Both the position numbers and the translations under genes were made by a program. From contig CAIVPR010000078.1 in the NCBI GenBank assembly GCA_903907865.1, positions 248,001 to 312,000 of the forward strand: a stretch of DNA of 64,000 bases, given 5' to 3'. Under the pieces are notes generated by a model. That model searched no databases, had not been told where the DNA came from, and saw only the letters and a list, made by a program, of their open reading frames with translations. The DNA comes from an uncultured Acidobacteriia bacterium. Lineage in GTDB: Bacteria > Acidobacteriota > Terriglobia > Bryobacterales > Bryobacteraceae. This document shows positions 1-64,000 of this stretch, one piece after another; position 1 is the first letter of the stretch; every line of letters begins with the position of its first letter.

Positions 1-2033
1 CTGGCATCTTGGTCTCCGGCCCCAAGCGCGTCAACATCTCGGCCTCGCTCGCCCATAAGACCGACCTTGAATTCAACCTCACCAGCAACACCATGGCGCT
101 CAACGAAATCGCCATGGTCCGAGCCCGACAGCCCGACATCCAGGGCTTCGGCAAATTCCACGCCGACGGCCTGTTGAGGATCGCCCCGGAGTCCGCCGGC
201 GATTTCCGCGCCGACCTCCTCCGCATCACGGCGGACGGGTCGGCGAACGCACTGGAACTGACCGGACGGAACCTCGGCGACGCCCGTTTCACGGCCCAGA
301 CGACCAACGGCGTCGTGAATGCCCGCTTTGAGTCCAACGCCGCCAAGGCCTCGATCCGAGGGGAGGGCACCGTACGATTGGGAGGAAACTACCCCGCCGA
401 GGGCAAGGTCGAGTTCACTGAGTCCGCCCTCAACCCATTGATGGCTTTGATTTTAAAGTCGGAAGACGCGAAGGCGATCAACTTCGATGGCACCCTGGCA
501 GCCACCCTGACCGTCTCGGGGCCCCTCCTGAAGCCCGATGAAATGACGGCTGCCATCGACATCCCCAAAGTCGAACTCCACGCCCTTCCCGGTACCGGTC
601 TTGTCAAGTTCCTACCCGGCTTCTCGGTTGGCAACGTGGGGCCGATCCGGATGTCGATGTCGAAATCCGTACTGAAGGTGGAAAGCGCACACCTCAAGGG
701 CCCACAGACCGACATTGTCCTGACCGGCACTGTTTCGCCCCTCCAATCGGATTCCGCGCTCGACCTCAAATTGCGCGGCGACCTGAACCTGGCCCTGCTC
801 CACACAATCAGTCCGGATCTCACCTCCTCGGGTGTTCTCACTCTGGACGCGGCCCTGCGGGGAGGCTTCGGGGCTCCCGATTTTTCGGGCCGAGCGATCC
901 TCCGCAACGGCGATTTCCACTATGCCGAATTCTCCAACGGTCTTTCCAGCGCCAACGGCGAAATCACATTCACCGGAACCCGCGCCAACATCCAGTCGCT
1001 GAGCGCCGAGTCCGGTGGCGGTAAGGTCGATGCGACCGGCTTTGCCTCTTGGACCAACAATCTGCTGGCTTTCCGCGTCGAGGCGAAGGCCCGCGAGGTG
1101 CGCGTGCGTTATCCCGAGGGTGTCAGCTCGGTCTCGGACGCATCCATCACACTCTCCGGTACCGACCAACGGAGTCAAGTGTCGGGCACTGTGACGATTC
1201 ACCGCATCGCCATTAATCCCAAGTCGGACGCGGCCGAGATCCTGCAACTGACCGCACAACCGTTGAAGGTCGCTCCCCAGGGCGGTTTGTTGGCCAACAT
1301 GAATCTGGACGTCCAAGTATCCACGGCTCCCGATGTCGCGATCCAAACGAGCGTCACCAAGAGCGTCAGCGCGGATGCGAACTTGCGGTTGCGGGGGACC
1401 GCGACCAATCCCGCCGTGCTGGGCCGCGTCAACATCACCCAGGGCGAAGTGGTGTTTTTCGGGAATAAGTACGACATCAACCAAGGCTCGATCTCCTTCT
1501 TCGACCCCACCAAGATCCAGCCCGTGCTGAATCTCGACTTGGAGACGAAGGCGCGCGGTGTCGATGTGATCCTGACCGTCGCCGGGCCGATGAACAAGCT
1601 CAATGTCAGCTATCGGTCCGACCCTCCGTTGCAGTTTTCGGACATCGTAACGCTGCTGGCGACCGGTCGGGCCCCCGTCGACCCGACTCTTTCCGGCCAA
1701 GGCCAGGGGTACCAGCAGTTGGGAGCGTCCGAACTGGTTGGCCAAGCCATCGCGAATCCCGTTGCGGGGCGGTTGCAGCGCTTTTTCGGGGTTAGCCGAC
1801 TGAAGATCGACCCGCAGTTGACAGGCCTCACCGGTAGTCCCCAAGCGAGATTGACGATTGAGCAACAGGTGACACCTGAGATCCTGTTCACCTACATAAC
1901 CGATGTATCGAGTACCAATGCCCAGCTGTTCCGCGTGGAATGGACGTTCAGCCGGAGTTGGTCGGCCATCCTGACCAGGCAGGAAAGCGGCTACGTGGGT
2001 GTCGATTTCGCTTACAAGAAGCGCTTCAAGTAG
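1..2033 (+). CDS. tamB: TamB-like translocation/assembly module protein, 5'-truncated by window edge
   Basis: About 676 residues of the C-terminal part are visible; the reading frame is open to the left edge, so the start and N-terminal membrane anchor are missing. The protein is built of repetitive beta-rich segments and ends in a typical TamB (DUF490) C-terminal region with the stretch GRVNITQGEVVFFGNKYDI near residue 475 and a terminal YVGVDFAYKKRFK. TamB-family proteins span the periplasm and work with a BamA/TamA-type barrel in outer-membrane protein or lipid transport. The stop codon lies 2 nt from the stop of the convergent gene, so there is no room for a separate terminator. Confidence 0.85.
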   Translation, partial: GILVSGPKRVNISASLAHKTDLEFNLTSNTMALNEIAMVRARQPDIQGFGKFHADGLLRIAPESAGDFRADLLRITADGSANALELTGRNLGDARFTAQTTNGVVNARFESNAAKASIRGEGTVRLGGNYPAEGKVEFTESALNPLMALILKSEDAKAINFDGTLAATLTVSGPLLKPDEMTAAIDIPKVELHALPGTGLVKFLPGFSVGNVGPIRMSMSKSVLKVESAHLKGPQTDIVLTGTVSPLQSDSALDLKLRGDLNLALLHTISPDLTSSGVLTLDAALRGGFGAPDFSGRAILRNGDFHYAEFSNGLSSANGEITFTGTRANIQSLSAESGGGKVDATGFASWTNNLLAFRVEAKAREVRVRYPEGVSSVSDASITLSGTDQRSQVSGTVTIHRIAINPKSDAAEILQLTAQPLKVAPQGGLLANMNLDVQVSTAPDVAIQTSVTKSVSADANLRLRGTATNPAVLGRVNITQGEVVFFGNKYDINQGSISFFDPTKIQPVLNLDLETKARGVDVILTVAGPMNKLNVSYRSDPPLQFSDIVTLLATGRAPVDPTLSGQGQGYQQLGASELVGQAIANPVAGRLQRFFGVSRLKIDPQLTGLTGSPQARLTIEQQVTPEILFTYITDVSSTNAQLFRVEWTFSRSWSAILTRQESGYVGVDFAYKKRFK

Positions 2034-2035
2034 GA

Positions 2036-4528
2036 TCACTCCCGGACCGCCAGCGAGAGCAGGGATTGGACCGTGTGAACCCGCGGGGCGCATTCCACCT
2101 GCACGCCGCCACCGACGACTTCTGCCAACCGGATGCCAGCCCGGCGGGTCTTCGACTCCTTCTTGGCCTCGTACATGCGAAGGTCGGCAGTTTCAAGCAA
2201 TGATTCCGCGTCGCGGCCATCCTGCGGGAACATCGCCACCCCGGAACTGATGGTGATGAAAGGCGCACCGCAGGCCGTCATGCCCGCCTCCGGTCCAAGA
2301 TTGCGAATCCGGTTTAGGATGCCCGAAAGGTTTTGGGGATCGGCGTCGCGCAGGACCAACACGAACTCATCGCCCCCGAGCCGCGCAACGTAGTCGCTCT
2401 TGCGGCAGCATTCGCTCAGTCCCAAGGCAATCTCCTGCAAAACCCGGTTTCCTGCGAGATGACCGTATTCGTCATTGGCCTGCTTGAAACCGTCCAAATC
2501 CAGCACCACTACGGCCAGCATTCCATGGCGTCCGGCGGCCTCCCGCAGCGCCTGCTCCAGAAGTCTCGACAGGGAGCCCGCGTTGAGCAAGCCGGTCAAT
2601 TCATCCTTCTCCGCCGCGAACTCCACCCGGCTGAACCGGAGGGAATTTTCAATCGCTAAGCCAGCCTTGCCGCGGATCGCCAACAGAACCCGGAGGTGGC
2701 CGCTGTCAAACGCCTCGGGCCGGAGGTGGTAGAGGCTCAGCACGCCCACCACCCCCTCGCGACCGTTCAGCGGAACCGAGATCGCCGAGCGAAGGTTGGT
2801 CAGCTTGTGCTGGTCGTTCAAATACCCCGCCTCGACTGTGGGGTGTCCGTTCAGAATCGGTGAGTCGTTCTCCGCCACCCAGCCCGAGAGCCCCTGTCCG
2901 ATCGGAATCTTCAGCGACGAGAACAAACGAAAGCTCTCCCCTTTGACGAACTGGGGGATCAAACGGTCACCCTCCACCAGATAGATGACGACGGCGTCGT
3001 GGGGCACCATCTTGCCCAATCGGAGAGCCAGCAACGCCAAGGTCTCGTCCAAACGCAAGGAGTTCCCCAGATCGTTGGTGATCTCAACCAGAAGTTGGAC
3101 TTCACGCCTCGCATTGGCGATGGCGACTGTGAAGCTGTACTCTTGCGCCACTGGCCCGGACTCCGGGTCGTCCTCGTGCCCTTCCCCGTCCTCAAAGACA
3201 TGGTGATCCGATCCGGGCAGCATCCCCGTTCCCTCGGAATTCCCGGCCCGGGTCATCGCTTCCAATTCCTCGTGGCGCCGCCGCAGCACTTCAACGATCC
3301 GCGGATCGAAGCTGCTGCCCGCCCCCTGTTCCACCATGTCCATCGCTTCCCTCATCGGCAGCGCGGCCCGGTATTGCCGGGGAGACGCCAAGGCGTCCAA
3401 GCAGTCCACCGCCGACAGAATCCGCGCTCCAATCGGAATCTCATCGCCCTTCAGACCGTCCGGATAGCCGCTGCCATCATACTTCTCGTGGTGGGACCGA
3501 ACGATGGGCACCACCGGATAGGGAAAGTTCACCCGTTCCAGGATCTCGGCCCCGACAATCGGATGGATCTTCATCTTGTCGAATTCCTCGGTCGTCAGGC
3601 GACCGGGCTTTGACACGATGTACTCGGGCACGGCAAGCTTACCAATGTCGTGGAGCAGCGAGGCAACTTCAACTGCCTTCACCTCCTGTGCCGACAGTCC
3701 GATTTCTTTCGCCATCTCGACCGCGTAGACTTGGACCCGCTTCAGGTGCGACGCGGTCGTCTCGTCCTTGGCTTCAATCGCGAGTGCCAGTGCCTCGATT
3801 GTTCGCCAGTGCAGGCGTGCCATTTGCACGATGTGGCCTTGCTGATCCTCGATCCTCGCCAGGTACCTGCTGTAGGAGCGGTATAGCAGCACCGAAGGCG
3901 GAATCAGCAACAAAAGCGACTGCCAGCGGATGGCGCCGCCTTCCGCGTGCAGGCTGCCCGCAATCGCACCACCCGCCAAGTACTGCAGAACTGTCCCGGA
4001 GAGATCGCGGCGCCAGAGTTGAACGGCACCCCGCCCAGAGGCCAAGCCGGTCATGACAGCGACAATCGCCGTGTTCACCGCGAAGTACGCCAAGGCCGCA
4101 GTGACAACCGCTATCGACTTGGTACTGTCCACAGACAGCAGAATCCGGGCTCCAAGAACCGTGTGTGCGGCCAATAACGCAACGGGAACGGTGAGACTGG
4201 CGAACAGCGGCGCTTCCAAGGCGCGAATCCCCGCTGGTCGATTCAGGTTCTGCACCAGCATGCTGAGCACCCCTATCCACAAGGCGGTGGGAAACTGCAG
4301 GTCCATCAGCCCCGAGACAACGCATATGCAGTTCAACGAGATGGGCGCAAAGACCCCGGGTAGGCGGAGCCTGAATCCGCTTACAACCAGTGAAACCGCA
4401 CAGTACACGCCTAGTCGGACGGGAACTTCACGGGTACGGTCCCACTCCATGGATGCGAAGCATAGGATAGCCATGCCTGTGCAGACTGCCAGCATCCAGA
4501 AAGCGCGCGCTCGAACAGGCATCTCCAT
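2036..4528 (-). CDS. Membrane cyclic-di-GMP protein with HD-GYP, GAF and GGDEF domains
   Basis: About 830 residues counted from ATG 4528; ATG 4522 is an equally possible start, and an open upstream extension to 4636 has no convincing ribosome site. Order: about eight hydrophobic segments (1-215), an HD-GYP phosphodiesterase domain with LLHDIGKLAVPE near residue 292 and HHEKYDGSGYP near 350, a GAF sensor domain (about 480-620), and a C-terminal diguanylate cyclase domain with an intact GGDEF near 717. The inhibitory I-site RKSD lies exactly five residues before GGDEF, so product feedback is likely. Having both a synthase and a hydrolase module on one chain suggests that the GAF or membrane domain switches the net activity. 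Ligands are unknown. Confidence 0.9.
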   Translation of the reverse strand: MEMPVRARAFWMLAVCTGMAILCFASMEWDRTREVPVRLGVYCAVSLVVSGFRLRLPGVFAPISLNCICVVSGLMDLQFPTALWIGVLSMLVQNLNRPAGIRALEAPLFASLTVPVALLAAHTVLGARILLSVDSTKSIAVVTAALAYFAVNTAIVAVMTGLASGRGAVQLWRRDLSGTVLQYLAGGAIAGSLHAEGGAIRWQSLLLLIPPSVLLYRSYSRYLARIEDQQGHIVQMARLHWRTIEALALAIEAKDETTASHLKRVQVYAVEMAKEIGLSAQEVKAVEVASLLHDIGKLAVPEYIVSKPGRLTTEEFDKMKIHPIVGAEILERVNFPYPVVPIVRSHHEKYDGSGYPDGLKGDEIPIGARILSAVDCLDALASPRQYRAALPMREAMDMVEQGAGSSFDPRIVEVLRRRHEELEAMTRAGNSEGTGMLPGSDHHVFEDGEGHEDDPESGPVAQEYSFTVAIANARREVQLLVEITNDLGNSLRLDETLALLALRLGKMVPHDAVVIYLVEGDRLIPQFVKGESFRLFSSLKIPIGQGLSGWVAENDSPILNGHPTVEAGYLNDQHKLTNLRSAISVPLNGREGVVGVLSLYHLRPEAFDSGHLRVLLAIRGKAGLAIENSLRFSRVEFAAEKDELTGLLNAGSLSRLLEQALREAAGRHGMLAVVVLDLDGFKQANDEYGHLAGNRVLQEIALGLSECCRKSDYVARLGGDEFVLVLRDADPQNLSGILNRIRNLGPEAGMTACGAPFITISSGVAMFPQDGRDAESLLETADLRMYEAKKESKTRRAGIRLAEVVGGGVQVECAPRVHTVQSLLSLAVRE

Positions 4529-4638
4529 GAAGCTGCGACATTGACCTCCACATGTATATCGGCGAATGAAGGGCGAAACTTTAGGGGGTTTTCCTATGCT
4601 GTGAATTTTCAGTGTGCGGGAGGTCGGGCCGGACACCC

Positions 4639-4666
4639 TTGCCCGGACTCAAAGCGGGGGAATACT
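4639..4666 (+). promoter_or_regulatory. Possible sigma-70 promoter for the structured RNA
   Basis: TTGCCC (4639-4644) and AATACT (4661-4666) are separated by 16 nt and each match the -35/-10 consensus at 4 of 6 positions. The placement would start transcription near 4674, just before the closing stem of the RNA candidate. This is weak evidence by itself. Confidence 0.25.
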
Positions 4667-4673
4667 ACCCCAA

Positions 4674-4908
4674 TCTCGCGTGGGAGGGAGTTGCGGCGGG
4701 GTCCGGAAATGGTATATTGATGCTGAAGGGAGCGGGTGCTCGTTACACCAGCCCCCTTTCGGCCAAGCTAGAGTTCCAGTTTGAACTTCAGCTTGATTCG
4801 GCGTTTCCGTAGACGAGCTAGGAAAGTCACCAGCATCAGAAGAACCATTCGGTCCCCCTTTCCACTCCGAGTGGATTTGCAGACCCCGCCCCTCATTGGC
4901 GGGGTTTT
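4674..4908 (+). ncRNA. Structured non-coding RNA candidate ending in an intrinsic terminator
   Basis: A closing helix joins 4698-4725 to 4831-4857: GGGG/CCCC, CCG/CGG, AATGGT/ACCATT and a perfect 8-bp TGATGCTG/CAGCATCA. Inside it are three hairpins. One is 4726-4758 (AAGGG..GC..GGTG with CACC..GC..CCCTT). One is 4765-4794 (AAGCT plus GTTC with GAAC plus AGCTT). One is 4804-4825 (TTTCC/GGAAA). A hairpin CCACT/AGTGG (4862-4874) and the terminator follow. Several covering helices within 235 nt are far more than expected by chance. A G-U wobble pair in the second hairpin (71/88 of 4700) pairs only on the plus strand, and the U-run is also plus-strand. It does not obviously match 6S, SRP, tmRNA or c-di-GMP riboswitch consensus; acidobacterial families such as Acido-1 and Acido-Lenti-1 are the ones to compare. 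Confidence 0.5.
4884..4908 (+). terminator. Intrinsic terminator
   Basis: A perfect 7-bp GC stem, CCCCGCC (4884-4890) and GGCGGGG (4898-4904), has a 7-nt loop and is followed directly by TTTT (4905-4908). No plus-strand protein gene lies just upstream, which is why it is assigned to the RNA candidate. Confidence 0.75.
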
Positions 4909-5075
4909 GCATTTTCGGAGCCCGTGGCCGCCCTTGACGGGGCGACCGCTCCTACCTCGGCGGCGCAAGGCTGTGCAAACTGCGACTCTACAAATCTTCG
5001 GAGTCGAAATTCCAGCGTAGCGGGAAGTTGGTTCGGACGCTATTGCCCGGTCTCGAACCTTGGAGATACCTCCGC

Positions 5076-6422
5076 CTACTTTCGGACGTACACAACCGTC
5101 CCGCTCGTTCGCCCCACTTCCCGATACCCCGCAATCCAACCCCGCAATTCCGCATACCGGTCCATCGCCAACTCCGGGTTGTACATGCTGAGCCCGTCGA
5201 TCACGACGTCCGCGCCCGACCGCGCCAGTTCCTCGCGCGCCTCGCGCGTCCCTTTCGTCAGCACCACCGTCGACTGCGTCAGATGCCGATCCGCAGGAAC
5301 CCCCGTCAGCGCCTGGGAATCCAGGTATGGCGTCGCCGGCTTCAGGCCCGTGTAGACGAAAAGCTCGGGCCGATATCCCCAGACATACAACGTCGCGTTC
5401 GCCGGGGCATTACGCAGTACAAGGCGGGCGGATTCCTGACTGTCGCGGTCCATAGCCAAATCGCTCCAGCCTTGGATCGAAACGTACCGCGGGGTGAAGC
5501 GGATCAACGGCACCAGGACGCTAGCCACGGCCACCGCCGCGACCACCTTCGAGCGCGTCGCGGCCAGCCCGCGAGCTGCCGGAATCGCCAGCGCGGGCAG
5601 CAGTAGGAAGAAGTACCGCGGGAAGAATCGCCATCCGAGCACCACGCCAAAATAGGCGACCACCACCCAAGCCACGAAACGCCAGTTCCGCTCGCGCCAC
5701 CAAGCCGAGGCGGCTCCAATCACGATGACCGCGTGGAAACCCAGCCAGTTCAGCGTCCGCACCACGCCATTCGCGACCGGGTTCGCGACCACCGGACTCC
5801 CGGCATACAGCGCGGGCCAGCGCCAAGCCTGGTCAATCCACGCCTCCAACGCCCCGATGTGCCACATCCACAGGACGGCGGCCAGGTTCGGCAACAGGAA
5901 CCCCCCAACCAGCGGCAGCAGTCCCGGCCAGACGAAGACCGCGCACGCCGCCAACACAAAGACCGCCTTGGTATTGAAAAGCAGCCCGACACCCGCCGCA
6001 ACACCGCACCAAAACGGCCTCCGCCGAATCGCGAACAGGATCGCCACCAAGTGGGGTGCCAACAACAAAAGGTCAGCCGCCAACGGCAGCACGCTGGAAT
6101 GAATGTCGAAGGTCAGGAAAAACGCGAACAACGCCGCTCCGACGTACCCCTCGCGCCGAGTCCATAGCCGCTCCGCCACCGCTCCGCCCAACAAACAAAC
6201 GATCCAGGCATAGACCGCCCCCGCGATCCGTCCAACCGGCCCGATCGACGCCCCCCACAACAGGTATACGGCGGGCACCAGCGGGGGCTTGTCAAACCAG
6301 ACGTCGCGGTAGAGCACCGAGCCCCGTTTCATTTGCAGCGCGGCCGCCAAAGGCAGCACCTCGCCCTCCCACAGCACGCCCGAATGGGCCAGCCGCGAGA
6401 CCACCAGCAGCACCAGCAACAA
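5076..6422 (-). CDS. Polytopic membrane glycosyltransferase of the ArnT/PMT (GT-C) type
   Basis: About 448 residues with 10-12 hydrophobic segments. The N-terminal part has VLWEGEVLPLAAALQMKRG and FDKPPLVPAVYLLWG; the acidic loop and the DKPP motif are typical of GT-C enzymes that use polyprenyl-phosphate sugars on the periplasmic face. The C-terminal 130 residues form a soluble domain. No ATG is available at the N-terminus: TTG 6422 is used here, but the coding pattern (NLFFALLLVLLVV) continues upstream of it, so initiation at an earlier non-ATG codon near 6450-6460 is possible. Sugar donor and acceptor cannot be deduced. Confidence 0.8.
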   Translation of the reverse strand: MLLVLLVVSRLAHSGVLWEGEVLPLAAALQMKRGSVLYRDVWFDKPPLVPAVYLLWGASIGPVGRIAGAVYAWIVCLLGGAVAERLWTRREGYVGAALFAFFLTFDIHSSVLPLAADLLLLAPHLVAILFAIRRRPFWCGVAAGVGLLFNTKAVFVLAACAVFVWPGLLPLVGGFLLPNLAAVLWMWHIGALEAWIDQAWRWPALYAGSPVVANPVANGVVRTLNWLGFHAVIVIGAASAWWRERNWRFVAWVVVAYFGVVLGWRFFPRYFFLLLPALAIPAARGLAATRSKVVAAVAVASVLVPLIRFTPRYVSIQGWSDLAMDRDSQESARLVLRNAPANATLYVWGYRPELFVYTGLKPATPYLDSQALTGVPADRHLTQSTVVLTKGTREAREELARSGADVVIDGLSMYNPELAMDRYAELRGWIAGYREVGRTSGTVVYVRK

Positions 6423-6520
6423 TGCGAAAAAGAGGTTCCGACGCAGAATCCACAGTATATTGGAAGTGCAAGGCCCGCTGGCGGACGGGCGAAGGAAGAG
6501 CGAAGAATTCGGGCCTCAAA

Positions 6521-7798
6521 ATGGATATCAGGGAACAGCTCGACCTCCTCCGCCGCACCGCCGCCAACGCTGCGGCCCGCGCCGACGCCCGCCATTTGGA
6601 CCCCGATCCCGAAGCCCCCTCCCGCATCACCCCCAAGGCCTTCATTGAGGACCTGCTTGCCGGCGAGGTGGTCGAAACGCCGCACGGCAAGCACTTCGAG
6701 ACCGAAACCCGCTACGCCAACCACCAACGCCACGGCTCCTACGAGATCTCCGACCTCATCCAGCTCCGCCCGGACCTCCTCGACGCCCTGTCCGACGGCA
6801 CCATCCCCGACTGCCACCCTACCCGCTGGGCCTTCCTCGACACCGAAACCACCGGCCTCGCCGGGGGATCGGGCACACTGGCGTTCCTGATCGGCGTCGG
6901 GATGATCGACGGCTCCGGCTTCCGCGTCCGCCAGTTCTTCATCCGCGACTACGCCGAGGAGAAGTCGGCACTGCACTCTCTATCGGCGCTCCTGAAGGGC
7001 TTCGACGTCCTGGTGACCTACAACGGTCGCTCCTACGACCAGCCGCTGCTCGAAACCCGCTACACGATGAGCCGCGCCCGCCACCCGTTCGCCAGCATGG
7101 AGCACCTCGACCTCCTCTACGGTGCCCGCCGCCTGTTCAAAATGCGCCTCGAAAACTGCCGCCTGGTGAATCTGGAAACCCAGATCCTCGGCGTGGAGCG
7201 CCACGGCGACATCCCCGGCGAGATGATTCCGTACGTCTATTTCGAATACCTGCGGACCAAACGCGCCCACCGCCTGATGCCGGTTTTCCACCACAACGTG
7301 CTGGACATCGTGTCCCTCGCCTGCCTCACCGGCCTGATCCCCGAGGCGTTCCGCGACCCCGAGAACATGCGCGCACGCCACGGCTCGGAAGTCCTGGGGA
7401 TGGCGCGGTGGCTGGCCATGTCGGACCGCTTCGAGGAAGCCCTGCGCATGACGCGCCGCGCCGTCCAGATGGGCCTGCCCGACCGCCTGCTGTTCCGCGC
7501 GCTCTACGACGCGGGCGGGATGGAGAAGAAGCTCGGCTTGCAGGACGCCGCCGTCGCCACCTTCAGCGACCTGTCGCTCTCCCGCAACCCCTACCAGGCC
7601 AAGGCTTACGAGGAACTGGCCAAGCACTACGAACACAAGGAACACAATTTCGCCATGGCACTGGAGTGTACCCGTGCGGCGCGCCGTTCCGACGACTCCG
7701 AAGCCCTGGAAAACCGCCAGCGCCGCCTGGAGGCCAAGTCCGCGGGGAAGGGGCGGCAGGCGCGGCTGATTCCGACCGGCCAGCGCGCAGGGGCGTAA
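6521..7798 (+). CDS. yprB: YprB/MrfB-type DEDD exonuclease with C-terminal TPR region
   Basis: 425 residues from ATG 6521. The RNase H-like nuclease core carries the acidic motifs FLDTETTG (near residue 105), YNGRSYDQPLL (near 172) and HHNVLDIVSL (near 261), which are the DEDD metal ligands. The last 130 residues (about 290-400) are helical repeats of TPR type. In Bacillus subtilis MrfB (YprB) is an exonuclease that works with the DUF1998 helicase MrfA (YprA) in repair of mitomycin damage. No such helicase is present in this window. Instead, 57 nt downstream a three-gene coupled unit begins with ATPases of the BrxC/BrxD family. Confidence 0.85.
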   Translation: MDIREQLDLLRRTAANAAARADARHLDPDPEAPSRITPKAFIEDLLAGEVVETPHGKHFETETRYANHQRHGSYEISDLIQLRPDLLDALSDGTIPDCHPTRWAFLDTETTGLAGGSGTLAFLIGVGMIDGSGFRVRQFFIRDYAEEKSALHSLSALLKGFDVLVTYNGRSYDQPLLETRYTMSRARHPFASMEHLDLLYGARRLFKMRLENCRLVNLETQILGVERHGDIPGEMIPYVYFEYLRTKRAHRLMPVFHHNVLDIVSLACLTGLIPEAFRDPENMRARHGSEVLGMARWLAMSDRFEEALRMTRRAVQMGLPDRLLFRALYDAGGMEKKLGLQDAAVATFSDLSLSRNPYQAKAYEELAKHYEHKEHNFAMALECTRAARRSDDSEALENRQRRLEAKSAGKGRQARLIPTGQRAGA

Positions 7799-7855
7799 AC
7801 GTTGGTCCACGGCGTGCTAGAATCCCCACAAGCCGCACCCAATCACCAAAAGAAT

Positions 7856-8617
7856 ATGCTCGAACAAGCCCTAGAAACATTCCAGTCGCAGGTGGAAGCC
7901 TCCCTGGACCGGGTCAACGCCCTCGGAAAGCGCCTCAAGAAACTGCGCACCGCCGCCGAATCCGGCGACCTGCGGGAAATCGGCAAATCGCTCTCCGACC
8001 TGAAGGAACTCGGTTCCGCCGTCAGCGACCACACCGGGGCCCTCGCGTTCGAGTTCGACGAAGCCGCCTACTTCCCCGAAGCCTTCCTCGCCGAACTCAC
8101 CACCGCCGCCGAGGCCGCCGGTCTCAAGGTCTTCGTTCAGGACGGCAAGCTCTACTGCTACCCCCTCCTCGTCCGCGTCAAGACCGCCGACCGCGCCGTC
8201 CAAATCGGCACCAAAGTTGAGCGCGGCATCCGGCCCTCCGTCCTGGCGAAAAAGCTGGGGGACCTGCATTCCCGTCCGCCCCGCTTCAAACCCGCCGATT
8301 TCCTCGGCGTCCTCCACCGCGCCTGGCGGCATTGCGCCTCTGCCAACGAAACCCCGGTCCTCGCCCTCACCGAGATCTACGACGTCCTCACCCTCATGCC
8401 GGGAGCCGCCAAGGACTACACCAAGGACGACTTCGCCCGCGACCTCTACCTGCTCGACAAGAGCGGCGTGACCGAGACCGCTGACGGCTCCGCGCTCCAA
8501 CTCGCCGCCAGCACCGGCACCCGAAAGGCGTCGTCCACCTTCGTTTGCATCGCCGAGGACGGTTCCGAGAAGCGCTATTACGGTATCGGCTTCACCTCCG
8601 GGGAGGCCGCCCGATGA
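7856..8617 (+). CDS. Unknown protein, first gene of the BrxD-like ATPase unit
   Basis: 253 residues from ATG 7856. The first 55 residues are strongly helical and heptad-like (MLEQALETFQSQVEASLDRV then repeated Leu/Lys/Glu), suggesting a coiled coil, followed by an alpha/beta region with no motif I recognise. The stop codon overlaps the next start by 4 nt (ATGA at 8614-8617), so its translation is coupled to the degenerate ATPase downstream. Position and coupling imply a subunit or adaptor of the same complex; that is inference from context only. Confidence 0.75.
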   Translation: MLEQALETFQSQVEASLDRVNALGKRLKKLRTAAESGDLREIGKSLSDLKELGSAVSDHTGALAFEFDEAAYFPEAFLAELTTAAEAAGLKVFVQDGKLYCYPLLVRVKTADRAVQIGTKVERGIRPSVLAKKLGDLHSRPPRFKPADFLGVLHRAWRHCASANETPVLALTEIYDVLTLMPGAAKDYTKDDFARDLYLLDKSGVTETADGSALQLAASTGTRKASSTFVCIAEDGSEKRYYGIGFTSGEAAR

Positions 8618-9561
8618 GCCCTTGGCTGGACCTGGTCGAGCGCGAGTACCTTTCCGATTTCACCCTGGCGGGTGGCGGCTGCGTGCGTTTCCTATGCGGG
8701 TCCCCGCAGGAGGCGGCAACGATTTCCGCGCCGCTGGACGAACTTGCGGAAAGCCACGGCTACATCCGTGTCGACCTCGACGCCGAGCGCACCAAGCTGC
8801 AGCGCATCGACGCCGTCTTCTTCGAGGTGGCGCGCCAAATCGACTGGGCCAAGCTGGCGCACGCCTATGTCGGGGAGGGTTTCCGCAGCCAGGGCTGGCT
8901 GGTGGAACCCACGGTCTTTGGTTTCGACGTCCATCAGATCGCCATGGACAACCAGGTAGATGAACTCGAGGTCCGCGCCGCCCTCAAAGCGTGGCTGATC
9001 GCCCTGTACGACGACTTCGCCATGAGCCACGAGTTCCGTCTGGCGATGCTGCAATTCTGCCGTGCCCAGGTCGCCGGCCTCGACAACTGCGCTCCGGCCG
9101 TCTCGCAGTGGCTGAGCGGCGAGTTGCGCCGCTTGTCCGAAGTCAAGTCTGCCAAGGTCTACCAGAAGGTGGGCCGCCACAATGCGAGGCTCATGCTGCA
9201 GTCGCTCACGTACTGGTTGCGTCGCAACGGCCAGCCGGGCCTGGTGGTGACGCTGGACATCACGCGTTGCGTTGAAGTCGGCAAACGCGCCGAGCGGAAG
9301 GCCGGCTTCTACTACTCGGCGGCGGCCCTGACCGAGGTCTACGAGATGCTGCGGCAGTTGATCGACAGTTCCTCCGACATGCTCGGCACCTTCATCGTGG
9401 TGTTCGCGCCTCCGGCGTTCCTGGTGGACGAAAAGCGCGGGGTGGACCGCTATCAGGCCCTGAAGATGCGCATTTTCGACGATGCGCGCAACCGGGGCAC
9501 CCAAAATCTACTGGCACCTATGGTGCGTTTGGGCGAATTGCGCTTGGTGGAGGCCGCGTAA
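8614..9561 (+). CDS. Degenerate BrxC/BrxD-family P-loop protein (Walker A lost)
   Basis: 315 residues. The fold order resembles the BrxC/BrxD (DUF2791) family. A strand leads into RFLCGSPQEAATIS where a Walker A would be, then GYIRVDLDAERTKLQRIDAVF. Further on are GLVVTLDITRC in the place of Walker B and a C-terminal AFLVDEKRGVDRYQALKMRI. The nucleotide-binding lysine and the acidic pair are absent, so ATP hydrolysis is unlikely. It overlaps both neighbours (ATGA upstream, TAATG downstream). The arrangement fits a non-catalytic partner of the intact ATPase that follows. The family assignment rests on pattern similarity alone. Confidence 0.6.
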   Translation: MSPWLDLVEREYLSDFTLAGGGCVRFLCGSPQEAATISAPLDELAESHGYIRVDLDAERTKLQRIDAVFFEVARQIDWAKLAHAYVGEGFRSQGWLVEPTVFGFDVHQIAMDNQVDELEVRAALKAWLIALYDDFAMSHEFRLAMLQFCRAQVAGLDNCAPAVSQWLSGELRRLSEVKSAKVYQKVGRHNARLMLQSLTYWLRRNGQPGLVVTLDITRCVEVGKRAERKAGFYYSAAALTEVYEMLRQLIDSSSDMLGTFIVVFAPPAFLVDEKRGVDRYQALKMRIFDDARNRGTQNLLAPMVRLGELRLVEAA

Positions 9562-10850
9562 TGCAGGGCAACGAGCAGAAATTCGCGGCGCGGTCCGCTA
9601 TCGAGGCGCTCCGGACGGGCGTCCCGAACAGCTACAGCGTCCGAGCCCTGGGTTGCGACCAGCCGAGGATTGAATCGGCGTTTGCCGCGCAGTTGGACGC
9701 CGCCGCCGGCACGCAACCTGCGAAGGGCAAGTCGGGCGGCACCGACGGGCTCCTCATCAAGGGCGACTTCGGCACCGGCAAATCGCACAGCTTGGAATAC
9801 CTGCGCGAGTTCGCGCTGGAACGCAACTTCGTGGTGAGCCGCGTCTACGTCAACAAGGAAACGCCGATGCACGACCCGCAAAAGCTGTTCCAAGGCGCGT
9901 CGGACAACCTGTCGTTGCCCGTGCGCAGCGGCCCGGCGTTCACCGAGATCGCCAACCAGCTTGTGTTCAACTCGCAGGGGTACCGGGAACTGGAGCGCTG
10001 GGCCAACACCAGTGCGAATATGCTGGACCCCCGTTTCCCCGCATCCCTCGTACTATTCGAGCACTTCCGCGCCGACCACGAATACCGCGACAGCATCGTG
10101 CGGTTCTGGGCGGGCGGCAAGATGGGGGTCGCGGAGATGCGGTCCAAACTGCGTCAGATCGGGCAGCCATTCACCGTGGGGTACACCAGCCTGCGGGACT
10201 TGGCGGTCCAGCGCTTCCGCTTCGCCGCCAGGCTGATCCGCGCCGCAGGCTACGCGGGCTGGGTGGTGTTGGTGGACGAGGTGGAGCTGACCGGCACGTA
10301 CTCGGCGCTGCAGCGGGCCAAGTCGTATGTCGAGATCGCCCGCCTGATGGACCCGGCCGCCGACCCCGGGGCTCCGATTCTGCCGGTTCTCGCCATCACC
10401 GACGACTTCACACGCGCCGTACTCGAGGAAAAGGGCGACCTGCACAAGGTCCCGTCGATGATGCAGTCGCGGGCTGTCTTCTCCACAGCTGACGTCGAGA
10501 TGGCGGTTGCCGGAATGCGCATCCTCGCCGAGCGCGGCATTTCGCTGAAGCGGCCGGATTCGACCTCCCTCGACGAGGCCTACTCGCGGATCCGCGAACT
10601 CTACCGGGTGGCCTACGCCTGGGAGCCGGCCGCCACCTCGCCGGGTCGACGGGAGTCGAGTACCCCGATGCGCGCCTACATCCGTCGTTGGATCACCGAA
10701 TGGGATCTGCGGCGGCTGAATCCGGGGGTCAATGTGGATGTGGAGACGGTGGAGTGGCGGATGGACTATCGGGAGCGGGTCGGCAAGACCGGCGGCCCCG
10801 AGGTCCGCAGCGACCAGAGCCTGATCGACGACGTGCTGGGGGATATCTAA
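9561..10850 (+). CDS. BrxC/BrxD-family (DUF2791) ATPase, intact P-loop
   Basis: 429 residues. Walker A is LLIKGDFGTGKSHSLEYL (near residue 70), followed by FVVSRVYVNKETPMHDPQKL, and Walker B is GWVVLVDEVELTGTYSALQR (near 235). These are the signatures of the PF10923 family found in BREX phage-defence loci and in related stand-alone clusters. The start ATG overlaps the previous stop (TAATG at 9559-9563). No PglZ phosphatase, methylase or BrxHI helicase is adjacent, so this is not a complete BREX locus. It ends 6 nt before the convergent TonB-like gene. Confidence 0.8.
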   Translation: MQGNEQKFAARSAIEALRTGVPNSYSVRALGCDQPRIESAFAAQLDAAAGTQPAKGKSGGTDGLLIKGDFGTGKSHSLEYLREFALERNFVVSRVYVNKETPMHDPQKLFQGASDNLSLPVRSGPAFTEIANQLVFNSQGYRELERWANTSANMLDPRFPASLVLFEHFRADHEYRDSIVRFWAGGKMGVAEMRSKLRQIGQPFTVGYTSLRDLAVQRFRFAARLIRAAGYAGWVVLVDEVELTGTYSALQRAKSYVEIARLMDPAADPGAPILPVLAITDDFTRAVLEEKGDLHKVPSMMQSRAVFSTADVEMAVAGMRILAERGISLKRPDSTSLDEAYSRIRELYRVAYAWEPAATSPGRRESSTPMRAYIRRWITEWDLRRLNPGVNVDVETVEWRMDYRERVGKTGGPEVRSDQSLIDDVLGDI

Positions 10851-10856
10851 GATCCC

Positions 10857-11225
10857 CTACATGTCGTGGAACCGGATCTCCACCGAGATCTTCACCGCGA
10901 CCGGCTGCCCATCTTTCCGCGCGGGCTCGAACTTCCACTTCTGGACCGCGTCGACTGCCGCTTGGTCCACGTCCTTTTCCAAAGACCGCACTACGTGGAC
11001 GTCCTTCGGGTCTCCTGTCGACGACACTGTCAGGCCGATCAACACCACGCCGGTAATCTTGAACCCCTTCGAAGGGTGCTCCGGAGTGACCTGCTTGGTC
11101 ACCCGTGGCACAGACACGCCATTGCCAATCGGATAGGTCTGCTCTGCAGCCTGCGGCGGGGTCTGCGGAGGCGTTTGCGCAAAGGCGCAAAGGCCGAGGA
11201 TCATCAATAGAATTGCGAAACGCAC
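10857..11225 (-). CDS. Short TonB C-terminal-domain protein with signal peptide
   Basis: About 122 residues from GTG 11225; GTG 11237 is an alternative and neither has a well-spaced ribosome site. A hydrophobic signal segment (FAILLMILGLCAFAQ) is followed by a short Pro/Gln linker and a TonB_C domain ending in AVDAVQKWKFEPARKDGQPV and ISVEIRFH. Classical TonB has a long proline-rich spacer and a membrane anchor; here the signal looks cleavable and the spacer is only about 20 residues. It may be a periplasmic or secreted TonB-like domain, a class common in acidobacteria, rather than an energy transducer. Confidence 0.75.
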   Translation of the reverse strand: MRFAILLMILGLCAFAQTPPQTPPQAAEQTYPIGNGVSVPRVTKQVTPEHPSKGFKITGVVLIGLTVSSTGDPKDVHVVRSLEKDVDQAAVDAVQKWKFEPARKDGQPVAVKISVEIRFHDM

Positions 11226-11336
11226 GGAATTGGGCACCGTCCCCAGAGTACTAAAAGGTCGAACCGTTTTAGACGAAGAGAAGCGGCCCGACGTTTCGCC
11301 TGTCGCCAAATTGATAGACACTTGTGCGTCCGTCGG

Positions 11337-11849
11337 CTATGCCACTGGGATGCCGAGGCGGATCTTGAGTGCTGCTTCGGAGACACCAAGTCGCTTGGCC
11401 AGAACATCAACCTGGGTGATGCCAAGAATGATGAGGTTGTTGATAAGGGCACTCGGCATCAACAGATCTGCGGCGTAGCGGTTTGCTTCGGCCTCTTGAG
11501 CCGTGTTCATGCCGCTTCGATAGAAAACGTCATCCTGGACCTCGCCGCCCATTCTGTCAACAGCTTGACGGTGTAGGACGAAGTGGGCGATCTCGTGGGC
11601 TATGGTGAAGCGCTGCCGGACGTGGGGCTCGTCGTCAGCGACCAAGATGCTGAATCCGGAAGGGCCGCCGTTCTCGGGGTCGCGCATCAGCTTCCCGGAT
11701 ACTCCCGGCTCCAACTGCTGACGCCACACCGCAATGCCGAAATGGTCTTCAGCTATTCGGACGACATCGACCGGGGCTTGCAATTGATAGCGGGAAAGAG
11801 CGGCCAACGTCGATTCCGGTGGGTAGATCAATGCTGTCGGGACCGTCAT
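11337..11849 (-). CDS. ImmA/IrrE-family zinc metallopeptidase
   Basis: 170 residues. The zinc site is TIAHEIAHFVLHR (HEXXH, near residue 85), with the downstream EAEANRYAADLLMP carrying the third ligand region. GGAG lies 8 nt before the ATG. IrrE/ImmA peptidases usually cleave an XRE-type repressor or act as toxins with an HTH antitoxin. Here no HTH gene is adjacent; instead the start overlaps by 4 nt (ATGA) the stop of an upstream single-helix membrane protein, suggesting that the partner, and perhaps the substrate, is membrane-bound. Confidence 0.85.
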   Translation of the reverse strand: MTVPTALIYPPESTLAALSRYQLQAPVDVVRIAEDHFGIAVWRQQLEPGVSGKLMRDPENGGPSGFSILVADDEPHVRQRFTIAHEIAHFVLHRQAVDRMGGEVQDDVFYRSGMNTAQEAEANRYAADLLMPSALINNLIILGITQVDVLAKRLGVSEAALKIRLGIPVA

Positions 11850-12268
11850 TTGCGAGCTCCTTTCGAGGGATAGCGTTTTATGGGTCTTTCAGCCGCCGTG
11901 GGCTGCGGTCCAACATCCGTCTGAGTTCCGGCAACGCCAAGGGGCTTCACTGCCTGTTTCATTTCAGCCAACGCTGCTTCCTGCTGCCTCGCAAGGCGAT
12001 CCATGTGCTCGGCGGTATTCTTTGTCGCAACGTCGACCGAAACAGTGGCAGCGATTTCTCTTGCCCTAGCCTCTACCTTCTTGAGGATAGCATTATAACC
12101 GATCAGTCCTACCGTCGCTAGACCGATCGGCAGTACAGCCAAGATCACCGCGAGTGCCGACAGCACAATCGATAGATAGTCCGTGTAGCGGATCGACTGG
12201 TCCACATACACGGGTAACGTGGGGGAAAAGACAATCGGCGGAAGGTCAGCGGGCCCCCGAATTTGCAT
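11846..12268 (-). CDS. Small membrane protein coupled to the ImmA/IrrE peptidase
   Basis: 140 residues with an N-terminal extracytoplasmic stretch, one long hydrophobic region (about 32-60) possibly spanning twice, and a charged helical cytoplasmic tail rich in Ala/Glu/Lys (KKVEARAREIAATV). No known domain is recognised. The last codons overlap the peptidase start, giving strict two-gene coupling. It could be an anchor, sensor or cleavage target for the peptidase. Confidence 0.7.
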   Translation of the reverse strand: MQIRGPADLPPIVFSPTLPVYVDQSIRYTDYLSIVLSALAVILAVLPIGLATVGLIGYNAILKKVEARAREIAATVSVDVATKNTAEHMDRLARQQEAALAEMKQAVKPLGVAGTQTDVGPQPTAAERPIKRYPSKGARK

Positions 12269-12344
12269 CGTGCCCCTGATCGTATCATGCTCCGTTCTCG
12301 TTCGAACTAACGCTCGGCCCCACCCGTACCGCTATTTTGGTATC

Positions 12345-13355
12345 GTGCTCGCCGCCATCCTCCACGCCCTACGACGCGCAGCGCAACGCGACCTCGGCAC
12401 CTTCGCGGGCGTCAAGGTCAACAACTTCTTCCTCTTCGTCGCCCTCCTCATCGCGGGCGCAGTCTCCAGCGGCGTCCAGCCATGGAGTGCATACCCCTTC
12501 CTCGCCCTGATGGGATTCCTGCTGGCCTTCCCGCTTTCGGGCGACCCGCTCGACAAGATCCCCGTCGAGCGTCAACTCCTCTGGCCGCTCAAGCCGTCGC
12601 AGCGCCTGGCCCTGCGAATGGTCGGCTTACTACTCAGCCCGATGGTCTGGCTCGCCATCGCCCTGCTGCCGAAAGTGGGCCGGACCGGCGCGGCTGTCCT
12701 CCTCGGGTTCCAACTGGCAACGCTGGCGGTCCGCAAACTCTTGGCCCGATTGCCGCGTCTGGATGTAGCCCGCACCGTCCCCCTCTTCCCAGGCAAGCTG
12801 GGGCCCCTCGTCACCAGCCACTTCCGCCAGATGCTCACCCTCCTCGACACCTGGCTCGCCATCGCCATCGCAGTCGGCGCGTGGGTCTACGCTCTTGCCG
12901 CAAGCCCCGCCGACCCCGAGGGCCCACCCATCCTCGGCATCCTGATCGCCCTCGCGCTCAGTACCCAGGCACAAGCGCTCTTGGACTTCGACCGGCATTC
13001 CGGCACGACCTTGCCCCTCCAAGGCTGGGAAATCCTAGTCGCCAAGGACACCGCACACCTTGGCCTGCTGCTCGTCCTCACCCTGGCGCTCCATCCCGCC
13101 GCCGCCCTCGCCGCCTCCCTCACGGCCTTGGCGCTCGGACACCACTCCTCCGTCTTCCTCAAACTGCCCCAAAAACGCTGGCGCTTTGCGGGAGGCCGAT
13201 TGCTGCCCGTCGGTGCCCTGCAAGCCCTCGGAACCGTTGCCGCCGGATTCGGCACACTGCGCCACGGCTGGCCCGTCCTCGCCGCAACGGCTTTGTTTTT
13301 TCTAGCCTCCTTGTATTTCTACGGCCGCCGCTTGGACCAGACCCCCAAACGGTAG
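12345..13355 (+). CDS. Polytopic membrane protein of unknown function
   Basis: About 336 residues from GTG 12345, with seven or eight hydrophobic segments and an N-terminal amphipathic stretch (AILHALRRAAQRDLGTFAG). The overall pattern resembles permease components of ABC-2 type systems, but no diagnostic motif is visible and no ATPase gene is adjacent. The open frame extends further upstream to 12219, though that part is not hydrophobic and looks non-coding. It is followed 14 nt later by the sulfite-oxidase-like gene; co-transcription is likely. Confidence 0.65.
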   Translation: MLAAILHALRRAAQRDLGTFAGVKVNNFFLFVALLIAGAVSSGVQPWSAYPFLALMGFLLAFPLSGDPLDKIPVERQLLWPLKPSQRLALRMVGLLLSPMVWLAIALLPKVGRTGAAVLLGFQLATLAVRKLLARLPRLDVARTVPLFPGKLGPLVTSHFRQMLTLLDTWLAIAIAVGAWVYALAASPADPEGPPILGILIALALSTQAQALLDFDRHSGTTLPLQGWEILVAKDTAHLGLLLVLTLALHPAAALAASLTALALGHHSSVFLKLPQKRWRFAGGRLLPVGALQALGTVAAGFGTLRHGWPVLAATALFFLASLYFYGRRLDQTPKR

Positions 13356-13369
13356 TACCGTAACAGTTG

Positions 13370-14710
13370 ATGGCCATTTCCCGACGCGAACTTTTCCATG
13401 CAGGTGCCGCCGCCCTTGTTTCCAGCACAGGTTTGGGTGCCGCCGAATCCGGGATGATCACCATCTCCCCCAGCCCCAAGGACCTCGAAACCCCGGTCGG
13501 CGACTTCATCAACGTCATCACTCCCACCGAGCACTTCTTCGTCCGCTGCCACACCATGACCCCGCAGGTCAAACTGGCCGACTGGAAGCTCGAAGTCACA
13601 GGCCTCGTCGACCACCCCGGCTCGCTCACCATGGCCGACCTGAAGAAGCTCCCGCACGTCACCATGCAGGCAGTCCTCGAATGCGCCGGCAACGGCCGCA
13701 GCTTCTACCAGCCCCGCATGCCCGGCGCGCAGTGGAAATTCGGCAGCGTCGGCAACGCGGTCTGGACCGGCGTTCGCCTGCGCGACGTCATGGCCAAGTT
13801 CGGCCTGAAAAAAGGCTCCACCCAGCTCCTGCTCGACGGCGCGGATGTGCCAATTGGCAAGATGCAGGATTTCCAGCGCACCATCCCGGTCGAGAAGGCC
13901 CTGGATCCCGACACCATTCTCGCCTTCGAGATGAACGGCAAGCCGCTGACCGCAGAGCATGGCTTCCCAATCCGCGTCATCGCCCCCGGCTGGGCCAGCG
14001 ATTCCTGGGTCAAGTGGCTACAGAAGATCGACGTCCTCGACCACGAGTTCGACGGCTTCTGGATGAAGACCGCTTACCGGCATCCTGCCCAGCACATAGC
14101 CCCCGGCACGGCCATCGATCCGAAGGACATGGTTCCGGTGACCGATCTCAACGTGAAATCGCTGATCGCGACGCCCGACGCCTGGGCCGCTCCCGGCACC
14201 GTAACGATCCGAGGTGTGGCATGGTCGAACACTTCGCCTGTGACGAAAGTGGACGTCTCGGTGGACGGCGGCAAGTCCTGGCAGCCCGCCAAACTGGGGG
14301 GCAAGGGCACCAAGTACGGCTTCCGCGCCTTCAACTACGTCTGGAAAGCACCGGAAGGCAACCACGTCCTGATGGCCCGAGCCACCAACGCCGCCGGACA
14401 GGTGCAGCCCATCGACCCCGAGTGGAACCCCAACGGCTACCTCTACAACGCCGCCCAGCCCCGTCCGGTCACGATTTCGAAGGTGCCTACCTCCCCGAAC
14501 GCCCCCACCGACCCCACCACGGCATCGGCCCCGGCTTCCTACAAGGCAGCCTGTACCCCCTGCCATGACGACCATTTCGTCGCCCAGCAGCGCCTCACCC
14601 GCGCCCAATGGGACCGCGAAGTGACCAAAATGACCGGCTGGGGGGCCGAGGTCAAAGCGGAGGACCGCGCCGCGTTGCTCGACTACCTCGCCGCCACCTT
14701 CAAGCCGTAA
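13370..14710 (+). CDS. Sulfite-oxidase-like molybdoenzyme fused to a haem-c site
   Basis: 446 residues from ATG 13370. The N-terminus SRRELFHAGAAALVSS resembles a Tat signal. The molybdopterin domain (about 45-215) has the Mo-ligand cysteine in VLECAGNGRSFYQ (near residue 104), and a Mo-co dimerisation domain follows (about 230-345, VDVSVDGGKSWQPAK). The C-terminal tail adds a cytochrome-c-type site, CTPCH near residue 394, in KAACTPCHDDHFVAQQRLT. The family oxidises sulfite or related substrates in the periplasm; the fused haem would pass electrons to a cytochrome acceptor. Usually the haem is on a separate SorB-like subunit. Confidence 0.85.
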   Translation: MAISRRELFHAGAAALVSSTGLGAAESGMITISPSPKDLETPVGDFINVITPTEHFFVRCHTMTPQVKLADWKLEVTGLVDHPGSLTMADLKKLPHVTMQAVLECAGNGRSFYQPRMPGAQWKFGSVGNAVWTGVRLRDVMAKFGLKKGSTQLLLDGADVPIGKMQDFQRTIPVEKALDPDTILAFEMNGKPLTAEHGFPIRVIAPGWASDSWVKWLQKIDVLDHEFDGFWMKTAYRHPAQHIAPGTAIDPKDMVPVTDLNVKSLIATPDAWAAPGTVTIRGVAWSNTSPVTKVDVSVDGGKSWQPAKLGGKGTKYGFRAFNYVWKAPEGNHVLMARATNAAGQVQPIDPEWNPNGYLYNAAQPRPVTISKVPTSPNAPTDPTTASAPASYKAACTPCHDDHFVAQQRLTRAQWDREVTKMTGWGAEVKAEDRAALLDYLAATFKP

Positions 14711-14719
14711 CCTTGTGGG

Positions 14720-14755
14720 GCAGGCATTCTTGCCTGCAGCCGCCTTTCAGGCGGC
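14720..14755. repeat. Twin hairpin, probable dispersed palindromic element
   Basis: Two perfect 7-bp stems stand side by side: GCAGGCA/TGCCTGC (14720-14737, 4-nt loop) and GCCGCCT/AGGCGGC (14739-14755, 3-nt loop). They lie just after the molybdoenzyme stop codon. There is no T-run, so a Rho-independent terminator is unlikely; an mRNA 3'-end stabiliser or REP-type repeat fits better. Confidence 0.5.
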
Positions 14756-14792
14756 TATAACCGGGATCTACAATGAACCGCCCCGTCTTTCC

Positions 14793-17726
14793 ATGCGCCT
14801 CCTAGCCGTCCTCCTCGCCCTCGCAGCCCCGCTAGCCGCCGAAACGCGCTACAGCGGCCGCGTCTGGCGCAGCGAGGACGGCCTGCCGCAAAACCGCGTC
14901 CAAGCCATCTCACAAACCCCCGACGGCTACCTCTGGATCGGCACCTCCGGCGGCCTCGTGCGCTTCGACGGCGTCCGCTTCACCAACTTCGACCGCTCCA
15001 ACACCCCCGCCCTGCTCGACGACAGCATTCTCGCCCTGCGGCCAGCCCGCGACGGAGGCATGTGGATCGGCACCGAGGGCGGCGGTCTCGTCCGCATGAA
15101 CGGGCGCTCCTTCTCCACCTTCGGCCCCGACCAGGGCCTCACCAACGGCTTTGTCCGCGCCCTTCTCGAAGATTCGGCCGGCCGCCTCTGGATCGGCACC
15201 GACCGCGGCTTCTTCCAACTGGACAGGGGCAGGCTGCAGAGGCTCGACGGCAAGGGCGAGGCCCCCATCCTCTCCGTCCGGTCACTTACCACGGAAGCCG
15301 ACGGGCGGATCATCGCAGCCACCAGCTACGGCCTCTTCACCGTAGTGGGCGATCAAATGGTCCGGATCGGCCCGACGACCAGCGACTTGGTCGCCGTCAC
15401 CGCGGCACCGGACGGCTCCCTCTGGCTCGCCACCCCGAATGGCCTCGAACGAATACTGCGCGGCACGCCCGTGCCAACTCCGGTGCCAGTGAAGGACTCC
15501 GTCCGCACCGCGACCTTTGACTCCAAGGGTAACGTCTGGGTCGGGAGCGTTGGCAACGGTCTCCTCAGGATCGGAACAGACGGCCAGGAGCGCTTCCACG
15601 CCCCGGATCCCCTCCCCCACGAGACCGTTTGGACGGTCTTCGAGGACATGGAGCGCAACATCTGGGTTGGCACCCAGGACGGGCTGCTGCGCCTCTCCAC
15701 CACGGTCGTCCGCACCATCACCCGTGCCCAGGGCTTGGACGACGATGACGTGGTCTCCGTCTATCAGGATCCTGCCTCGACTCTGTGGTTGGGCACGTTC
15801 ACGGGTCGTCTGTACCGGCTGCAGGGTGATCGCGCCGTGCCCTTCCAACCTCCGTCGGGCGCACATGACTTCCACCCCCGCAACATTTACGTCGACGCCA
15901 CCGGCACCCAGTGGTTCGGCAGTGGGGCCCAAGGCGTTTTGCAGGTCGAGCACGGCAAGACGCGCGTATTCACGATGAGTGACGGAATGCGCTCGAACAA
16001 CGTCCGCCAAGTCCTGCGCGACCGCACTGGAATCGTTTGGATCGCGACCGGCAGCGGCCTCAGCCGTTGGGACGGCCACTCCATCCGCACCTTTTACCTT
16101 GAGGACGGACTGGCCTACGGCGGCGTGCGCGTGCTGGCGGAGGACCAAAAGGGTGACCTCTTGGTCGGCACCGACGGTGGCCTCAACCGCGTCCACAACG
16201 GCGTCTTTGTGCGTGACCCGGTCTTCGCCCGTCTGCGCAACGACCGCATCTGGGCCATTCTTCCGGACAAACTCGGACTCTGGCTCGGCACGCGCGGTGA
16301 TGGATTGATCCGCGTCCGCGGCGACCGCATCACCCGCCTGACCACGAAGAATGGTTTGCCCGGCAACTCGATCTACCAGATTCTAGACTCAGGAAGCGAG
16401 GTCGGTACCGACAATCGCCTCTGGATGAGCGGCCCGGCCGGAGTCTTCTCGGCACTACGTGAAGACTTGGACTTGACCGCCGCCGGTCGTGCCGGACCCG
16501 TCGCTACCGTGTCCTGGGGCCTCGACGAGGGCATGCTCTCGAGTCAGATGAACGGTGGCCTGCATGGAGCCGGCTTCCGGTCGGCGACAGGCGAATTCTG
16601 GTTTCCGAGCGTGAAGGGTGCCGTCCGCATCGCGCCCGGTCCGCGCCAGGCGGTTCCTCCACAACCCGTCATCATTGAATCCGTCATGGCCGGCGACGAA
16701 CAGATTCCCTTCGGCAATCAGGCTCTAATCCCGCCCGGTCGCGGCAAACTGCAAATCGACTTCACCTCGCCCAGCCTCGGCTCCCCCGACCGCCTTGCAT
16801 TCCAGTACCGGCTGGAGAACTTCGACGAGGCTTGGACCCCGGCTACCAAGGTCCGCACGGCATACTACACCAACATCCCGCCTGGAAAATACCGGTTCCA
16901 CGTCATCGCGCGCGGCGGAGCGTCTCCGGGCCGTATCGCGGAGGTCATTCTGCCCATAGTCTGGCAACCGCACTTCTACGAGACCGGTTGGTTGTACGCG
17001 GTGCTGCTGGTGCTCGCGGGCTTGGCCCTTTTCGGCAGCCTCTGGATGTACGCACGCGCCACCAAGGCCCGCTTCGCGCTGGTGCTGGCGGAGCGCACCC
17101 GGCTCGCCCGTGAAATGCACGACACCGTTATCCAAGGTTGCGTCGGAGTGTCGTCGCTGCTCGAGGCCGCCCGCAGCCTGCCCCCTTCCGCCGCAGACCG
17201 CACCCACGAACTTGTGGACCGCGCCGCCGAACAGGTCCGTGTCACCGTCAATGAAGCGCGCGAAGCCGTCTGGGACCTCCGCCATAGCGACCCGTCCGCC
17301 GAGCGCGATCCCTCCGCGCTCGTGCAGACCCTCGAAACCTTCGCCCGCCAGGCCGAGGCTTCCGCCGGGATTCCAGTCCGCGCCGAGATCTCCGGAACCC
17401 CTGTCCTGCTCGGCGAGCGTTCCGGTCGCAATTTGCTGCTGGTGGCCCGAGAGGCCATCCGCAACGCCGCCGCCCACGCCCATCCAACCAGCATTGCGGT
17501 CCGGCTTGCCTTTGGTGCCGAAGATGTGCGCCTCGAAGTCTCCGACAACGGCGCGGGCTTCGTGCCGGAAGCCGTCGGGGGCAGCGGCCACTATGGTATT
17601 GTCGGGATGCGCGAACGCATGGATCAGTCCGGCGGGACTTTGGACCTGATCAGCGCCCCCGGCAACGGAACGCGGGTCGTGGCACGACTTCGGCACAACG
17701 GGCCCGCAACGAGGACCAAGCAATGA
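14793..17726 (+). CDS. Two-component sensor histidine kinase with reg-propeller sensor
   Basis: 977 residues from ATG 14793. A signal peptide (MRLLAVLLALAAPLAAE) leads a large periplasmic part of about 14 reg-propeller blades, each with a DGYLWIGTSGGLVRFDG-like repeat, then a Y_Y_Y domain. One membrane helix lies near residue 733. The cytoplasmic part has a HisKA_3 dimerisation domain with the phospho-accepting His in LAREMHDTVIQGCVG (near 775) and an HATPase domain (REAIRNAAAHAHPTSIAV, DNGAGF, GIVGMRERM). It overlaps the response-regulator gene by 4 nt. Such hybrids often sense saccharides, but the ligand is unknown. Confidence 0.92.
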   Translation: MRLLAVLLALAAPLAAETRYSGRVWRSEDGLPQNRVQAISQTPDGYLWIGTSGGLVRFDGVRFTNFDRSNTPALLDDSILALRPARDGGMWIGTEGGGLVRMNGRSFSTFGPDQGLTNGFVRALLEDSAGRLWIGTDRGFFQLDRGRLQRLDGKGEAPILSVRSLTTEADGRIIAATSYGLFTVVGDQMVRIGPTTSDLVAVTAAPDGSLWLATPNGLERILRGTPVPTPVPVKDSVRTATFDSKGNVWVGSVGNGLLRIGTDGQERFHAPDPLPHETVWTVFEDMERNIWVGTQDGLLRLSTTVVRTITRAQGLDDDDVVSVYQDPASTLWLGTFTGRLYRLQGDRAVPFQPPSGAHDFHPRNIYVDATGTQWFGSGAQGVLQVEHGKTRVFTMSDGMRSNNVRQVLRDRTGIVWIATGSGLSRWDGHSIRTFYLEDGLAYGGVRVLAEDQKGDLLVGTDGGLNRVHNGVFVRDPVFARLRNDRIWAILPDKLGLWLGTRGDGLIRVRGDRITRLTTKNGLPGNSIYQILDSGSEVGTDNRLWMSGPAGVFSALREDLDLTAAGRAGPVATVSWGLDEGMLSSQMNGGLHGAGFRSATGEFWFPSVKGAVRIAPGPRQAVPPQPVIIESVMAGDEQIPFGNQALIPPGRGKLQIDFTSPSLGSPDRLAFQYRLENFDEAWTPATKVRTAYYTNIPPGKYRFHVIARGGASPGRIAEVILPIVWQPHFYETGWLYAVLLVLAGLALFGSLWMYARATKARFALVLAERTRLAREMHDTVIQGCVGVSSLLEAARSLPPSAADRTHELVDRAAEQVRVTVNEAREAVWDLRHSDPSAERDPSALVQTLETFARQAEASAGIPVRAEISGTPVLLGERSGRNLLLVAREAIRNAAAHAHPTSIAVRLAFGAEDVRLEVSDNGAGFVPEAVGGSGHYGIVGMRERMDQSGGTLDLISAPGNGTRVVARLRHNGPATRTKQ

Positions 17727-18343
17727 ACGTGATTCGAGTACTGCTAGCCGACGACCATCCCATCGTCTGCCTCGGTTTGGCGACCATGATCGACGCCCAA
17801 CCCGACATGACCGTCGTCGCGCAAGCCATGAACGGTCGCCAAGCGGTCGATTTCTTCGAAACCCACAAACCCGACGTGGCGCTGATAGACCTCCGCATGC
17901 CCGTGCTGGGTGGCGTCGAGGCCATCAAAGCGATTCGGGCCAAGCATCCGGCAGCGTGCATCATCGTTCTGACCACGTACCAAGGCGACGAGGACATCCA
18001 CAAAGCCCTGACGGCGGGCGCGCAGGGCTATCTGCTGAAGGGCATGCCCCACGACGATTTGTTGAACGCCATCCGCCGCGTCCATTCCGGCAGCCAGTAC
18101 ATGCCGCCCGCAGTCCGCGAGGCTCTCTCGAAACGCGCAGCCTGCTCCGAACTGAGCCCGCGCGAGCAGCAAATCCTGGAGTTGATCGTGAAGGGCCTGA
18201 GCAACAAGGGCATCGCGGACCGGCTGGGCATCACCGAAGGCACGGTGAAATGGCACGTGAACGCGATCCTCGGCCGAATGAATGTAAGCGACCGCACCCA
18301 AGCGGCCGTGGCCGCGTTGAACCGGGGCTTGGTACAAACGTAG
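17723..18343 (+). CDS. NarL/FixJ-type response regulator
   Basis: 206 residues. The receiver domain shows D10-D11, the phosphorylation site D56 (ALIDLRMP), T84 and K106. The LuxR-type HTH (LSPREQQILELIVKGLSNKG and KWHVNAILGRMNV) occupies the last 65 residues. The ATG overlaps the kinase stop (ATGA, 17723-17726), so the two are cognate. Only one base separates its stop from the start of the AAA ATPase gene at 18345, which puts the putative defence pair within its transcription unit. Confidence 0.95.
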   Translation: MNVIRVLLADDHPIVCLGLATMIDAQPDMTVVAQAMNGRQAVDFFETHKPDVALIDLRMPVLGGVEAIKAIRAKHPAACIIVLTTYQGDEDIHKALTAGAQGYLLKGMPHDDLLNAIRRVHSGSQYMPPAVREALSKRAACSELSPREQQILELIVKGLSNKGIADRLGITEGTVKWHVNAILGRMNVSDRTQAAVAALNRGLVQT

Positions 18344-18344
18344 G

Positions 18345-19526
18345 ATGCTGAGTTTTCTACAATCTCTGCAGGTTGGAGGCATACTGTCCTTTCCTTCCGC
18401 AATGGAGGAGATTGAGCTTCGCCCGTTGAATGTCCTGATCGGTCCCAATGGTTCGGGCAAATCGAACTTCATCGAGGTCTTGGAGTTGTTGCGCGCAGCC
18501 CCAGCTGACTTAGCGGGGGTCGTGCGGGAGGGCGGTGGCGTTACCGATTGGTTGTGGAAGGGACCGGAGACCGTCGGTCAACTTGCCGTGGTGAGTGCCG
18601 CCTGCAACGTTCCGGGTCTAAGGAACCCACTGCGGTATCGATTGGAGTTCGGTGCTGCCGGGCAGCGGCTGGAGGTGGTTGACGAGGCAATTGAGGATGC
18701 CGCGAAGACGCGGACCGGAGCAGAGGATGTCCGATTCTATTACCGGTTTCAAAGGGGTCGCCCGCTCATCAACGCGAGGCAAGCTAGCGAGCCGCGTCAG
18801 CTGCAGCGGGACAGCCTCGATCCTCAACAATCCGTTCTGTCCCAACGCAAAGATCCCGATCTGTATCCGGAGTTGACGGCCTTGGGCCGCGCGTTCTCGG
18901 CAATCACGACTTTCCGCGAATGGAGTTTCGGCAGACGCCAAGTCTTGCGTTTGGCCCAGCCAGCAGACCTGCCGGGCGACTCACTTCTGCCCGATGGCCG
19001 CAATCTTGCGTTGGTCTTGAACGCCATCGAGCACACGGACACTGCTGTTCGATTGAACGGCATGCTCAAGCGGTTCTTGCCGAGATTTCATCACCTCTCT
19101 ACGAGGATCAATGGTGGCATGGTGCAGATCTTCCTCCATGAGGGTGGTGTATCGGCACCGATCCCGTCGACCCGTCTTTCGGACGGAACGATGCGGTTTA
19201 TCGCACTGGCCGCCATTCTGATGAAGCCGGAATCCGTTCCGTTGATCTGCATCGAGGAGCCTGAACTGGGCATGCATCCCGATGCGATTGGGCTTCTTGC
19301 CGAATTGTTGGTGGAGGCCTCCGCCAAAACCCAGCTCGTGGTGACCACGCATTCGGACGCGCTCCTCTCCGCGCTTTCCGACGAGGTGGAATCCGTCCTC
19401 GTGTGCGAAAACTTGCGTGGGTCATCCTCGATCAATAGACTGAGCAAGGACAAGCTGGATTTCTGGCTCAAGCAATACCGCTTGGGAGAGATCTGGAGGA
19501 TTGGTGAGATTGGGGGGAACCCATGA
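18345..19526 (+). CDS. AAA ATPase of the OLD/RecF-like type, AbiLi-like
   Basis: 393 residues. Walker A is LIGPNGSGKSN (residues 31-41), the ABC-type signature is RLSDGTMRFIALAA (near 280), Walker B is PLICIEEPELGMHPDAI (near 303) and the switch histidine is in VVTTHSDALL (near 334). This AAA_21 architecture, followed with a 4-nt overlap by a DUF4276 gene, is the composition of the AbiL abortive-infection system and relatives in which an ATPase senses phage and a TOPRIM-like partner executes. The close linkage to a two-component system is unusual. Confidence 0.85.
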   Translation: MLSFLQSLQVGGILSFPSAMEEIELRPLNVLIGPNGSGKSNFIEVLELLRAAPADLAGVVREGGGVTDWLWKGPETVGQLAVVSAACNVPGLRNPLRYRLEFGAAGQRLEVVDEAIEDAAKTRTGAEDVRFYYRFQRGRPLINARQASEPRQLQRDSLDPQQSVLSQRKDPDLYPELTALGRAFSAITTFREWSFGRRQVLRLAQPADLPGDSLLPDGRNLALVLNAIEHTDTAVRLNGMLKRFLPRFHHLSTRINGGMVQIFLHEGGVSAPIPSTRLSDGTMRFIALAAILMKPESVPLICIEEPELGMHPDAIGLLAELLVEASAKTQLVVTTHSDALLSALSDEVESVLVCENLRGSSSINRLSKDKLDFWLKQYRLGEIWRIGEIGGNP

Positions 19527-20140
19527 CCGGCATGGCTATCTATGTTGAAGGAGGAGGCACCGAGAAGGACGGGAAGGCGGCGCTACGTCAGGGCATGACC
19601 GAATTTCTGAGCCCACTACGCAAGCTTGCCCATGATCGTGGCCTACGATTTCACGTAGTTCCTTGCGGGCCAAGGGGCAAGACGTGGGAGGCTTTTCAGA
19701 ACGCGTTGGACCGGGCTCCTGATTGGCTCAACCTTCTGCTGGTCGATTCGGAGGGTCCGGTCAAGACCTCACCTATTCGACATCTGGCCGAGAACCGGTG
19801 GCACGACGCGAGGGCTGGCGAAGACTGCGTCCACATGATGGTGCAGACAATGGAGACCTGGATCGTTGCAGACCCTGAAGCCTTGAAGGAATTCTACAAA
19901 CAAGGCTTTGTTGTCAACGCACTGCCGAAGTCGGACAACTTGGAAATCCAGCCGAAGGATGACATTTCGAAGGCACTCAAGGCTGCCACCAAAGGCACAC
20001 AAAAGGGCGAATACCATAAGACGCACCATGGCCCCAAGTTGCTGGAGCGGATCGACCGCGAGAAAGTGAAGAAACGTTGTCCAGCCTGCCATCGCCTGTT
20101 TTCAGCACTATCGGCCCATCTTGACCCGCCCCGTCCCTAA
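19523..20140 (+). CDS. DUF4276 (TOPRIM-like) protein, AbiLii-like
   Basis: 205 residues. The motifs IYVEGGGTEKD at the N-terminus and LLLVDSEGPV near residue 75 give the Glu and Asp-x-Glu acids of a TOPRIM-like fold; METWIVADPEAL near 112 is the typical DUF4276 tryptophan motif. It starts inside the ATPase stop (ATGA, 19523-19526). In AbiL-like systems this subunit is the presumed effector nuclease. A nearby gene-sized gap is absent, so the defence unit is exactly these two genes. Confidence 0.82.
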   Translation: MTGMAIYVEGGGTEKDGKAALRQGMTEFLSPLRKLAHDRGLRFHVVPCGPRGKTWEAFQNALDRAPDWLNLLLVDSEGPVKTSPIRHLAENRWHDARAGEDCVHMMVQTMETWIVADPEALKEFYKQGFVVNALPKSDNLEIQPKDDISKALKAATKGTQKGEYHKTHHGPKLLERIDREKVKKRCPACHRLFSALSAHLDPPRP

Positions 20141-20195
20141 TCGCCCTCGCCCCAAATATTTGCCCTCCGCCCCGTCGAGTGCCAAAATAAACTCA

Positions 20196-22241
20196 ATGTT
20201 CAAATTCCCAGCGGCGCTTACCGGCACCCTCCTCCTTCTTCCCTCCTTGCTCGTCCAAGAGGGGTTCGCCCAGAACGGCGGCGAACTCAAGTATTCCCCC
20301 GGCTTCGACCTCGGGGCCATCGACCGCAAGGCCAACCCTTGCGAGGATTTCTACCAGTTCGCCTGCGGCATGTGGGCCGCCAAGAACCCCATCCCGTCCG
20401 ACCAGGCCCGTTGGGGCCGGTTCTCCGAACTCGAGCAGATGAACCAGTCCGTCCTGCGGAAGATCCTCGAAGAGGCTGGCGAGGCCAAGAACCGCGACGC
20501 CAACACCCAGAAAATCGGCGACTACTACGCCTCCTGCATGGACACCAAGGCCATCGACGCCCAAGGCCTCAAGCCCCTCAAGCCCGAGCTCGACCGCATC
20601 GCCGCCATGAAGAACACGCGCGACCTGTCGATCGAAATCGCCCGCCTCCACCGCATGGCCGTCGGCGTCCTCTTCAGTTTCAGCTCCAGCCAGGACCTCA
20701 AGGACTCCACCGCCGTCATCGCGTGGGCCGACCAAGGCGGCCTCGGCCTCCCCGAGCGCGACTTCTACTTCCGCGACGACGCCAAATCCGCCGACACCCG
20801 CAAGGAATACGTCGCCTACCTCACCCGCACCCTGGCGCTCACCGGACTCTCCGCCGCCGAGGCCGCCAAGCAGGCCCAGGAGGTTTTTGACCTCGAAACC
20901 GCCATGGCCAAGGGCTCCATGGACGTCACTTCCCGCCGCGACCCCGAAAAGCTCTACCACGTCATGAAGAAGGCCGAGTTCCAGGCTCTCTCCGATTCCT
21001 TCTCCTGGACCGCCTACTTCGACATCGTCAAGCCGCCGTCGCTCGACACGCTGAACGTCGCGAGCATCGACTTCTTCAAGGCCCAGGAAGCTCTCCTCAA
21101 GAAGACCTCCATGCCCACTTGGAAGGCTTACCTCACCGTCCACCTCTTGCAGTCCCAGTCCAAGTACCTCCCCACCAAGTTCGACCAGGAGAACTTCAAC
21201 TTCTACGGCAAGTTCCTGACCGGTGCGAAAGAGCAGCGCCCCCGCTGGAAGCGCTGCGTCGACGCCACTGACGGCGACCTCGGTGAAGCCGTAGGCATCG
21301 CCTACGTCGACCGCACCTTCGGCAAGGATGGCAAGGCCCGCATGCTCGAAATGGTGAAGAATCTGGAAGCCGCCATGGGGAAGGACATCCAAAACCTCGA
21401 CTGGATGAGTCCCGCCACCAAGCAGAAGGCGCAGGAAAAGCTGCACGCCATCGCCAACAAGATCGGCTACCCCGACAAGTGGCGCGACTACTCCGCCCTC
21501 AAGGTCGTGCGCGGCGATGCCGTCGGCAACTCCCTCCGCTCCAACGATTTCGACTTCGCCCGCACCATGTCCAAGATCGGCAAACCCGTCGACAAGGCCG
21601 AGTGGCAGATGACGCCCCCCACCGTCAACGCCTACTACGACCCGCAGATGAACAACATCAACTTCCCCGCCGGCATTCTGCAGCCGCCGTTCTTCGACCG
21701 CAGCGTCGATGACGCCACCAACTACGGGGCCATCGGCGCAGTCATCGGCCACGAACTGACCCACGGTTTCGACGACCAGGGTCGCCAGTTCGACCCCGTC
21801 GGCAACCTCAACGACTGGTGGGCTCCCGAGGACGCCAAGGCCTTCAACCAACGGGCCGAGTGCATCATCAAGGAGTACGAAGGCTTCGAACTGCCGGGCG
21901 GCGTCCACATGAACGGCAAGCTCACGCTCGGCGAAAACACGGCCGATCTCGGTGGCCTACGGATCGCCTACATGGCGCTGATGGATTCCCTCGCGGGCAA
22001 GGTCCTTCCAAACAAGGACGGTTTCACGCCCGAGCAGCGCTTCTTCCTGGGTATCGGCCAAGTGTGGTGCACCAACGCCACCGAGCAGTCGGACCGGCTC
22101 CAAGCCCAGACCAACCCGCACTCGATCGCCAAGTTCCGGGTCAACGGCAATGTATCGAACATGCCGGAGTTCCAGAAGGCCTTCGGATGCCAGGCCGGTG
22201 AGGCGATGGTGCGGGGCGAAAAGTCCTGCCGGGTCTGGTAG
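20196..22241 (+). CDS. M13-family zinc metallopeptidase (neprilysin-like), secreted
   Basis: 681 residues from ATG 20196. A signal peptide ends near AQNGG. The catalytic motif is VIGHELTHGFDDQG (near residue 517), the third zinc ligand is in GENTADLGGLR (near 579), and the C-terminal CRVW is the usual M13 ending. Cysteine pairs typical of the family are present (CEDFYQFACG). Length fits bacterial PepO-like enzymes. It probably degrades peptides in the periplasm or outside the cell. Confidence 0.93.
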   Translation: MFKFPAALTGTLLLLPSLLVQEGFAQNGGELKYSPGFDLGAIDRKANPCEDFYQFACGMWAAKNPIPSDQARWGRFSELEQMNQSVLRKILEEAGEAKNRDANTQKIGDYYASCMDTKAIDAQGLKPLKPELDRIAAMKNTRDLSIEIARLHRMAVGVLFSFSSSQDLKDSTAVIAWADQGGLGLPERDFYFRDDAKSADTRKEYVAYLTRTLALTGLSAAEAAKQAQEVFDLETAMAKGSMDVTSRRDPEKLYHVMKKAEFQALSDSFSWTAYFDIVKPPSLDTLNVASIDFFKAQEALLKKTSMPTWKAYLTVHLLQSQSKYLPTKFDQENFNFYGKFLTGAKEQRPRWKRCVDATDGDLGEAVGIAYVDRTFGKDGKARMLEMVKNLEAAMGKDIQNLDWMSPATKQKAQEKLHAIANKIGYPDKWRDYSALKVVRGDAVGNSLRSNDFDFARTMSKIGKPVDKAEWQMTPPTVNAYYDPQMNNINFPAGILQPPFFDRSVDDATNYGAIGAVIGHELTHGFDDQGRQFDPVGNLNDWWAPEDAKAFNQRAECIIKEYEGFELPGGVHMNGKLTLGENTADLGGLRIAYMALMDSLAGKVLPNKDGFTPEQRFFLGIGQVWCTNATEQSDRLQAQTNPHSIAKFRVNGNVSNMPEFQKAFGCQAGEAMVRGEKSCRVW

Positions 22242-22594
22242 TAGCCGGTTTTCAAGACGCCCGGGTCCATCTCGTCGGAGTCGGATTCGTCCGGCTCGTT
22301 GAGGTGGGCCTGGTAGCTCATCACCCCGGCCATCGCCACCGTTGCGGCCAACAGCAGCGTATAGACAATGATCCGAGAGCGCAGCCTTGGCTCAACGGCC
22401 TCGACCGTAATCCCGACGATCAGCAGGGCGCCAATCAAGGTCAAACCGAGCTTCCAAGGCCAGTAAACCAAGTCCAAGTGCGACTGGCCGCCAACCTGCG
22501 CCCATGCAGTCAACAGAACTTGCACCGAGACGACGAACTCGAGAATCAGAAATGGACGGAGCAGTCGGGATCGCATAGGGAAAGTGTGAACCAC
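21968..22594 (-). CDS. Small membrane protein, 3' part overlapping the peptidase gene antisense
   Basis: The first 125 residues (22220-22594) have three clear hydrophobic helices (FLILEFVVSVQVLL, LGLTLIGALLIVGITV, YTLLLAATVAMAGV), an acidic tail ESDSDEMD, and no known domain. The frame then runs 270 nt antisense into the M13 gene, where the composition no longer looks like protein. The simplest reading is a real small membrane protein whose natural stop has been lost, or a longer annotated frame whose end is not meaningful. ATG 22576 is an alternative start. Confidence 0.35.
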   Translation of the reverse strand: MVHTFPMRSRLLRPFLILEFVVSVQVLLTAWAQVGGQSHLDLVYWPWKLGLTLIGALLIVGITVEAVEPRLRSRIIVYTLLLAATVAMAGVMSYQAHLNEPDESDSDEMDPGVLKTGYYQTRQDFSPRTIASPAWHPKAFWNSGMFDTLPLTRNLAIECGLVWAWSRSDCSVALVHHTWPIPRKKRCSGVKPSLFGRTLPARESISAM

Positions 22595-22671
22595 AGCGTT
22601 CGGAATCGCGTAACTGAATCAAGGATAGCCTGCGAAGGATGTCCAGGACACAAGGATAACCTAGAGTAAGA

Positions 22672-23958
<1,287 letters not shown>

Positions 23959-23959
23959 T

Positions 23960-25213
23960 ATGGCGATGTCTACAAGCGAGAGCATTGGAATGGCCTTGAC
24001 GGCCGTATGGGCCAACCGTTTCCGGTCCATGCTGACCGTCCTCGGCATCGTGATCGGCATCACGACCGTAGTAACCGTGGCCTCGCTGCTGAGCGGTTTG
24101 CGCCAGGGAATCGTCACGTTCTTCGACGAACTCGGTCCCGACAACGTCTTCATCTACAAAACCAGCGGCGACCCCAGCGCGAACTTCGCCCCTCCCAAGG
24201 AGCAGAAGCGCCGCCCGATCAAGAAGGAATACGCCGACACCATCCGGCGCTACGCCACCACACTTGAGGACATCTCGCTGGCCCTGTTTATTCCGGGAGC
24301 GAACAACGGCCATATCGTGACCGCCAAGGTGCCGGGCTTCGAAACCGACAGCCTCTCAATCGCCGGGACCACCCCGAACTCCATCGAAGTGGCACCCAAG
24401 GCCTTCGATCAGGGACGCTTCTTCACGCCCGAGGAGAACGACAAGGTTGCGCACGTCGCCGTCCTCGGCTTCGACCTTGCGCACGCCCTGTTTCCGGTCG
24501 GCGAGGCCGTCGGCCGCACTTTCATGGTGGACGGCGCGGAGTTCATCGTGGTCGGCGTTTTCGCGAAGGCCAAGGGCGGCTTCTTCGGCCAGAACGGGGC
24601 CGACACGCAGATCCAGATTCCCATAAAGACGGCCGAATCGCGCTACCCGCAGATCGACCGCTACATGATCACCTGCAAGGCCAAGCCCGGCATGCGCAAG
24701 GACGCGTACGACGAGGTCGAGGGCATCATGCGCCGGCTGCGGCACTTGAAGAAGGACGACCCGGACGATTTCGCGCCCTCGTCGCCCGACCAGATCATCG
24801 AGCAGTTCGACAAGATCACCGGCCTGATCGGGCTGGTCGCGATCGCGATTTCGGCGCTGGGCCTGCTGGTGGGCGGCATCGGAGTGATGAACATCATGCT
24901 GGTGTCGGTGACGGAGCGGACACGCGAAATCGGCGTCCGCAAGGCGCTCGGGGCTCGGCGATACGACATCGTCGGCCAATTTCTGGCCGAGGCGATGACG
25001 CTGACGGGCGTCGGCGGGGTGCTGGGAATCTTCTTCGCAGTCGGCCTGACGATGCTGGTCGGCGCGCTGGTTCCAGCACTGCCGAGCAGTGTTCCGACTT
25101 GGGCCGTGGTGACAGCATTTTCGGTGTCGGTGTCGGTGGGCCTGTTCTTCGGCGTTTGGCCCGCGATGAAGGCGGCCAAGTTGGATCCCGTGGAGGCTTT
25201 GCGGTACGAGTAG
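23960..25213 (+). CDS. MacB/FtsX-type ABC transporter permease (second of a pair)
   Basis: 417 residues, same architecture as the preceding gene: TM1 (MLTVLGIVIGITTVVTV), periplasmic core, and an FtsX domain with VMNIMLVSVTERTREIGVR and the terminal AKLDPVEALRYE. The TAA of the first gene and this ATG are separated by a single base. The pair could form an exporter for lipids, peptides or drugs once combined with an ATPase encoded elsewhere. Confidence 0.88.
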   Translation: MAMSTSESIGMALTAVWANRFRSMLTVLGIVIGITTVVTVASLLSGLRQGIVTFFDELGPDNVFIYKTSGDPSANFAPPKEQKRRPIKKEYADTIRRYATTLEDISLALFIPGANNGHIVTAKVPGFETDSLSIAGTTPNSIEVAPKAFDQGRFFTPEENDKVAHVAVLGFDLAHALFPVGEAVGRTFMVDGAEFIVVGVFAKAKGGFFGQNGADTQIQIPIKTAESRYPQIDRYMITCKAKPGMRKDAYDEVEGIMRRLRHLKKDDPDDFAPSSPDQIIEQFDKITGLIGLVAIAISALGLLVGGIGVMNIMLVSVTERTREIGVRKALGARRYDIVGQFLAEAMTLTGVGGVLGIFFAVGLTMLVGALVPALPSSVPTWAVVTAFSVSVSVGLFFGVWPAMKAAKLDPVEALRYE

Positions 25214-25217
25214 GGGG

Positions 25218-25793
25218 ATGGTGCCGATGCCAAGGATGACCGATCAGGCTTTCGCGGAATTGTGCGCTGGGCAGCCCGGCTTGTTTTTCGAAATGACTGC
25301 CCATGGAGAGCTTGTAATCACTCCTCCGACCCATTCGAAGACCGGCACTCGGAATAGCAGAATCTCGGGCCAACTGGATGCATGGGCTTGGGAGGACGGC
25401 ACCGGAATCGCCACGGAATCCTCAACCGGATTCGTGCTGCCAAATGGAGCCCGGCGTTCGCCCGACGCAGCTTGGGTCCCCCAGCACTTGGTGGACCAGT
25501 TGCCAATCGAAAGCCAGGATGGTTACTGGCACCTTTGCCCGACATTCGTTATTGAGTTGAGATCCGACTCCGACCGCATGCCGCCGCTCCGCGACAAAAT
25601 GCGCGAGTACATCGAGAACGGGGCGCAGCTTGGATGGCTCATTGATCCCGAATCCCGCACCGTGGAAATCTACCGCCCGGGTCGCATGCCGGAATTGTTG
25701 TCCGGAGCCGATTCCATCCGCGGTGAAGGACCGGTTGACGGTTTCGTCATGGACTTGGGGCGCATTTGGAATCCGAGGGCCCGTCAGGGTTAG
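25218..25793 (+). CDS. Uma2-family (DUF820) endonuclease-like protein
   Basis: 191 residues from ATG 25218; ATG 25227 has the better-spaced GGGGG ribosome site and may be the true start. The PD-(D/E)XK-like core shows GARRSPDAAWV (Asp) and TFVIELRSDSDRM (Glu), with a Gln/Lys-bearing helix after it, and the C-terminal GWLIDPESRTVEIYRPG typical of Uma2. The family is common in acidobacteria and cyanobacteria, and its physiological role is unsettled. A broken relative lies directly downstream. Confidence 0.87.
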   Translation: MVPMPRMTDQAFAELCAGQPGLFFEMTAHGELVITPPTHSKTGTRNSRISGQLDAWAWEDGTGIATESSTGFVLPNGARRSPDAAWVPQHLVDQLPIESQDGYWHLCPTFVIELRSDSDRMPPLRDKMREYIENGAQLGWLIDPESRTVEIYRPGRMPELLSGADSIRGEGPVDGFVMDLGRIWNPRARQG

Positions 25794-25848
25794 CCTCATG
25801 GCGTGGCTGTTGGAAGACCGGCACCTTCCTGCCCTGGCCATAGGTCCG

Positions 25849-25945
25849 ATGACTGACGAGCAGTTTGCGGGGAGTACCAGCACTGGTTCTTCGAGATGAC
25901 GGCGGAGGCCGATCTGATTGTAATGCCACCCGCACATACGCTGTC
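25849..25945 (+). pseudogene. Uma2 N-terminal relic, frameshifted
   Basis: MTDEQFAG begins at 25849, and after a frame change YQHWFFEMTAEADLIVMPP follows (from 25875). Together they match the N-terminus of the intact neighbour (MTDQAFAELCAGQ and LFFEMTAHGELVITPPTHS). The rest of the gene is missing; the sequence then switches to a HicB-like reading frame. This is the remnant of a tandem Uma2 copy. Confidence 0.65.
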
Positions 25946-26134
25946 CCCGACCTCCCCGGGGTCATCACCGCAGGCGATTCGCGCGCCGAAGTCGAACTCC
26001 TGATCCAAAAAGCCATCGAATTCCATTTGGAGGGCTACGTGAAGTCGGCTTCCCAATTCCCGCCCCCGCCACCTTCGCCGGAGCCGTCGAAATCCGCCCC
26101 GCCGCCTGATCCCCGTCGACCGCCTCCCACTTGA
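25935..26134 (+). pseudogene. HicB-like antitoxin fragment joined to the Uma2 relic
   Basis: Frame 2 reads TYAVPDLPGVITAGDSRAEV followed by ELLIQKAIEFHLEGY, a good match to the HicB core (Y-x-V-x-DLPG-x-x-x-x-GD and EAIEFHLEG) followed by a proline-rich end. The HicB N-terminus and any HicA toxin are absent. Since it starts exactly where the Uma2 relic stops, the two were joined by a deletion or rearrangement. Confidence 0.6.
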
Positions 26135-26415
26135 CACCATCCTGATCCACCGCTCATGATGCCTTCATGGCATCGAAAATCCAACTCGTCTGACCAGACG
26201 ACGTAGGGACTCCAGTGGATTCATCCCAAGGGATCTTCGCCCGCCTCAGGGGACAGGGCACCGGAATCCCCGAAACCCATCTTTCCATTCACAAGTTTTT
26301 TCGCGCTTTCTTCCAAGCGTTTTCAATCACTTGCGGCGGGGATAGTTCGGATTCGGCCTCCCGTGCACTAGGATCATTGTCGGGAGCGGCACCACGCTCC
26401 CGACGAGGAAAACGC

Positions 26416-26820
26416 ATGACTACGACGATCCAACTGGAAGCCCTGTTCGTCTACGAAATCGACCGCTGCTACGCCCGCATTCAGGAATGCGGGACACGCG
26501 AGGCGATGCTCGGGCCGGACTTCGACCCCAAGGTACGGGCCGCGATTGATCGCGACCGTGACCGGGCGTTCATCGCCCTGCGCCGCGCGATGAAGGCGCT
26601 GAAAGAACTGCGGGCGGAGACACCGAGCGAGGCGCCCGCGGAACCAACCGTCGAAGTTCCTGCAAAGACCGCAGAAGTCATCGAAATGCCCCGTCCCCAA
26701 ATCGCCCGCAACGCCCTGTGCCCTTGCAATTCCGGCGACAAATACAAGCGTTGCTGCGGCAGGCAGGCGCCACCGCTGCCGGGGAACTTCCGGAATGCGC
26801 GGCAGCCTCGTGCGGCATGA
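26416..26820 (+). CDS. SEC-C motif protein
   Basis: 134 residues from ATG 26416, with GAGG 8 nt upstream. The N-terminal two thirds are helical and charged. The C-terminus has the zinc-binding SEC-C motif CPCNSGDKYKRCCG, known from the end of SecA and from many small proteins. Nothing nearby suggests a specific partner. The gap 26135-26415 before it holds only short hairpins (for example GATGCC/GGCATC near 26157-26174). Confidence 0.8.
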   Translation: MTTTIQLEALFVYEIDRCYARIQECGTREAMLGPDFDPKVRAAIDRDRDRAFIALRRAMKALKELRAETPSEAPAEPTVEVPAKTAEVIEMPRPQIARNALCPCNSGDKYKRCCGRQAPPLPGNFRNARQPRAA

Positions 26821-26911
26821 CCACCGGGCGATTCACCCCTTCCCAACTAGTGATATTCTTCTGAATGCGCCGCGTTGACGAACTGCGCGGCCTGCACCAG
26901 GAGTGTGTCCC

Positions 26912-28363
26912 GTGTCCAGACTAAGATTCCTTGCCGGATTCGCCCTTGCGGCGGCCCCGTTTGCCATCGCCCAAGCCCCCCCAACGCCAGCGGCTCCCGC
27001 GCCCGCCGCCGCACCCGGTCGCGGCGCGCCGACTCCCGCCATGCTGGCCCAGCAGGCCGCCTCGTTGGCCGACCGCCAGAAGATGCTCGACCTTCTCGGC
27101 ATTAAGGAACTGCGCACCGGGGCCAACGGCAGCAATCCCGACGCCCCCAACGCCGCCAACTACGACGAATCCAAGGCCAATCCCTACCCCAAGCTTCCCG
27201 ATCCGCTCGTCATGAACGACGGCAAGCCGGTCAAGTCCGCCAAGGACTGGACGAACAAACGGCGTCCCGAAATCGTCGAGCTTTTCGACCGCGAAATCTA
27301 CGGCCGCATGCCGAAGAACACCCCCAAGGTCACGTGGGAAGTCACCAAGACCGAAGACGAGGTGAACGGCGGAGTGGCGGTGGTCACCAAGACCCTGGTC
27401 GGACACGTCGACAACTCCGGATACCCCGACGTCAAGGTTGAAATCGCCCTGACACTTTCCACCCCGAAGGACGCCAAGGGTCCCGTGCCCGTCATGCTGG
27501 AACTGGGTTTCGTGGGTGGTTTCGGACGCGGTCTCGCCGGCCGTGGTCCCATCCCCGGCGCGCCTCCCGCCCCCACCGGCCCCACGTGGCAGCAGCAACT
27601 GCTCGCCAAGGGCTGGGGCTACGCGGTGATTTCGCCCACCTCGGTGCAGCCCGACAACGGCGCGGGCCTCACGCAGGGCATCATCGGCCTCGTCAACAAG
27701 GGCAAGTCCCGCAAGGCGGACGATTGGGGTGCACTCCGCGCCTGGGGCTGGGGTGCCAGCCGCGCCCTCGACTACTTTGAAACCGACAAGGCCGTCGACG
27801 CCAAGAAGGTAGGCATCGAAGGCCATTCCCGTTACGGCAAGGCGACCGCGGTCGCGATGGCGGACGATTCCCGTTTCGCGATCGCGTTCGTCAGTTCCTC
27901 GGGCGAGGGCGGCCTGAAGCTGCACCGCCGGAACTGGGGCGAACTGGTGGAGAACGTCGCGGCGACCAACGAATACCATTGGATGGCCGGAAACTTCCTG
28001 AAGTACGCCGGTCCGAAGCACTGGGACGACCTGCCTGTGGACTCGCACGAACTGGTGGCCCTCTGCGCCCCCCGCCCGGTCTTCATCAGCGCCGGTGCCA
28101 CCAAGGGCGATGGCTGGGTCGATGCCAAAGGCAGCTTCCTCGCCGGCGCCGGTGCCGGTCCCGTCTACAAGTTGCTGGGGAAGAAGGACATGGGGACGAC
28201 CGAGTTCCCGGTCATCGAAACCGGCCTCATGGCTGGCGACGTGTCGTTCCGGCAACACACCGCCGGACACACGCCCGGCCCCAACTGGCCCGTGTTTATC
28301 GAGTTCGCCAGCCGCTACTTCGAGCCCACGCCTGCCACGAATAAGGAGGCCAAGAAGAAGTGA
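26912..28363 (+). CDS. CE15-type (glucuronoyl esterase-like) carbohydrate esterase, secreted
   Basis: 483 residues from GTG 26912, chosen because AGGAG ends 8 nt before it. A signal peptide (FLAGFALAAAPFAIAQ) and a Pro/Ala linker precede an alpha/beta hydrolase. The nucleophile motif is IEGHSRYGKATAVA (near residue 305), followed by SSSGEGG, and the catalytic His is in QHTAGHTPGPNW (near 449). These match bacterial CE15 enzymes that cut lignin-glucuronoxylan ester bonds; relatives may act on other esters. The stop overlaps the next gene (GTGA). Confidence 0.85.
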   Translation: MSRLRFLAGFALAAAPFAIAQAPPTPAAPAPAAAPGRGAPTPAMLAQQAASLADRQKMLDLLGIKELRTGANGSNPDAPNAANYDESKANPYPKLPDPLVMNDGKPVKSAKDWTNKRRPEIVELFDREIYGRMPKNTPKVTWEVTKTEDEVNGGVAVVTKTLVGHVDNSGYPDVKVEIALTLSTPKDAKGPVPVMLELGFVGGFGRGLAGRGPIPGAPPAPTGPTWQQQLLAKGWGYAVISPTSVQPDNGAGLTQGIIGLVNKGKSRKADDWGALRAWGWGASRALDYFETDKAVDAKKVGIEGHSRYGKATAVAMADDSRFAIAFVSSSGEGGLKLHRRNWGELVENVAATNEYHWMAGNFLKYAGPKHWDDLPVDSHELVALCAPRPVFISAGATKGDGWVDAKGSFLAGAGAGPVYKLLGKKDMGTTEFPVIETGLMAGDVSFRQHTAGHTPGPNWPVFIEFASRYFEPTPATNKEAKKK

Positions 28364-29298
28364 GGGTTGCGTGCGCGCTGCTGGCTTTGAATTTTCTTTG
28401 TGCTGTCCCGGGGGTGGCGCAGGACGCGCCCAAGCGTCCCAAGATCATCGGCGTCGCCCACATTTCCCTGTTCGTGCATGACATCGCCAAGTCAAGGGAG
28501 TTCTACAAGGACTTCCTCGGCTTCGACGAGCCCTTCCAGTTGGACAAATCCGACGGATCGTTGGCGCTGACGTTCATCAAGGTCAACGACCGGCAGTACA
28601 TCGAACTGGTGCCGGAGACGAAGCCGGACACCGACCGCCTCGGGCACATTTCAATCGAAGTGGAAAGCGCCGAGGCGATGCGACTCTATCTCAAGGCGCA
28701 CGGGGTCAAGGTTCCGGACAGCGTCCCCAAGGGCCGGATCAAGAATTCCAACTTCAACGTGAAGGATCCAGACGGCCACCAAGTCGAGATCGTGCAGTAT
28801 GAGCCGGACGGCTGGACCGTGCGAGAGAAGGGCAAGTTCATGAATGGCCCCCGCATCTCGAAGCGCATGATGCACTTGGGAATCACGGTGGGGGATTTGG
28901 ACGCGTCGATGGCGTTCTACCGTGACCTGCTCGGCTTCCAAGAGATCTGGCGCGGCAGCCGCGACGGCAAAGTCCTGAGCTGGGTGAACATGAAGCTGCC
29001 TGACAGCGACGACTACATCGAGTTCATGCTGAAAGATCGTCCCCAGACCCTGTCCACGCTTGGGACGGCGCACCACATCGCGCTGGAAACGCCGGACATC
29101 GAGAAGAGCAAGTCCGAACTGGCGGCGCGCGCCGAGAATGCGCACTACACCAAGCCGCTGGAAGTCCGGACCGGGACCAACCGGAAGCGCCAGATGAACC
29201 TGTACGACCCCGACGGCACCCGCACGGAAATGATGGAGCCGGGCACCGTGGACGGCGTTTCGGCACCGTCTTCGACGGCCGCGCCACCCAAGAACTAG
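28360..29298 (+). CDS. Two-domain VOC (glyoxalase/dioxygenase fold) protein, exported
   Basis: 312 residues from GTG 28360, which overlaps the esterase stop. After a signal peptide (LLALNFLCAVPGVAQ) come two VOC domains. The first has metal-ligand candidates in VAHISLF, YIELVPE, LGHISIEV and HQVEIVQ; the second has MHLGITV, YIEFML, AHHIALE and RTEMMEP. Signal peptides are rare for VOC enzymes, which are mostly cytoplasmic. Its stop TAG lies inside the left palindrome (29293-29320). Confidence 0.85.
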   Translation: MRVACALLALNFLCAVPGVAQDAPKRPKIIGVAHISLFVHDIAKSREFYKDFLGFDEPFQLDKSDGSLALTFIKVNDRQYIELVPETKPDTDRLGHISIEVESAEAMRLYLKAHGVKVPDSVPKGRIKNSNFNVKDPDGHQVEIVQYEPDGWTVREKGKFMNGPRISKRMMHLGITVGDLDASMAFYRDLLGFQEIWRGSRDGKVLSWVNMKLPDSDDYIEFMLKDRPQTLSTLGTAHHIALETPDIEKSKSELAARAENAHYTKPLEVRTGTNRKRQMNLYDPDGTRTEMMEPGTVDGVSAPSSTAAPPKN

Positions 29299-29320
29299 AG
29301 TCAGCCGACTGACTCTAGTT
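29293..29320. repeat. 28-bp perfect palindrome flanking the DUF4143 gene (left copy)
   Basis: Arms AACTAGAGTCAG (29293-29304) and CTGACTCTAGTT (29309-29320) are fully complementary around a 4-nt loop CCGA. A related 28-bp sequence lies at the other end of the ATPase gene. It carries the stop codon of the upstream VOC gene. A terminator role is possible, but no T-run follows on either strand. Confidence 0.85.
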
Positions 29321-29368
29321 CGAGTAACATAGGCAACCCTTTCTGGTTCAAGCACTTGCGGCCGCAAA

Positions 29369-30868
29369 TTAGTGCAGCCCTGATTCTGCGGCGGTCTCGA
29401 ACTCCAGTTGTTGTGCCAGCGTTTGGCTGCGCAAGCCATGGATCAGGTTGTGCCCGACGGCATAGCAGTAGACGCTGGCGGGCACAAAGCGCCATTTCCG
29501 ACCATCGACGACGTCACTTGCGGTCTCCGTCCGAGTTGTTACCAACACGTCGTCCAATTTGTTCGCGTTTAGAAAGTTAGTCAGGCCCACCAGTTCCGAC
29601 CGCCGGTCTACGACTCGGTCCGACCATTTCATCTCAACGGCCCAAGCTGGCTTCTGATCGGCCCGCAGCTTCACCATGTCGACCTCGCCGTCCCCCCAGC
29701 GCGCGTAGTAGAGCGGGTCCGGGCTGTGGAACCATTGCGCGAAGAGAGCCGTTTCCACGAGCCGACCGATCTCCTTGTCGTTCGGACCGATCGGCGAAAA
29801 GAGGGCGGCACGCATTGACGGGTTGGTTAGATACACCTTGAAGTGCGTAGCGCGCTGGAACCGCTTGGCGTTGTGATCGATGCGGTGCACGATCCGGATG
29901 AGGAACGCGGCCTCGAGGTAGTCGATGTACCTCTTGATGGTGTTCTTGGCCACACCCGAGTTCTGGGACAACTCGCCGAGCGAGATTTCGTTGCCGGAGT
30001 TGTAGGCAAGGGTGGTGAACAGGTAGTTCAGCTCCTGAACGTCCTCAATACCGTAAAGGCTGGGCAGATCGCGCAACAGGACCTTGTCGATAATGTCGCT
30101 CTTGATGAATCGGACCGGGTCGGCTTGTATTTCCGGCGAGAAGATGACTTCCGGGTATCCGCCGAAATTCAGGTAGCGCAGGAATTCGTCGTTGAGCCGG
30201 TTGATGTCCACCGCGACGAACGACGCCGGGCCGGTCTTCCGGGGAATGCCTCCCATAGGACCGTCGAGCATATCCCCTTTACCCAGCAAGTTGAGATATT
30301 CGAAGAACGTCAATGGAGGCAGCAGGAAGTCGGTAAAGCGTCCCGCGCCGGACTCCTGGCTCTTCAGGCGTAGGGCGGCGGCGGCGGACCCGGACGCAAT
30401 GCACCGCACCTTGTCGAAATTATCGACGATGGATTTCAGCTGGACCTCCCATTTGCGGAGGTATTGGATCTCGTCGAAAAAGATGTAGACCGGCTCTGTG
30501 TGGTAGTCGATCCCTACGGCTTGGCCGTAGTATTCGAGCAGTTGTTCGATCCGGAGGCCGTTGTAGACCGGGCTGTCCACCGACACGTAGCAGATTGCTT
30601 CCGGCTTCACTCCGCTGGTCAGCAGCGACTGGATCCCATGGTGGATCATCACCGTCTTGCCGACGCGCCGTGGGCCCAGCAGGATCACGGCCCGTCGGAC
30701 CGGCCGCTCGACAAGATGCATAAAGGAGTCCAGGTAGGCGCGCGGAGTCATGGCCTGTACGGTCTCGTAGACCGAATGGCCACTGGCCCACCACGGGTTT
30801 TCCGCCCGGATCCGTCGAATGATGTCTTCTGAGGCGATTGACTGCATTTGCCGCTCCAGAGCCATCAT
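29369..30868 (-). CDS. AAA ATPase with DUF4143 and PD-(D/E)XK-like C-terminus
   Basis: 499 residues. Walker A is LLGPRRVGKTVMIHHG (near residue 66), Walker B is VYIFFDEIQYLRKWE (near 132) and the sensor is CIASGSAAAALR. A winged-helix/DUF4143 part follows (EISLGELSQNSGVAKNTIKR), and the C-terminus has a nuclease-like DGEVDMVK ... WAVEMKWSD. The family is widespread in bacteria and archaea and of unsettled function. The gene stands alone, on the opposite strand to its left neighbour, framed by two related palindromes, as if it moved or is regulated as one unit. Confidence 0.88.
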   Translation of the reverse strand: MMALERQMQSIASEDIIRRIRAENPWWASGHSVYETVQAMTPRAYLDSFMHLVERPVRRAVILLGPRRVGKTVMIHHGIQSLLTSGVKPEAICYVSVDSPVYNGLRIEQLLEYYGQAVGIDYHTEPVYIFFDEIQYLRKWEVQLKSIVDNFDKVRCIASGSAAAALRLKSQESGAGRFTDFLLPPLTFFEYLNLLGKGDMLDGPMGGIPRKTGPASFVAVDINRLNDEFLRYLNFGGYPEVIFSPEIQADPVRFIKSDIIDKVLLRDLPSLYGIEDVQELNYLFTTLAYNSGNEISLGELSQNSGVAKNTIKRYIDYLEAAFLIRIVHRIDHNAKRFQRATHFKVYLTNPSMRAALFSPIGPNDKEIGRLVETALFAQWFHSPDPLYYARWGDGEVDMVKLRADQKPAWAVEMKWSDRVVDRRSELVGLTNFLNANKLDDVLVTTRTETASDVVDGRKWRFVPASVYCYAVGHNLIHGLRSQTLAQQLEFETAAESGLH

Positions 30869-30881
30869 CCCACACCCAGAA

Positions 30882-30909
30882 AATTAGAGTCAATCAACTG
30901 ACCCTAATT
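30882..30909. repeat. 28-bp palindrome flanking the DUF4143 gene (right copy)
   Basis: Arms AATTAGAGTCA (30882-30892) and TGACCCTAATT (30899-30909) pair with one mismatch. Aligned to the left copy (29293-29320), 22 of 28 positions agree and all six differences are transitions. It lies 13 nt upstream of the ATPase start codon, so it may also be the promoter operator. Confidence 0.8.
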
Positions 30910-31034
30910 CTTCTGCATCGTGTAAGCCATTGCGTGTCAATCAGTTGCAAGAAACAATTAGTGCATCCCCAAGAAGAGCGCGGCCCGATCACCCGCATTG
31001 GGGTCTCCGGGCCGCTCCACTTCTCCCAAACGAC

Positions 31035-32225
31035 CTAAGCCGCGATGCTGGCGTGGGGATCGATGACGAACTTCTTCGCCGCGCCCTTGTCGAAGTCCTG
31101 GTAGCCCCTCGGCGCGTCGTCCAGCGAGATCACTTCGACATTGCACGCCTTGGCCACCTGCACCTTGTCATGCAGGATCGCCATCATCAACGCCCGGTTG
31201 TACTTCAGCACGGGGCACTGGCCGGTGGCAAAACTGTGCGACTTTGCCCAGCCCAGCCCGATCCGAATCCCCAGCGTTCCAGTCTTCGCGTTGTCGTCCA
31301 CGCCGCCTGGATCGTCCGTCACGTACAGACCCGGAATACCGAGCGCACCACCCGCACGGGTGATCGTCATCAGGGCATTGAGCACCGTTGCCGGACGCTC
31401 AACGACCGCGTCCTTGCCGTGTCCGCGCGCCTCGAAGCCCACGCAATCGACCGCCGCGTCCACTTCGGGCACACCGACAATCTCGGCGATCCGGTCACCC
31501 AGCGACGCGTCGCCCCGGAGGTCGATGGTCTCGCAGCCAAAACTGCGCGCCTGAGCCAAGCGTTCCGGAATCATGTCGCCGACGATCACGACGGCCGCGC
31601 CCAGCAGATGGCAGCCCGCCGCCGAGGCGAGTCCAACCGGTCCCGCGCCCGCAATGTACACCACGGAACCCGGCCCGACGCCCGCCGTCACGGCCCCATG
31701 GAAACCGGTCGGGAAGATGTCCGACAACAAGGTCAGGTCGCGGATCTTCGACATGGCTTTGTCTTTGTCGGGGAAACGCAGCAGGTTGAAGTCGGCGTAG
31801 GGGACCATGACGTATTCCGCCTGGCCGCCGACCCAGCCGCCCATGTCGACATAGCCATATGCCGCGCCCGGACGCGCCGGATTCACATTCAGGCAGATGC
31901 CCGTCCGACCTTCCTTGCAATTTCGACAACGTCCGCAGGCGATGTTGAACGGGACCGAGCAGAGGTCCCCAACCTTGATGAATTCCACGTCGCGGCCAGC
32001 TTCTATGACCTCGCCGGTGATCTCGTGGCCGAGGATCAGGCCCGACGGAGCCGTGGTGCGACCGCGGACCATATGTTGGTCGCTCCCGCAAATATTGGTC
32101 GAAACGACCTTCAGGATGACGCCGTGCTCACACTTCCGATCGCCCAGTGCCAGCTTCGGGAAGTCTATCGACTGGATCTCCACCTTGCCGGGACCGACGT
32201 ACGCGACGCCGCGATTTGTTGCCAT
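31035..32225 (-). CDS. fdhA: Glutathione-independent formaldehyde dehydrogenase
   Basis: 396 residues. Zinc-dependent MDR alcohol dehydrogenase: catalytic zinc region NICGSDQHMVRG and GHEITGEVIE, structural-zinc cysteines in CGRCRNCKEGRTGIC, and the NAD motif IAGAGPVGLASAAG. The long N-terminal and internal loops (GAAYGYVDMGGWVGGQAEYV) are specific to the FdhA branch that oxidises formaldehyde to formate without added glutathione. AAGGAG lies 9 nt upstream of the ATG. Confidence 0.92.
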   Translation of the reverse strand: MATNRGVAYVGPGKVEIQSIDFPKLALGDRKCEHGVILKVVSTNICGSDQHMVRGRTTAPSGLILGHEITGEVIEAGRDVEFIKVGDLCSVPFNIACGRCRNCKEGRTGICLNVNPARPGAAYGYVDMGGWVGGQAEYVMVPYADFNLLRFPDKDKAMSKIRDLTLLSDIFPTGFHGAVTAGVGPGSVVYIAGAGPVGLASAAGCHLLGAAVVIVGDMIPERLAQARSFGCETIDLRGDASLGDRIAEIVGVPEVDAAVDCVGFEARGHGKDAVVERPATVLNALMTITRAGGALGIPGLYVTDDPGGVDDNAKTGTLGIRIGLGWAKSHSFATGQCPVLKYNRALMMAILHDKVQVAKACNVEVISLDDAPRGYQDFDKGAAKKFVIDPHASIAA

Positions 32226-32315
32226 GATTGTTCTCTCCTTGAGACTGTGGCCGTACAGGGGCCATGGATGTCGTTGAAGAGTCTATCACTTTTGGCGCGG
32301 ATCGAATGGGTCCGT

Positions 32316-34727
32316 CTAGTCCGCGCGCAACGCAAGCATCGGGTCCAACTTGGACGCGCGCCGGGCTGGCAGGTACGCCGCCGCCACCGCCACTGCGACC
32401 AGGAGCGCGACCGTTCCACCCAGCGCCACCGGGTCCGACGGCGACAGGCCGAACAGCAGGGTAGCCATGATCCGCCCAACCATCAGGGAGCCCAGGATAC
32501 CCGACACAATCCCGCCACCCACCACAACCATGGTCCGGGACATGACCTCGCGCCGCACCGCGAACGGCGTCGCGCCCAAGGCCATCCGCAGGCCAATCTC
32601 CTGCGTGCGCCGTCCAACCGAATACGAGACGACTCCATAGATCCCCACCGAGGCCAGCAATAGCGCCGCCACCGCGAAGCCCCCGAGCAGCATCACGATG
32701 AACCGACGGGGTGACACCGCCCGCGACAACAGGGCTCCGAGTTCCTGGTACTCCGCCACGGGCAAGGTGGAGTCGACTTGGCGGAGCGCCTGTCCAACCG
32801 AGGCCGCGACGGTGCCGACGGGCAGCGACGACCGCACCACCAGTTCCACCGAATTGGGCGTCATCTGGGCAATGGGGAAATACATCTCCAGTCCACCCTC
32901 TGTCTCGAGGGCTTCGTGCCTCACGTCACCCACGACGCCAACGATGCGGGCCCCGTCTTTTCCCTGCGACACCAAGCCACCCAGCGGGTCCTTCGATCCG
33001 AACAGACGCCGCGCCATCTTCTGGTTGATGATGACGACCAGCGGTGAGCCGGCTGTATCGCGGTCATCGAATTGGCGACCGGCCAGCAGCGGGATTCCCA
33101 TTGTCCGTAGGTAGCCGGGATCCACCAATCTCGGATGGGAATTCGGATACTCGCCCGGCGGGTATTGGACTCCGCTTAGCCCGCCACCCCAACTCCGATC
33201 CCGGCTCAACGGCAGCGCGTCGGTGATGCCGATGGATCGAACACCCGGAACGGCTGCCACGGTACCGACGAGGCGGTCGAAGTACTGGAGACGCGCGACA
33301 TCGTCGCGAAACTTGCCAGCGGTGTCGATTCGCCAACTAGCGGCGTGGTCGGCCACAAAACCCGGATTGACATCCAGGACCCTCAGAAAGCTCCGCATCA
33401 ACAGGCCGGCTCCTACGAGCAGCATGCAGGCAAGGGCGACTTCGGAGAGCACCAAGCCGTTTCGGGTCCAGCCGGAACGACGCCCCTCGGACATGGAGCG
33501 GCCCCCCTCCTTGAGTGCGTGGGCGTCTTGCCACCCCGAAACTCCCAGCGCCGGAAGAAGTCCGAAGAGAAATGCGGTCGCCACGGTCGCCAGCACCGTG
33601 AATCCAAGGGCCCACCCGTCAATCCGCACGGTCCGGAGCAGGGGAATGTTGACTCCTTGGATCGTCCCGAGGGCCCGTATGGCAACCAGCGCGAGCCCCA
33701 AGCCGGCCAGCGCGCCAGGAAGGACTATCATCAGGCTTTCCACCAGCATCTGCCGGACCAGCCGGGCGCGGCCCGCCCCCAGCGCGGAACGAATCGCCAT
33801 CTCCTTTTTCCGGGATGTCGCACGCGACAGCATGAGGCTCGACAGGTTCGCGCACCCGATAAGCAAAACGAGGCCGACCGCGCCCAGCAAGACAAGCAGG
33901 CCCTGCCTGAAGCGCCCGGTCAGATAGTCGCCAAGCGGTACGGCGTTGGATCCAAAGCGGTATCGGTCGGGGTGCTCGCGCCGAATCTGTTCTGAAAGGA
34001 CGTCGAGTTCCGCCTGGGCTTGGCGCACTGTGTAGCCGGGCTTCAAGCGCCCGAGAATCGACAGGGTATTTCCCATGCGGTCCGAATCCTGGTTCAGGGG
34101 AAACGGGACGAGGATGTCCACGCGCGAGCCCGGTGTGAAGATTGCGCTGAAGTCAAAGGACTCCGGCAGGACGCCCACGACGCGATAGGACTCGTTGTTC
34201 AGCGTGACGGCTCGCTCCACAACCTTGCGGTCGCCGCCGAACCGACGCCGCCACAACCCGTAGGTCAGGATGACTGCGCGCGCGGAACCCTTCCCCTGTG
34301 CCTCCTCGGGCGCAAACCAGCGGCCTACCTCGGGCTGGATGCCGAGAAACGATAGGAAATTCTGCGTGACATCGACGCCGACCAACCGCTCGGGCTCGCC
34401 GATGCCAACCATGCTGTAGGTCCCGTAGTCGAAGAAGGCGAACCACGCGGCCATGTCCTCCATCGTCCGGGTGCCCCGCTTCCAGTCGAGGTAGTTTGCT
34501 ACGCGCGATGTGCGCGAGGACAGCCCGCAATGACCGCGCTTGTCCGTGTTGGAGATGAGGACCAGACGGTCGGCAGCCTTTAGATTTGGGGGCTGGAGCA
34601 GCAGGGTGTTGACGACGGAGAAGATTGCGGTGTTGGAGCCGATCCCGAGGGCCAGAATCAGAATGGCTGTGATTGTGAAGGCCCGGTCGTGCCAGAGGGA
34701 GCGCAGCGCGTAGCGTATGTCCTGCAT
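32316..34727 (-). CDS. Orphan MacB-type ABC permease of the acidobacterial ADOP family
   Basis: 803 residues. N-terminal YALRSLWHDRAFTITAILIL begins the first TM helix, then a MacB periplasmic core, an FtsX domain (three helices), a second periplasmic core and a second FtsX domain with VSYSVGRRTQEIGLRMALGA and the terminal ASKLDPMLALRAD. This duplicated 800-residue layout without an ATPase is the acidobacterial duplicated orphan permease family, which is expanded in Solibacter relatives. Substrate unknown. It is followed upstream by an unrelated toxin-antitoxin remnant. Confidence 0.93.
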   Translation of the reverse strand: MQDIRYALRSLWHDRAFTITAILILALGIGSNTAIFSVVNTLLLQPPNLKAADRLVLISNTDKRGHCGLSSRTSRVANYLDWKRGTRTMEDMAAWFAFFDYGTYSMVGIGEPERLVGVDVTQNFLSFLGIQPEVGRWFAPEEAQGKGSARAVILTYGLWRRRFGGDRKVVERAVTLNNESYRVVGVLPESFDFSAIFTPGSRVDILVPFPLNQDSDRMGNTLSILGRLKPGYTVRQAQAELDVLSEQIRREHPDRYRFGSNAVPLGDYLTGRFRQGLLVLLGAVGLVLLIGCANLSSLMLSRATSRKKEMAIRSALGAGRARLVRQMLVESLMIVLPGALAGLGLALVAIRALGTIQGVNIPLLRTVRIDGWALGFTVLATVATAFLFGLLPALGVSGWQDAHALKEGGRSMSEGRRSGWTRNGLVLSEVALACMLLVGAGLLMRSFLRVLDVNPGFVADHAASWRIDTAGKFRDDVARLQYFDRLVGTVAAVPGVRSIGITDALPLSRDRSWGGGLSGVQYPPGEYPNSHPRLVDPGYLRTMGIPLLAGRQFDDRDTAGSPLVVIINQKMARRLFGSKDPLGGLVSQGKDGARIVGVVGDVRHEALETEGGLEMYFPIAQMTPNSVELVVRSSLPVGTVAASVGQALRQVDSTLPVAEYQELGALLSRAVSPRRFIVMLLGGFAVAALLLASVGIYGVVSYSVGRRTQEIGLRMALGATPFAVRREVMSRTMVVVGGGIVSGILGSLMVGRIMATLLFGLSPSDPVALGGTVALLVAVAVAAAYLPARRASKLDPMLALRAD

Positions 34728-34787
34728 GCCTGGTAGGACGCTCCGTGGGGGTGTGCGGTTCGCAACGATGAAAAAGATCCGCCGGTT

Positions 34788-35093
34788 TCAGGCCTCCGCG
34801 ATTTTCCCGCCACGCCCATTTTTCTTCGCCCCGGTTGGAAGCCCCGGTTTTCCCAGTCGCTGAGCCCGGGCAGGCCCGCGCCGCTTCGCTGACTCAAGCC
34901 AAGCTGGTGTTCCAGCCAGTGAGCTGCCGTTGACGCGAGTCGAGTTGACCGCCGAACTATCAGCTTGTGCTTGAATGATCTGGTTCTTAGACTCAGCCCA
35001 CAGCCGCGCAGCTTCGTCCGCTTGAAATCCCAAGTCTAAGAAAAGATTGGTCCCAGGCTCAGTGACGTGGCGGACTTCCGTATCGATCATCAT
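34788..35093 (-). CDS. HigA-like antitoxin, apparently lacking its HTH domain
   Basis: 101 residues from ATG 35093 (GGAG upstream). The N-terminus TEPGTNLFLDLGFQADEAAR followed by LWAESKNQII is the characteristic start of HigA/XRE antitoxins. At the point where the helix-turn-helix (usually LTQAEAAKLLGV-like) should begin, the sequence turns into Ser/Arg/Pro-rich text with no HTH in any frame (34788-34985). The start overlaps the toxin stop (ATGA). So the toxin is intact while the DNA-binding part of the antitoxin looks replaced by unrelated DNA. Confidence 0.6.
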   Translation of the reverse strand: MMIDTEVRHVTEPGTNLFLDLGFQADEAARLWAESKNQIIQAQADSSAVNSTRVNGSSLAGTPAWLESAKRRGPARAQRLGKPGLPTGAKKNGRGGKIAEA

Positions 35094-35425
35094 GGCTTCT
35101 CCTTTCGTTCCTTGATCACGGCGCGGTAGCGCGCCTGGGCAATGGCCTTGTCCTGCTTGCTGGTCGCCTCTGTCTTCTTCTGGAAGCAATGCAGGACATA
35201 TATTGCATCATCGAACTTGGCGACGTACATGACTCTGTAGATTCCACTGGAGTCCCGAACGCGAATCTCCTTTGTACCCACACCCACATCGTCGAAGGGC
35301 TTCCAGTTGAGCGGCTCAAGGCCAGCTTGGACCCTGCCCAATTGGAACCCCGCTTCTTTCCGGGAATCCACTGGAAACCTCTTGATATCTTCCAAGGAAG
35401 ACCCGCGCCACTCGATTCGCTTCAT
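35090..35425 (-). CDS. HigB/RelE-type toxin (phage Gp49-like)
   Basis: 111 residues. The Gp49-like signature includes WRGSSLEDIKRFP at the start, KEIRVRDSSGIYRVMYVAKF (near residue 50) and VLHCFQKKTEATSKQDKAIA with the conserved KKT and the C-terminal ARYR. Such proteins are ribosome-dependent mRNA interferases. It is translationally coupled to the damaged HigA-like antitoxin. Length and motifs are complete. Confidence 0.85.
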   Translation of the reverse strand: MKRIEWRGSSLEDIKRFPVDSRKEAGFQLGRVQAGLEPLNWKPFDDVGVGTKEIRVRDSSGIYRVMYVAKFDDAIYVLHCFQKKTEATSKQDKAIAQARYRAVIKERKEKP

Positions 35426-35480
35426 CTGCTACGAAGTATTCGCCTGATTGTCCCCGGACCGCGGTTGGCGCAAAAGCGTC

Positions 35481-35511
35481 GGCCACCCATGGTCATTGAT
35501 CACGGGTGGCC
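35481..35511. terminator. Inverted repeat after sod, possible terminator
   Basis: GGCCACCC (35481-35488) and GGGTGGCC (35504-35511) form a perfect 8-bp stem with a 15-nt loop, about 22 nt after the sod stop on the minus strand. There is no clear U-run, so it could be a stabilising 3' hairpin instead. Confidence 0.45.
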
Positions 35512-35533
35512 AGCGCTACATGCAGAACTCGAA

Positions 35534-36142
<609 letters not shown>

Positions 36143-36169
36143 GATTGAACTCGTTGGGTGCTTTCTCCT

Positions 36170-37609
36170 TCATTGTACTGCGGAATTGCCCCGATGTTTC
36201 TCGAAAGCGTTGGCGAGTTGGAACATCCGCGATTCCTCGAAGTGTCCGCATAGAATCTGCAGACCGACGGGCAGCCCCTCCGACGTGTTGCCGCAAGGGA
36301 CGCTCATGCAGGGGATGCCCGCCAAGCTGCCGGTGATCGTATAGATGTCCGAGAGGTACATTGCCACCGGATCGTCCACCTTTTCGCCGATCTTGAAGGC
36401 CGGGAAGGGTGAGACCGGGGCCACGATGGCATCCACTTCGGCGAAGGCATTGGAGAAATCGCGGGTGATCAACGCCCGGACCTGCTGGGCCTTCTTGTAG
36501 TAGGCGTCGTAGTAGCCGTGGCTCAGGACGTAGGTGCCCAGCATGATGCGGCGCTTGACCTCGGGTCCGAAGAATTCGCCGCGGGTGTTCGCATACATTT
36601 CGTGCAGCGTTCCGGACTGCTTCGACCGCGCCGTGTAGCGCACGCCGTCGTACCGCGCCAGATTCGCCGACGCCTCGGCGGTGCAAATGATGTAGTACGC
36701 CGCAATGGCGTATTCGGTGTTCGGCAGGCTGATGTCGCGGACCTCGCAACCGAGGTCGCGGAGCGCCTGGATGGATTCCTGGATCCGGGCAGCCGTGTCG
36801 CCTGTCGCCTGCCGCATGTACTCGACCGGCACGCCGACCTTCATCCCGCGCACGTCGGTGTTTTGCAATGCCGCCAGATAGTCCGGGACCTGCACGGGGG
36901 CCGAAGTGGCATCCATCTGGTCACGCCCGGCGATGACCTGCAGCAGAGCCGCGGCATCGGATACGTTGGTCGCGAAGGGTCCGATGTGATCCAAGGAACT
37001 GGCGAAGGCCACCAAGCCGTAGCGCGACACGCGCCCGTAGGTGGGCGTCACACCCACCACTCCGCAAAAAGACGCCGGCTGGCGAATGGAGCCGCCTGTG
37101 TCCGAGCCCAACGAGACCGGCACCGACCCCTGCGCAACCGCAGCCGCCGACCCGCCGCTGGAGCCGCCCGGCACCCGTTCCAAGTCCACCGGGTTCCGCA
37201 CCGGCCCGTAGGCGCTGTTTTCGTTCGACGAGCCCATGGCGAACTCGTCGCAATTGGCCTTGCCGATGATCACGCCGCCAGCGGCTTCGAGACGTTCGAT
37301 CGCGGTTGCGTCATACGGCGGGATGTAGTTCTCCAGCATCCTCGACCCGCATGTGGTCTTGAGGCCTTTGGTGGAAATGACGTCCTTGACGGCTACCGGG
37401 ACCCCGCCAAGCAACCCCAATTCACCGCCAGCCGACAGTTGGGCGTCGACGTGTTCGGCGGCTGCAATCGCCCGTTCGTGCGACAGGCTGAGAAATGCGT
37501 TTGTGCTGGGGTTTTGGCGTTCCGCGTGGGCGAGTGCCTCGCGGGCAATCTCGACGGCGGAAAACTCGCGGGCCCGCAAGCCGACCTGGATTTGGGAGAT
37601 CGTTCTCAT
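36170..37609 (-). CDS. gatA: Aspartyl/glutamyl-tRNA amidotransferase subunit A
   Basis: 479 residues from ATG 37609. Amidase signature: Lys in VPVAVKDVISTKG (near 78), then GGSSGGSAAAVAQGSVPVSL with the cis-Ser and SLGSDTGGSIRQPA with the nucleophile Ser. This subunit releases ammonia from glutamine for transamidation of misacylated Asp-tRNA(Asn) or Glu-tRNA(Gln). gatC lies 7 nt upstream. gatB is not in the window. A longer open frame upstream to 37831 runs inside gatC and is not used. Confidence 0.96.
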   Translation of the reverse strand: MRTISQIQVGLRAREFSAVEIAREALAHAERQNPSTNAFLSLSHERAIAAAEHVDAQLSAGGELGLLGGVPVAVKDVISTKGLKTTCGSRMLENYIPPYDATAIERLEAAGGVIIGKANCDEFAMGSSNENSAYGPVRNPVDLERVPGGSSGGSAAAVAQGSVPVSLGSDTGGSIRQPASFCGVVGVTPTYGRVSRYGLVAFASSLDHIGPFATNVSDAAALLQVIAGRDQMDATSAPVQVPDYLAALQNTDVRGMKVGVPVEYMRQATGDTAARIQESIQALRDLGCEVRDISLPNTEYAIAAYYIICTAEASANLARYDGVRYTARSKQSGTLHEMYANTRGEFFGPEVKRRIMLGTYVLSHGYYDAYYKKAQQVRALITRDFSNAFAEVDAIVAPVSPFPAFKIGEKVDDPVAMYLSDIYTITGSLAGIPCMSVPCGNTSEGLPVGLQILCGHFEESRMFQLANAFEKHRGNSAVQ

Positions 37610-37616
37610 TTGTCGA

Positions 37617-37919
37617 TCAGCCTTTCTCGATGACCCTGGGGACCTTATAGTATCCGCCGGAGGTGATGGGGGCGTTGGCGACGGCCAAGTCGCTGCCGAG
37701 CGGCTCGCGCTCCACGTCGGCGCGCAGCGACGCCGTCTCGTCTGCATCCTCGAAGAGCACCTGCGACATGGGTGCCACTCCGGTCGTATCCACTTTGGAG
37801 AGCACGTCCATTTGTCCGAGGATGCCGACAAGGTCGTGGGCCATCCGGGTAAGCTCGTCCTCTGAGAGCTTGAGGTTTGCCAAGTTGGCGACGTAGAGCA
37901 CGTCTTTATCAGTCAGCAT
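37617..37919 (-). CDS. gatC: Aspartyl/glutamyl-tRNA amidotransferase subunit C
   Basis: 100 residues. Typical GatC: VLYVANLANLKLSEDELTRM at the N-terminus and FREDE-like core VLFEDADETASLRADV, ending in GGYYKVPRVIEKG. It wraps around GatA and stabilises the GatCAB complex. The gene is 19 nt after dciA and 7 nt before gatA, a tight minus-strand operon. Confidence 0.95.
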   Translation of the reverse strand: MLTDKDVLYVANLANLKLSEDELTRMAHDLVGILGQMDVLSKVDTTGVAPMSQVLFEDADETASLRADVEREPLGSDLAVANAPITSGGYYKVPRVIEKG

Positions 37920-37938
37920 TGTTTTTGTTGGGGTTGGT

Positions 37939-38352
37939 TTACGCGCTCTCCCGCCGCTTGGCGTTGCGGTAGATGCGGCGCATGGAGGGATCTGCGATGT
38001 CCAGGGACTCGTCGCGGGGAACGCCGGGCATGGCGATTTCGCGTTGCGGCTCCCTGCGTGGCGGCATTACCCGGAATTCGACATGGCCGACAATTCCCGG
38101 GCCGATGGCCTTTTCCAAGTTGTGCAGGATGTGACCCCGCAGGCTCCACAGGTTCGCCTTCCAGATGTCGTCGTCAACTTCGACGATCAACCTGTCGCGC
38201 ACCAATTTCTGCGCACGGGTGACGGCGGCCAAGCGTTTCCCGACGGCCTTCTTCCATGCCGCGCAAGCAAGCCGGTCGCGTCCGATCAAGTCGGCCTCGC
38301 CCGGTTTCCCATTGACGAAACAGGCGGCGAGTATGCGGCTGGCTGGCTCCAT
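37939..38352 (-). CDS. dciA: DciA-like (DUF721) protein
   Basis: 137 residues. The DUF721 core is WKKAVGKRLAAVTRAQKLVR, then RLIVEVDDDIWKANL and SLRGHILHNLEKAIG. DciA helps load the replicative helicase in bacteria that lack DnaC. It heads the dciA-gatC-gatA-(sod) group. A nested palindromic element lies directly upstream of its start (38360-38428). Confidence 0.88.
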   Translation of the reverse strand: MEPASRILAACFVNGKPGEADLIGRDRLACAAWKKAVGKRLAAVTRAQKLVRDRLIVEVDDDIWKANLWSLRGHILHNLEKAIGPGIVGHVEFRVMPPRREPQREIAMPGVPRDESLDIADPSMRRIYRNAKRRESA

Positions 38353-38359
38353 GGGAATC

Positions 38360-38428
38360 CGAGGGGACGGTATCGATCATACCAAGAGGGATACCGGAAT
38401 ACCGGTATCCCAATATGCCGTCCCCTCG
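38360..38428. repeat. Nested palindrome (REPIN-like) in the dciA leader
   Basis: Outer arms CGAGGGGACGG (38360-38370) and CCGTCCCCTCG (38418-38428) are perfectly complementary over 11 bp. Within them GGGATACCGG (38388-38397) and CCGGTATCCC (38402-38411) form a perfect 10-bp stem with loop AATA. The nested form, with two complementary units around a spacer, resembles REP doublets mobilised by RAYT transposases. It sits 8 nt upstream of the dciA start. Confidence 0.75.
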
Positions 38429-38451
38429 CCGAGACCGCCGCGCCGGGCAGA

Positions 38452-38631
38452 CTAGGTGCGGCGGAGCAGGGCCTTGGCCGGGACCGGCAGGCTTTCCCAA
38501 TGGAAGCGGTTCATCTTGTCCTTGCAGGAAAGGCAGCGGTATGTGTGTAGACTGAGGAAACTCCAAATGAAGTTGGCCACGACGCGTCGCCCTGTCTCGC
38601 TGAGATTGCCGAGGCAGCGTGGACAGGTCAT
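38452..38631 (-). CDS. Small zinc-ribbon protein
   Basis: 59 residues from ATG 38631, supported by GGAGG 8 nt upstream; a longer frame to 38721 is not needed. Two CXXC pairs (MTCPRCLGNL and YRCLSCKDKM) surround a hydrophobic helix (FIWSFLSLHTY). It is clearly related to the N-terminal part of the next gene (QCSGCGG, FVSYALSCLSIYPYRCEKC), so the two arose by duplication. Function unknown. Confidence 0.7.
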   Translation of the reverse strand: MTCPRCLGNLSETGRRVVANFIWSFLSLHTYRCLSCKDKMNRFHWESLPVPAKALLRRT

Positions 38632-38748
38632 TGGATTATCCTCCGAATAGTGGTTGGCATGGAATTCCCCCGCAACACCCGCCCACATGGACGTACTGGT
38701 ACTACTCGGCAAGTTTAGCATCTCACCATCCTTTCCGTCAAGAAATCT

Positions 38749-39603
38749 TTATGGTCTGCCGAAGTAGTCGGCCCCGTTGGGCAATTCCGAGCGTCGCCGT
38801 GTCTCCTGTTGGGAGGTGGGCGAAACTAAACTTGATCCCCATGAGAACGCCGGTGACGAGACGTTCAGAATCGAGGGTGACGGCATGTTGCGCTGGACGC
38901 TGACGGGCACAGTGGTGGACTGATAAGCGTCCCCCAGTTTCGGTGTGGGCGCGACTGCAAACGGCGTGACCCCGTTGGGTGGGTACTGCTGCGGTCGCGT
39001 GGAACCCGGGCCCGTCCGCCGGTAGGACGGCGTTACTTCGACGATTGCCGCGATGACGTCGTCAGGCGCTCCCGCTTCCTTGAGGGATATCAACGAGACC
39101 GGATCGACGGTGAAGTTGTGCGGCGACGTCCTGATGAGCCTGGTGATTACGTCCGTCCGAAGGCTCACTTGGGACAATGCGATCACGTCTTGGTTGCTGA
39201 GCACGTTGGCGATGGGCTGGCTGCGCGTACCGCCGGTGTCTTGGGCATCCAAGGTCCGCTGCGCTCCCATGAAGCGGAACCGGTCTCTCATGCCGACCGC
39301 CCCGATCGCGCAGGTGAGGGTCAGAGCCACGGTGGCCATGACGACGGCCTGTTCCCACTTGATCCGGTGGTGGCGCTTCAGACACTTTTCGCAGCGGTAT
39401 GGATAGATCGACAGGCAGGACAGCGCGTAGCTGACGAAAGTTCTGAGACGACTGCGGCGAATGTTCCCGCCACATCCGGAACACTGCATCGGGGGTTCCC
39501 TGCGGCGGCCGTCGTGCTGCTGGCCGAAATGCACCAAGCCCTTCCCCGTGTCTTCGGCAGGCTCCGGTGCGTCTTGGGGCATGCCATGTTGGGCTGAGAT
39601 CAT
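38749..39603 (-). CDS. Zinc-ribbon membrane protein with a repeat-type extracytoplasmic tail
   Basis: 284 residues from ATG 39603 (AAGGAG 5 nt upstream). The N-terminal zinc ribbon (CSGCGG and CEKCLK) resembles the 59-residue neighbour. A TM helix (VVMATVALTLTCAIGAV) follows, then a domain with VIALSQVSLRTDVITRLIR and LISLKEAGAPDDVIAAIVE, a motif found in many acidobacterial surface proteins. The rest is Ser/Pro/Thr-rich. Probably a membrane-anchored surface or signalling protein. Confidence 0.7.
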   Translation of the reverse strand: MISAQHGMPQDAPEPAEDTGKGLVHFGQQHDGRRREPPMQCSGCGGNIRRSRLRTFVSYALSCLSIYPYRCEKCLKRHHRIKWEQAVVMATVALTLTCAIGAVGMRDRFRFMGAQRTLDAQDTGGTRSQPIANVLSNQDVIALSQVSLRTDVITRLIRTSPHNFTVDPVSLISLKEAGAPDDVIAAIVEVTPSYRRTGPGSTRPQQYPPNGVTPFAVAPTPKLGDAYQSTTVPVSVQRNMPSPSILNVSSPAFSWGSSLVSPTSQQETRRRSELPNGADYFGRP

Positions 39604-39826
39604 AATGACTCCTTCTGTCTCCAAAATCAACCGAGTCACTAGGCGGGAACGGCGGCGGGACTTGGTGTGCCTATGTCTACAACTTCGGCACCCACGTCAA
39701 CTCTAACGGCCCCGTTGCTCGCGGGCCACCGCCGTCCAATTCTTGCGATTCTGGTTGTTCGTCCTCAACAATCGGGTGGCAAGTCCTCCGGCCCCACTGC
39801 CACCCGAAGATTTCAATCTTCTTGTT

Positions 39827-39859
39827 TAGTACTATACGTTATGGTACTTGAGTAGTACC
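39827..39859. promoter_or_regulatory. AGTACT palindromes, possible operator
   Basis: TAGTACTA (39827-39834) and GGTACT/AGTACC (39843-39848 with 39854-39859) are adjacent in the leader of the minus-strand zinc-ribbon gene. A third copy of the AGTACT motif lies at 40207-40221. The spacing suggests a regulator that binds both ends of the region. Confidence 0.4.
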
Positions 39860-40206
39860 CGGTGTATCAATGGCTCGGGGAAAGTTTTTTGGGAGCCGTC
39901 TCCCGATGGGCCCTGCGGTCCGGGCCACCCCGGCTGAGACGCCAAAATCTATCGATTCTCAAGCGCCATTTCAAATTGATTTGGCGATCATGGCTGCCCC
40001 TTTGCATCTGGCACCAGAAGCCACTTCCTCTGCCCCACTATTGCAACAGCCGCGTCCCCCAGACGCGGCTCTCAATATATTGAGGCAAATATCCCATGCG
40101 TATTACCCGCGTGAATCAATTCTCGTTGGCAGTGCTTTCGGAGGGCTGCAGCCCGCCGTGCCCGCGGGGGCCGGGCTCTCGTACCCGGAGAGAAATATAT
40201 CAGATA

Positions 40207-40221
40207 AGTACTAATAGTACT
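40207..40221. promoter_or_regulatory. 15-bp AGTACTA palindrome, possible operator
   Basis: AGTACTAATAGTACT is a perfect 7-bp palindrome around one base, 125 nt upstream of the rhamnonate-dehydratase-like gene. It shares its AGTACT core with the two palindromes at 39827-39859. Confidence 0.4.
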
Positions 40222-40345
40222 ACATCCTCTGCGATTGTTGGGGTTGTTCCATGGGGGTATCCCGCCCGCCTTCAAAGCCGCCCCGTTCAACACGGTGCCG
40301 AAGAGGCACACCGTTGCACCCGCAGTTGGCATAAGATAGGCGGGT

Positions 40346-41593
40346 ATGAAGCGCCGCTCATTCCTCGGCCTAGCGCCCGCCGTCCTCTCCCTGCCAGACC
40401 TGGCACTCCCCCCGCTGGCATTTGCCGACGAAAAGAGCCGGCTCAAGATCACCTCGGTGAGGCTTGTCAACCCCAAGCCCAAGCGTCCGCTCCCGGCCTA
40501 CACGCCGTCCAAGGACGCGTGGTCGACGAACGGGGTGGAGGTCGCCAGTCCGATGTCGATGTACCCCGAGTACAAGGCGATGCGGTCCTTGTTCATGCCC
40601 GACAACGGCAAGATGCCGGGGTTCTACGTCGAAATCGGCACCGACAAGGGGATCAAGGGCATCGGGCAGGGGGGTATCGGCGGCGGACCGCTGGTCGAGC
40701 AGCATTTCACCAAGCTGCTCCTCGGCAAGGATCCGTTCGACATCGAGCGCACCTGGGACACGATGTGGCGGTCCACCATGTATTACGACCGGGCGGGGAT
40801 CGCGACCAACGCCATAAGCGGGATCGACCTCGCGCTGTGGGACATCGTGGGCAAGGCGCTGAACACGCCCGTATACAAGCTCATCGGCGGCGAGACCAAG
40901 GCGCGGATCCCGGCCTACTGCACGGGCAACGACATCGACCAGCACCTCGAATTCGGCTTCAAGCGCCTCAAGCTCGCCATCCCGCACGGCCCGGCGGACG
41001 GCCGGGAGGGCATGCGGAAGAATCTGGCGCTGGTAAAGAGCACGCGGGAGAAGATCGGCGAGGACGGCGACATCATGCTGGACTGCTGGATGGCCTGGAC
41101 CGAGCAATACACCATCGAAATGGCGGCGATGCTCGCGCCCTACCGGCCCTATTGGCTGGAGGAGGTCCTGCAACCGCACGACTACGAAGGTTTCGGACGC
41201 CTGCGGGAAGCGGTCAAACCGATCCGAATCGCCACGGGCGAGCACGAGTACAACCGTTACGGCTTCCGCCAGTTGCTGGAACACCGGTCGGCGGGGCTGT
41301 GGCAGCCCGATATGCACTGGTGCGGCGGCCTGACAGAGCTACGGCGGATCGCGGCTCTGGCTGCAACTTGGGATATTCCGGTGATCCCGCACGTGGGCGG
41401 CACGCGGGACGGCTCCCACTTCACGATGGCCACGACGAACGCGCCGTGGGCGGAAATGTTCATGCCGCCTCCGGGAGGCCCGAAGGAGGCATACGAGCTT
41501 TGGTCGGAGCTGAACAGCGTCAGCCGGGGTCCAGAGGGCATATATATCCGTCCGCCGGAGGACCCGGGCCTGGGCTGGGACTTTGCAGAGTAA
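40346..41593 (+). CDS. Enolase-superfamily dehydratase, L-rhamnonate dehydratase-like
   Basis: 415 residues. N-terminal MKRRSFLGLAPAV looks like a Tat signal. The barrel carries the metal ligands Asp in IMLDCWMAWTEQY, Glu in WLEEVLQPHDYEG and Glu in IATGEHEYNRYG, and a catalytic His in IPHVGG. KLAIPHGPADGREGMRKNL is close to the RhmD branch of the mandelate-racemase group. A Tat signal is unusual for this cytoplasmic family. It is 13 nt from the next gene, an SGNH hydrolase. Confidence 0.82.
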   Translation: MKRRSFLGLAPAVLSLPDLALPPLAFADEKSRLKITSVRLVNPKPKRPLPAYTPSKDAWSTNGVEVASPMSMYPEYKAMRSLFMPDNGKMPGFYVEIGTDKGIKGIGQGGIGGGPLVEQHFTKLLLGKDPFDIERTWDTMWRSTMYYDRAGIATNAISGIDLALWDIVGKALNTPVYKLIGGETKARIPAYCTGNDIDQHLEFGFKRLKLAIPHGPADGREGMRKNLALVKSTREKIGEDGDIMLDCWMAWTEQYTIEMAAMLAPYRPYWLEEVLQPHDYEGFGRLREAVKPIRIATGEHEYNRYGFRQLLEHRSAGLWQPDMHWCGGLTELRRIAALAATWDIPVIPHVGGTRDGSHFTMATTNAPWAEMFMPPPGGPKEAYELWSELNSVSRGPEGIYIRPPEDPGLGWDFAE

Positions 41594-41606
41594 GATTAGA
41601 GCAACG

Positions 41607-42371
41607 ATGATCATCAAAAGCGCGATCCAACGCACGATCCTGTTTTCAGCCCTGCTGCCCTGGGTAGCCGCGGCCCAACTCGTCGACGACTTCAATCCCC
41701 CCAAGGCCGCCTGCTGCGTGGGCGGGATGGCCCAGACCCTCGCCGCAACGGTGCAGGACTGGAACCAGATGGGCCGCTACCACGCGGACAATGAGAAGTT
41801 GAAGTCGAGCGGCACAGAACAGGGCCGTGTCGTCTTCATGGGAGACTCCATCACGGACGGCTGGAAGCTGAGCCAATACTTCCCCGGCAAGCCCTACGTG
41901 AACCGGGGCATCGGGGGACAGACCACGCCGCAAATGCTGGCACGCTTCTTTGAGGACGTGATCAACCTGAAGCCCGCGGCCGTGATCATCTTCGCCGGGA
42001 CCAACGACATCGCCCGCAACACGGGGCCCTCGACAGCCGAAATGGTGCAGGAGAACTTCCAGGCGATGGCCGAACTGGCCAGGGTCCACGGCATCAAGGT
42101 AATCCTGTGCGCTGTCACACCGATCAGCGACTACGGTCCGCGCCCGATGTCCGGCGGCCGCCCTCCGGCCGACATCCTGAAGCTGAATGCCTGGCTGAAG
42201 TCCTATGCGGCCAAGACCGGCGCGGTTTATGCCGACTACTACTCGGCGATTGTGGACGAGAAGGGGATGTTGAAGGAGGGCCACTCGCGCGACGGCCTCC
42301 ACCCCAACGATAAAGGATACGAACTGCTGGCACCGGTTGCCGCCGCGGCGATCCAGCAGGCCTTGAAGTAG
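41607..42371 (+). CDS. SGNH/GDSL-family hydrolase, secreted
   Basis: 254 residues from ATG 41607. A signal peptide (LFSALLPWVAAAQ) is followed by the four SGNH blocks: FMGDSITDGW, GIGGQTTPQML, FAGTNDIARN and RDGLHPNDKGY. Such enzymes de-esterify carbohydrates or lipids; next to a sugar-acid dehydratase a role in sugar-polymer use is plausible. Confidence 0.9.
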   Translation: MIIKSAIQRTILFSALLPWVAAAQLVDDFNPPKAACCVGGMAQTLAATVQDWNQMGRYHADNEKLKSSGTEQGRVVFMGDSITDGWKLSQYFPGKPYVNRGIGGQTTPQMLARFFEDVINLKPAAVIIFAGTNDIARNTGPSTAEMVQENFQAMAELARVHGIKVILCAVTPISDYGPRPMSGGRPPADILKLNAWLKSYAAKTGAVYADYYSAIVDEKGMLKEGHSRDGLHPNDKGYELLAPVAAAAIQQALK

Positions 42372-42423
42372 GGTCCCATCAGACTTTTTGCTCCCGGACG
42401 CGGGCGCAGGGCATCGGACGCGT

Positions 42424-43380
42424 ATGAAGCTGTTTCTATCCGCAGCCCTTGTTTGCGCTTCTGCGGCTTTTGCCCAACAGGGCGGGATCACCGGCTCCGT
42501 GGTCGACGGGGCCGGGGCCTCCATTGCCCACGCCCAAGTCAAGCTTTCGCTTGAAGGCCGGGCACCCGATCAGGAGACCCAATCCGGCGACAACGGGGGA
42601 TTTTCGTTCGCGAATGTCGCCGCCGGAGCCTACCGGCTGTCCATCAGCGCCAAGGGTTTCGCAGCCAAGACGGTGGCGGGCGAATTGGCTGCGGGCCAGT
42701 CGCTGGAATTGCCTCCGACGGCGTTGGTGATTGACACCGTCGCGACGGAGGTGAACGTGACCCAGACCCAGGTCGAAGTCGCAGAGGCGCAGATCAAGGT
42801 GCAGGAGAAGCAACGGCTGCTGGGGGTCGTGCCGAACTTCTTCACCAGCTACGATCCCGCCGCCGCGCCGTTGAACGCGAGGCAGAAGTTGGAGCTGAGC
42901 GCTAAGGCGTGGTTCGATCCCTCGTCGTTCGTCATCGGCGGGATCATCGCGGGAGTCTGGCAGGCGGAAAACACGCACAAGGGCTTCGGCCAAGGGGCGC
43001 AGGGCTACGCGAAACGCTACGGGGCGAGCTTCGCGGACTACGGCACGATGCTGCTGCTGGACAAGGTGGTGACGACGTCGCTATTCAAGCAGGATCCACG
43101 GTATTTCTATCGAGGGACGGGTAGCACGCGGTCGAGGGCCTTGTACGCGATCAGCCGGACGTTCGTGTGCCGGGGCGACAACAAGAAGGACCAATTCTGC
43201 TACTCCAGCCTGATCAACCGCTTCGGGACCGGGTTTGTGACCAACTACTACTACCCGGCGGCCGACCGCGACCCGACGGGGACGATCCTGCGGAACTCGG
43301 TGATCGGGCTTGGGTTTGACGCTGCGGAGCACTTGTTCCAGGAGTTCGTGGCGAAGAAGATTACTCGGAAGAGGCACTGA
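42424..43380 (+). CDS. Secreted protein with carboxypeptidase-regulatory-like domain
   Basis: 318 residues from ATG 42424. A signal peptide (LFLSAALVCASAAFAQ) leads a CarboxypepD_reg-type beta sandwich (GITGSVVDGAGASIAHAQVK ... YRLSISAKGF), then a coiled stretch and a C-terminal region with several aromatic and glycine segments (SSLINRFGTGFVTNYYYPA). The N-terminal domain is the one found in front of TonB-dependent receptors in acidobacteria, but no receptor barrel follows. Function unknown. Confidence 0.7.
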   Translation: MKLFLSAALVCASAAFAQQGGITGSVVDGAGASIAHAQVKLSLEGRAPDQETQSGDNGGFSFANVAAGAYRLSISAKGFAAKTVAGELAAGQSLELPPTALVIDTVATEVNVTQTQVEVAEAQIKVQEKQRLLGVVPNFFTSYDPAAAPLNARQKLELSAKAWFDPSSFVIGGIIAGVWQAENTHKGFGQGAQGYAKRYGASFADYGTMLLLDKVVTTSLFKQDPRYFYRGTGSTRSRALYAISRTFVCRGDNKKDQFCYSSLINRFGTGFVTNYYYPAADRDPTGTILRNSVIGLGFDAAEHLFQEFVAKKITRKRH

Positions 43381-43396
43381 GGTTCGCTGGAAAAAC

Positions 43397-43419
43397 GCTC
43401 CCTCGCGGTCGCGGTTCGG
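43397..43419. repeat. Dispersed GC-rich repeat, copy 1
   Basis: GCTCCCTCGCGGTCGCGGTT followed by CGG. Close relatives stand at 46637-46658 and 54242-54264; all three are intergenic, after the stop of a plus-strand gene or pseudogene. Shared core: CGGTCGCGG. Confidence 0.6.
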
Positions 43420-43447
43420 CTGGTAAGCGCTAATGGTGGTGGGCTGG

Positions 43448-44014
43448 TTAGGGAACCGATCCGCCGTTGAGGAATTCGGCCTCTTGGCGTTCCTCCTCGC
43501 GGTCGGCATCGGTTTTTGGATTCATGGCGCGCATGGCGAGTTCCTCGTCCGGAGTCATGGAGGGCAGGTGGCGGACGAAGCAGACCAGAGCCCAAGTTTC
43601 CTTGTCGCCGTCGGTCGGCTGGCCGAACGCGGGCATGCCAGTGAGGGGGACGCCGTTGCGAATCGTGGCGTAGATGCGGCCGTCGGACTGCGACTGCGTC
43701 CCGGTGGCGCGCATGTCGGGCGGTTTCGGGTACATGCCCCTACCCAGCATCGTCTGGCCGTTGCCGTTGTTGGCGTGGCAGGTGGCGCAATGGTCGGCCC
43801 AGTGGGCTCGGGCTGCCGCCAAGGCGGAGGCATCGCAGGAGACCGGGTTTGGCATCGTGTCGTACTTGGAAGGGGTCAGCCAGGAACGCACGTGGGTCGC
43901 AACGGTCGACTCGAGCCAGCCGGGCTGGGCGCGGGCGTCGACAGTCGGCAACGAGAAACGCACCGCAACCAAGACCGCGACGAGCGCCAATCCGAACAGG
44001 AGGACGCGCCTCAT
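43448..44014 (-). CDS. Membrane-anchored cytochrome c
   Basis: 188 residues. One N-terminal helix (VLLFGLALVAVLVAV), then a monohaem domain with CATCH (HWADHCATCHANNG, near residue 76) and the axial Met in GVPLTGMPAFGQ. The acidic C-terminus is Glu-rich. Translation is coupled to the upstream GNAT gene (ATGA overlap, 44011-44014). Confidence 0.85.
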   Translation of the reverse strand: MRRVLLFGLALVAVLVAVRFSLPTVDARAQPGWLESTVATHVRSWLTPSKYDTMPNPVSCDASALAAARAHWADHCATCHANNGNGQTMLGRGMYPKPPDMRATGTQSQSDGRIYATIRNGVPLTGMPAFGQPTDGDKETWALVCFVRHLPSMTPDEELAMRAMNPKTDADREEERQEAEFLNGGSVP

Positions 44015-45033
44015 AGAATCCGCTCCCAGACAAACGCATAGAAGCGTCGGATCTCAGAGAACCCGCAACGCTCGTAGAGCCGGAGGGCCTCCGTATTGCT
44101 CGCGGTCACCGACAGCGTGATCTTGCGCGCCCCCTTGGCCCGCAGCGCCCCGACCGCGCGCCGCAGCAACTCGTAACCCAGCCCGGACGCCCGCACATTC
44201 CGGGCTACGCACAACTGCGTGATGTGGGCCACGTCCTTCGATACGAAACTCGAAAGAATCAGGCCGGAGATCCAGCCGCTGGTGGTGTCGATCGCCACCA
44301 TCGACCCGCACTGGGCGAACTCGCCGCATCCAACGTAGCTGACCAGGTTCTGGAGGAACTTCCTGGCCCCGGCGAAGGTGCGGTATTGTTCGTTGATCCG
44401 GGCGTCGACGTGGTTCCTGTAGGCGTTTTCGAGCAAGCTGGCCGTGGGGTCCTCGTAGTGCGGCCCCCAAAATTCGACGCGAAACCGGGCCGGGTCCCAG
44501 CGGGAACTCGGCGGCATGGGCAGCTCGGGATCGACGCCCATGAGGATGCGCTCGTAGAGTTGGATGAAGCGGGCGCGCTGGATGGCGTCGGGGAGGTCCG
44601 GGTGCGCGATCATCAGCTGCGTCTCGATGCGGCGCGCTCCCTGCGAGATGAGGCTGTCGAGCAGGTGCCGGAAGAGGCGGGAAACAGAATCGACCTCCCC
44701 GAATGCGCGGCGGCCTTCGACACCTACAAACGCGTCCCCGATCAAGCCCTTGCCGTCTTCCAGCACCGTATAGCCGTAGCCGAGGAGTTTGGGCTGCGCC
44801 CGTCCGACCAGGAATGCGGGGTCCGACAGCTGATACCGCACCATGGCGAGGCCGTCCAAAGTGCGCTGTCCGGCGTACTTGCGGACCAAATCGGCCGATC
44901 CGGTGAAGTCCCAAAGGATTTCCGACTCCCACTCGCGGCCTTCCTCGGCCAGCAGCGGTTCCAAGTCGGGCACGGAGAAGCGGCGGAGTTCGACGAACTC
45001 GGGGGCGGGTGCCGACTTGGGCTGCGCGGACAT
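44011..45033 (-). CDS. GNAT-family acetyltransferase
   Basis: 340 residues, twice the usual GNAT length. The C-terminal half holds the acetyl-CoA motif ITQLCVARNVRASGLGYELL and SNTEALRLYERCGF; the N-terminal half (1-200) looks like a diverged second GNAT domain. It is 6 nt downstream of the thymidine kinase stop and overlaps the cytochrome gene by 4 nt. Substrate unknown. Confidence 0.8.
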   Translation of the reverse strand: MSAQPKSAPAPEFVELRRFSVPDLEPLLAEEGREWESEILWDFTGSADLVRKYAGQRTLDGLAMVRYQLSDPAFLVGRAQPKLLGYGYTVLEDGKGLIGDAFVGVEGRRAFGEVDSVSRLFRHLLDSLISQGARRIETQLMIAHPDLPDAIQRARFIQLYERILMGVDPELPMPPSSRWDPARFRVEFWGPHYEDPTASLLENAYRNHVDARINEQYRTFAGARKFLQNLVSYVGCGEFAQCGSMVAIDTTSGWISGLILSSFVSKDVAHITQLCVARNVRASGLGYELLRRAVGALRAKGARKITLSVTASNTEALRLYERCGFSEIRRFYAFVWERIL

Positions 45034-45039
45034 GGCGGA

Positions 45040-45711
45040 CTAGACGGCTTCCGAGGTGGGCCAGATCTTGCGCTGCGGGGAGGCGTCGTCGATACCGGGC
45101 AGCGAGCGGCCGGGCAGGATGAAGTGTTCGTCGCAGCGGGGCTCGTAGGTCTCGTCGCCGCCGACCAGGATCTGGGGGCTGTTGTAGTGCGCGGGCTCGC
45201 CGTTTATGATGCGCTGGGGGTAGAGGGCGCGGTCGCCGCACTTGGTGCAATAGGATGTCATCCACATGCAGCGGTCCTCGGCCAACATGGCGAGGTCGGG
45301 GGTGGAGCCGAAGGGCTCGCCGCGGAAGTCGAAGGCGAGGCCGGAGGCGAGGATGTCGTAGCCTTGGTCGAGAAGTTGGCGGACCAGTTGGAAGAGGCCG
45401 GAGTTTCGGGGGAAGAACTGGACCTCGTCGAAGGCCACGACCTCGAAGCGACAACCGGCGGCGGATTCCTTGGCGCGGAGGATGGACCAGAGGTCGCGGG
45501 GGTCGTTGGCTGAGATCTCCTCGGCCACGTCCTCGTCGCCCTTGCGGCTCTTGATGCAGCCTTGGCCGGAGCGGGTGTCGGTGCGCGGCTTGAAGACGGC
45601 GATTTTCTTGTGCCCGTAGCGGCGCAGGGTGTCGATTTCGGTGAGCAGGTGCCGGGTCTTGCCCGACGCCATGTTCCCGATGAAGAGCCGCAAAAACCGT
45701 CCTCGTGCCAA
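45040..45711 (-). CDS. tdk: Thymidine kinase (type II)
   Basis: 223 residues from TTG 45711, chosen because GGAGG lies 8 nt before it and the family N-terminus (LRLFIGNMASGKT) begins shortly after. The P-loop is IGNMASGKT, the DE box is VVAFDEVQFF, and zinc ligands are in YCTKCGDRALY and YEPRCDEHF. It phosphorylates thymidine in the salvage pathway. An open frame continues upstream to 46674, but it is antisense to proC. Confidence 0.9.
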   Translation of the reverse strand: MARGRFLRLFIGNMASGKTRHLLTEIDTLRRYGHKKIAVFKPRTDTRSGQGCIKSRKGDEDVAEEISANDPRDLWSILRAKESAAGCRFEVVAFDEVQFFPRNSGLFQLVRQLLDQGYDILASGLAFDFRGEPFGSTPDLAMLAEDRCMWMTSYCTKCGDRALYPQRIINGEPAHYNSPQILVGGDETYEPRCDEHFILPGRSLPGIDDASPQRKIWPTSEAV

Positions 45712-45795
45712 CTGAATGCCTCCCGGAGCCAACTGGATTCCTTGGATGAGTGTAACGCGTGCGTTAATAGCATTCAGGTGGCGACGAATAACGAC

Positions 45796-46626
45796 ATGGC
45801 GGAATCGACGATATTGGCGGCTGGACGGGCGTTCGGCGTGGTGGGCGCAGGGGTGATGGGGACGGCGGTCGCGAAGGGGTTGTTGGATTCCGGCCTCGTG
45901 GCGGCGGACCGGGTGTGGGCGACGGCGCGGACCCAGGCAACTTGCGACAAGGTCGCGGCGCGGCTCGGGGTGGCGGCGACTTTGGACTACCGGGGTCTGG
46001 TGGGCACGTCGGGGGTGATTCTGGTGGGTGTGAAGCCGTGGCAGATTGCGGGGCTGGCTGCGGCGTTGGCGGAGGCCGGGGTGCCGGAGGATGCGTTGCT
46101 GGTTTCCATGGTGGGCGGAGTGTCGGTGGAGCGGCTGGAATCGTTGTTGCCGGGGATCTGGGTGCGAGCGGTGCCGAACACGCCGTGTGTCGTGGGCGCA
46201 GGGATGACGGCGATCTGCGCTGGCACCCGGGCGACGGCGGTGCATATGGAGGTCGCGCGACGGATCTTCGAGGCGGTTGGGAAGTGCGAGGTGGTGGATG
46301 AGGGATATGTCAACGCAATCACGGCGCTGAGCGGGTCGGGGCCGGCGTACATGTACTTGGTCATTGAGGCGCTGGTGGACGGGGCGGTGAAGGTCGGGCT
46401 GCGGCGGGATTTGGCGACTAGGCTTGTGTCGCAGACGATGCTGGGCGCGGCCAGGATGGTACAGGAGACCGGGCGGCATCCGGCGGCGTTGAAGGATGAT
46501 GTGACGACGCCGGGCGGCTGCACGATCGAGGGGCTGTTGACGATGGAGGATGGAGGGGTGCGGGCGGCGTTGGCTCGGGGGGTGCAGGAGGCGACGCGGG
46601 TGGTGGAGTCGATGGGGGGGAAGTAG
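45796..46626 (+). CDS. proC: Pyrroline-5-carboxylate reductase
   Basis: 276 residues from ATG 45796. Rossmann motif GVVGAGVMGTAVAKGL, VKPWQ and RAVPNTPCVVGAGMT, and the C-terminal signature ITALSGSGPAYMYLVIEALV with TTPGGCTIEGL. It completes proline synthesis from glutamate. Divergent from the thymidine kinase gene with about 85 nt between starts. Confidence 0.95.
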   Translation: MAESTILAAGRAFGVVGAGVMGTAVAKGLLDSGLVAADRVWATARTQATCDKVAARLGVAATLDYRGLVGTSGVILVGVKPWQIAGLAAALAEAGVPEDALLVSMVGGVSVERLESLLPGIWVRAVPNTPCVVGAGMTAICAGTRATAVHMEVARRIFEAVGKCEVVDEGYVNAITALSGSGPAYMYLVIEALVDGAVKVGLRRDLATRLVSQTMLGAARMVQETGRHPAALKDDVTTPGGCTIEGLLTMEDGGVRAALARGVQEATRVVESMGGK

Positions 46627-46636
46627 GAGAAGGACA

Positions 46637-46658
46637 CTCCGTTGCGGTCGCGGCTCGG
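46637..46658. repeat. Dispersed GC-rich repeat, copy 2
   Basis: CTCCGTTGCGGTCGCGGCTC followed by GG, 10 nt after proC. Same family as 43397-43419 and 54242-54264. Confidence 0.6.
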
Positions 46659-46694
46659 TCGCGTGGCGATGCAACCGAGCCGGTTCCGCAGGTG

Positions 46695-47327
46695 TTACGA
46701 ACGGCGGACGCGACGACGGACCGCGAGGGCTGCGGCCGGGATCAGGAACAGGACGGCGGACGCCGGCTCGGGGGCGCTGGTCGGGCTGTTGGACAGGTTC
46801 AGAATCAGACTACCCCCACGGGTTGTATATCCACTTGCCGCAGCGGAGGAAGCGTAGACGCTGCCGTTGAAGGTGATGGCTGCGTCGGAGGTTGTCGCGG
46901 GGGTATTGCTGCCGTCCCAAATGGCGTTGTCGCCGGAACCGCCGATCAACACCGCGTAAGTGTCGCCCACAGACAAGGAGAAGGTGTTCCCGTTGAAGAG
47001 GTCGTACGTTTCCACGGGAAAGGCTCCGTTGAAAGAAACGGTTCCGGAGATCACCTGGGTGGACGTCGAGGTGTCGTAGAGATAGGTGGCAAAGGTCAGC
47101 GGGCTTTGGTAGTTGCCTTCGAGCATCGCCGTCGCCGAGACGTTCGAGAACGCCGCGTTGGCTGTGAAGATGTCGCCGTAGAAGGCGTGCGCGCCGTTAC
47201 CCGTGTAGTTGCCGCTGCCGCCGTCGTGCGCGCCGTAAGCGATGTCGAGCAGGGTACCTGCCCAAAGGGATGCCGGGACCGTTGCCGCGGCGAGAACTGC
47301 GAGACGAAGGAGTCTCCGATAGATCAT
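46695..47327 (-). CDS. PEP-CTERM sorted exported protein
   Basis: 210 residues. A signal peptide (LAVLAAATVPASLWAG), a Gly/Ser/Thr-rich beta body, and a C-terminal PEP-CTERM tail: APEPASAVLFLIPAAALAVR followed by an Arg cluster. Such proteins are processed by exosortase and delivered to the surface. No exosortase gene is in the window. AAGGAG stands 15 nt before the ATG. Confidence 0.85.
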   Translation of the reverse strand: MIYRRLLRLAVLAAATVPASLWAGTLLDIAYGAHDGGSGNYTGNGAHAFYGDIFTANAAFSNVSATAMLEGNYQSPLTFATYLYDTSTSTQVISGTVSFNGAFPVETYDLFNGNTFSLSVGDTYAVLIGGSGDNAIWDGSNTPATTSDAAITFNGSVYASSAAASGYTTRGGSLILNLSNSPTSAPEPASAVLFLIPAAALAVRRRVRRS

Positions 47328-47477
47328 GCTTGTAGTACTCTCCTTATGGGATTATACATAGGAGCACGGCCCAAGAAAAGCCAAAACCGGGCCTCAAAAA
47401 AATGTTTTTCGGGTGATCAAATCGGCGTCCGGATTGCGCCTTGATTTTCGGGTCGGTGTGTCTCGGAGCGCTCTTTG

Positions 47478-48872
47478 TTACTCCAGCACGTCCGTAACAT
47501 ACACCAACTGACCCAGCCGTTCCACCAGCAGGGCAATCGAATCGCCGGGCTTCTTGTCCGCCAAGGCTGCACGCAACTCGTCCACCGTGCCGACGCGCCG
47601 GGTGTTCAACTCATAGATAACATCGCCTGTAGTCAAGCCTGGGTTGAGTCCCGCATACTCGGCCGGCACCGCAGCCACAACCACGCCGGACAGGCGGCGC
47701 AAGTTCGTAAGGATTGGCGTTACCTTATCATCCAGAGTTACAGCCAAAACGCCCAGTTGCCGGACGAGCGCGGTCTTGTAGTCGGCGAGGTCCTCGAGGC
47801 GGCTCGGCGTGCTGTCGCGTTCGATGATGGCGACGGTCTTGGTCATCCGCTCCTTGCCGCGTTGGACCTCCACCGCGAGCGTCCCTCCCGGGGCGTGCTC
47901 GAAGACTACGAGGGCGAAGTCGCGGGCTTCGCGCATGGGCTTGCCGTCCACCGAGAGGACCACGTCTCCGGTCTGGAGTCCGGCGGCCTCGGCCGGGCCG
48001 TGGGGTGCGATGTCGGAGAGGATCACGCCGGAATCGCGGTCGAGGCCCAGTCCGGCTCCCAGCGTTTGGGTGATGGTCTCGGGGATGACACCGATGACTC
48101 CGCGGCGGACGCGCCCGTCCTTGCGCAGCCGCTCGTACATCTCCTTGGCGAGGTTGGAGGGAATCGCGAAGCCGATCCCCTCGTTGCCGCCGGACTCCGA
48201 ATAGATCATGGTGTTGATGCCCGCGATGCGGCCGTTGATATCGAGCAACGGGCCGCCGCTGTTGCCCGGATTGATCGGGGCGTCGGTCTGCACATAGACG
48301 ACCGGGCTCTCGGCCTTGAGCTGCCGCGCCGTCGCACTCACCACGCCATGGGAGAGCGAATTCTGGAGGCCCAAGGGGCTGCCCAACGCGACCACCAACT
48401 GGCCTTGGCGCAGCTTGTCGGAATCGAGGAAGGGCAGCGTCGGCAGGTTCTCGCCGTCGATCTTGACGACCGCGATATCGACTTGCTCGTCGAGACCCAC
48501 CAGTTTGCCCGTCACCATGTGGCCGTGCGGCATCTGGCCCTGTTCGTCACTGCGCAGGATCTTGACCTCGATGCGCTTGGCATTTTGGACCACGTGGGCG
48601 TTGGTGACGATGTAGCCGGACGGATCCACAATGACGCCGGAGCCGGTCGACTGCTGTTCGGAGACAAACCCGGCAGCAGAGGCATCGGCGCGACCGAAAG
48701 GGGCCACGCGCTGCACCAGGATCTGGACGACGGCGGGGCTGGCGGATTGGGCCAACTCCTCCAAGCCGGAACTGAATTCGGCTAGCATCCGGGGCGGCGG
48801 GGGCGTCTTGATCGTTTGTGCCACGGTCGAGGCGGCAAACAGGATCAGGACCGGGGCGACCATCTTCATCAT
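47478..48872 (-). CDS. HtrA/DegP-type serine protease with two PDZ domains
   Basis: 464 residues. A signal peptide (VLILFAASTVAQ) precedes a trypsin-like domain with the triad His in IVTNAHVVQ (near 91), Asp in QVDIAVVK (near 130) and Ser in NPGNSGGPLL (near 203). Two PDZ domains follow (about 265-360, 375-460). Periplasmic protein quality control is the usual role. The first PDZ starts with RRGVIGVIPETITQ. Confidence 0.92.
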   Translation of the reverse strand: MMKMVAPVLILFAASTVAQTIKTPPPPRMLAEFSSGLEELAQSASPAVVQILVQRVAPFGRADASAAGFVSEQQSTGSGVIVDPSGYIVTNAHVVQNAKRIEVKILRSDEQGQMPHGHMVTGKLVGLDEQVDIAVVKIDGENLPTLPFLDSDKLRQGQLVVALGSPLGLQNSLSHGVVSATARQLKAESPVVYVQTDAPINPGNSGGPLLDINGRIAGINTMIYSESGGNEGIGFAIPSNLAKEMYERLRKDGRVRRGVIGVIPETITQTLGAGLGLDRDSGVILSDIAPHGPAEAAGLQTGDVVLSVDGKPMREARDFALVVFEHAPGGTLAVEVQRGKERMTKTVAIIERDSTPSRLEDLADYKTALVRQLGVLAVTLDDKVTPILTNLRRLSGVVVAAVPAEYAGLNPGLTTGDVIYELNTRRVGTVDELRAALADKKPGDSIALLVERLGQLVYVTDVLE

Positions 48873-48991
48873 GCCTCTTGGATGCGGCGCAGGCGGGATT
48901 GGTATTCAACCCTTACACCCTGTTACCTGTGCTGGATTCGCGGCCGTGGGTTGCGGACGAGGCGTGTTTGGGTATAGTATCTGACGAAGCC

Positions 48992-49267
48992 ATGACCCCC
49001 AGCTATGCCGCGGGACCCGACATACCGCTTTTGGACCGCACCATCGGTCAACAATTACAGGAAGTCGCCGCGCGAATACCCGACGGTCTGGCATTGGTTT
49101 CCCGGCACCAAGGGATCCGCCTGAGCTGGCGGGAGCTGCTGGATGCGGCGGATCGCGTCGCGGGTGGCATGGCGGCTCTGGGATTGCTGCCCCAGGACCG
49201 GGTCGGCGTCTGGGCGACCAACTGTGCGGAGTGGATCGTGCTCGTCAACGTGAATCCGGCCTGCTGG
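48992..49267 (+). pseudogene. 5' fragment of a disrupted acyl-CoA synthetase
   Basis: From ATG 48992, MTPSYAAGPDIPLLDRTIGQ and SWRELLDAADRVAGGMAALG followed by DRVGVWATNCAEWIVL match the N-terminus of medium/long-chain AMP-forming CoA ligases. Directly after IVL the sequence reads VNVNPAC, which in complete enzymes comes about 12 residues later, so a small internal deletion is present. The matching sequence ends near 49267 and unrelated DNA begins. The C-terminal end of the same gene is at about 53860-54114. Confidence 0.8.
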
Positions 49268-49281
49268 TCGGCAAATATGGA

Positions 49282-50538
49282 TCAGCGGATTGACCCGATC
49301 GTTTGCGTTTGCGTTCTAAACCCGAGCAAGCGCCAGCCGATGAAACCGACCATCGGGAACGCTGCCACTAGTTGAAACGCACTGGAGTATTGGTGTTGAT
49401 CAAAATATCTCCCAATTAAGGGCATGACCAACGCCACTACACCACTCCAACTCGCGGCCCCTACGCCGGCAACCAATCCAGGGCGACCCGGGAACATTAG
49501 GGTGCCATAGCGTAGTGCTACGATCACCAAGCCTCCAGTGGTGATCATTGGAAGAGTAATCATCAGGAGAGCCCAACTCAAGGATGGAGCTCTCGAAGTG
49601 AATGCGAGAGGTAAGCCGAGCAGCAAAAAGCTGAGAGCTACAAGTTGAATCCAAATGCTCGAAATACCATGAACGGTCTTTAAGCGGCGATCAAATAATT
49701 GACCCGCCACAACATACCCGACCTCCCACCCAAGCGGAGGCAACCAAACTAGCTTCCCAATGAGCGCCTGAGACAGGCCTAGAGCTTTGGACAAATACAA
49801 CGGCGCTGCGTAGGTGCCGAAAGCGAGCGGCAGAGCGCCAAATGCATAGAGCGACACGAAGGCCAAGATTCGAGAATCGAAAACTTGAGAAGGACGCCTT
49901 TCCCCGCCCTCATCAGCGATCCTTCGGGCCCTGCCCGCACCGAGATGACGAGCGACTATTGACCACCATAGGAGCCACGCCACCCCAATCACACCAGTGC
50001 AGATGAACGCTGCTCGCCATCCGAATCTCAACGCTATCGGCGTGACGATCAACGGTGTGATGATGGCGCCAGCCGAAGCACCTGCATAGGCTATCGAAAT
50101 CCCCGTTCCGCGCGATTCCTCCGGGAGTGTCTCGTGTACGGTCCGTAGGCCGCCCGGGAAGGTGGCCCCTTCACCAAAGCCGAGCACGATTCTTGCGACC
50201 GCGAAGCCGAGAAAGGTTGTTACACTCGCATGAGAAGCGGAGGCGATTGTCCAAAGCAGAACAGCCACGGTCACTGAGGCCCTGAGACCGAAGTGATCAA
50301 TTAGATAGCCCCAGAACAAGTTACCGACCATGTATGCGACCGAGAAGGCCGAGACAATCCAGCCATACTGTTCAGATGACAGGTGAGTGTCCCTGAGAAT
50401 GGTGGGAGCGAGAATCGCCAGTGTAGTCCTGTCCAAGTAACTGATCAGAGACATGGCGCCCATGGCGACGACGGGCAACCAAGATATCCTCGAAAGCATT
50501 GGCTGCTTAGCTGATGCAAATTGCGATTCTGCGTTCAT
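49282..50538 (-). CDS. MFS transporter (ACS/hexuronate-like)
   Basis: 418 residues from ATG 50538 (an upstream start at 50595 is possible). Twelve hydrophobic segments, with the loop motif GYLIDHFGLRASVTVAV, RIVLGFGEGATFPGG and EESRGTGISIAYAG typical of anion:cation symporters for hexuronates or other organic acids. It lies antisense between the two halves of the acyl-CoA synthetase pseudogene. Base composition is lower in GC than the neighbours, suggesting recent transfer. Confidence 0.88.
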   Translation of the reverse strand: MNAESQFASAKQPMLSRISWLPVVAMGAMSLISYLDRTTLAILAPTILRDTHLSSEQYGWIVSAFSVAYMVGNLFWGYLIDHFGLRASVTVAVLLWTIASASHASVTTFLGFAVARIVLGFGEGATFPGGLRTVHETLPEESRGTGISIAYAGASAGAIITPLIVTPIALRFGWRAAFICTGVIGVAWLLWWSIVARHLGAGRARRIADEGGERRPSQVFDSRILAFVSLYAFGALPLAFGTYAAPLYLSKALGLSQALIGKLVWLPPLGWEVGYVVAGQLFDRRLKTVHGISSIWIQLVALSFLLLGLPLAFTSRAPSLSWALLMITLPMITTGGLVIVALRYGTLMFPGRPGLVAGVGAASWSGVVALVMPLIGRYFDQHQYSSAFQLVAAFPMVGFIGWRLLGFRTQTQTIGSIR

Positions 50539-50612
50539 GAGTGGTTTCCAGCCTTTTGCGACCGGGACGAAAGAAACGACAGCATGGTGCTCCATGCAAA
50601 GCGATGGCGTTT

Positions 50613-51491
50613 TTAGGGTAAAGGTGCGAAGGTACGATCCGCCTGATCGACGGACGTGCCCTCAAGACAGCAATCCAACTTCTCCCATAGATCTCTAGCA
50701 TCTTCAATCGGCAGCTGGACGAACACGAACAACCGCTGCTCACGATCAACGACCGCGTTCTTTGCGTCCAAAGGTTCAACGGGCACTTCGTACCAGATGT
50801 CCAGCGGTCGCCGAAAGTTCCTCCTAGCACTACTTCCGTAGACGACAACAAAGGGGCTCGCGAATGAGCGATCCAAACCCAGTGTGTCATTTTGGGAAGG
50901 GATTCGTACCTCCCGGATTCGGGAGCCGATGCTTGGATCTAACAGTTCGTCGCTCTGTCGGAACCGTCCAAAAGTCTCTGCGGCCCGAGACTCTTGCGGA
51001 AATACGTAGTAAATCTTCAGGTCTGTGTTTCCCGCCAGAACGCTCACCAGTTGCCGTCGAGTCTGGTCCGACCGGCTTGCATGGAAGCCGAGCAGTCCCT
51101 TAAACACGAAGCAGCTCTTTGCATGCTGGAGGCAAAAGAAAAAGTGGTCGATCGTCCTCAGGGCGGCGTAGGCCCCGCCGAATCCCACCGGTTGATCGGG
51201 TTCTCCGCCCTTGCCCGCCGCAATTTCCGGCAACGGAACATCGAGGCCAAACCGCTTCCGAAGCTGCTTCAACAACGTCGGGCGCGGCGAATACTCACCG
51301 TTTACCCATCTACGTACGGTTATTGGCTGGACTCCGAGATCGTGGGCCAGTTCGCCCACTAGATCTGTGGCCTGCTTGTTCCCGAGGTGTGGCAACAGCT
51401 TTGCCCAGAGAGCTTTCCGCCGGTCCTTCGACTCGCTATCGGACGCGTCGGCACAATCCTCCAGTTCCTGCAACAACTCGTGAACGCTCAC
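50613..51491 (-). CDS. HTH-domain protein, putative regulator of the island cassette
   Basis: About 292 residues from GTG 51491, supported by GAGG 8 nt upstream; a GTG/ATG start near 51542 is an alternative. An XRE-like HTH lies in GELAHDLGVQPITVRRWVNG (near residue 55). The C-terminal 200 residues form an unknown alpha/beta domain (HFFFCLQHAKSCFVFKGLLG, LKIYYVFPQESRAAE). It is divergent from the 191-residue/DUF4407 pair across a palindrome, so it is a good candidate for its regulator. Confidence 0.7.
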   Translation of the reverse strand: MSVHELLQELEDCADASDSESKDRRKALWAKLLPHLGNKQATDLVGELAHDLGVQPITVRRWVNGEYSPRPTLLKQLRKRFGLDVPLPEIAAGKGGEPDQPVGFGGAYAALRTIDHFFFCLQHAKSCFVFKGLLGFHASRSDQTRRQLVSVLAGNTDLKIYYVFPQESRAAETFGRFRQSDELLDPSIGSRIREVRIPSQNDTLGLDRSFASPFVVVYGSSARRNFRRPLDIWYEVPVEPLDAKNAVVDREQRLFVFVQLPIEDARDLWEKLDCCLEGTSVDQADRTFAPLP

Positions 51492-51552
51492 AGGTTCGGC
51501 CTCAAGCGACAGTGTAGCACGCGATTCGCGGGACCACCGCAAAACTTTTCTA

Positions 51553-51578
51553 TCAACTGTTTTGTATGACAGTTGACA
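51553..51578 (+). promoter_or_regulatory. Operator-like inverted repeat overlapping a -35 box
   Basis: TCAACTGT (51553-51560) and ACAGTTGA (51569-51576) are perfectly complementary with an 8-nt spacer, and the right arm overlaps TTGACA (51573-51578), a consensus -35. A plausible -10, TAGACT (51597-51602), follows at 18 nt. The layout fits repression of the plus-strand cassette, and possibly autoregulation of the divergent HTH gene. Confidence 0.6.
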
Positions 51579-51632
51579 GCGATGTAGTCACTTGTGTAGA
51601 CTCACTGGTGTGGTTTTGGAAAGGAGACGCGG

Positions 51633-52208
51633 ATGACAAGGACACAGATGGTACCGGCGGGCGACAACCCGACCAAGGAACTGATTGAGATCTCACAAGG
51701 GATGAAGAACTTCATCTCCAACGAAGACGACGCTGTTCTGGAGATGACGGTTGAGCGCATGAATCGCAACCCGACGCTCTTGGGGCGTTTGTTCCCGGAT
51801 GCGTTCGACCGTGAACAGAAGAGGGTCACTCTGGATCGTGTGCGTTCGGCCTACGCCGCGAAAAAGGGGTTTCTTGATGCGTACGTCAACATCCAGATGG
51901 ACCTCGCGCGCAGGCGCGGCGATGCGCTGATCGCAGCTGTCGGCATGGACCTGCGGGCAAAACTCGCTGTATTCGCGACGGAGAAGATCGATGGCCTTAC
52001 CCAGACGTTGATCGCCAGCAAGGATGCCTACCTCGCGCGCAGTGCCACTCACATGCGCAGTCTGGAGCAGTACACGGACATTCCGGAACTCCACGATGGT
52101 GCCAAGAAGTCCGCGTTACGAGAGTTCAAGGCCTACTGCGAATGGGTCGAAGGACTGAGCGAAGGATTCAGCGACGCTCTCAAGGCGAAGGTCGCCACCA
52201 AGGACTAA
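51633..52208 (+). CDS. Helical protein of unknown function, partner of DUF4407 gene
   Basis: 191 residues, preceded by AGGAG 7 nt upstream. Nearly all helical, with a Met-rich start and charged helices (FLDAYVNIQMDLARRRGDAL, KSALREFKAYCEWVEGLSEG). No known domain or signal peptide. It is 2 nt from the DUF4407 gene, so both come from one transcript, driven from the promoter at 51573-51602. Confidence 0.7.
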   Translation: MTRTQMVPAGDNPTKELIEISQGMKNFISNEDDAVLEMTVERMNRNPTLLGRLFPDAFDREQKRVTLDRVRSAYAAKKGFLDAYVNIQMDLARRRGDALIAAVGMDLRAKLAVFATEKIDGLTQTLIASKDAYLARSATHMRSLEQYTDIPELHDGAKKSALREFKAYCEWVEGLSEGFSDALKAKVATKD

Positions 52209-52210
52209 CG

Positions 52211-53540
52211 ATGTCTCGCATACTCCTGTGGTTGTCCGGTGTTGATCGCAAGCTGCTCGGGAAGTGCACTCGCCTCCCCGAGTCGGAGGTGCTGCGCTTC
52301 GAGGGCTACGGCGGGCTGGTACTATTCCCGCCGACCGTCGGATTCATTGCGATGGGTTACGCCGTCTACACGTTCGTTCCGAACATGCCCGCCGCCATCG
52401 CTGCCGGCACTGTGTGGGCGGCCTTTGTGCTCTGGATCGAACGCTTCCTTTCGATGACGATGCACAAATCGACTCTGCGTTCGGTTTACCATTTCTGGGC
52501 GGGCTTCGCGGTTCGGCTCCTGTTGGCCGGTGTCATCGGCTACGGGCTGTCGCATCCGATAACGCTTCTCCTGTTCCAAGGACCTATCGATCAGGAGATG
52601 GCCGACCAAGGGCGTGCGCGGATGCGGGAAGCTTATGAACAGGGCGAGAAGATCAAAACGCAGGCGCAAGAGAGCCTAAAACCAAGCGCGCGCCAGCGCG
52701 CTTGGCGAACTTCCCGTCGAACTTGACCGAAAGCAGAAGTTGAGGGAATGCAACAGTGCGCTCGTCTCGATGGAGCAGGCGAAGGGTGTGGCCCCCGGCA
52801 CGCTCGCCCGTGACAGGGATGGGAATACATGTGGCGTCGCATCCGGTGAGGAAGGCTGCAAGGCCAAATGTCAGAGCTATTTGCGGGAGCGCGAGAAACT
52901 CGATGGCGAAATCGCTGATATCAAACAAGAAATGAAGGAACGTCGGGACACGTTAGACGGGGGCGCTATCGAAAAGGCCAACGAACATGCGCAACGCTTG
53001 GTTGAGCAGATCGAACGCGAAAGGCAGCCGATAGACTACTCGGCCCGCACTCGCGCGCTGGCAGCAGTGGAATCAAAGCACCCCGAAATCAAGGCGGTGC
53101 ACATATTTCTCGCGATCTTTCTGATCCTTCTGGACACTCTCGTCGTTACCCTAAAGGCTATCACGCCCGAGGGTGAATATGAGGAAGCACGCGACACTGC
53201 TCTGGTTGAGGCCCGGGCCCTCGGACGGGCCCAGCGGGCTTCCACGACTTCGTGGGCGGCATCCAGCAATACCCTCACGCAAAGCAGGCTCAATCACGAG
53301 AACCAGAAGCGGGAGATTGAGGCACTCTTCCAGTTGGTAAACGAGGTGCTCCATGACCAGACGATCCATTTGCAGCAGTTTGAGACAAAGTTTTCGGCGT
53401 TGGAAAACAACGTCGGCAAAGTCCGCAACGACGAAGATCGCGCCGTTTTCACTGAGCGACTGTTCGAGCTCCGCCGGGTGTACGGTGACGCATGGGGCAA
53501 GGCGACGGAACGTTTCCGCGCATACATCAGGAGCCTATAA
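52211..53540 (+). pseudogene. DUF4407 membrane protein, frameshifted at a perfect hairpin
   Basis: The first part (52211-52726) encodes three TM helices (YGGLVLFPPTVGFIAMGYAV and following) and a long helical arm; the second (frame +1, about 52703-53540) contains a Cys-rich helical segment (CGVASGEEGCKAKC), a long coiled coil, a TM helix (FLAIFLILLDTLVVTL) and a further helix. Joined, it gives about 443 residues, the normal DUF4407 size. The frame changes at the inverted repeat 52682-52705 (CCAAGCGCGC/GCGCGCTTGG). Either a real one-base mutation or a base lost at a hairpin in sequencing; both halves otherwise look well kept. Confidence 0.7.
52682..52705. repeat. 24-nt perfect hairpin at the frameshift site
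   Basis: CCAAGCGCGC (52682-52691) and GCGCGCTTGG (52696-52705) pair fully with a 4-nt loop GCCA, inside the DUF4407 coding region at the point where the frame changes. Such GC-rich hairpins are common sites of replication slippage and also of sequencing error. Confidence 0.8.
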
Positions 53541-53554
53541 GTCACACTCTTGAG

Positions 53555-53725
53555 GTTGAACCTTTCGATCTCGTCCAAGGGGACGACGCGGAAGTACTTA
53601 GGAGCCCGAGATGGAGCCGCGCTTCACGAGGTTGCGGCGGATTTCGGCCTCGGCGTTGCCCCGGAAGAGCGCGCCATGGGGGAGGATACAATCCCCGTGG
53701 CCAGTGCTCTTCTTGGAACGGAGGA
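53555..53725 (-). pseudogene. hsdM (type I DNA methylase) relic
   Basis: On the minus strand one frame reads DCILPHGALFRGNAEAEIRR then NLVKRGSISGS and stop (53608-53700). This is the classic HsdM block following its NPPY motif (LPHGVLFRGNAEAEIRKNLV). Just beyond it, toward 53555, KYFRVVPLDEIERFNL matches the HsdM C-terminal end (VVPLDEIE-NDFNLN). The whole middle is deleted. It is a fossil of a type I restriction-modification locus in the island. Confidence 0.65.
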
Positions 53726-53859
53726 TGTGAGGAGGTAGGCGTAGTCACCCTGCTTTGACGGGGGGGGCCGAACGTGAAGCGGCGGAAGAAGTGGCGGGCG
53801 AGGTTGACGCCTTTGCTCCAAGACAAAGACGAGGACGATGAGGCGGCATGTCGCAACCA

Positions 53860-54114
53860 TACTACGAACGGGGGTAGGATGCATGTGGCGGGATTGCCGG
53901 ACGAAAGACTGGGCGAGAATGTGCTGGCTTGGATTCGCCTGAAGCCGGAGCCGCGGCAACGGTCGAGGAGGTCCGCGAGTTCTGCCGCGGGCAGATCGCC
54001 TACTTCAAGATTCCCGAGTCCGTTCGATTTGTGGAGTGGTTCCCGACCACACTGAGCGGCAAGATTCAGAAGTATAGGATTCGGGAACTGGAGTTGGAGA
54101 TGCGGGCGGCCTAG
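53860..54114 (+). pseudogene. 3' fragment of the disrupted acyl-CoA synthetase
   Basis: Frame 2 reads HVAGLPDERLGENVLAWIRL (from 53882), and a frame change near 53945 continues as AAATVEEVREFCRGQIAYFK and FVEWFPTTLSGKIQKYRIRE to the stop at 54114. This is the C-terminal end of an AMP-forming CoA ligase with the catalytic-lysine motif TLSGKIQK. It complements the fragment at 48992-49267. About 4.6 kb of unrelated DNA and the whole middle of the enzyme are missing between them. Confidence 0.8.
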
Positions 54115-54390
54115 CTGACATAGTCAGAGCCGACAGGAACAGCTATTGCCGTCGACGACACTGGTCCCCAAGTTTGGCCATTCCCGGCGCGAGCGTTACC
54201 GATGTCTGGGATGAGGTCGTAGCGAACGGTAGGGAGGGTCGCGCTCCCTTGCGGTCGCGGCTCGGTTTCGACATCCCGGTGGTCACCGTGACCATGGACG
54301 ATCATTCTGTTCTGCGCAAATACGGGTAGCGACGGCGATTCAGGGCGGCAACTAACGTTTGGCCCGTCTCGTGCCGGGTTGGAAAGCACC
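54115..54390. other. Gene-free stretch with a dispersed repeat
   Basis: 276 nt between the acyl-CoA synthetase relic and the stress-protein gene. It contains the third dispersed repeat (54242-54264). A 109-codon minus-strand frame exists (54111-54437) but has no recognisable motif or ribosome site. Nothing else is seen. Confidence 0.5.
54242..54264. repeat. Dispersed GC-rich repeat, copy 3
   Basis: GCTCCCTTGCGGTCGCGGCT followed by CGG. It differs from copy 1 (43397-43419) at two positions and from copy 2 (46637-46658) at one. Confidence 0.6.
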
Positions 54391-55266
54391 ATGCTGAACA
54401 TTCGTAAGATCCTTGTCCCTGTCGTTTTGCTTGACACGTCCCGGCACGTCTTGCAACAGGCTGCGTGGTTGGCGCGACGCTTGGATGCCGAGGTGATCCT
54501 CCTGCATGTGGTTGTGCCTCCCAGCTATCCCGTCGGGATGTTGGCGGGCGGACACGAGAGCGCAGCCACGGACCTGCACGAACGGGTCGTGCAACGGGCT
54601 CAGGCAGATCTGGATGGGGCGCTGTGGCGGGAGTTCGAGGGCGTCTCCGTCAGCCGCGTCCTTCTGAGGGGCGACCCTGCCCACGAAATCATGGCGGCTG
54701 CCCGCGATGCACAGGCCGACCTGATCATGATGTCCACCCATGGCCACGGGGCGTTCTACCGGTTTCTGCTGGGGTCGGTGACGGCGAAGGTGCTGCACGA
54801 GGTCGCCTCTCCGGTTTGGACGGGTGTCCACTTGGAGGACGCTCCGGCGCGCGAGTTCACAATCCGCGAGGTCCTTTGCTCCGCGGATTTGGGCTCCCAT
54901 TGCCACCACACCGTCAAGTTGGCTGCCGAGATAGCGGCCGCCGTCTATGCGCGGTTGACGCTGGTCCATATTACTGCGAGTGTGGAAGTCTTTGGCCCCG
55001 GCGGAACCCATGTCGATGCCGAGTTCCGGGAAAGGCTGGTCGCGGGTGCTTCCCAAGAGATCGCCAGTCTTCAAAAGGACCTGGGAACGAACGCCGACGT
55101 CATTATCGACAGCGGCAATGTCATGGACGGTCTGAATCGTGCCGCCGAGCGGACGAAGGCCGACGTCCTGGTCATCGGCCACACTCCCGGGCGCAGCCAC
55201 TTGGGGGACAACGGGAACGGCTATGGAATTATCCGGGGGTCGCAGGTGCCGGTGCTGAGCGTTTGA
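54391..55266 (+). CDS. Tandem universal stress protein
   Basis: 291 residues from ATG 54391. Two UspA domains (about 1-145 and 146-291). The first has an ATP-binding loop of the GX2GX9GS type in MMSTHGHGAFYRFLLGSVTA. The second has VLVIGHTPGRSHLGDNGNG in the same place, in a shorter form. Likely a cytoplasmic stress or energy sensor. A second stress protein follows 69 nt downstream. Confidence 0.88.
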   Translation: MLNIRKILVPVVLLDTSRHVLQQAAWLARRLDAEVILLHVVVPPSYPVGMLAGGHESAATDLHERVVQRAQADLDGALWREFEGVSVSRVLLRGDPAHEIMAAARDAQADLIMMSTHGHGAFYRFLLGSVTAKVLHEVASPVWTGVHLEDAPAREFTIREVLCSADLGSHCHHTVKLAAEIAAAVYARLTLVHITASVEVFGPGGTHVDAEFRERLVAGASQEIASLQKDLGTNADVIIDSGNVMDGLNRAAERTKADVLVIGHTPGRSHLGDNGNGYGIIRGSQVPVLSV

Positions 55267-55335
55267 GGTTTCGGGTTGGACTGTGGCGTGCATGGGAATG
55301 GGCGATGCCGCAAGTCGCGGGATGGAGGATGTAAC

Positions 55336-55797
55336 ATGCCGAAGACTGTAGTTGGATTGTTCGAGGATTCCGGTTGCGTGGGTGATGTGGTCCGCGATCT
55401 CGAGGCTATGGGGTTTCCCCGAAACGAGGTTCGCACGGTGACGGAACCGGCGACATTCGAGGTTACCGGGGTGATGAGCTTCCCGCGACTCGACTTTGAG
55501 GTCGACCTAGCCCGGGCTCTGGCCAGGATTGGGGTTCCCGAGGTGTATGCGCAGATTTGCCTCGGAGGACTGCGGAGCGGCGGTGCGCTGGTCTTTGCCA
55601 CGGGTTCGGACGGGCAGCTGGCCGCCGCTGCCGATGCCATGGACCGGTACGGAGCAGTGGTTACCGGGGAGACGACAGGAGCGGAGCCGCAGATGCCCCA
55701 CGCGCTTGGGGCGAATATGCGGCCGATGCACGATAGTCCGGTCAATGCCGGGCGGACGCGGCAGTCGGGCGATGGTGCGCGGCTGTTTGCTTGGTAG
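55336..55797 (+). CDS. General-stress-type small protein
   Basis: 153 residues from ATG 55336 (GGAGG 7 nt upstream). KTVVGLFEDSGCVGDVVRDL and MGFPRNEVRTVTEP resemble the N-terminal domain of heat-inducible general-stress proteins, with a second copy of the fold after residue 70 (GGLRSGGALVFATGSDGQLA). Function undefined in the family. It is convergent with cysD. Confidence 0.6.
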   Translation: MPKTVVGLFEDSGCVGDVVRDLEAMGFPRNEVRTVTEPATFEVTGVMSFPRLDFEVDLARALARIGVPEVYAQICLGGLRSGGALVFATGSDGQLAAAADAMDRYGAVVTGETTGAEPQMPHALGANMRPMHDSPVNAGRTRQSGDGARLFAW

Positions 55798-55851
55798 GTG
55801 GAGATTTGGGGTTGGCAATCTGCCCCCACAACCGACCACTGGACGTCGGAA

Positions 55852-56745
55852 TTAGAAATAGCCTTCGCGCTTGCGGTCTTCCATTGCCGCCGATGACACC
55901 CGGTCGTCGGCACGGCCGCCGCGCTCGCTCACGCGGCTCGTCTCGATTTCGGCGACGATCTCCCCAATGTTCGCAGCTTCCGAAACCACAGCGCCCGTGC
56001 AGGTCATGTCGCCGATGGTGCGGAAGCGGATACGTCTGCTTTCGTACCGCTCCCCGGGCTTCAGGCCGAGATAGTCCGATTTGGCCAGCAAAGTCCCGTC
56101 GCGGTCCACACACTCGCGCTCGTGGGTGAAGTAGAGGTCGGGCAGTTCCACTCCCTCCTGTTGTATGTATTGCCAGACATCCAGTTCCGTCCAGTTGCTG
56201 ATGGGGAACACGCGGAAATGTTCGCCGGGGTTTCTGCGCCCGTTGTAGAGGGACCACAGCTCCGGCCGCTGATTCCGCGGTTCCCATTGGCCAAGTGGAT
56301 CGCGCAGGGAAAAGAAGCGCTCCTTGGCGCGCGCCTTTTCTTCATCCCTGCGGGCACCGCCGATGGCGCAGTCAAACTGGAACTCGCGGATTCCGTCCAG
56401 CAAAGTCACGCTTTGGAGGGCGTTGCGGCTCGCGTCCGGTCCTTTCTGTTCCATGACGCGGCCCTGCCGGATCGAGTCCTCCACGCTGCGCACGATCAAC
56501 CGGGCTCCCAGCTTCGACACCCAGCGGTCACGGTACTCCAGAGTCTCGGGAAAGTTGTGCCCGGTATCGATGTGCATCCAGGGAAACGGAATCAGCCCCG
56601 GCCAGAACGCCTTGCGGGCCAAATGGCTGATGACGATGGAATCCTTGCCGCCGGAGAAGAGCATGACCGGCCGCTCGAACTCTGCCGCGACTTCGCGGAG
56701 GACGAAGATGCCCTCCGCTTCGAGGGTTTGCAGGTGGGTCGTCAC
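55852..56745 (-). CDS. cysD: Sulfate adenylyltransferase subunit 2
   Basis: 297 residues from GTG 56745, chosen because GGAGG lies 8 nt upstream and the GTG overlaps the dabA stop (GTGA). PP-loop MLFSGGKDSIVISHL near residue 30, MHIDTGHNFPETLEYRD, GGARRDEEKARAKERFFSLR and the terminal KREGYF are typical. CysD makes APS from ATP and sulfate and normally needs the GTPase CysN. No cysN gene follows; the next gene downstream is convergent. Coupling to a carbon-concentrating pump is unusual. Confidence 0.9.
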   Translation of the reverse strand: MTTHLQTLEAEGIFVLREVAAEFERPVMLFSGGKDSIVISHLARKAFWPGLIPFPWMHIDTGHNFPETLEYRDRWVSKLGARLIVRSVEDSIRQGRVMEQKGPDASRNALQSVTLLDGIREFQFDCAIGGARRDEEKARAKERFFSLRDPLGQWEPRNQRPELWSLYNGRRNPGEHFRVFPISNWTELDVWQYIQQEGVELPDLYFTHERECVDRDGTLLAKSDYLGLKPGERYESRRIRFRTIGDMTCTGAVVSEAANIGEIVAEIETSRVSERGGRADDRVSSAAMEDRKREGYF

Positions 56746-59000
56746 GCTGCCAGCCTCCGCCATGCCCCGTCCGGCCTGCGGTTGTAGAAGGCATCGCCGT
56801 CCATGGCGATCAAGTGGATCCACTCGTTTTCAACCAACTGCTTCACGTCTGGATGGGCTGCCAGCACGGCATCGATGTTTGCCTTGGGTGCTTCCACGAA
56901 AACCTGGAGCCGTAGTGGCTCATGGACCCATTTTTCGCCGTCATGCAGGGATTGCATCGGCAGCCCGGTCCGCAGGTCGCCTGCGTTTCCTTCCCAGACT
57001 CCGAAGGTCCCGACCACGTTGTGGAGCGCCTTGTTGCCGCTCCCGAACAACGCGTTGTTTACGGTGGAGCCGTAGTACTGCAAGTTGATCCAACTGGCCA
57101 CCACCACGGGAGCGGTCAGAATCAGGGTCAGGACGGAGCCGTCCTCGTCCGCCGTGGCGTCATAGTCATGCAGGAAGGCGCGGCCGCCGAGGTCCAGCGA
57201 CCGTGTGCGAGCCCGGGGAGCCGCGATGAAGGCCGCGTTGCCGGCCAGTCCCCATTCCGGCCGCACCTCCGACCAGTCCCGGCTGCGCCGCACGCCGTCG
57301 GTGCCCAGCATTTTCGACGCGTTGTGGAGCCACGCCTGTAATTCGCTGGACTGCGCGGGGGTGAGCCGCTCGGTGTCATGGAGCACGACCTCGTTGGTGG
57401 TGGTCACATGGAGTCCGGCGACGAAGACGGTGTCGGCGGGAATCGCAACGCCCCGGCGGTTGAGTTCCTGCCGAACCTCGGGGTCGTTCATCAGCGCCGC
57501 CGCGAAGCGGGCGTTCACGTCGCCCTTGTGTCCCCCGCAGGCACCGCAATCGAGGCTGGACGCGTAGGGGTTGTTTTCCGTCTTGCTGCCGTGGCCGCAG
57601 ATCACGACGACGGGAGCGAGGTCCGGCACACTGACGCTCATGTTGCGCAGGGCGTCGGCCACCAACTGGACGCGTGATTCCAGCGGGATCTGCCACTCCA
57701 ACTTCGGGCTTTCGACAGTATTGTCCGACCACCCCAAGAGTCGTTTGGCTATCGCGAGGCCGTACCAGAGACCGCCGGTCTCGATGGCGGGGAAGCAGGC
57801 GGAGGCGGATCCACGCAGGGTCGCCCACATGCCGGAAAGCCAGCCCGATCTGGGCTGCTTATTTTGGCTCTCCACCTTGTACTTCGGGGAGAGCAGCACG
57901 GGGCAGAGGGCCGAGTTCTGGAATTCGAGCGCCATGCCGAAGAAGCCCGCAAAGCCGATGGTTTCAATGCCCTCGGCTTGGGCTTCCAGTGCTCGACGGT
58001 AGCCCTCTGACCTCACATCTATGCAGAACACAGCTTGCAGTCGCTTTCTTGCAATGGCCGGTTTTGCGACGGGTGCGGCGGCAAGTTTCGCCGCGAGGGT
58101 GGACCGGAACGTCCCCTCCGCTGCCAGTTGGGCAATGTACTTGGCGATGGTGAATGAGGACGGTGCGGCGATTCTGTGCTGTGCGTCGTACCCGTCGGCA
58201 ATTCCGAGCAGTGCCGCGTCGTAAGCCAAGCGGATTGCCAGCACCTGCCGGGTCAGTTTGCCTTCCGGTGCCTGCCGCTCCTGGTAGGCCGCCCAAGCAC
58301 TCCAGCCGAAGATGCTCATCAACTGGCGATGCAGGAAGTCTTCCACTTCCCCGCCACTTACACCCAAGAGAAACAGCAGGTGTTGGATGGCGGCGGACTC
58401 GCATTCCGGCAAGGCGCGCACGAGAGCCCGGAAACCCGGCAGACCATATACTTCCGGGTTCCGGTCGATGGATGCCGCGTGTCTCCAGGCCTTGTACAGC
58501 GATTCGTCCTTCCAAGGCATCGTCCACCGGCTCTGGGCGCGGTCAAAGTAGGAGGAACACCATTTCGAGATTTCGTCGGCCACGAATCCGGCCCACTGGG
58601 TTCCGCGGGTGTGGTCGAGCCAGTCGGCGACTGTCAGGATTCGCGTCGATTCCTCATTCCGGGCGAGTTCGGACTCCAGCCAGCTTGAGGCGTCGGGTCG
58701 GGCAGGGAGACCGGTGTGGTCGGTGTAGGCGGTTGCGATCTGTGCGGCGCTGATCGCCCCGGCTCGGTATTGGTCCCGATAGTACTCGGGCGTCATCAGC
58801 ATGGGGCCGTGTCCTGCGGCGTCGATCAGTCGGGCGGCTTCGGGGAATGTCCGCCCAGTAAGACCGAGGAATGGATTTACTGCGACAAAGTTCTGCAGCG
58901 GCCAGAGGGGCGGGATCCTGGCGCAGGCGGCGTCGATTACGTTGGTATCCACGCTGGTTGACACTTCGATTTCGGGATGGGACAAAGACTGGACCGGCAT
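56742..59000 (-). CDS. dabA: DabA (DUF2309), inorganic-carbon pump subunit
   Basis: 752 residues. The zinc/carbonic-anhydrase-like site has Cys and Asp in AVFCIDVRSEGYRRALE (near residue 325), His in VVICGHGSKTENN (near 467) and Cys in SSLDCGACGG (near 484), the same order as in characterised DabA. It forms a complex with the DabB membrane subunit that takes up CO2 and traps it as bicarbonate. The start directly follows the dabB stop; the stop overlaps the cysD start. Confidence 0.92.
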   Translation of the reverse strand: MPVQSLSHPEIEVSTSVDTNVIDAACARIPPLWPLQNFVAVNPFLGLTGRTFPEAARLIDAAGHGPMLMTPEYYRDQYRAGAISAAQIATAYTDHTGLPARPDASSWLESELARNEESTRILTVADWLDHTRGTQWAGFVADEISKWCSSYFDRAQSRWTMPWKDESLYKAWRHAASIDRNPEVYGLPGFRALVRALPECESAAIQHLLFLLGVSGGEVEDFLHRQLMSIFGWSAWAAYQERQAPEGKLTRQVLAIRLAYDAALLGIADGYDAQHRIAAPSSFTIAKYIAQLAAEGTFRSTLAAKLAAAPVAKPAIARKRLQAVFCIDVRSEGYRRALEAQAEGIETIGFAGFFGMALEFQNSALCPVLLSPKYKVESQNKQPRSGWLSGMWATLRGSASACFPAIETGGLWYGLAIAKRLLGWSDNTVESPKLEWQIPLESRVQLVADALRNMSVSVPDLAPVVVICGHGSKTENNPYASSLDCGACGGHKGDVNARFAAALMNDPEVRQELNRRGVAIPADTVFVAGLHVTTTNEVVLHDTERLTPAQSSELQAWLHNASKMLGTDGVRRSRDWSEVRPEWGLAGNAAFIAAPRARTRSLDLGGRAFLHDYDATADEDGSVLTLILTAPVVVASWINLQYYGSTVNNALFGSGNKALHNVVGTFGVWEGNAGDLRTGLPMQSLHDGEKWVHEPLRLQVFVEAPKANIDAVLAAHPDVKQLVENEWIHLIAMDGDAFYNRRPDGAWRRLAA

Positions 59001-60392
59001 TTACAGGCTCCTCTCGCTGTGTTGCACGGGCCAGAGCGCCATCGTCAAGCGGTTGGCCAGCGTATTGAAGTAAAACCCATTTCGGGCGTGGACGTAGAAA
59101 GTGCGGGCGGCACGGGTCCGCCGGATGCGGGGGAGTTGGCTCTGGAGTAGGGCCGCCAGCAGAAACAGCGCCAAGATTGCGCCGGAGAGGATCGGGTTGA
59201 GTGGGATCCTGACCGGTGCCACCACGGTCGAAGCGGCTGTCTCCAGTCCCAGGTACAGCACTGTGAGGCAGGCTCCCGCTAGGACGCCCGTGATCCAATG
59301 TGATCCCCGTTTTGCGCCCCAGAAGAGTTGGGCGATGCCGAGAAAGAAGATCCCGGCCAGCACAGGCTGGTCGACGTGACGCAGGGCGGTCACCCAGGCC
59401 GTCGCCGCCAGCGCGAGGCTGGCAATCAGCGTCCCCACTCCTGTTGGCAGTTCCAATTGTGTTGGCTCGGTCGAAACCGCGCTGCCGGAAGAAAGGAACG
59501 CGTAGGCCTTGTACAGCGAGTGCGCCGCCAAGTGCAGCAGCGCCAGGTGGAAGGCGCCCAGTCCGCATTCCAGCATCATGAAACCCATCTGCGCCACGGT
59601 CGAGAATGCCAGGCATCGCTTCACGCTGGCCTGGGTCAGCGCCACCACCGACCCGAACAGCGCCGTGAGCGCCCCCACCACCACGAGGGCCGTGAGCGCC
59701 GGAGCGGACAGCGAAATGACGGGGCTGAGGCGGATCACCAGAATCCCGCCCGCGTTGATAATGCCCGCGTGCATCAGCGCCGAGACCGGCGTGGGGGTCT
59801 CCATGGTGTCCGGTAGCCAGCTGTGGAAGGGGAATTGGGCGGATTTCAGCATGGCTGCGAAGACCAGCAGGCAGGCCACGAGGTTTACAGCGGAAGGGGT
59901 GTGCCCCGTCGCGCGCATCCCTTCGGCTGCCGCAAACAGTTGCCGGAAATCCCACGTGCCGAAGACTTGGTACGTCAGAACCAGTGCGGCCGCGAGCGCA
60001 CAGTCGCCCACCCGGCTGATCAGGAACTTTTTGCGTGCCGCCAGCAGCGCGCCCGACCGGTCCGGGTAGAACTGTAGGAGTTGGTGAAGACTGAGACTGG
60101 TGGCCAGCCACGCGAAGGCGAACAGCAGAAGGTTTTGCGACAGAATCAAGGCGAAAACGCAACTGCCGGTGACGCACAGCCAGAAGAAGAATCGTGCCTG
60201 GCCCGGGTCCCCGGCGAGGTAGCGCCGCGAGTACCGGCAGATTACGGCGAAGAGGAAGGTGCTGAGGAGGAGCAGCACGCCTGTCAGCCGGTCGGTGAAA
60301 GGCAGCCACGCGAGCGCCCCGACGAGACAAAGAAGCGGAAAGATTTCGCCCACCGCAGAGGCCCGGTCTTGAATTGTACCTGTGATTTGCAT
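59001..60392 (-). CDS. dabB: DabB, NuoL/MrpA-like membrane subunit of the carbon pump
   Basis: 463 residues with about 12 TM helices. Proton-pump family residues are seen in LISRVGDCALAAALVLTYQV (Arg/Asp), LKSAQFPFHSWLPDTMETPT (Lys/His, Pro, Glu) and GSVVALTQASVKRCLAFSTV (Lys/Arg). These are shared by NuoL, MrpA and DabB. Shorter than NuoL. First gene of the dabB-dabA-cysD unit. Its promoter faces the lysR gene. Confidence 0.9.
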   Translation of the reverse strand: MQITGTIQDRASAVGEIFPLLCLVGALAWLPFTDRLTGVLLLLSTFLFAVICRYSRRYLAGDPGQARFFFWLCVTGSCVFALILSQNLLLFAFAWLATSLSLHQLLQFYPDRSGALLAARKKFLISRVGDCALAAALVLTYQVFGTWDFRQLFAAAEGMRATGHTPSAVNLVACLLVFAAMLKSAQFPFHSWLPDTMETPTPVSALMHAGIINAGGILVIRLSPVISLSAPALTALVVVGALTALFGSVVALTQASVKRCLAFSTVAQMGFMMLECGLGAFHLALLHLAAHSLYKAYAFLSSGSAVSTEPTQLELPTGVGTLIASLALAATAWVTALRHVDQPVLAGIFFLGIAQLFWGAKRGSHWITGVLAGACLTVLYLGLETAASTVVAPVRIPLNPILSGAILALFLLAALLQSQLPRIRRTRAARTFYVHARNGFYFNTLANRLTMALWPVQHSERSL

Positions 60393-60430
60393 CCTTCCGC
60401 TAGGTTAGCGGCCTTTGGACTCATTCCACA

Positions 60431-60460
60431 AATAGAAGATCTATATGATATCGTTCTATT
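60431..60460. promoter_or_regulatory. Likely LysR-type binding site in the dabB/lysR divergent promoter
   Basis: AATAGAA (60431-60437) and TTCTATT (60454-60460) are perfectly complementary arms around an AT-rich 16-nt centre. They lie in the 74-nt gap between the divergent starts of dabB (60392) and the LysR gene (60467). The position and the AT-rich palindrome are typical for LysR control with an effector. Confidence 0.6.
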
Positions 60461-60466
60461 GAAGAG

Positions 60467-61366
60467 ATGATTCCGGCCGACGCGATCCTCAACTACAACC
60501 ACCTGCGCTACTTCCGGGCGATCGCCCACGAAGGCGGGTTGACCAAGGCCGCGGCCCGACTCAACATTGCGCAATCGGCCCTGAGCATCCAGCTCCGCCA
60601 CCTGGAAGAGAGTCTCGGCCATCCCTTGTTTGTCCGCCAGAACCGAAAGCTGCAGCTGACGGAGGCCGGACAGATGGCCCTTCGATACGCCGACTCGATC
60701 TTTCGAACCGGCGATGAACTGGTGGATACCCTCCGCCACCAGTCCCCCGTTGCCCGCCAGGTACTGCGCGTGGGCACCGTTGCCACCCTTTCGCGCAACT
60801 TCCAGTGGGAGTTTCTCAAGCCGCTGAGCAACAGCCACGACGTTCAGTTGGTCCTGCGGTCCGGCACGGTCCGCGACCTGATCGCGCAACTGCGCAACCA
60901 CGAAGTGGACGTTGTCCTCGCCAACCAAGCGCTGCGCCGCGATGCCGATACGGGACACCACAGTCATTTGCTGGCCGAGCAGGAGATCAGTCTGGTGGGT
61001 CGACCGGTGGCGGGGCAGACGCAGTTCCATTTCCCGGACGACTTGCGGAAGATGCCGGTTCTGCTGCCGAGCCTGGAGAGTGAAGTCCGGGCGTCTTTCG
61101 ACCTGATCATGGACCAAGCGGGTCTGCGCCCGATCATCGCGGCGGAGGTCGACGACATGGCCATGCTGCGCGTGCTGGCGTTGCGGCTGAATGCGGTCGC
61201 GCTGGTACCGAAGGTGGTGGTTCAGGATGAGCTGAGTTCGGGAGTGCTGGTGGAGCGGTACCGGTTTTCGTCGGTCAAGGAGCGGTTTTATGCGATCACG
61301 GCCAGCCGCACGTTTCCCAATCGGCTGGTGAAGGAGCTGATTGAGCAGGCTACGGGGAAGAGGTGA
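60467..61366 (+). CDS. LysR-family transcriptional regulator
   Basis: 299 residues. N-terminal winged HTH (YFRAIAHEGGLTKAAARLNI then SALSIQLRHLEESLG) and a substrate-binding domain from about residue 95. The HTH resembles the NhaR branch. It is divergent from dabB, so it probably controls the carbon pump, perhaps in response to low CO2 or an organic acid. GAAGAG stands just before the ATG. It converges on ppc with a 20-nt gap. Confidence 0.93.
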   Translation: MIPADAILNYNHLRYFRAIAHEGGLTKAAARLNIAQSALSIQLRHLEESLGHPLFVRQNRKLQLTEAGQMALRYADSIFRTGDELVDTLRHQSPVARQVLRVGTVATLSRNFQWEFLKPLSNSHDVQLVLRSGTVRDLIAQLRNHEVDVVLANQALRRDADTGHHSHLLAEQEISLVGRPVAGQTQFHFPDDLRKMPVLLPSLESEVRASFDLIMDQAGLRPIIAAEVDDMAMLRVLALRLNAVALVPKVVVQDELSSGVLVERYRFSSVKERFYAITASRTFPNRLVKELIEQATGKR

Positions 61367-61386
61367 TGAAGCTGCGCTTCCGCCAC

Positions 61387-64000
61387 CTACCCGGTATTAT
61401 GCAGCCCGGCTGCAATGCCGTTCATCGTCGAGGCAATCGCCCGGTCGATCCTATCGTCGCCACCCCCAGCGCGCTTGCGGCGCAGAAGTTCCACCTGAAT
61501 CAGGCTGAGGGGGTCCACGTAGGGATTCCGCAGCTGAATCGAGCGCGCCAGAACCGGACTGCGTTCCAGCAGTACCGATGTCCCCTTGAGCGCGAAAATC
61601 ACCCGTTTGGTGCGCTCGAATTCGCTCAACAGCATGCCGTACACCCGCGTGCGGAGTTGCTCGTCGCCAACCAGCCCTGAATACAGTTCGGCAATCGACA
61701 TGTCGGCCTTGGCCATGGCCAGTTCCACGTTGCTCAGCATGTCGGCAAACAGCGGAAACTCCTTCAACATCCGCTGCAGCAGCGCCACTTCGGCCGCGCC
61801 GCGATTCATGAAGCTTTCCACCGCATACCCGACGCCGAACCACGCCGGAACTGCATGGCGGCTCTGCATCCAGCCAAACACCCACGGGATAGCCCGGAGG
61901 TCTTCCACCTTGCGGCTGCCGGCGCGTCGGCTGGGCCGGGAGCCGATGTGCGCGTGTTCCAGTTCGTTGACCGGCGTTGCCTCTTCAAAGTAGCGCAGAA
62001 CGTCGGGGTCGTCGGCAATGCTCCGGCGATAGAAAGCAAATGCTTCGGCGGACATGGCGTCCATGCATTGGAGCACGTCGACTGGGGCGGGAGCGGCTTC
62101 CGAACCTGGCCGTACCAACGCCTCAAGGCTTGCCGCGATCATCACTTCGAGGTTCCACTCGGCGAGCACCGGGTCGGAGTATTTCCAGTTCAACACTTCC
62201 CCTTGCTCGGTGATGCGGATGGCACCGGAGAAGTCCCCCGGAGGCTGGGCCAGAATGGCGCGGTGCGTGGGCCCCCCGCCGCGACCGACCGTGCCGCCGC
62301 GTCCATGGAACACCCGAAGCTTGAGGCCATACTCCCGGGCAGCCTCGTGCAACGCGTGGTGCGCCTTGTACAACTCCCAAGTGCTGGTGAGCATGCCCCC
62401 GTCTTTGTTGGAGTCCGAGTAGCCCAGCATGATCTCCTGCCAACCATTCCAGGATTCGAGGAGTTTGGCGTACTCCGGATGCGACCAGACCTTGCGCATG
62501 ATTTCGGGAGCGCGCCGGAGTGCGTCGATCGATTCAAAGAGGGGCACCGGCATCAGGCCAGGATCGTCACCGGATCCCGCGACACGCACCCCCGCCAGAG
62601 CGGCGATGCGGACCACGGTGAGGATGTCGTCCGCGCTTTCCGTTCCGCTGATAATGTGGGAGCGGATCACGTCGCCGCCTCGCAGGGACTTCTCCTGCGC
62701 GATGGTGCGCATGGTGTCGAGCAGTTCGCGCGAAGCATCCGTCAGGCTGCGAGCCAGGGCATCGGTATTCCCCGAACTCTTCTCCTGGATTTCAGCCAAC
62801 ACGGCCGCATGCACGTTCCGGTGCTGGCGGACATCAAGTACATACAGCTTGAAACCGAAATGCCGGAACTGAAGCAGCAGCGGGTCGAGCAGGGTCTGCG
62901 CCAGCCTGGCGCCTCCATTCTGCATGAGGCTGTCGCGGATCAATTCCAAATCGTTTCCGAATTCGGCAGGGGCCTGGTAGGCGACGGGGGATGCCGATCC
63001 CTCGCGCGCCAAACGCAGCCGCAGGTGGATGAATACCAGCAGGCGGCGGTACCATTCCGCGGGCGGGGTCCGCTGCAGCTCGGCCGATTCGGGAAGGGAT
63101 TGCTCGTAGGCATCGAGTTGCGCCTTGAGACCCGCCGAAGCGGGGATCTGGCGAACCGACACCCGGAGACGGCGCATCAGGCTGCGCACGGCAGCCAGGT
63201 AGTGGTCGAGGACGGTGTGCCGCGCGAGCGCAAGCGCCTCGCAGGTGCGGGCGGCGGTGGCAAACGGGTTGCCATCCCGGTCCCCTCCGATCCAGGAGCC
63301 GAAACGCACACAAACGGGCAGGCGCGATGGCTCCAGGTGAATACCGTAGACGCGTCTGAAGGAGTCCGAGATCTCGTCGTACACCTTGGGCAGGGTCTCG
63401 AACAGGGATAACTGGTAGTATTCGAGGCCGAAGCGGATCTCGTCGGACACCGTGGGACGCTTCATCCGAATGTCGTCGGTCTGCCAGAGGCCGGTCACTT
63501 CGGCGAGGATCGCTTCCTGGCAGCGGACGGCGATGGCATCCGAGAGTGGCAACCCGTCAAGCGCTTCCAGATTCTGCGCGATGAGCGCGCGCCTGGTGAG
63601 GACGGCCCGGCGTGCGAATTCCGTGGGATGCGCCGTAAACACGGGCTCGACGGAAATGAGGGCAAGGGCTTCGAGGGCCGCCTCGGCGGGAATGCCCCAC
63701 TCTTTCAGGCGCAGCAGAGTTCCGTGGAACGTGCCAGGCAGAGGTTTCTGCTCGGCCTGCAACTGGGCGGCCCGCCGACGGCGCTTGCGATGGTTGGTCT
63801 CCGCGAGATTGGTCAACTCGAAGTAGATCGAGAATGCCTTCGTGACACGCTTGGCTGTTTCGGTGTCGAGGGAGGCAACCAGGGCCTTGGCGTCCTCGAT
63901 CAGCGGGCCACCATGTTCGCGGTGTTCAATAAGTTGGCGACGCAGCGCTTCCACGGTTTCGAGGAGTTCGCGACCGCCTTGCTCGACGAGGACTTTCCCC
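61387..64000 (-). CDS. ppc: Phosphoenolpyruvate carboxylase, 5'-truncated by window edge
   Basis: About 870 residues visible; the frame is open to the right edge (EQGGRELLETVEALRRQLIE), so the GTG at 63954 is not the start. Motifs: FTAHPTEFARR with the catalytic His, GGDRDGNPFATA, MLGYSDSNKDGGMLTSTWEL, FHGRGGTVGRGGGPTHRAIL, and the invariant C-terminal NTG. It fixes bicarbonate onto phosphoenolpyruvate. The position next to a bicarbonate-accumulating pump suggests a functional link. Confidence 0.96.
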   Translation of the reverse strand, partial: GKVLVEQGGRELLETVEALRRQLIEHREHGGPLIEDAKALVASLDTETAKRVTKAFSIYFELTNLAETNHRKRRRRAAQLQAEQKPLPGTFHGTLLRLKEWGIPAEAALEALALISVEPVFTAHPTEFARRAVLTRRALIAQNLEALDGLPLSDAIAVRCQEAILAEVTGLWQTDDIRMKRPTVSDEIRFGLEYYQLSLFETLPKVYDEISDSFRRVYGIHLEPSRLPVCVRFGSWIGGDRDGNPFATAARTCEALALARHTVLDHYLAAVRSLMRRLRVSVRQIPASAGLKAQLDAYEQSLPESAELQRTPPAEWYRRLLVFIHLRLRLAREGSASPVAYQAPAEFGNDLELIRDSLMQNGGARLAQTLLDPLLLQFRHFGFKLYVLDVRQHRNVHAAVLAEIQEKSSGNTDALARSLTDASRELLDTMRTIAQEKSLRGGDVIRSHIISGTESADDILTVVRIAALAGVRVAGSGDDPGLMPVPLFESIDALRRAPEIMRKVWSHPEYAKLLESWNGWQEIMLGYSDSNKDGGMLTSTWELYKAHHALHEAAREYGLKLRVFHGRGGTVGRGGGPTHRAILAQPPGDFSGAIRITEQGEVLNWKYSDPVLAEWNLEVMIAASLEALVRPGSEAAPAPVDVLQCMDAMSAEAFAFYRRSIADDPDVLRYFEEATPVNELEHAHIGSRPSRRAGSRKVEDLRAIPWVFGWMQSRHAVPAWFGVGYAVESFMNRGAAEVALLQRMLKEFPLFADMLSNVELAMAKADMSIAELYSGLVGDEQLRTRVYGMLLSEFERTKRVIFALKGTSVLLERSPVLARSIQLRNPYVDPLSLIQVELLRRKRAGGGDDRIDRAIASTMNGIAAGLHNTG

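Follow-up and report, generated by a model that had tools for sequence, protein, structure and literature searches.

A DUF4143 ATPase gene between two diverged, palindrome-bearing repeats: a possible one-gene mobile unit in the PDC-S01 family

Introduction

A paper on archaea ranks PDC-S01 fourth by frequency among the defences of prokaryotes and states that most PDCs still await validation (PMC12988326). An anti-phage role of this candidate defence family is suspected. Our searches of the open-access literature turned up no account of repeats flanking PDC-S01 or DUF4143 genes, nor of gene loss leaving a solo repeat, and the AAA_14 + DUF4143 family was unnamed among the matches listed for literature on single-gene mobile elements with an ATPase, direct repeats and palindromes. 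SSO1545 is an archaeal AAA+ ATPase of solved structure, in which the AAA+ domain is followed by a winged helix and a nuclease-like C-terminus. In Tn7-type elements the two corresponding activities are carried by TnsA, a PD-(D/E)XK protein, and TnsC, an AAA+ protein.

Here we describe a gene within a 64-kb stretch of DNA (the window, that is, the whole of the stretch analysed) whose product belongs to the same protein family, and we compare its surroundings with those of related genes in other genomes.

Results

The ATPase and its neighbours

The gene (29369..30868, minus strand), delimited by its ORF, Pfam and PDC-S01 matches and alignment, encodes a 499-aa protein with an AAA_14 (58-192) and a DUF4143 (266-416) domain. 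M8 (30847) may be the true start of translation, since the alignment of most relatives sets in there. The Pfam scores were 98.9 bits for AAA_14 (cut-off 27) and 76.6 bits for DUF4143 (cut-off 28.1), with no other domain above cut-off; a weak HTH_11 match at residues 290-326 (E 0.0045) lies below its cut-off. PADLOC assigned the protein to PDC-S01 (E 2.7e-57), and it was without a match in PHROGs. An alignment of 28 relatives, sharing 27-66% identity with the window protein, was used to identify conserved residues, and all seven PDC-S01 models were matched by 28/28 of its members. Invariant in 28/28 aligned sequences were G65, R67, R68, G70 and K71 of Walker A, D132 and E133 of Walker B, and further residues E372, D397 and E412-x-K414, which supply the conserved D and ExK of PD-(D/E)XK nucleases. 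The protein is an AAA+ ATPase with a probable winged helix, and its C-terminus, by motif alone, may be read as a PD-(D/E)XK-like centre.

The neighbouring genes, both identified by ORF and Pfam and treated as context outside the unit, are a glyoxalase/VOC gene on the left (28360..29298, plus strand) and a zinc-type alcohol dehydrogenase-like (ADH) gene on the right (31035..32225, minus strand).

Palindromes and a diverged direct repeat

The first-pass annotation had reported an exact palindrome with a 12-bp stem at 29293-29320, a related palindrome at 30882-30909 and a 10-bp repeat at 29367-29376 and 30956-30965. An inverted-repeat search confirmed the first, whose arms lengthen to 13 bp over 29292-29321 and which is the sole perfect inverted repeat with a stem of at least 11 and a loop of 0-8 in the whole 64-kb window. 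First-order Markov simulations of the window produced a 13-bp stem in 4/150 and a 12-bp stem in 11/150, and taken alone this palindrome is unusual, not impossible by chance. It contains the stop codon of the VOC gene, as had been claimed (TAG at 29296-29298). The second palindrome, near-perfect and of the form AATTAGAGTCA-N6-TGACCCTAATT, was verified by reading the sequence and by pattern searches: it is identical to the first at 22/28 positions and differs from it by six transitions. Lastly, a motif search placed the 10-bp repeat, AATTAGTGCA, at both reported positions, which are its only matches with at most one mismatch in the window. By itself this pair is not significant, as shuffles gave a chance mean of 0.91 and at least two copies in 21/100.

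Two features had escaped the first-pass annotation. A single offset of 1589 bp is common to the palindrome pair and the AATTAGTGCA pair, and therefore the palindromes and the AATTAGTGCA copies are the two ends of one diverged direct repeat of ~97 bp. Local alignment of the upstream copy (U, 30873..30969, minus strand), which lies in the promoter region, with the downstream copy (D, 29285..29380, minus strand) gave a score of 29.5 (z = 10.5 against 60 shuffles), with poor conservation in the middle part. Moreover, the ATPase stop codon (29369-29371, minus strand) lies inside D, within its AATTAGTGCA end; D starts 12 bp ahead of the end of the ATPase gene, overlapping those last 12 bp as well as the end of the VOC gene. 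A chance origin of the repeat was rejected on the basis of the common offset, the z of 10.5 and the linkage in other genomes described below.

The pattern TAGAGTCA-N6-TGACYCTA occurs without mismatch at just these two sites in its own genome of 7.5 Mb, and a REP element, expected in many copies, was rejected on this count. The only sigma-70-like match in 29200-31100 runs from 30893 to 30864 on the minus strand (shuffles average 0.7), and the right arm of the U palindrome forms its first hexamer. No terminator-like site was found at either window palindrome. Rfam returned no match up to E = 1 in 28000-32500, and an RNA element was rejected on that basis. A DDE or HUH transposon was also rejected, since the ATPase gene, with AAA_14 and DUF4143 as its only Pfam matches above cut-off, is the sole gene between the repeats and a transposase gene is absent.

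The window resembles the VOC region of a genome of the same genus (G015) at the DNA level up to 29292, one base before the D palindrome, and no further. The VOC protein ends in APPKN in the window and in APPK in G015, showing that the window gene uses the TAG of the palindrome as its stop. The DNA 3′ of the VOC gene in G015 differs from the window and the contig that carries its ADH gene stops beyond that gene, so a matched empty site for the window was not obtained.

Linkage of palindrome and gene

Searches of 151 related genomes with the window palindrome pattern, allowing up to 2 mismatches, yielded matches only in its own genome (G000, twice), G137 and G052. In G137 the palindrome is just upstream of a 66% relative of the ATPase gene, whilst in G052 it is beside an ATPase fossil that retains residues 64-119 at 66% identity. 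No gap separates this fossil (L277:3328-4038) from the palindrome, which is perfect over 28 bp, and a truncated phosphoglucomutase-like frame lies alongside. With 3 mismatches, two additional genomes (G048 and G106) were matched at non-palindromic sites, and a reversed control pattern found matches in 6 genomes. G120 carries a 55% relative of the ATPase, and the window-type palindrome was not found there.

The Bacteroidales form of the palindrome was detected with 0-2 mismatches in 7/20 genomes, in six of them beside the gene and in G469 at the same place without it. Palindrome pairs on both sides, 42-43 bp apart, are found in G319, G460 and G268, and are incomplete in G154, G155 and G313. Of the 13 palindrome-less Bacteroidales genomes, the gene search took in eight (G188, G190, G193, G195, G200, G237, G271 and G284), with no match listed, and left out G461, G466, G467, G470 and G476. 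Viral sequences gave no match to the Bacteroidales palindrome. A lone palindrome of the type found at L107, the Acinetobacter-plasmid type, lies between convergent genes on a 139-kb viral contig (L286:6703-6730), and no ATPase relative was found in the 12.9 kb examined around it. The first-pass annotation had named palindromes kept without the gene as evidence against its proposal. Within the 151 related genomes the window type always accompanies the gene or a fossil of it, in line with that proposal. Palindromes kept without the gene were found as one scar, in G469, and as the lone viral palindrome, the latter counting against it.

Upstream palindromes in related genes

Absence of palindromes around other DUF4143 genes had likewise been put forward as a refutation, and this was not what we observed. 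Palindromes with a stem score of at least 9 within 130 bp upstream were present in 42/84 related genes, compared to 3/84 after shuffling and 10/189 other ORFs in the same loci (L102 and L061 were left out of this count, and the U palindrome of the window itself is below the stem cut-off used). The palindrome cores fall into similar forms, namely TAGAGTCA-N6-TGACTCTA in the window and L019, TAAGATCA-N6-TGATCTTA in L027, L093, L104 and L107, and AAATAAGG...CCTTATTT in L052, L055 and L059. A layout of 11 + 6 + 11 bp is seen in several relatives, e.g. L019, L041, L093, L104 and L107. In Bacteroidota relatives the palindrome directly precedes a TAnnTTTG-like box, followed by the start codon. Where relatives are found in unlike surroundings, the DNA that they have in common is the palindrome and the gene only, with similarity fading at the outer arm of the palindrome and shortly past the stop codon; taken alone, the same would be expected of a gene whose promoter is conserved.

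Repeats on both sides of related genes

Comparison of 350-bp flanks gave z of at least 6 in 14/79 related genes and in 3/128 other ORFs (L102, on the same contig as L019, was left out). BLAST within 600 bp identified flanking direct repeats in 22/86 related genes and 6/169 other ORFs (L102 and L061 left out; Fisher p = 3e-7, for loci that are not fully independent), the window repeat being too diverged to pass this test. These flanking repeats are of two kinds, deriving either from the gene's own promoter region (R) or from neighbour DNA. Many of the 22 found by BLAST are pieces of neighbour genes or dispersed intergenic repeats, not R, and only R-type repeats were counted as part of the unit. 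R-type repeats were found at the window, L030, L034, L069, L078, L085, L106 and L141-L143.

R is present on both sides in 6/6 loci of one Bacteroidales gene clade, where U and D are 82-95% identical. In these six loci D begins 15-22 bp ahead of the stop codon, and a copy of the gene's last codons is found in U too (6/6). Identity of U with D is 0.82-0.95 within a locus and 0.68-0.90 between loci; the ranges overlap, and concerted evolution of U and D is only a tendency. A downstream copy was not found in 11 other Bacteroidales loci (L144-L154; z ≤4.0) or in L020-L024 and L107 (z ≤2.9); z was ≤4.0 in 17/20 loci of that comparison. Around 8 distant plasmid relatives there was no flanking repeat (z ≤2.7). 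Most related loci are without D, which counts against the gene and its repeats being a unit.

Several loci show other arrangements. Names used for neighbour genes in relatives, such as alr, hsdR, mazF, topA, gldE and phosphoglucomutase, are putative and follow the look of the translations. In L101, an example of the neighbour-DNA kind, a 323-bp piece from the 3′ end of the upstream gene is present on either side of the related gene (3435-3757 and 5555-5877; 99% identical). One of the two belongs to the intact upstream gene, alanine-racemase-like by eye, and the other is a fragment. Related genes are also found between a fragment and a full copy of a neighbour in L074 (3718-3768 and 5526-5576; restriction-enzyme-like by eye) and in L054 (3758-3865 and 5811-5919; MazF-like by eye). 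In L103 (3547-7441) spacers of ~110-180 bp recur around both the ATPase gene and the gene next to it, and L104 is surrounded by other repeats; each is a possible cassette array. An 81-bp stretch of L027 (1609-1689), 1.4 kb upstream of the gene, encodes a 93% identical ATPase fragment from residue 340 and is possibly the remnant of another copy. Finally, L046 has a second ATPase gene (2301-3263), 25% identical, in tandem after the first.

A gene-less site in Bacteroidales

In G319, R-gene-R lies upstream of a topoisomerase-like (topA-like) gene. Both flanks of the G319 locus (L217 4200-5153 and 6602-7080) can be aligned with G469, where they enclose a single R of ~119 bp and no ATPase gene. The topoisomerase-like gene is 98% identical over 250 aa in G469, and that of G460, in which gene and both R occupy the position seen in G319, is more distant at 94%. 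As G460 falls outside the G319-G469 pair, loss of the gene in G469 needs one event; two independent insertions are a possible alternative. Within G319, G460 and G469 the palindrome pairs are confined to this site, with the exception of one 3-mismatch match in G469. The R left in G469 is D-like throughout (100/112 to D vs 87/112 to U), and a crossover inside R is thus not visible. G319 and G469 together provide the occupied site and the matching one-repeat site that are looked for in a mobile unit with direct terminal repeats.

Distribution of the family

At E 1e-20 the ATPase is matched in 9/151 related genomes including its own, in six of them at only 27-31% identity, and the closest relative is at 66% in Acidobacteria. 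The subfamily is single copy in 26/28 genomes of relatives. A tree of 79 proteins (built by a quick method, with long branches flagged and L019-L024, L061 and L098 left out beforehand) requires 14 phylum-label changes, the minimum being 10 and the shuffled mean 25.5. The family is strongly clustered by phylum and the tree is without sign of wide cross-phylum movement. Transfer is therefore argued from patchiness and unlike surroundings, not from the tree.

A phage origin was rejected, as the 9 weak matches in phage records are all below 60% identity and PHROGs gave none; a plasmid origin was rejected as only 2 of 72,556 plasmid records match the L101 query at E 1e-40, both from Acinetobacter. 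The window ATPase has five relatives in viral contigs, and none was found there for the L078 and L106 proteins. For R from G319, phage records gave nothing and plasmid records a single short match (38 bases at 87%). According to the record annotations, distant DUF4143 genes are found inside a type I restriction operon on a Treponema plasmid (L280) and between cas3 and cas4 on an Arcobacter plasmid (L281).

Discussion

We propose, with confidence that we would call evenly balanced, that the ATPase gene and the surrounding repeat form one horizontally moving unit of ~1.6 kb with the structure R-gene-R. This reading follows from palindromes that track the gene, from R on both sides both here and in six Bacteroidales loci, from the gene-less solo-R site and from a downstream R that begins inside the gene's last codons. 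Both proposals of the first-pass annotation, a one-gene mobile unit and an ATPase with two operators of its own, gain partial support from the palindromes upstream of related genes, from the linkage of the window palindrome with the gene or its fossil in 151 related genomes, and from the both-sides layout and the gene-less one-repeat site in Bacteroidales. The two do not exclude each other. Weighing against a unit are one copy per genome (26/28), unlike an active transposon, the fact that R x R loss needs host recombination only, the G120 relative without the palindrome and the lone viral palindrome.

The upstream palindromes are putative operators by which the protein would regulate transcription from its own promoter, as the promoter position in relatives suggests. 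Recombination between the two R could excise R plus the gene as a circle and leave one solo R behind, and because the gene's last codons come from R, the gene would be complete in the excised circle. The least certain step is that the protein may recognise the palindromes and cut or pair them to drive movement. That the protein itself is the mover, acting on its own palindromic terminal repeats, we consider unlikely.

The rival that survives best is an ordinary autoregulated gene, of defence or other function, whose palindromes are operators only. Here D would be the remnant of a tandem duplication or unequal recombination, and the gene would have spread by general transfer and homologous recombination. 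We regard this as a genuine, if tentative, possibility. It agrees with the palindrome at the promoter of Bacteroidota relatives, and with its overlap in the window with the only sigma-70-like match in 29200-31100. It also agrees with the retention of U in far more loci than D, with the tandem pair of such genes in L046 and with the listing of PDC-S01 as a defence candidate (PADLOC; PMC12988326). By itself, however, it leaves unexplained both the gene's last codons in U (6/6 Bacteroidales loci) and the placement of a single gene in unlike surroundings.

It seems to us improbable that the gene is a cassette on whose R a tyrosine recombinase of the Xer or integron type, from the host or from elsewhere, acts to move it. 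Sites that read 11 + 6 + 11 bp, including those of L019, L041, L093, L104 and L107, are spaced like dif sites, R takes in the 3′ end of the gene as in integron cassettes, and the ~180-bp spacers around L103 recur on both sides of the next gene. However, the arms are near-perfect palindromes, a recombinase gene is absent from the unit, the sites occur only at this gene and without arrays, and the spacing differs in Bacteroidales, where the arms surround 4 bases. Terminator or REP-like hairpins present at both ends by chance can be given hardly any credence: D does lie between two convergent genes, as does the lone viral palindrome, but the window palindromes are without a terminator-like site, are two copies in the genome rather than many, and are strictly linked with the gene.

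If the protein did act as the mover, PDC-S01 would include self-moving one-gene elements in which a single protein combines an AAA+ ATPase with a PD-(D/E)XK-like nuclease, and these would represent a class of mobile element without a transposase or recombinase of known type. If PDC-S01 members are mobile one-gene units with terminal repeats of their own, their nearness to defence genes might mirror the place of insertion and not function, and tallies of defence systems would have to be read with caution.

The AAA_14 + DUF4143 ATPases of PDC-S01, whose models 28/28 members match, are the same protein family as the window ATPase. The likeness to SSO1545 is one of domain order, together with a weak DUF234 match of the window ATPase (residues 392-417, E 0.13); phmmer found no sequence match in the PDB and a profile search no convincing match. 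LTR elements are alike in their direct terminal repeats and in gene loss that leaves one repeat, as in solo LTRs, and differ in that the unit has no reverse transcriptase and has repeats of ~100 bp that bear palindromes and overlap the gene's own end. Integron gene cassettes resemble it, by eye, in having one gene with its 3′ end inside a repeat and repeats on both sides, whereas the window has no array and its repeats are specific to one gene. Finally, the two activities of TnsA and TnsC would here be joined in one protein, in a unit that, unlike Tn7-type elements, is without a DDE transposase gene.
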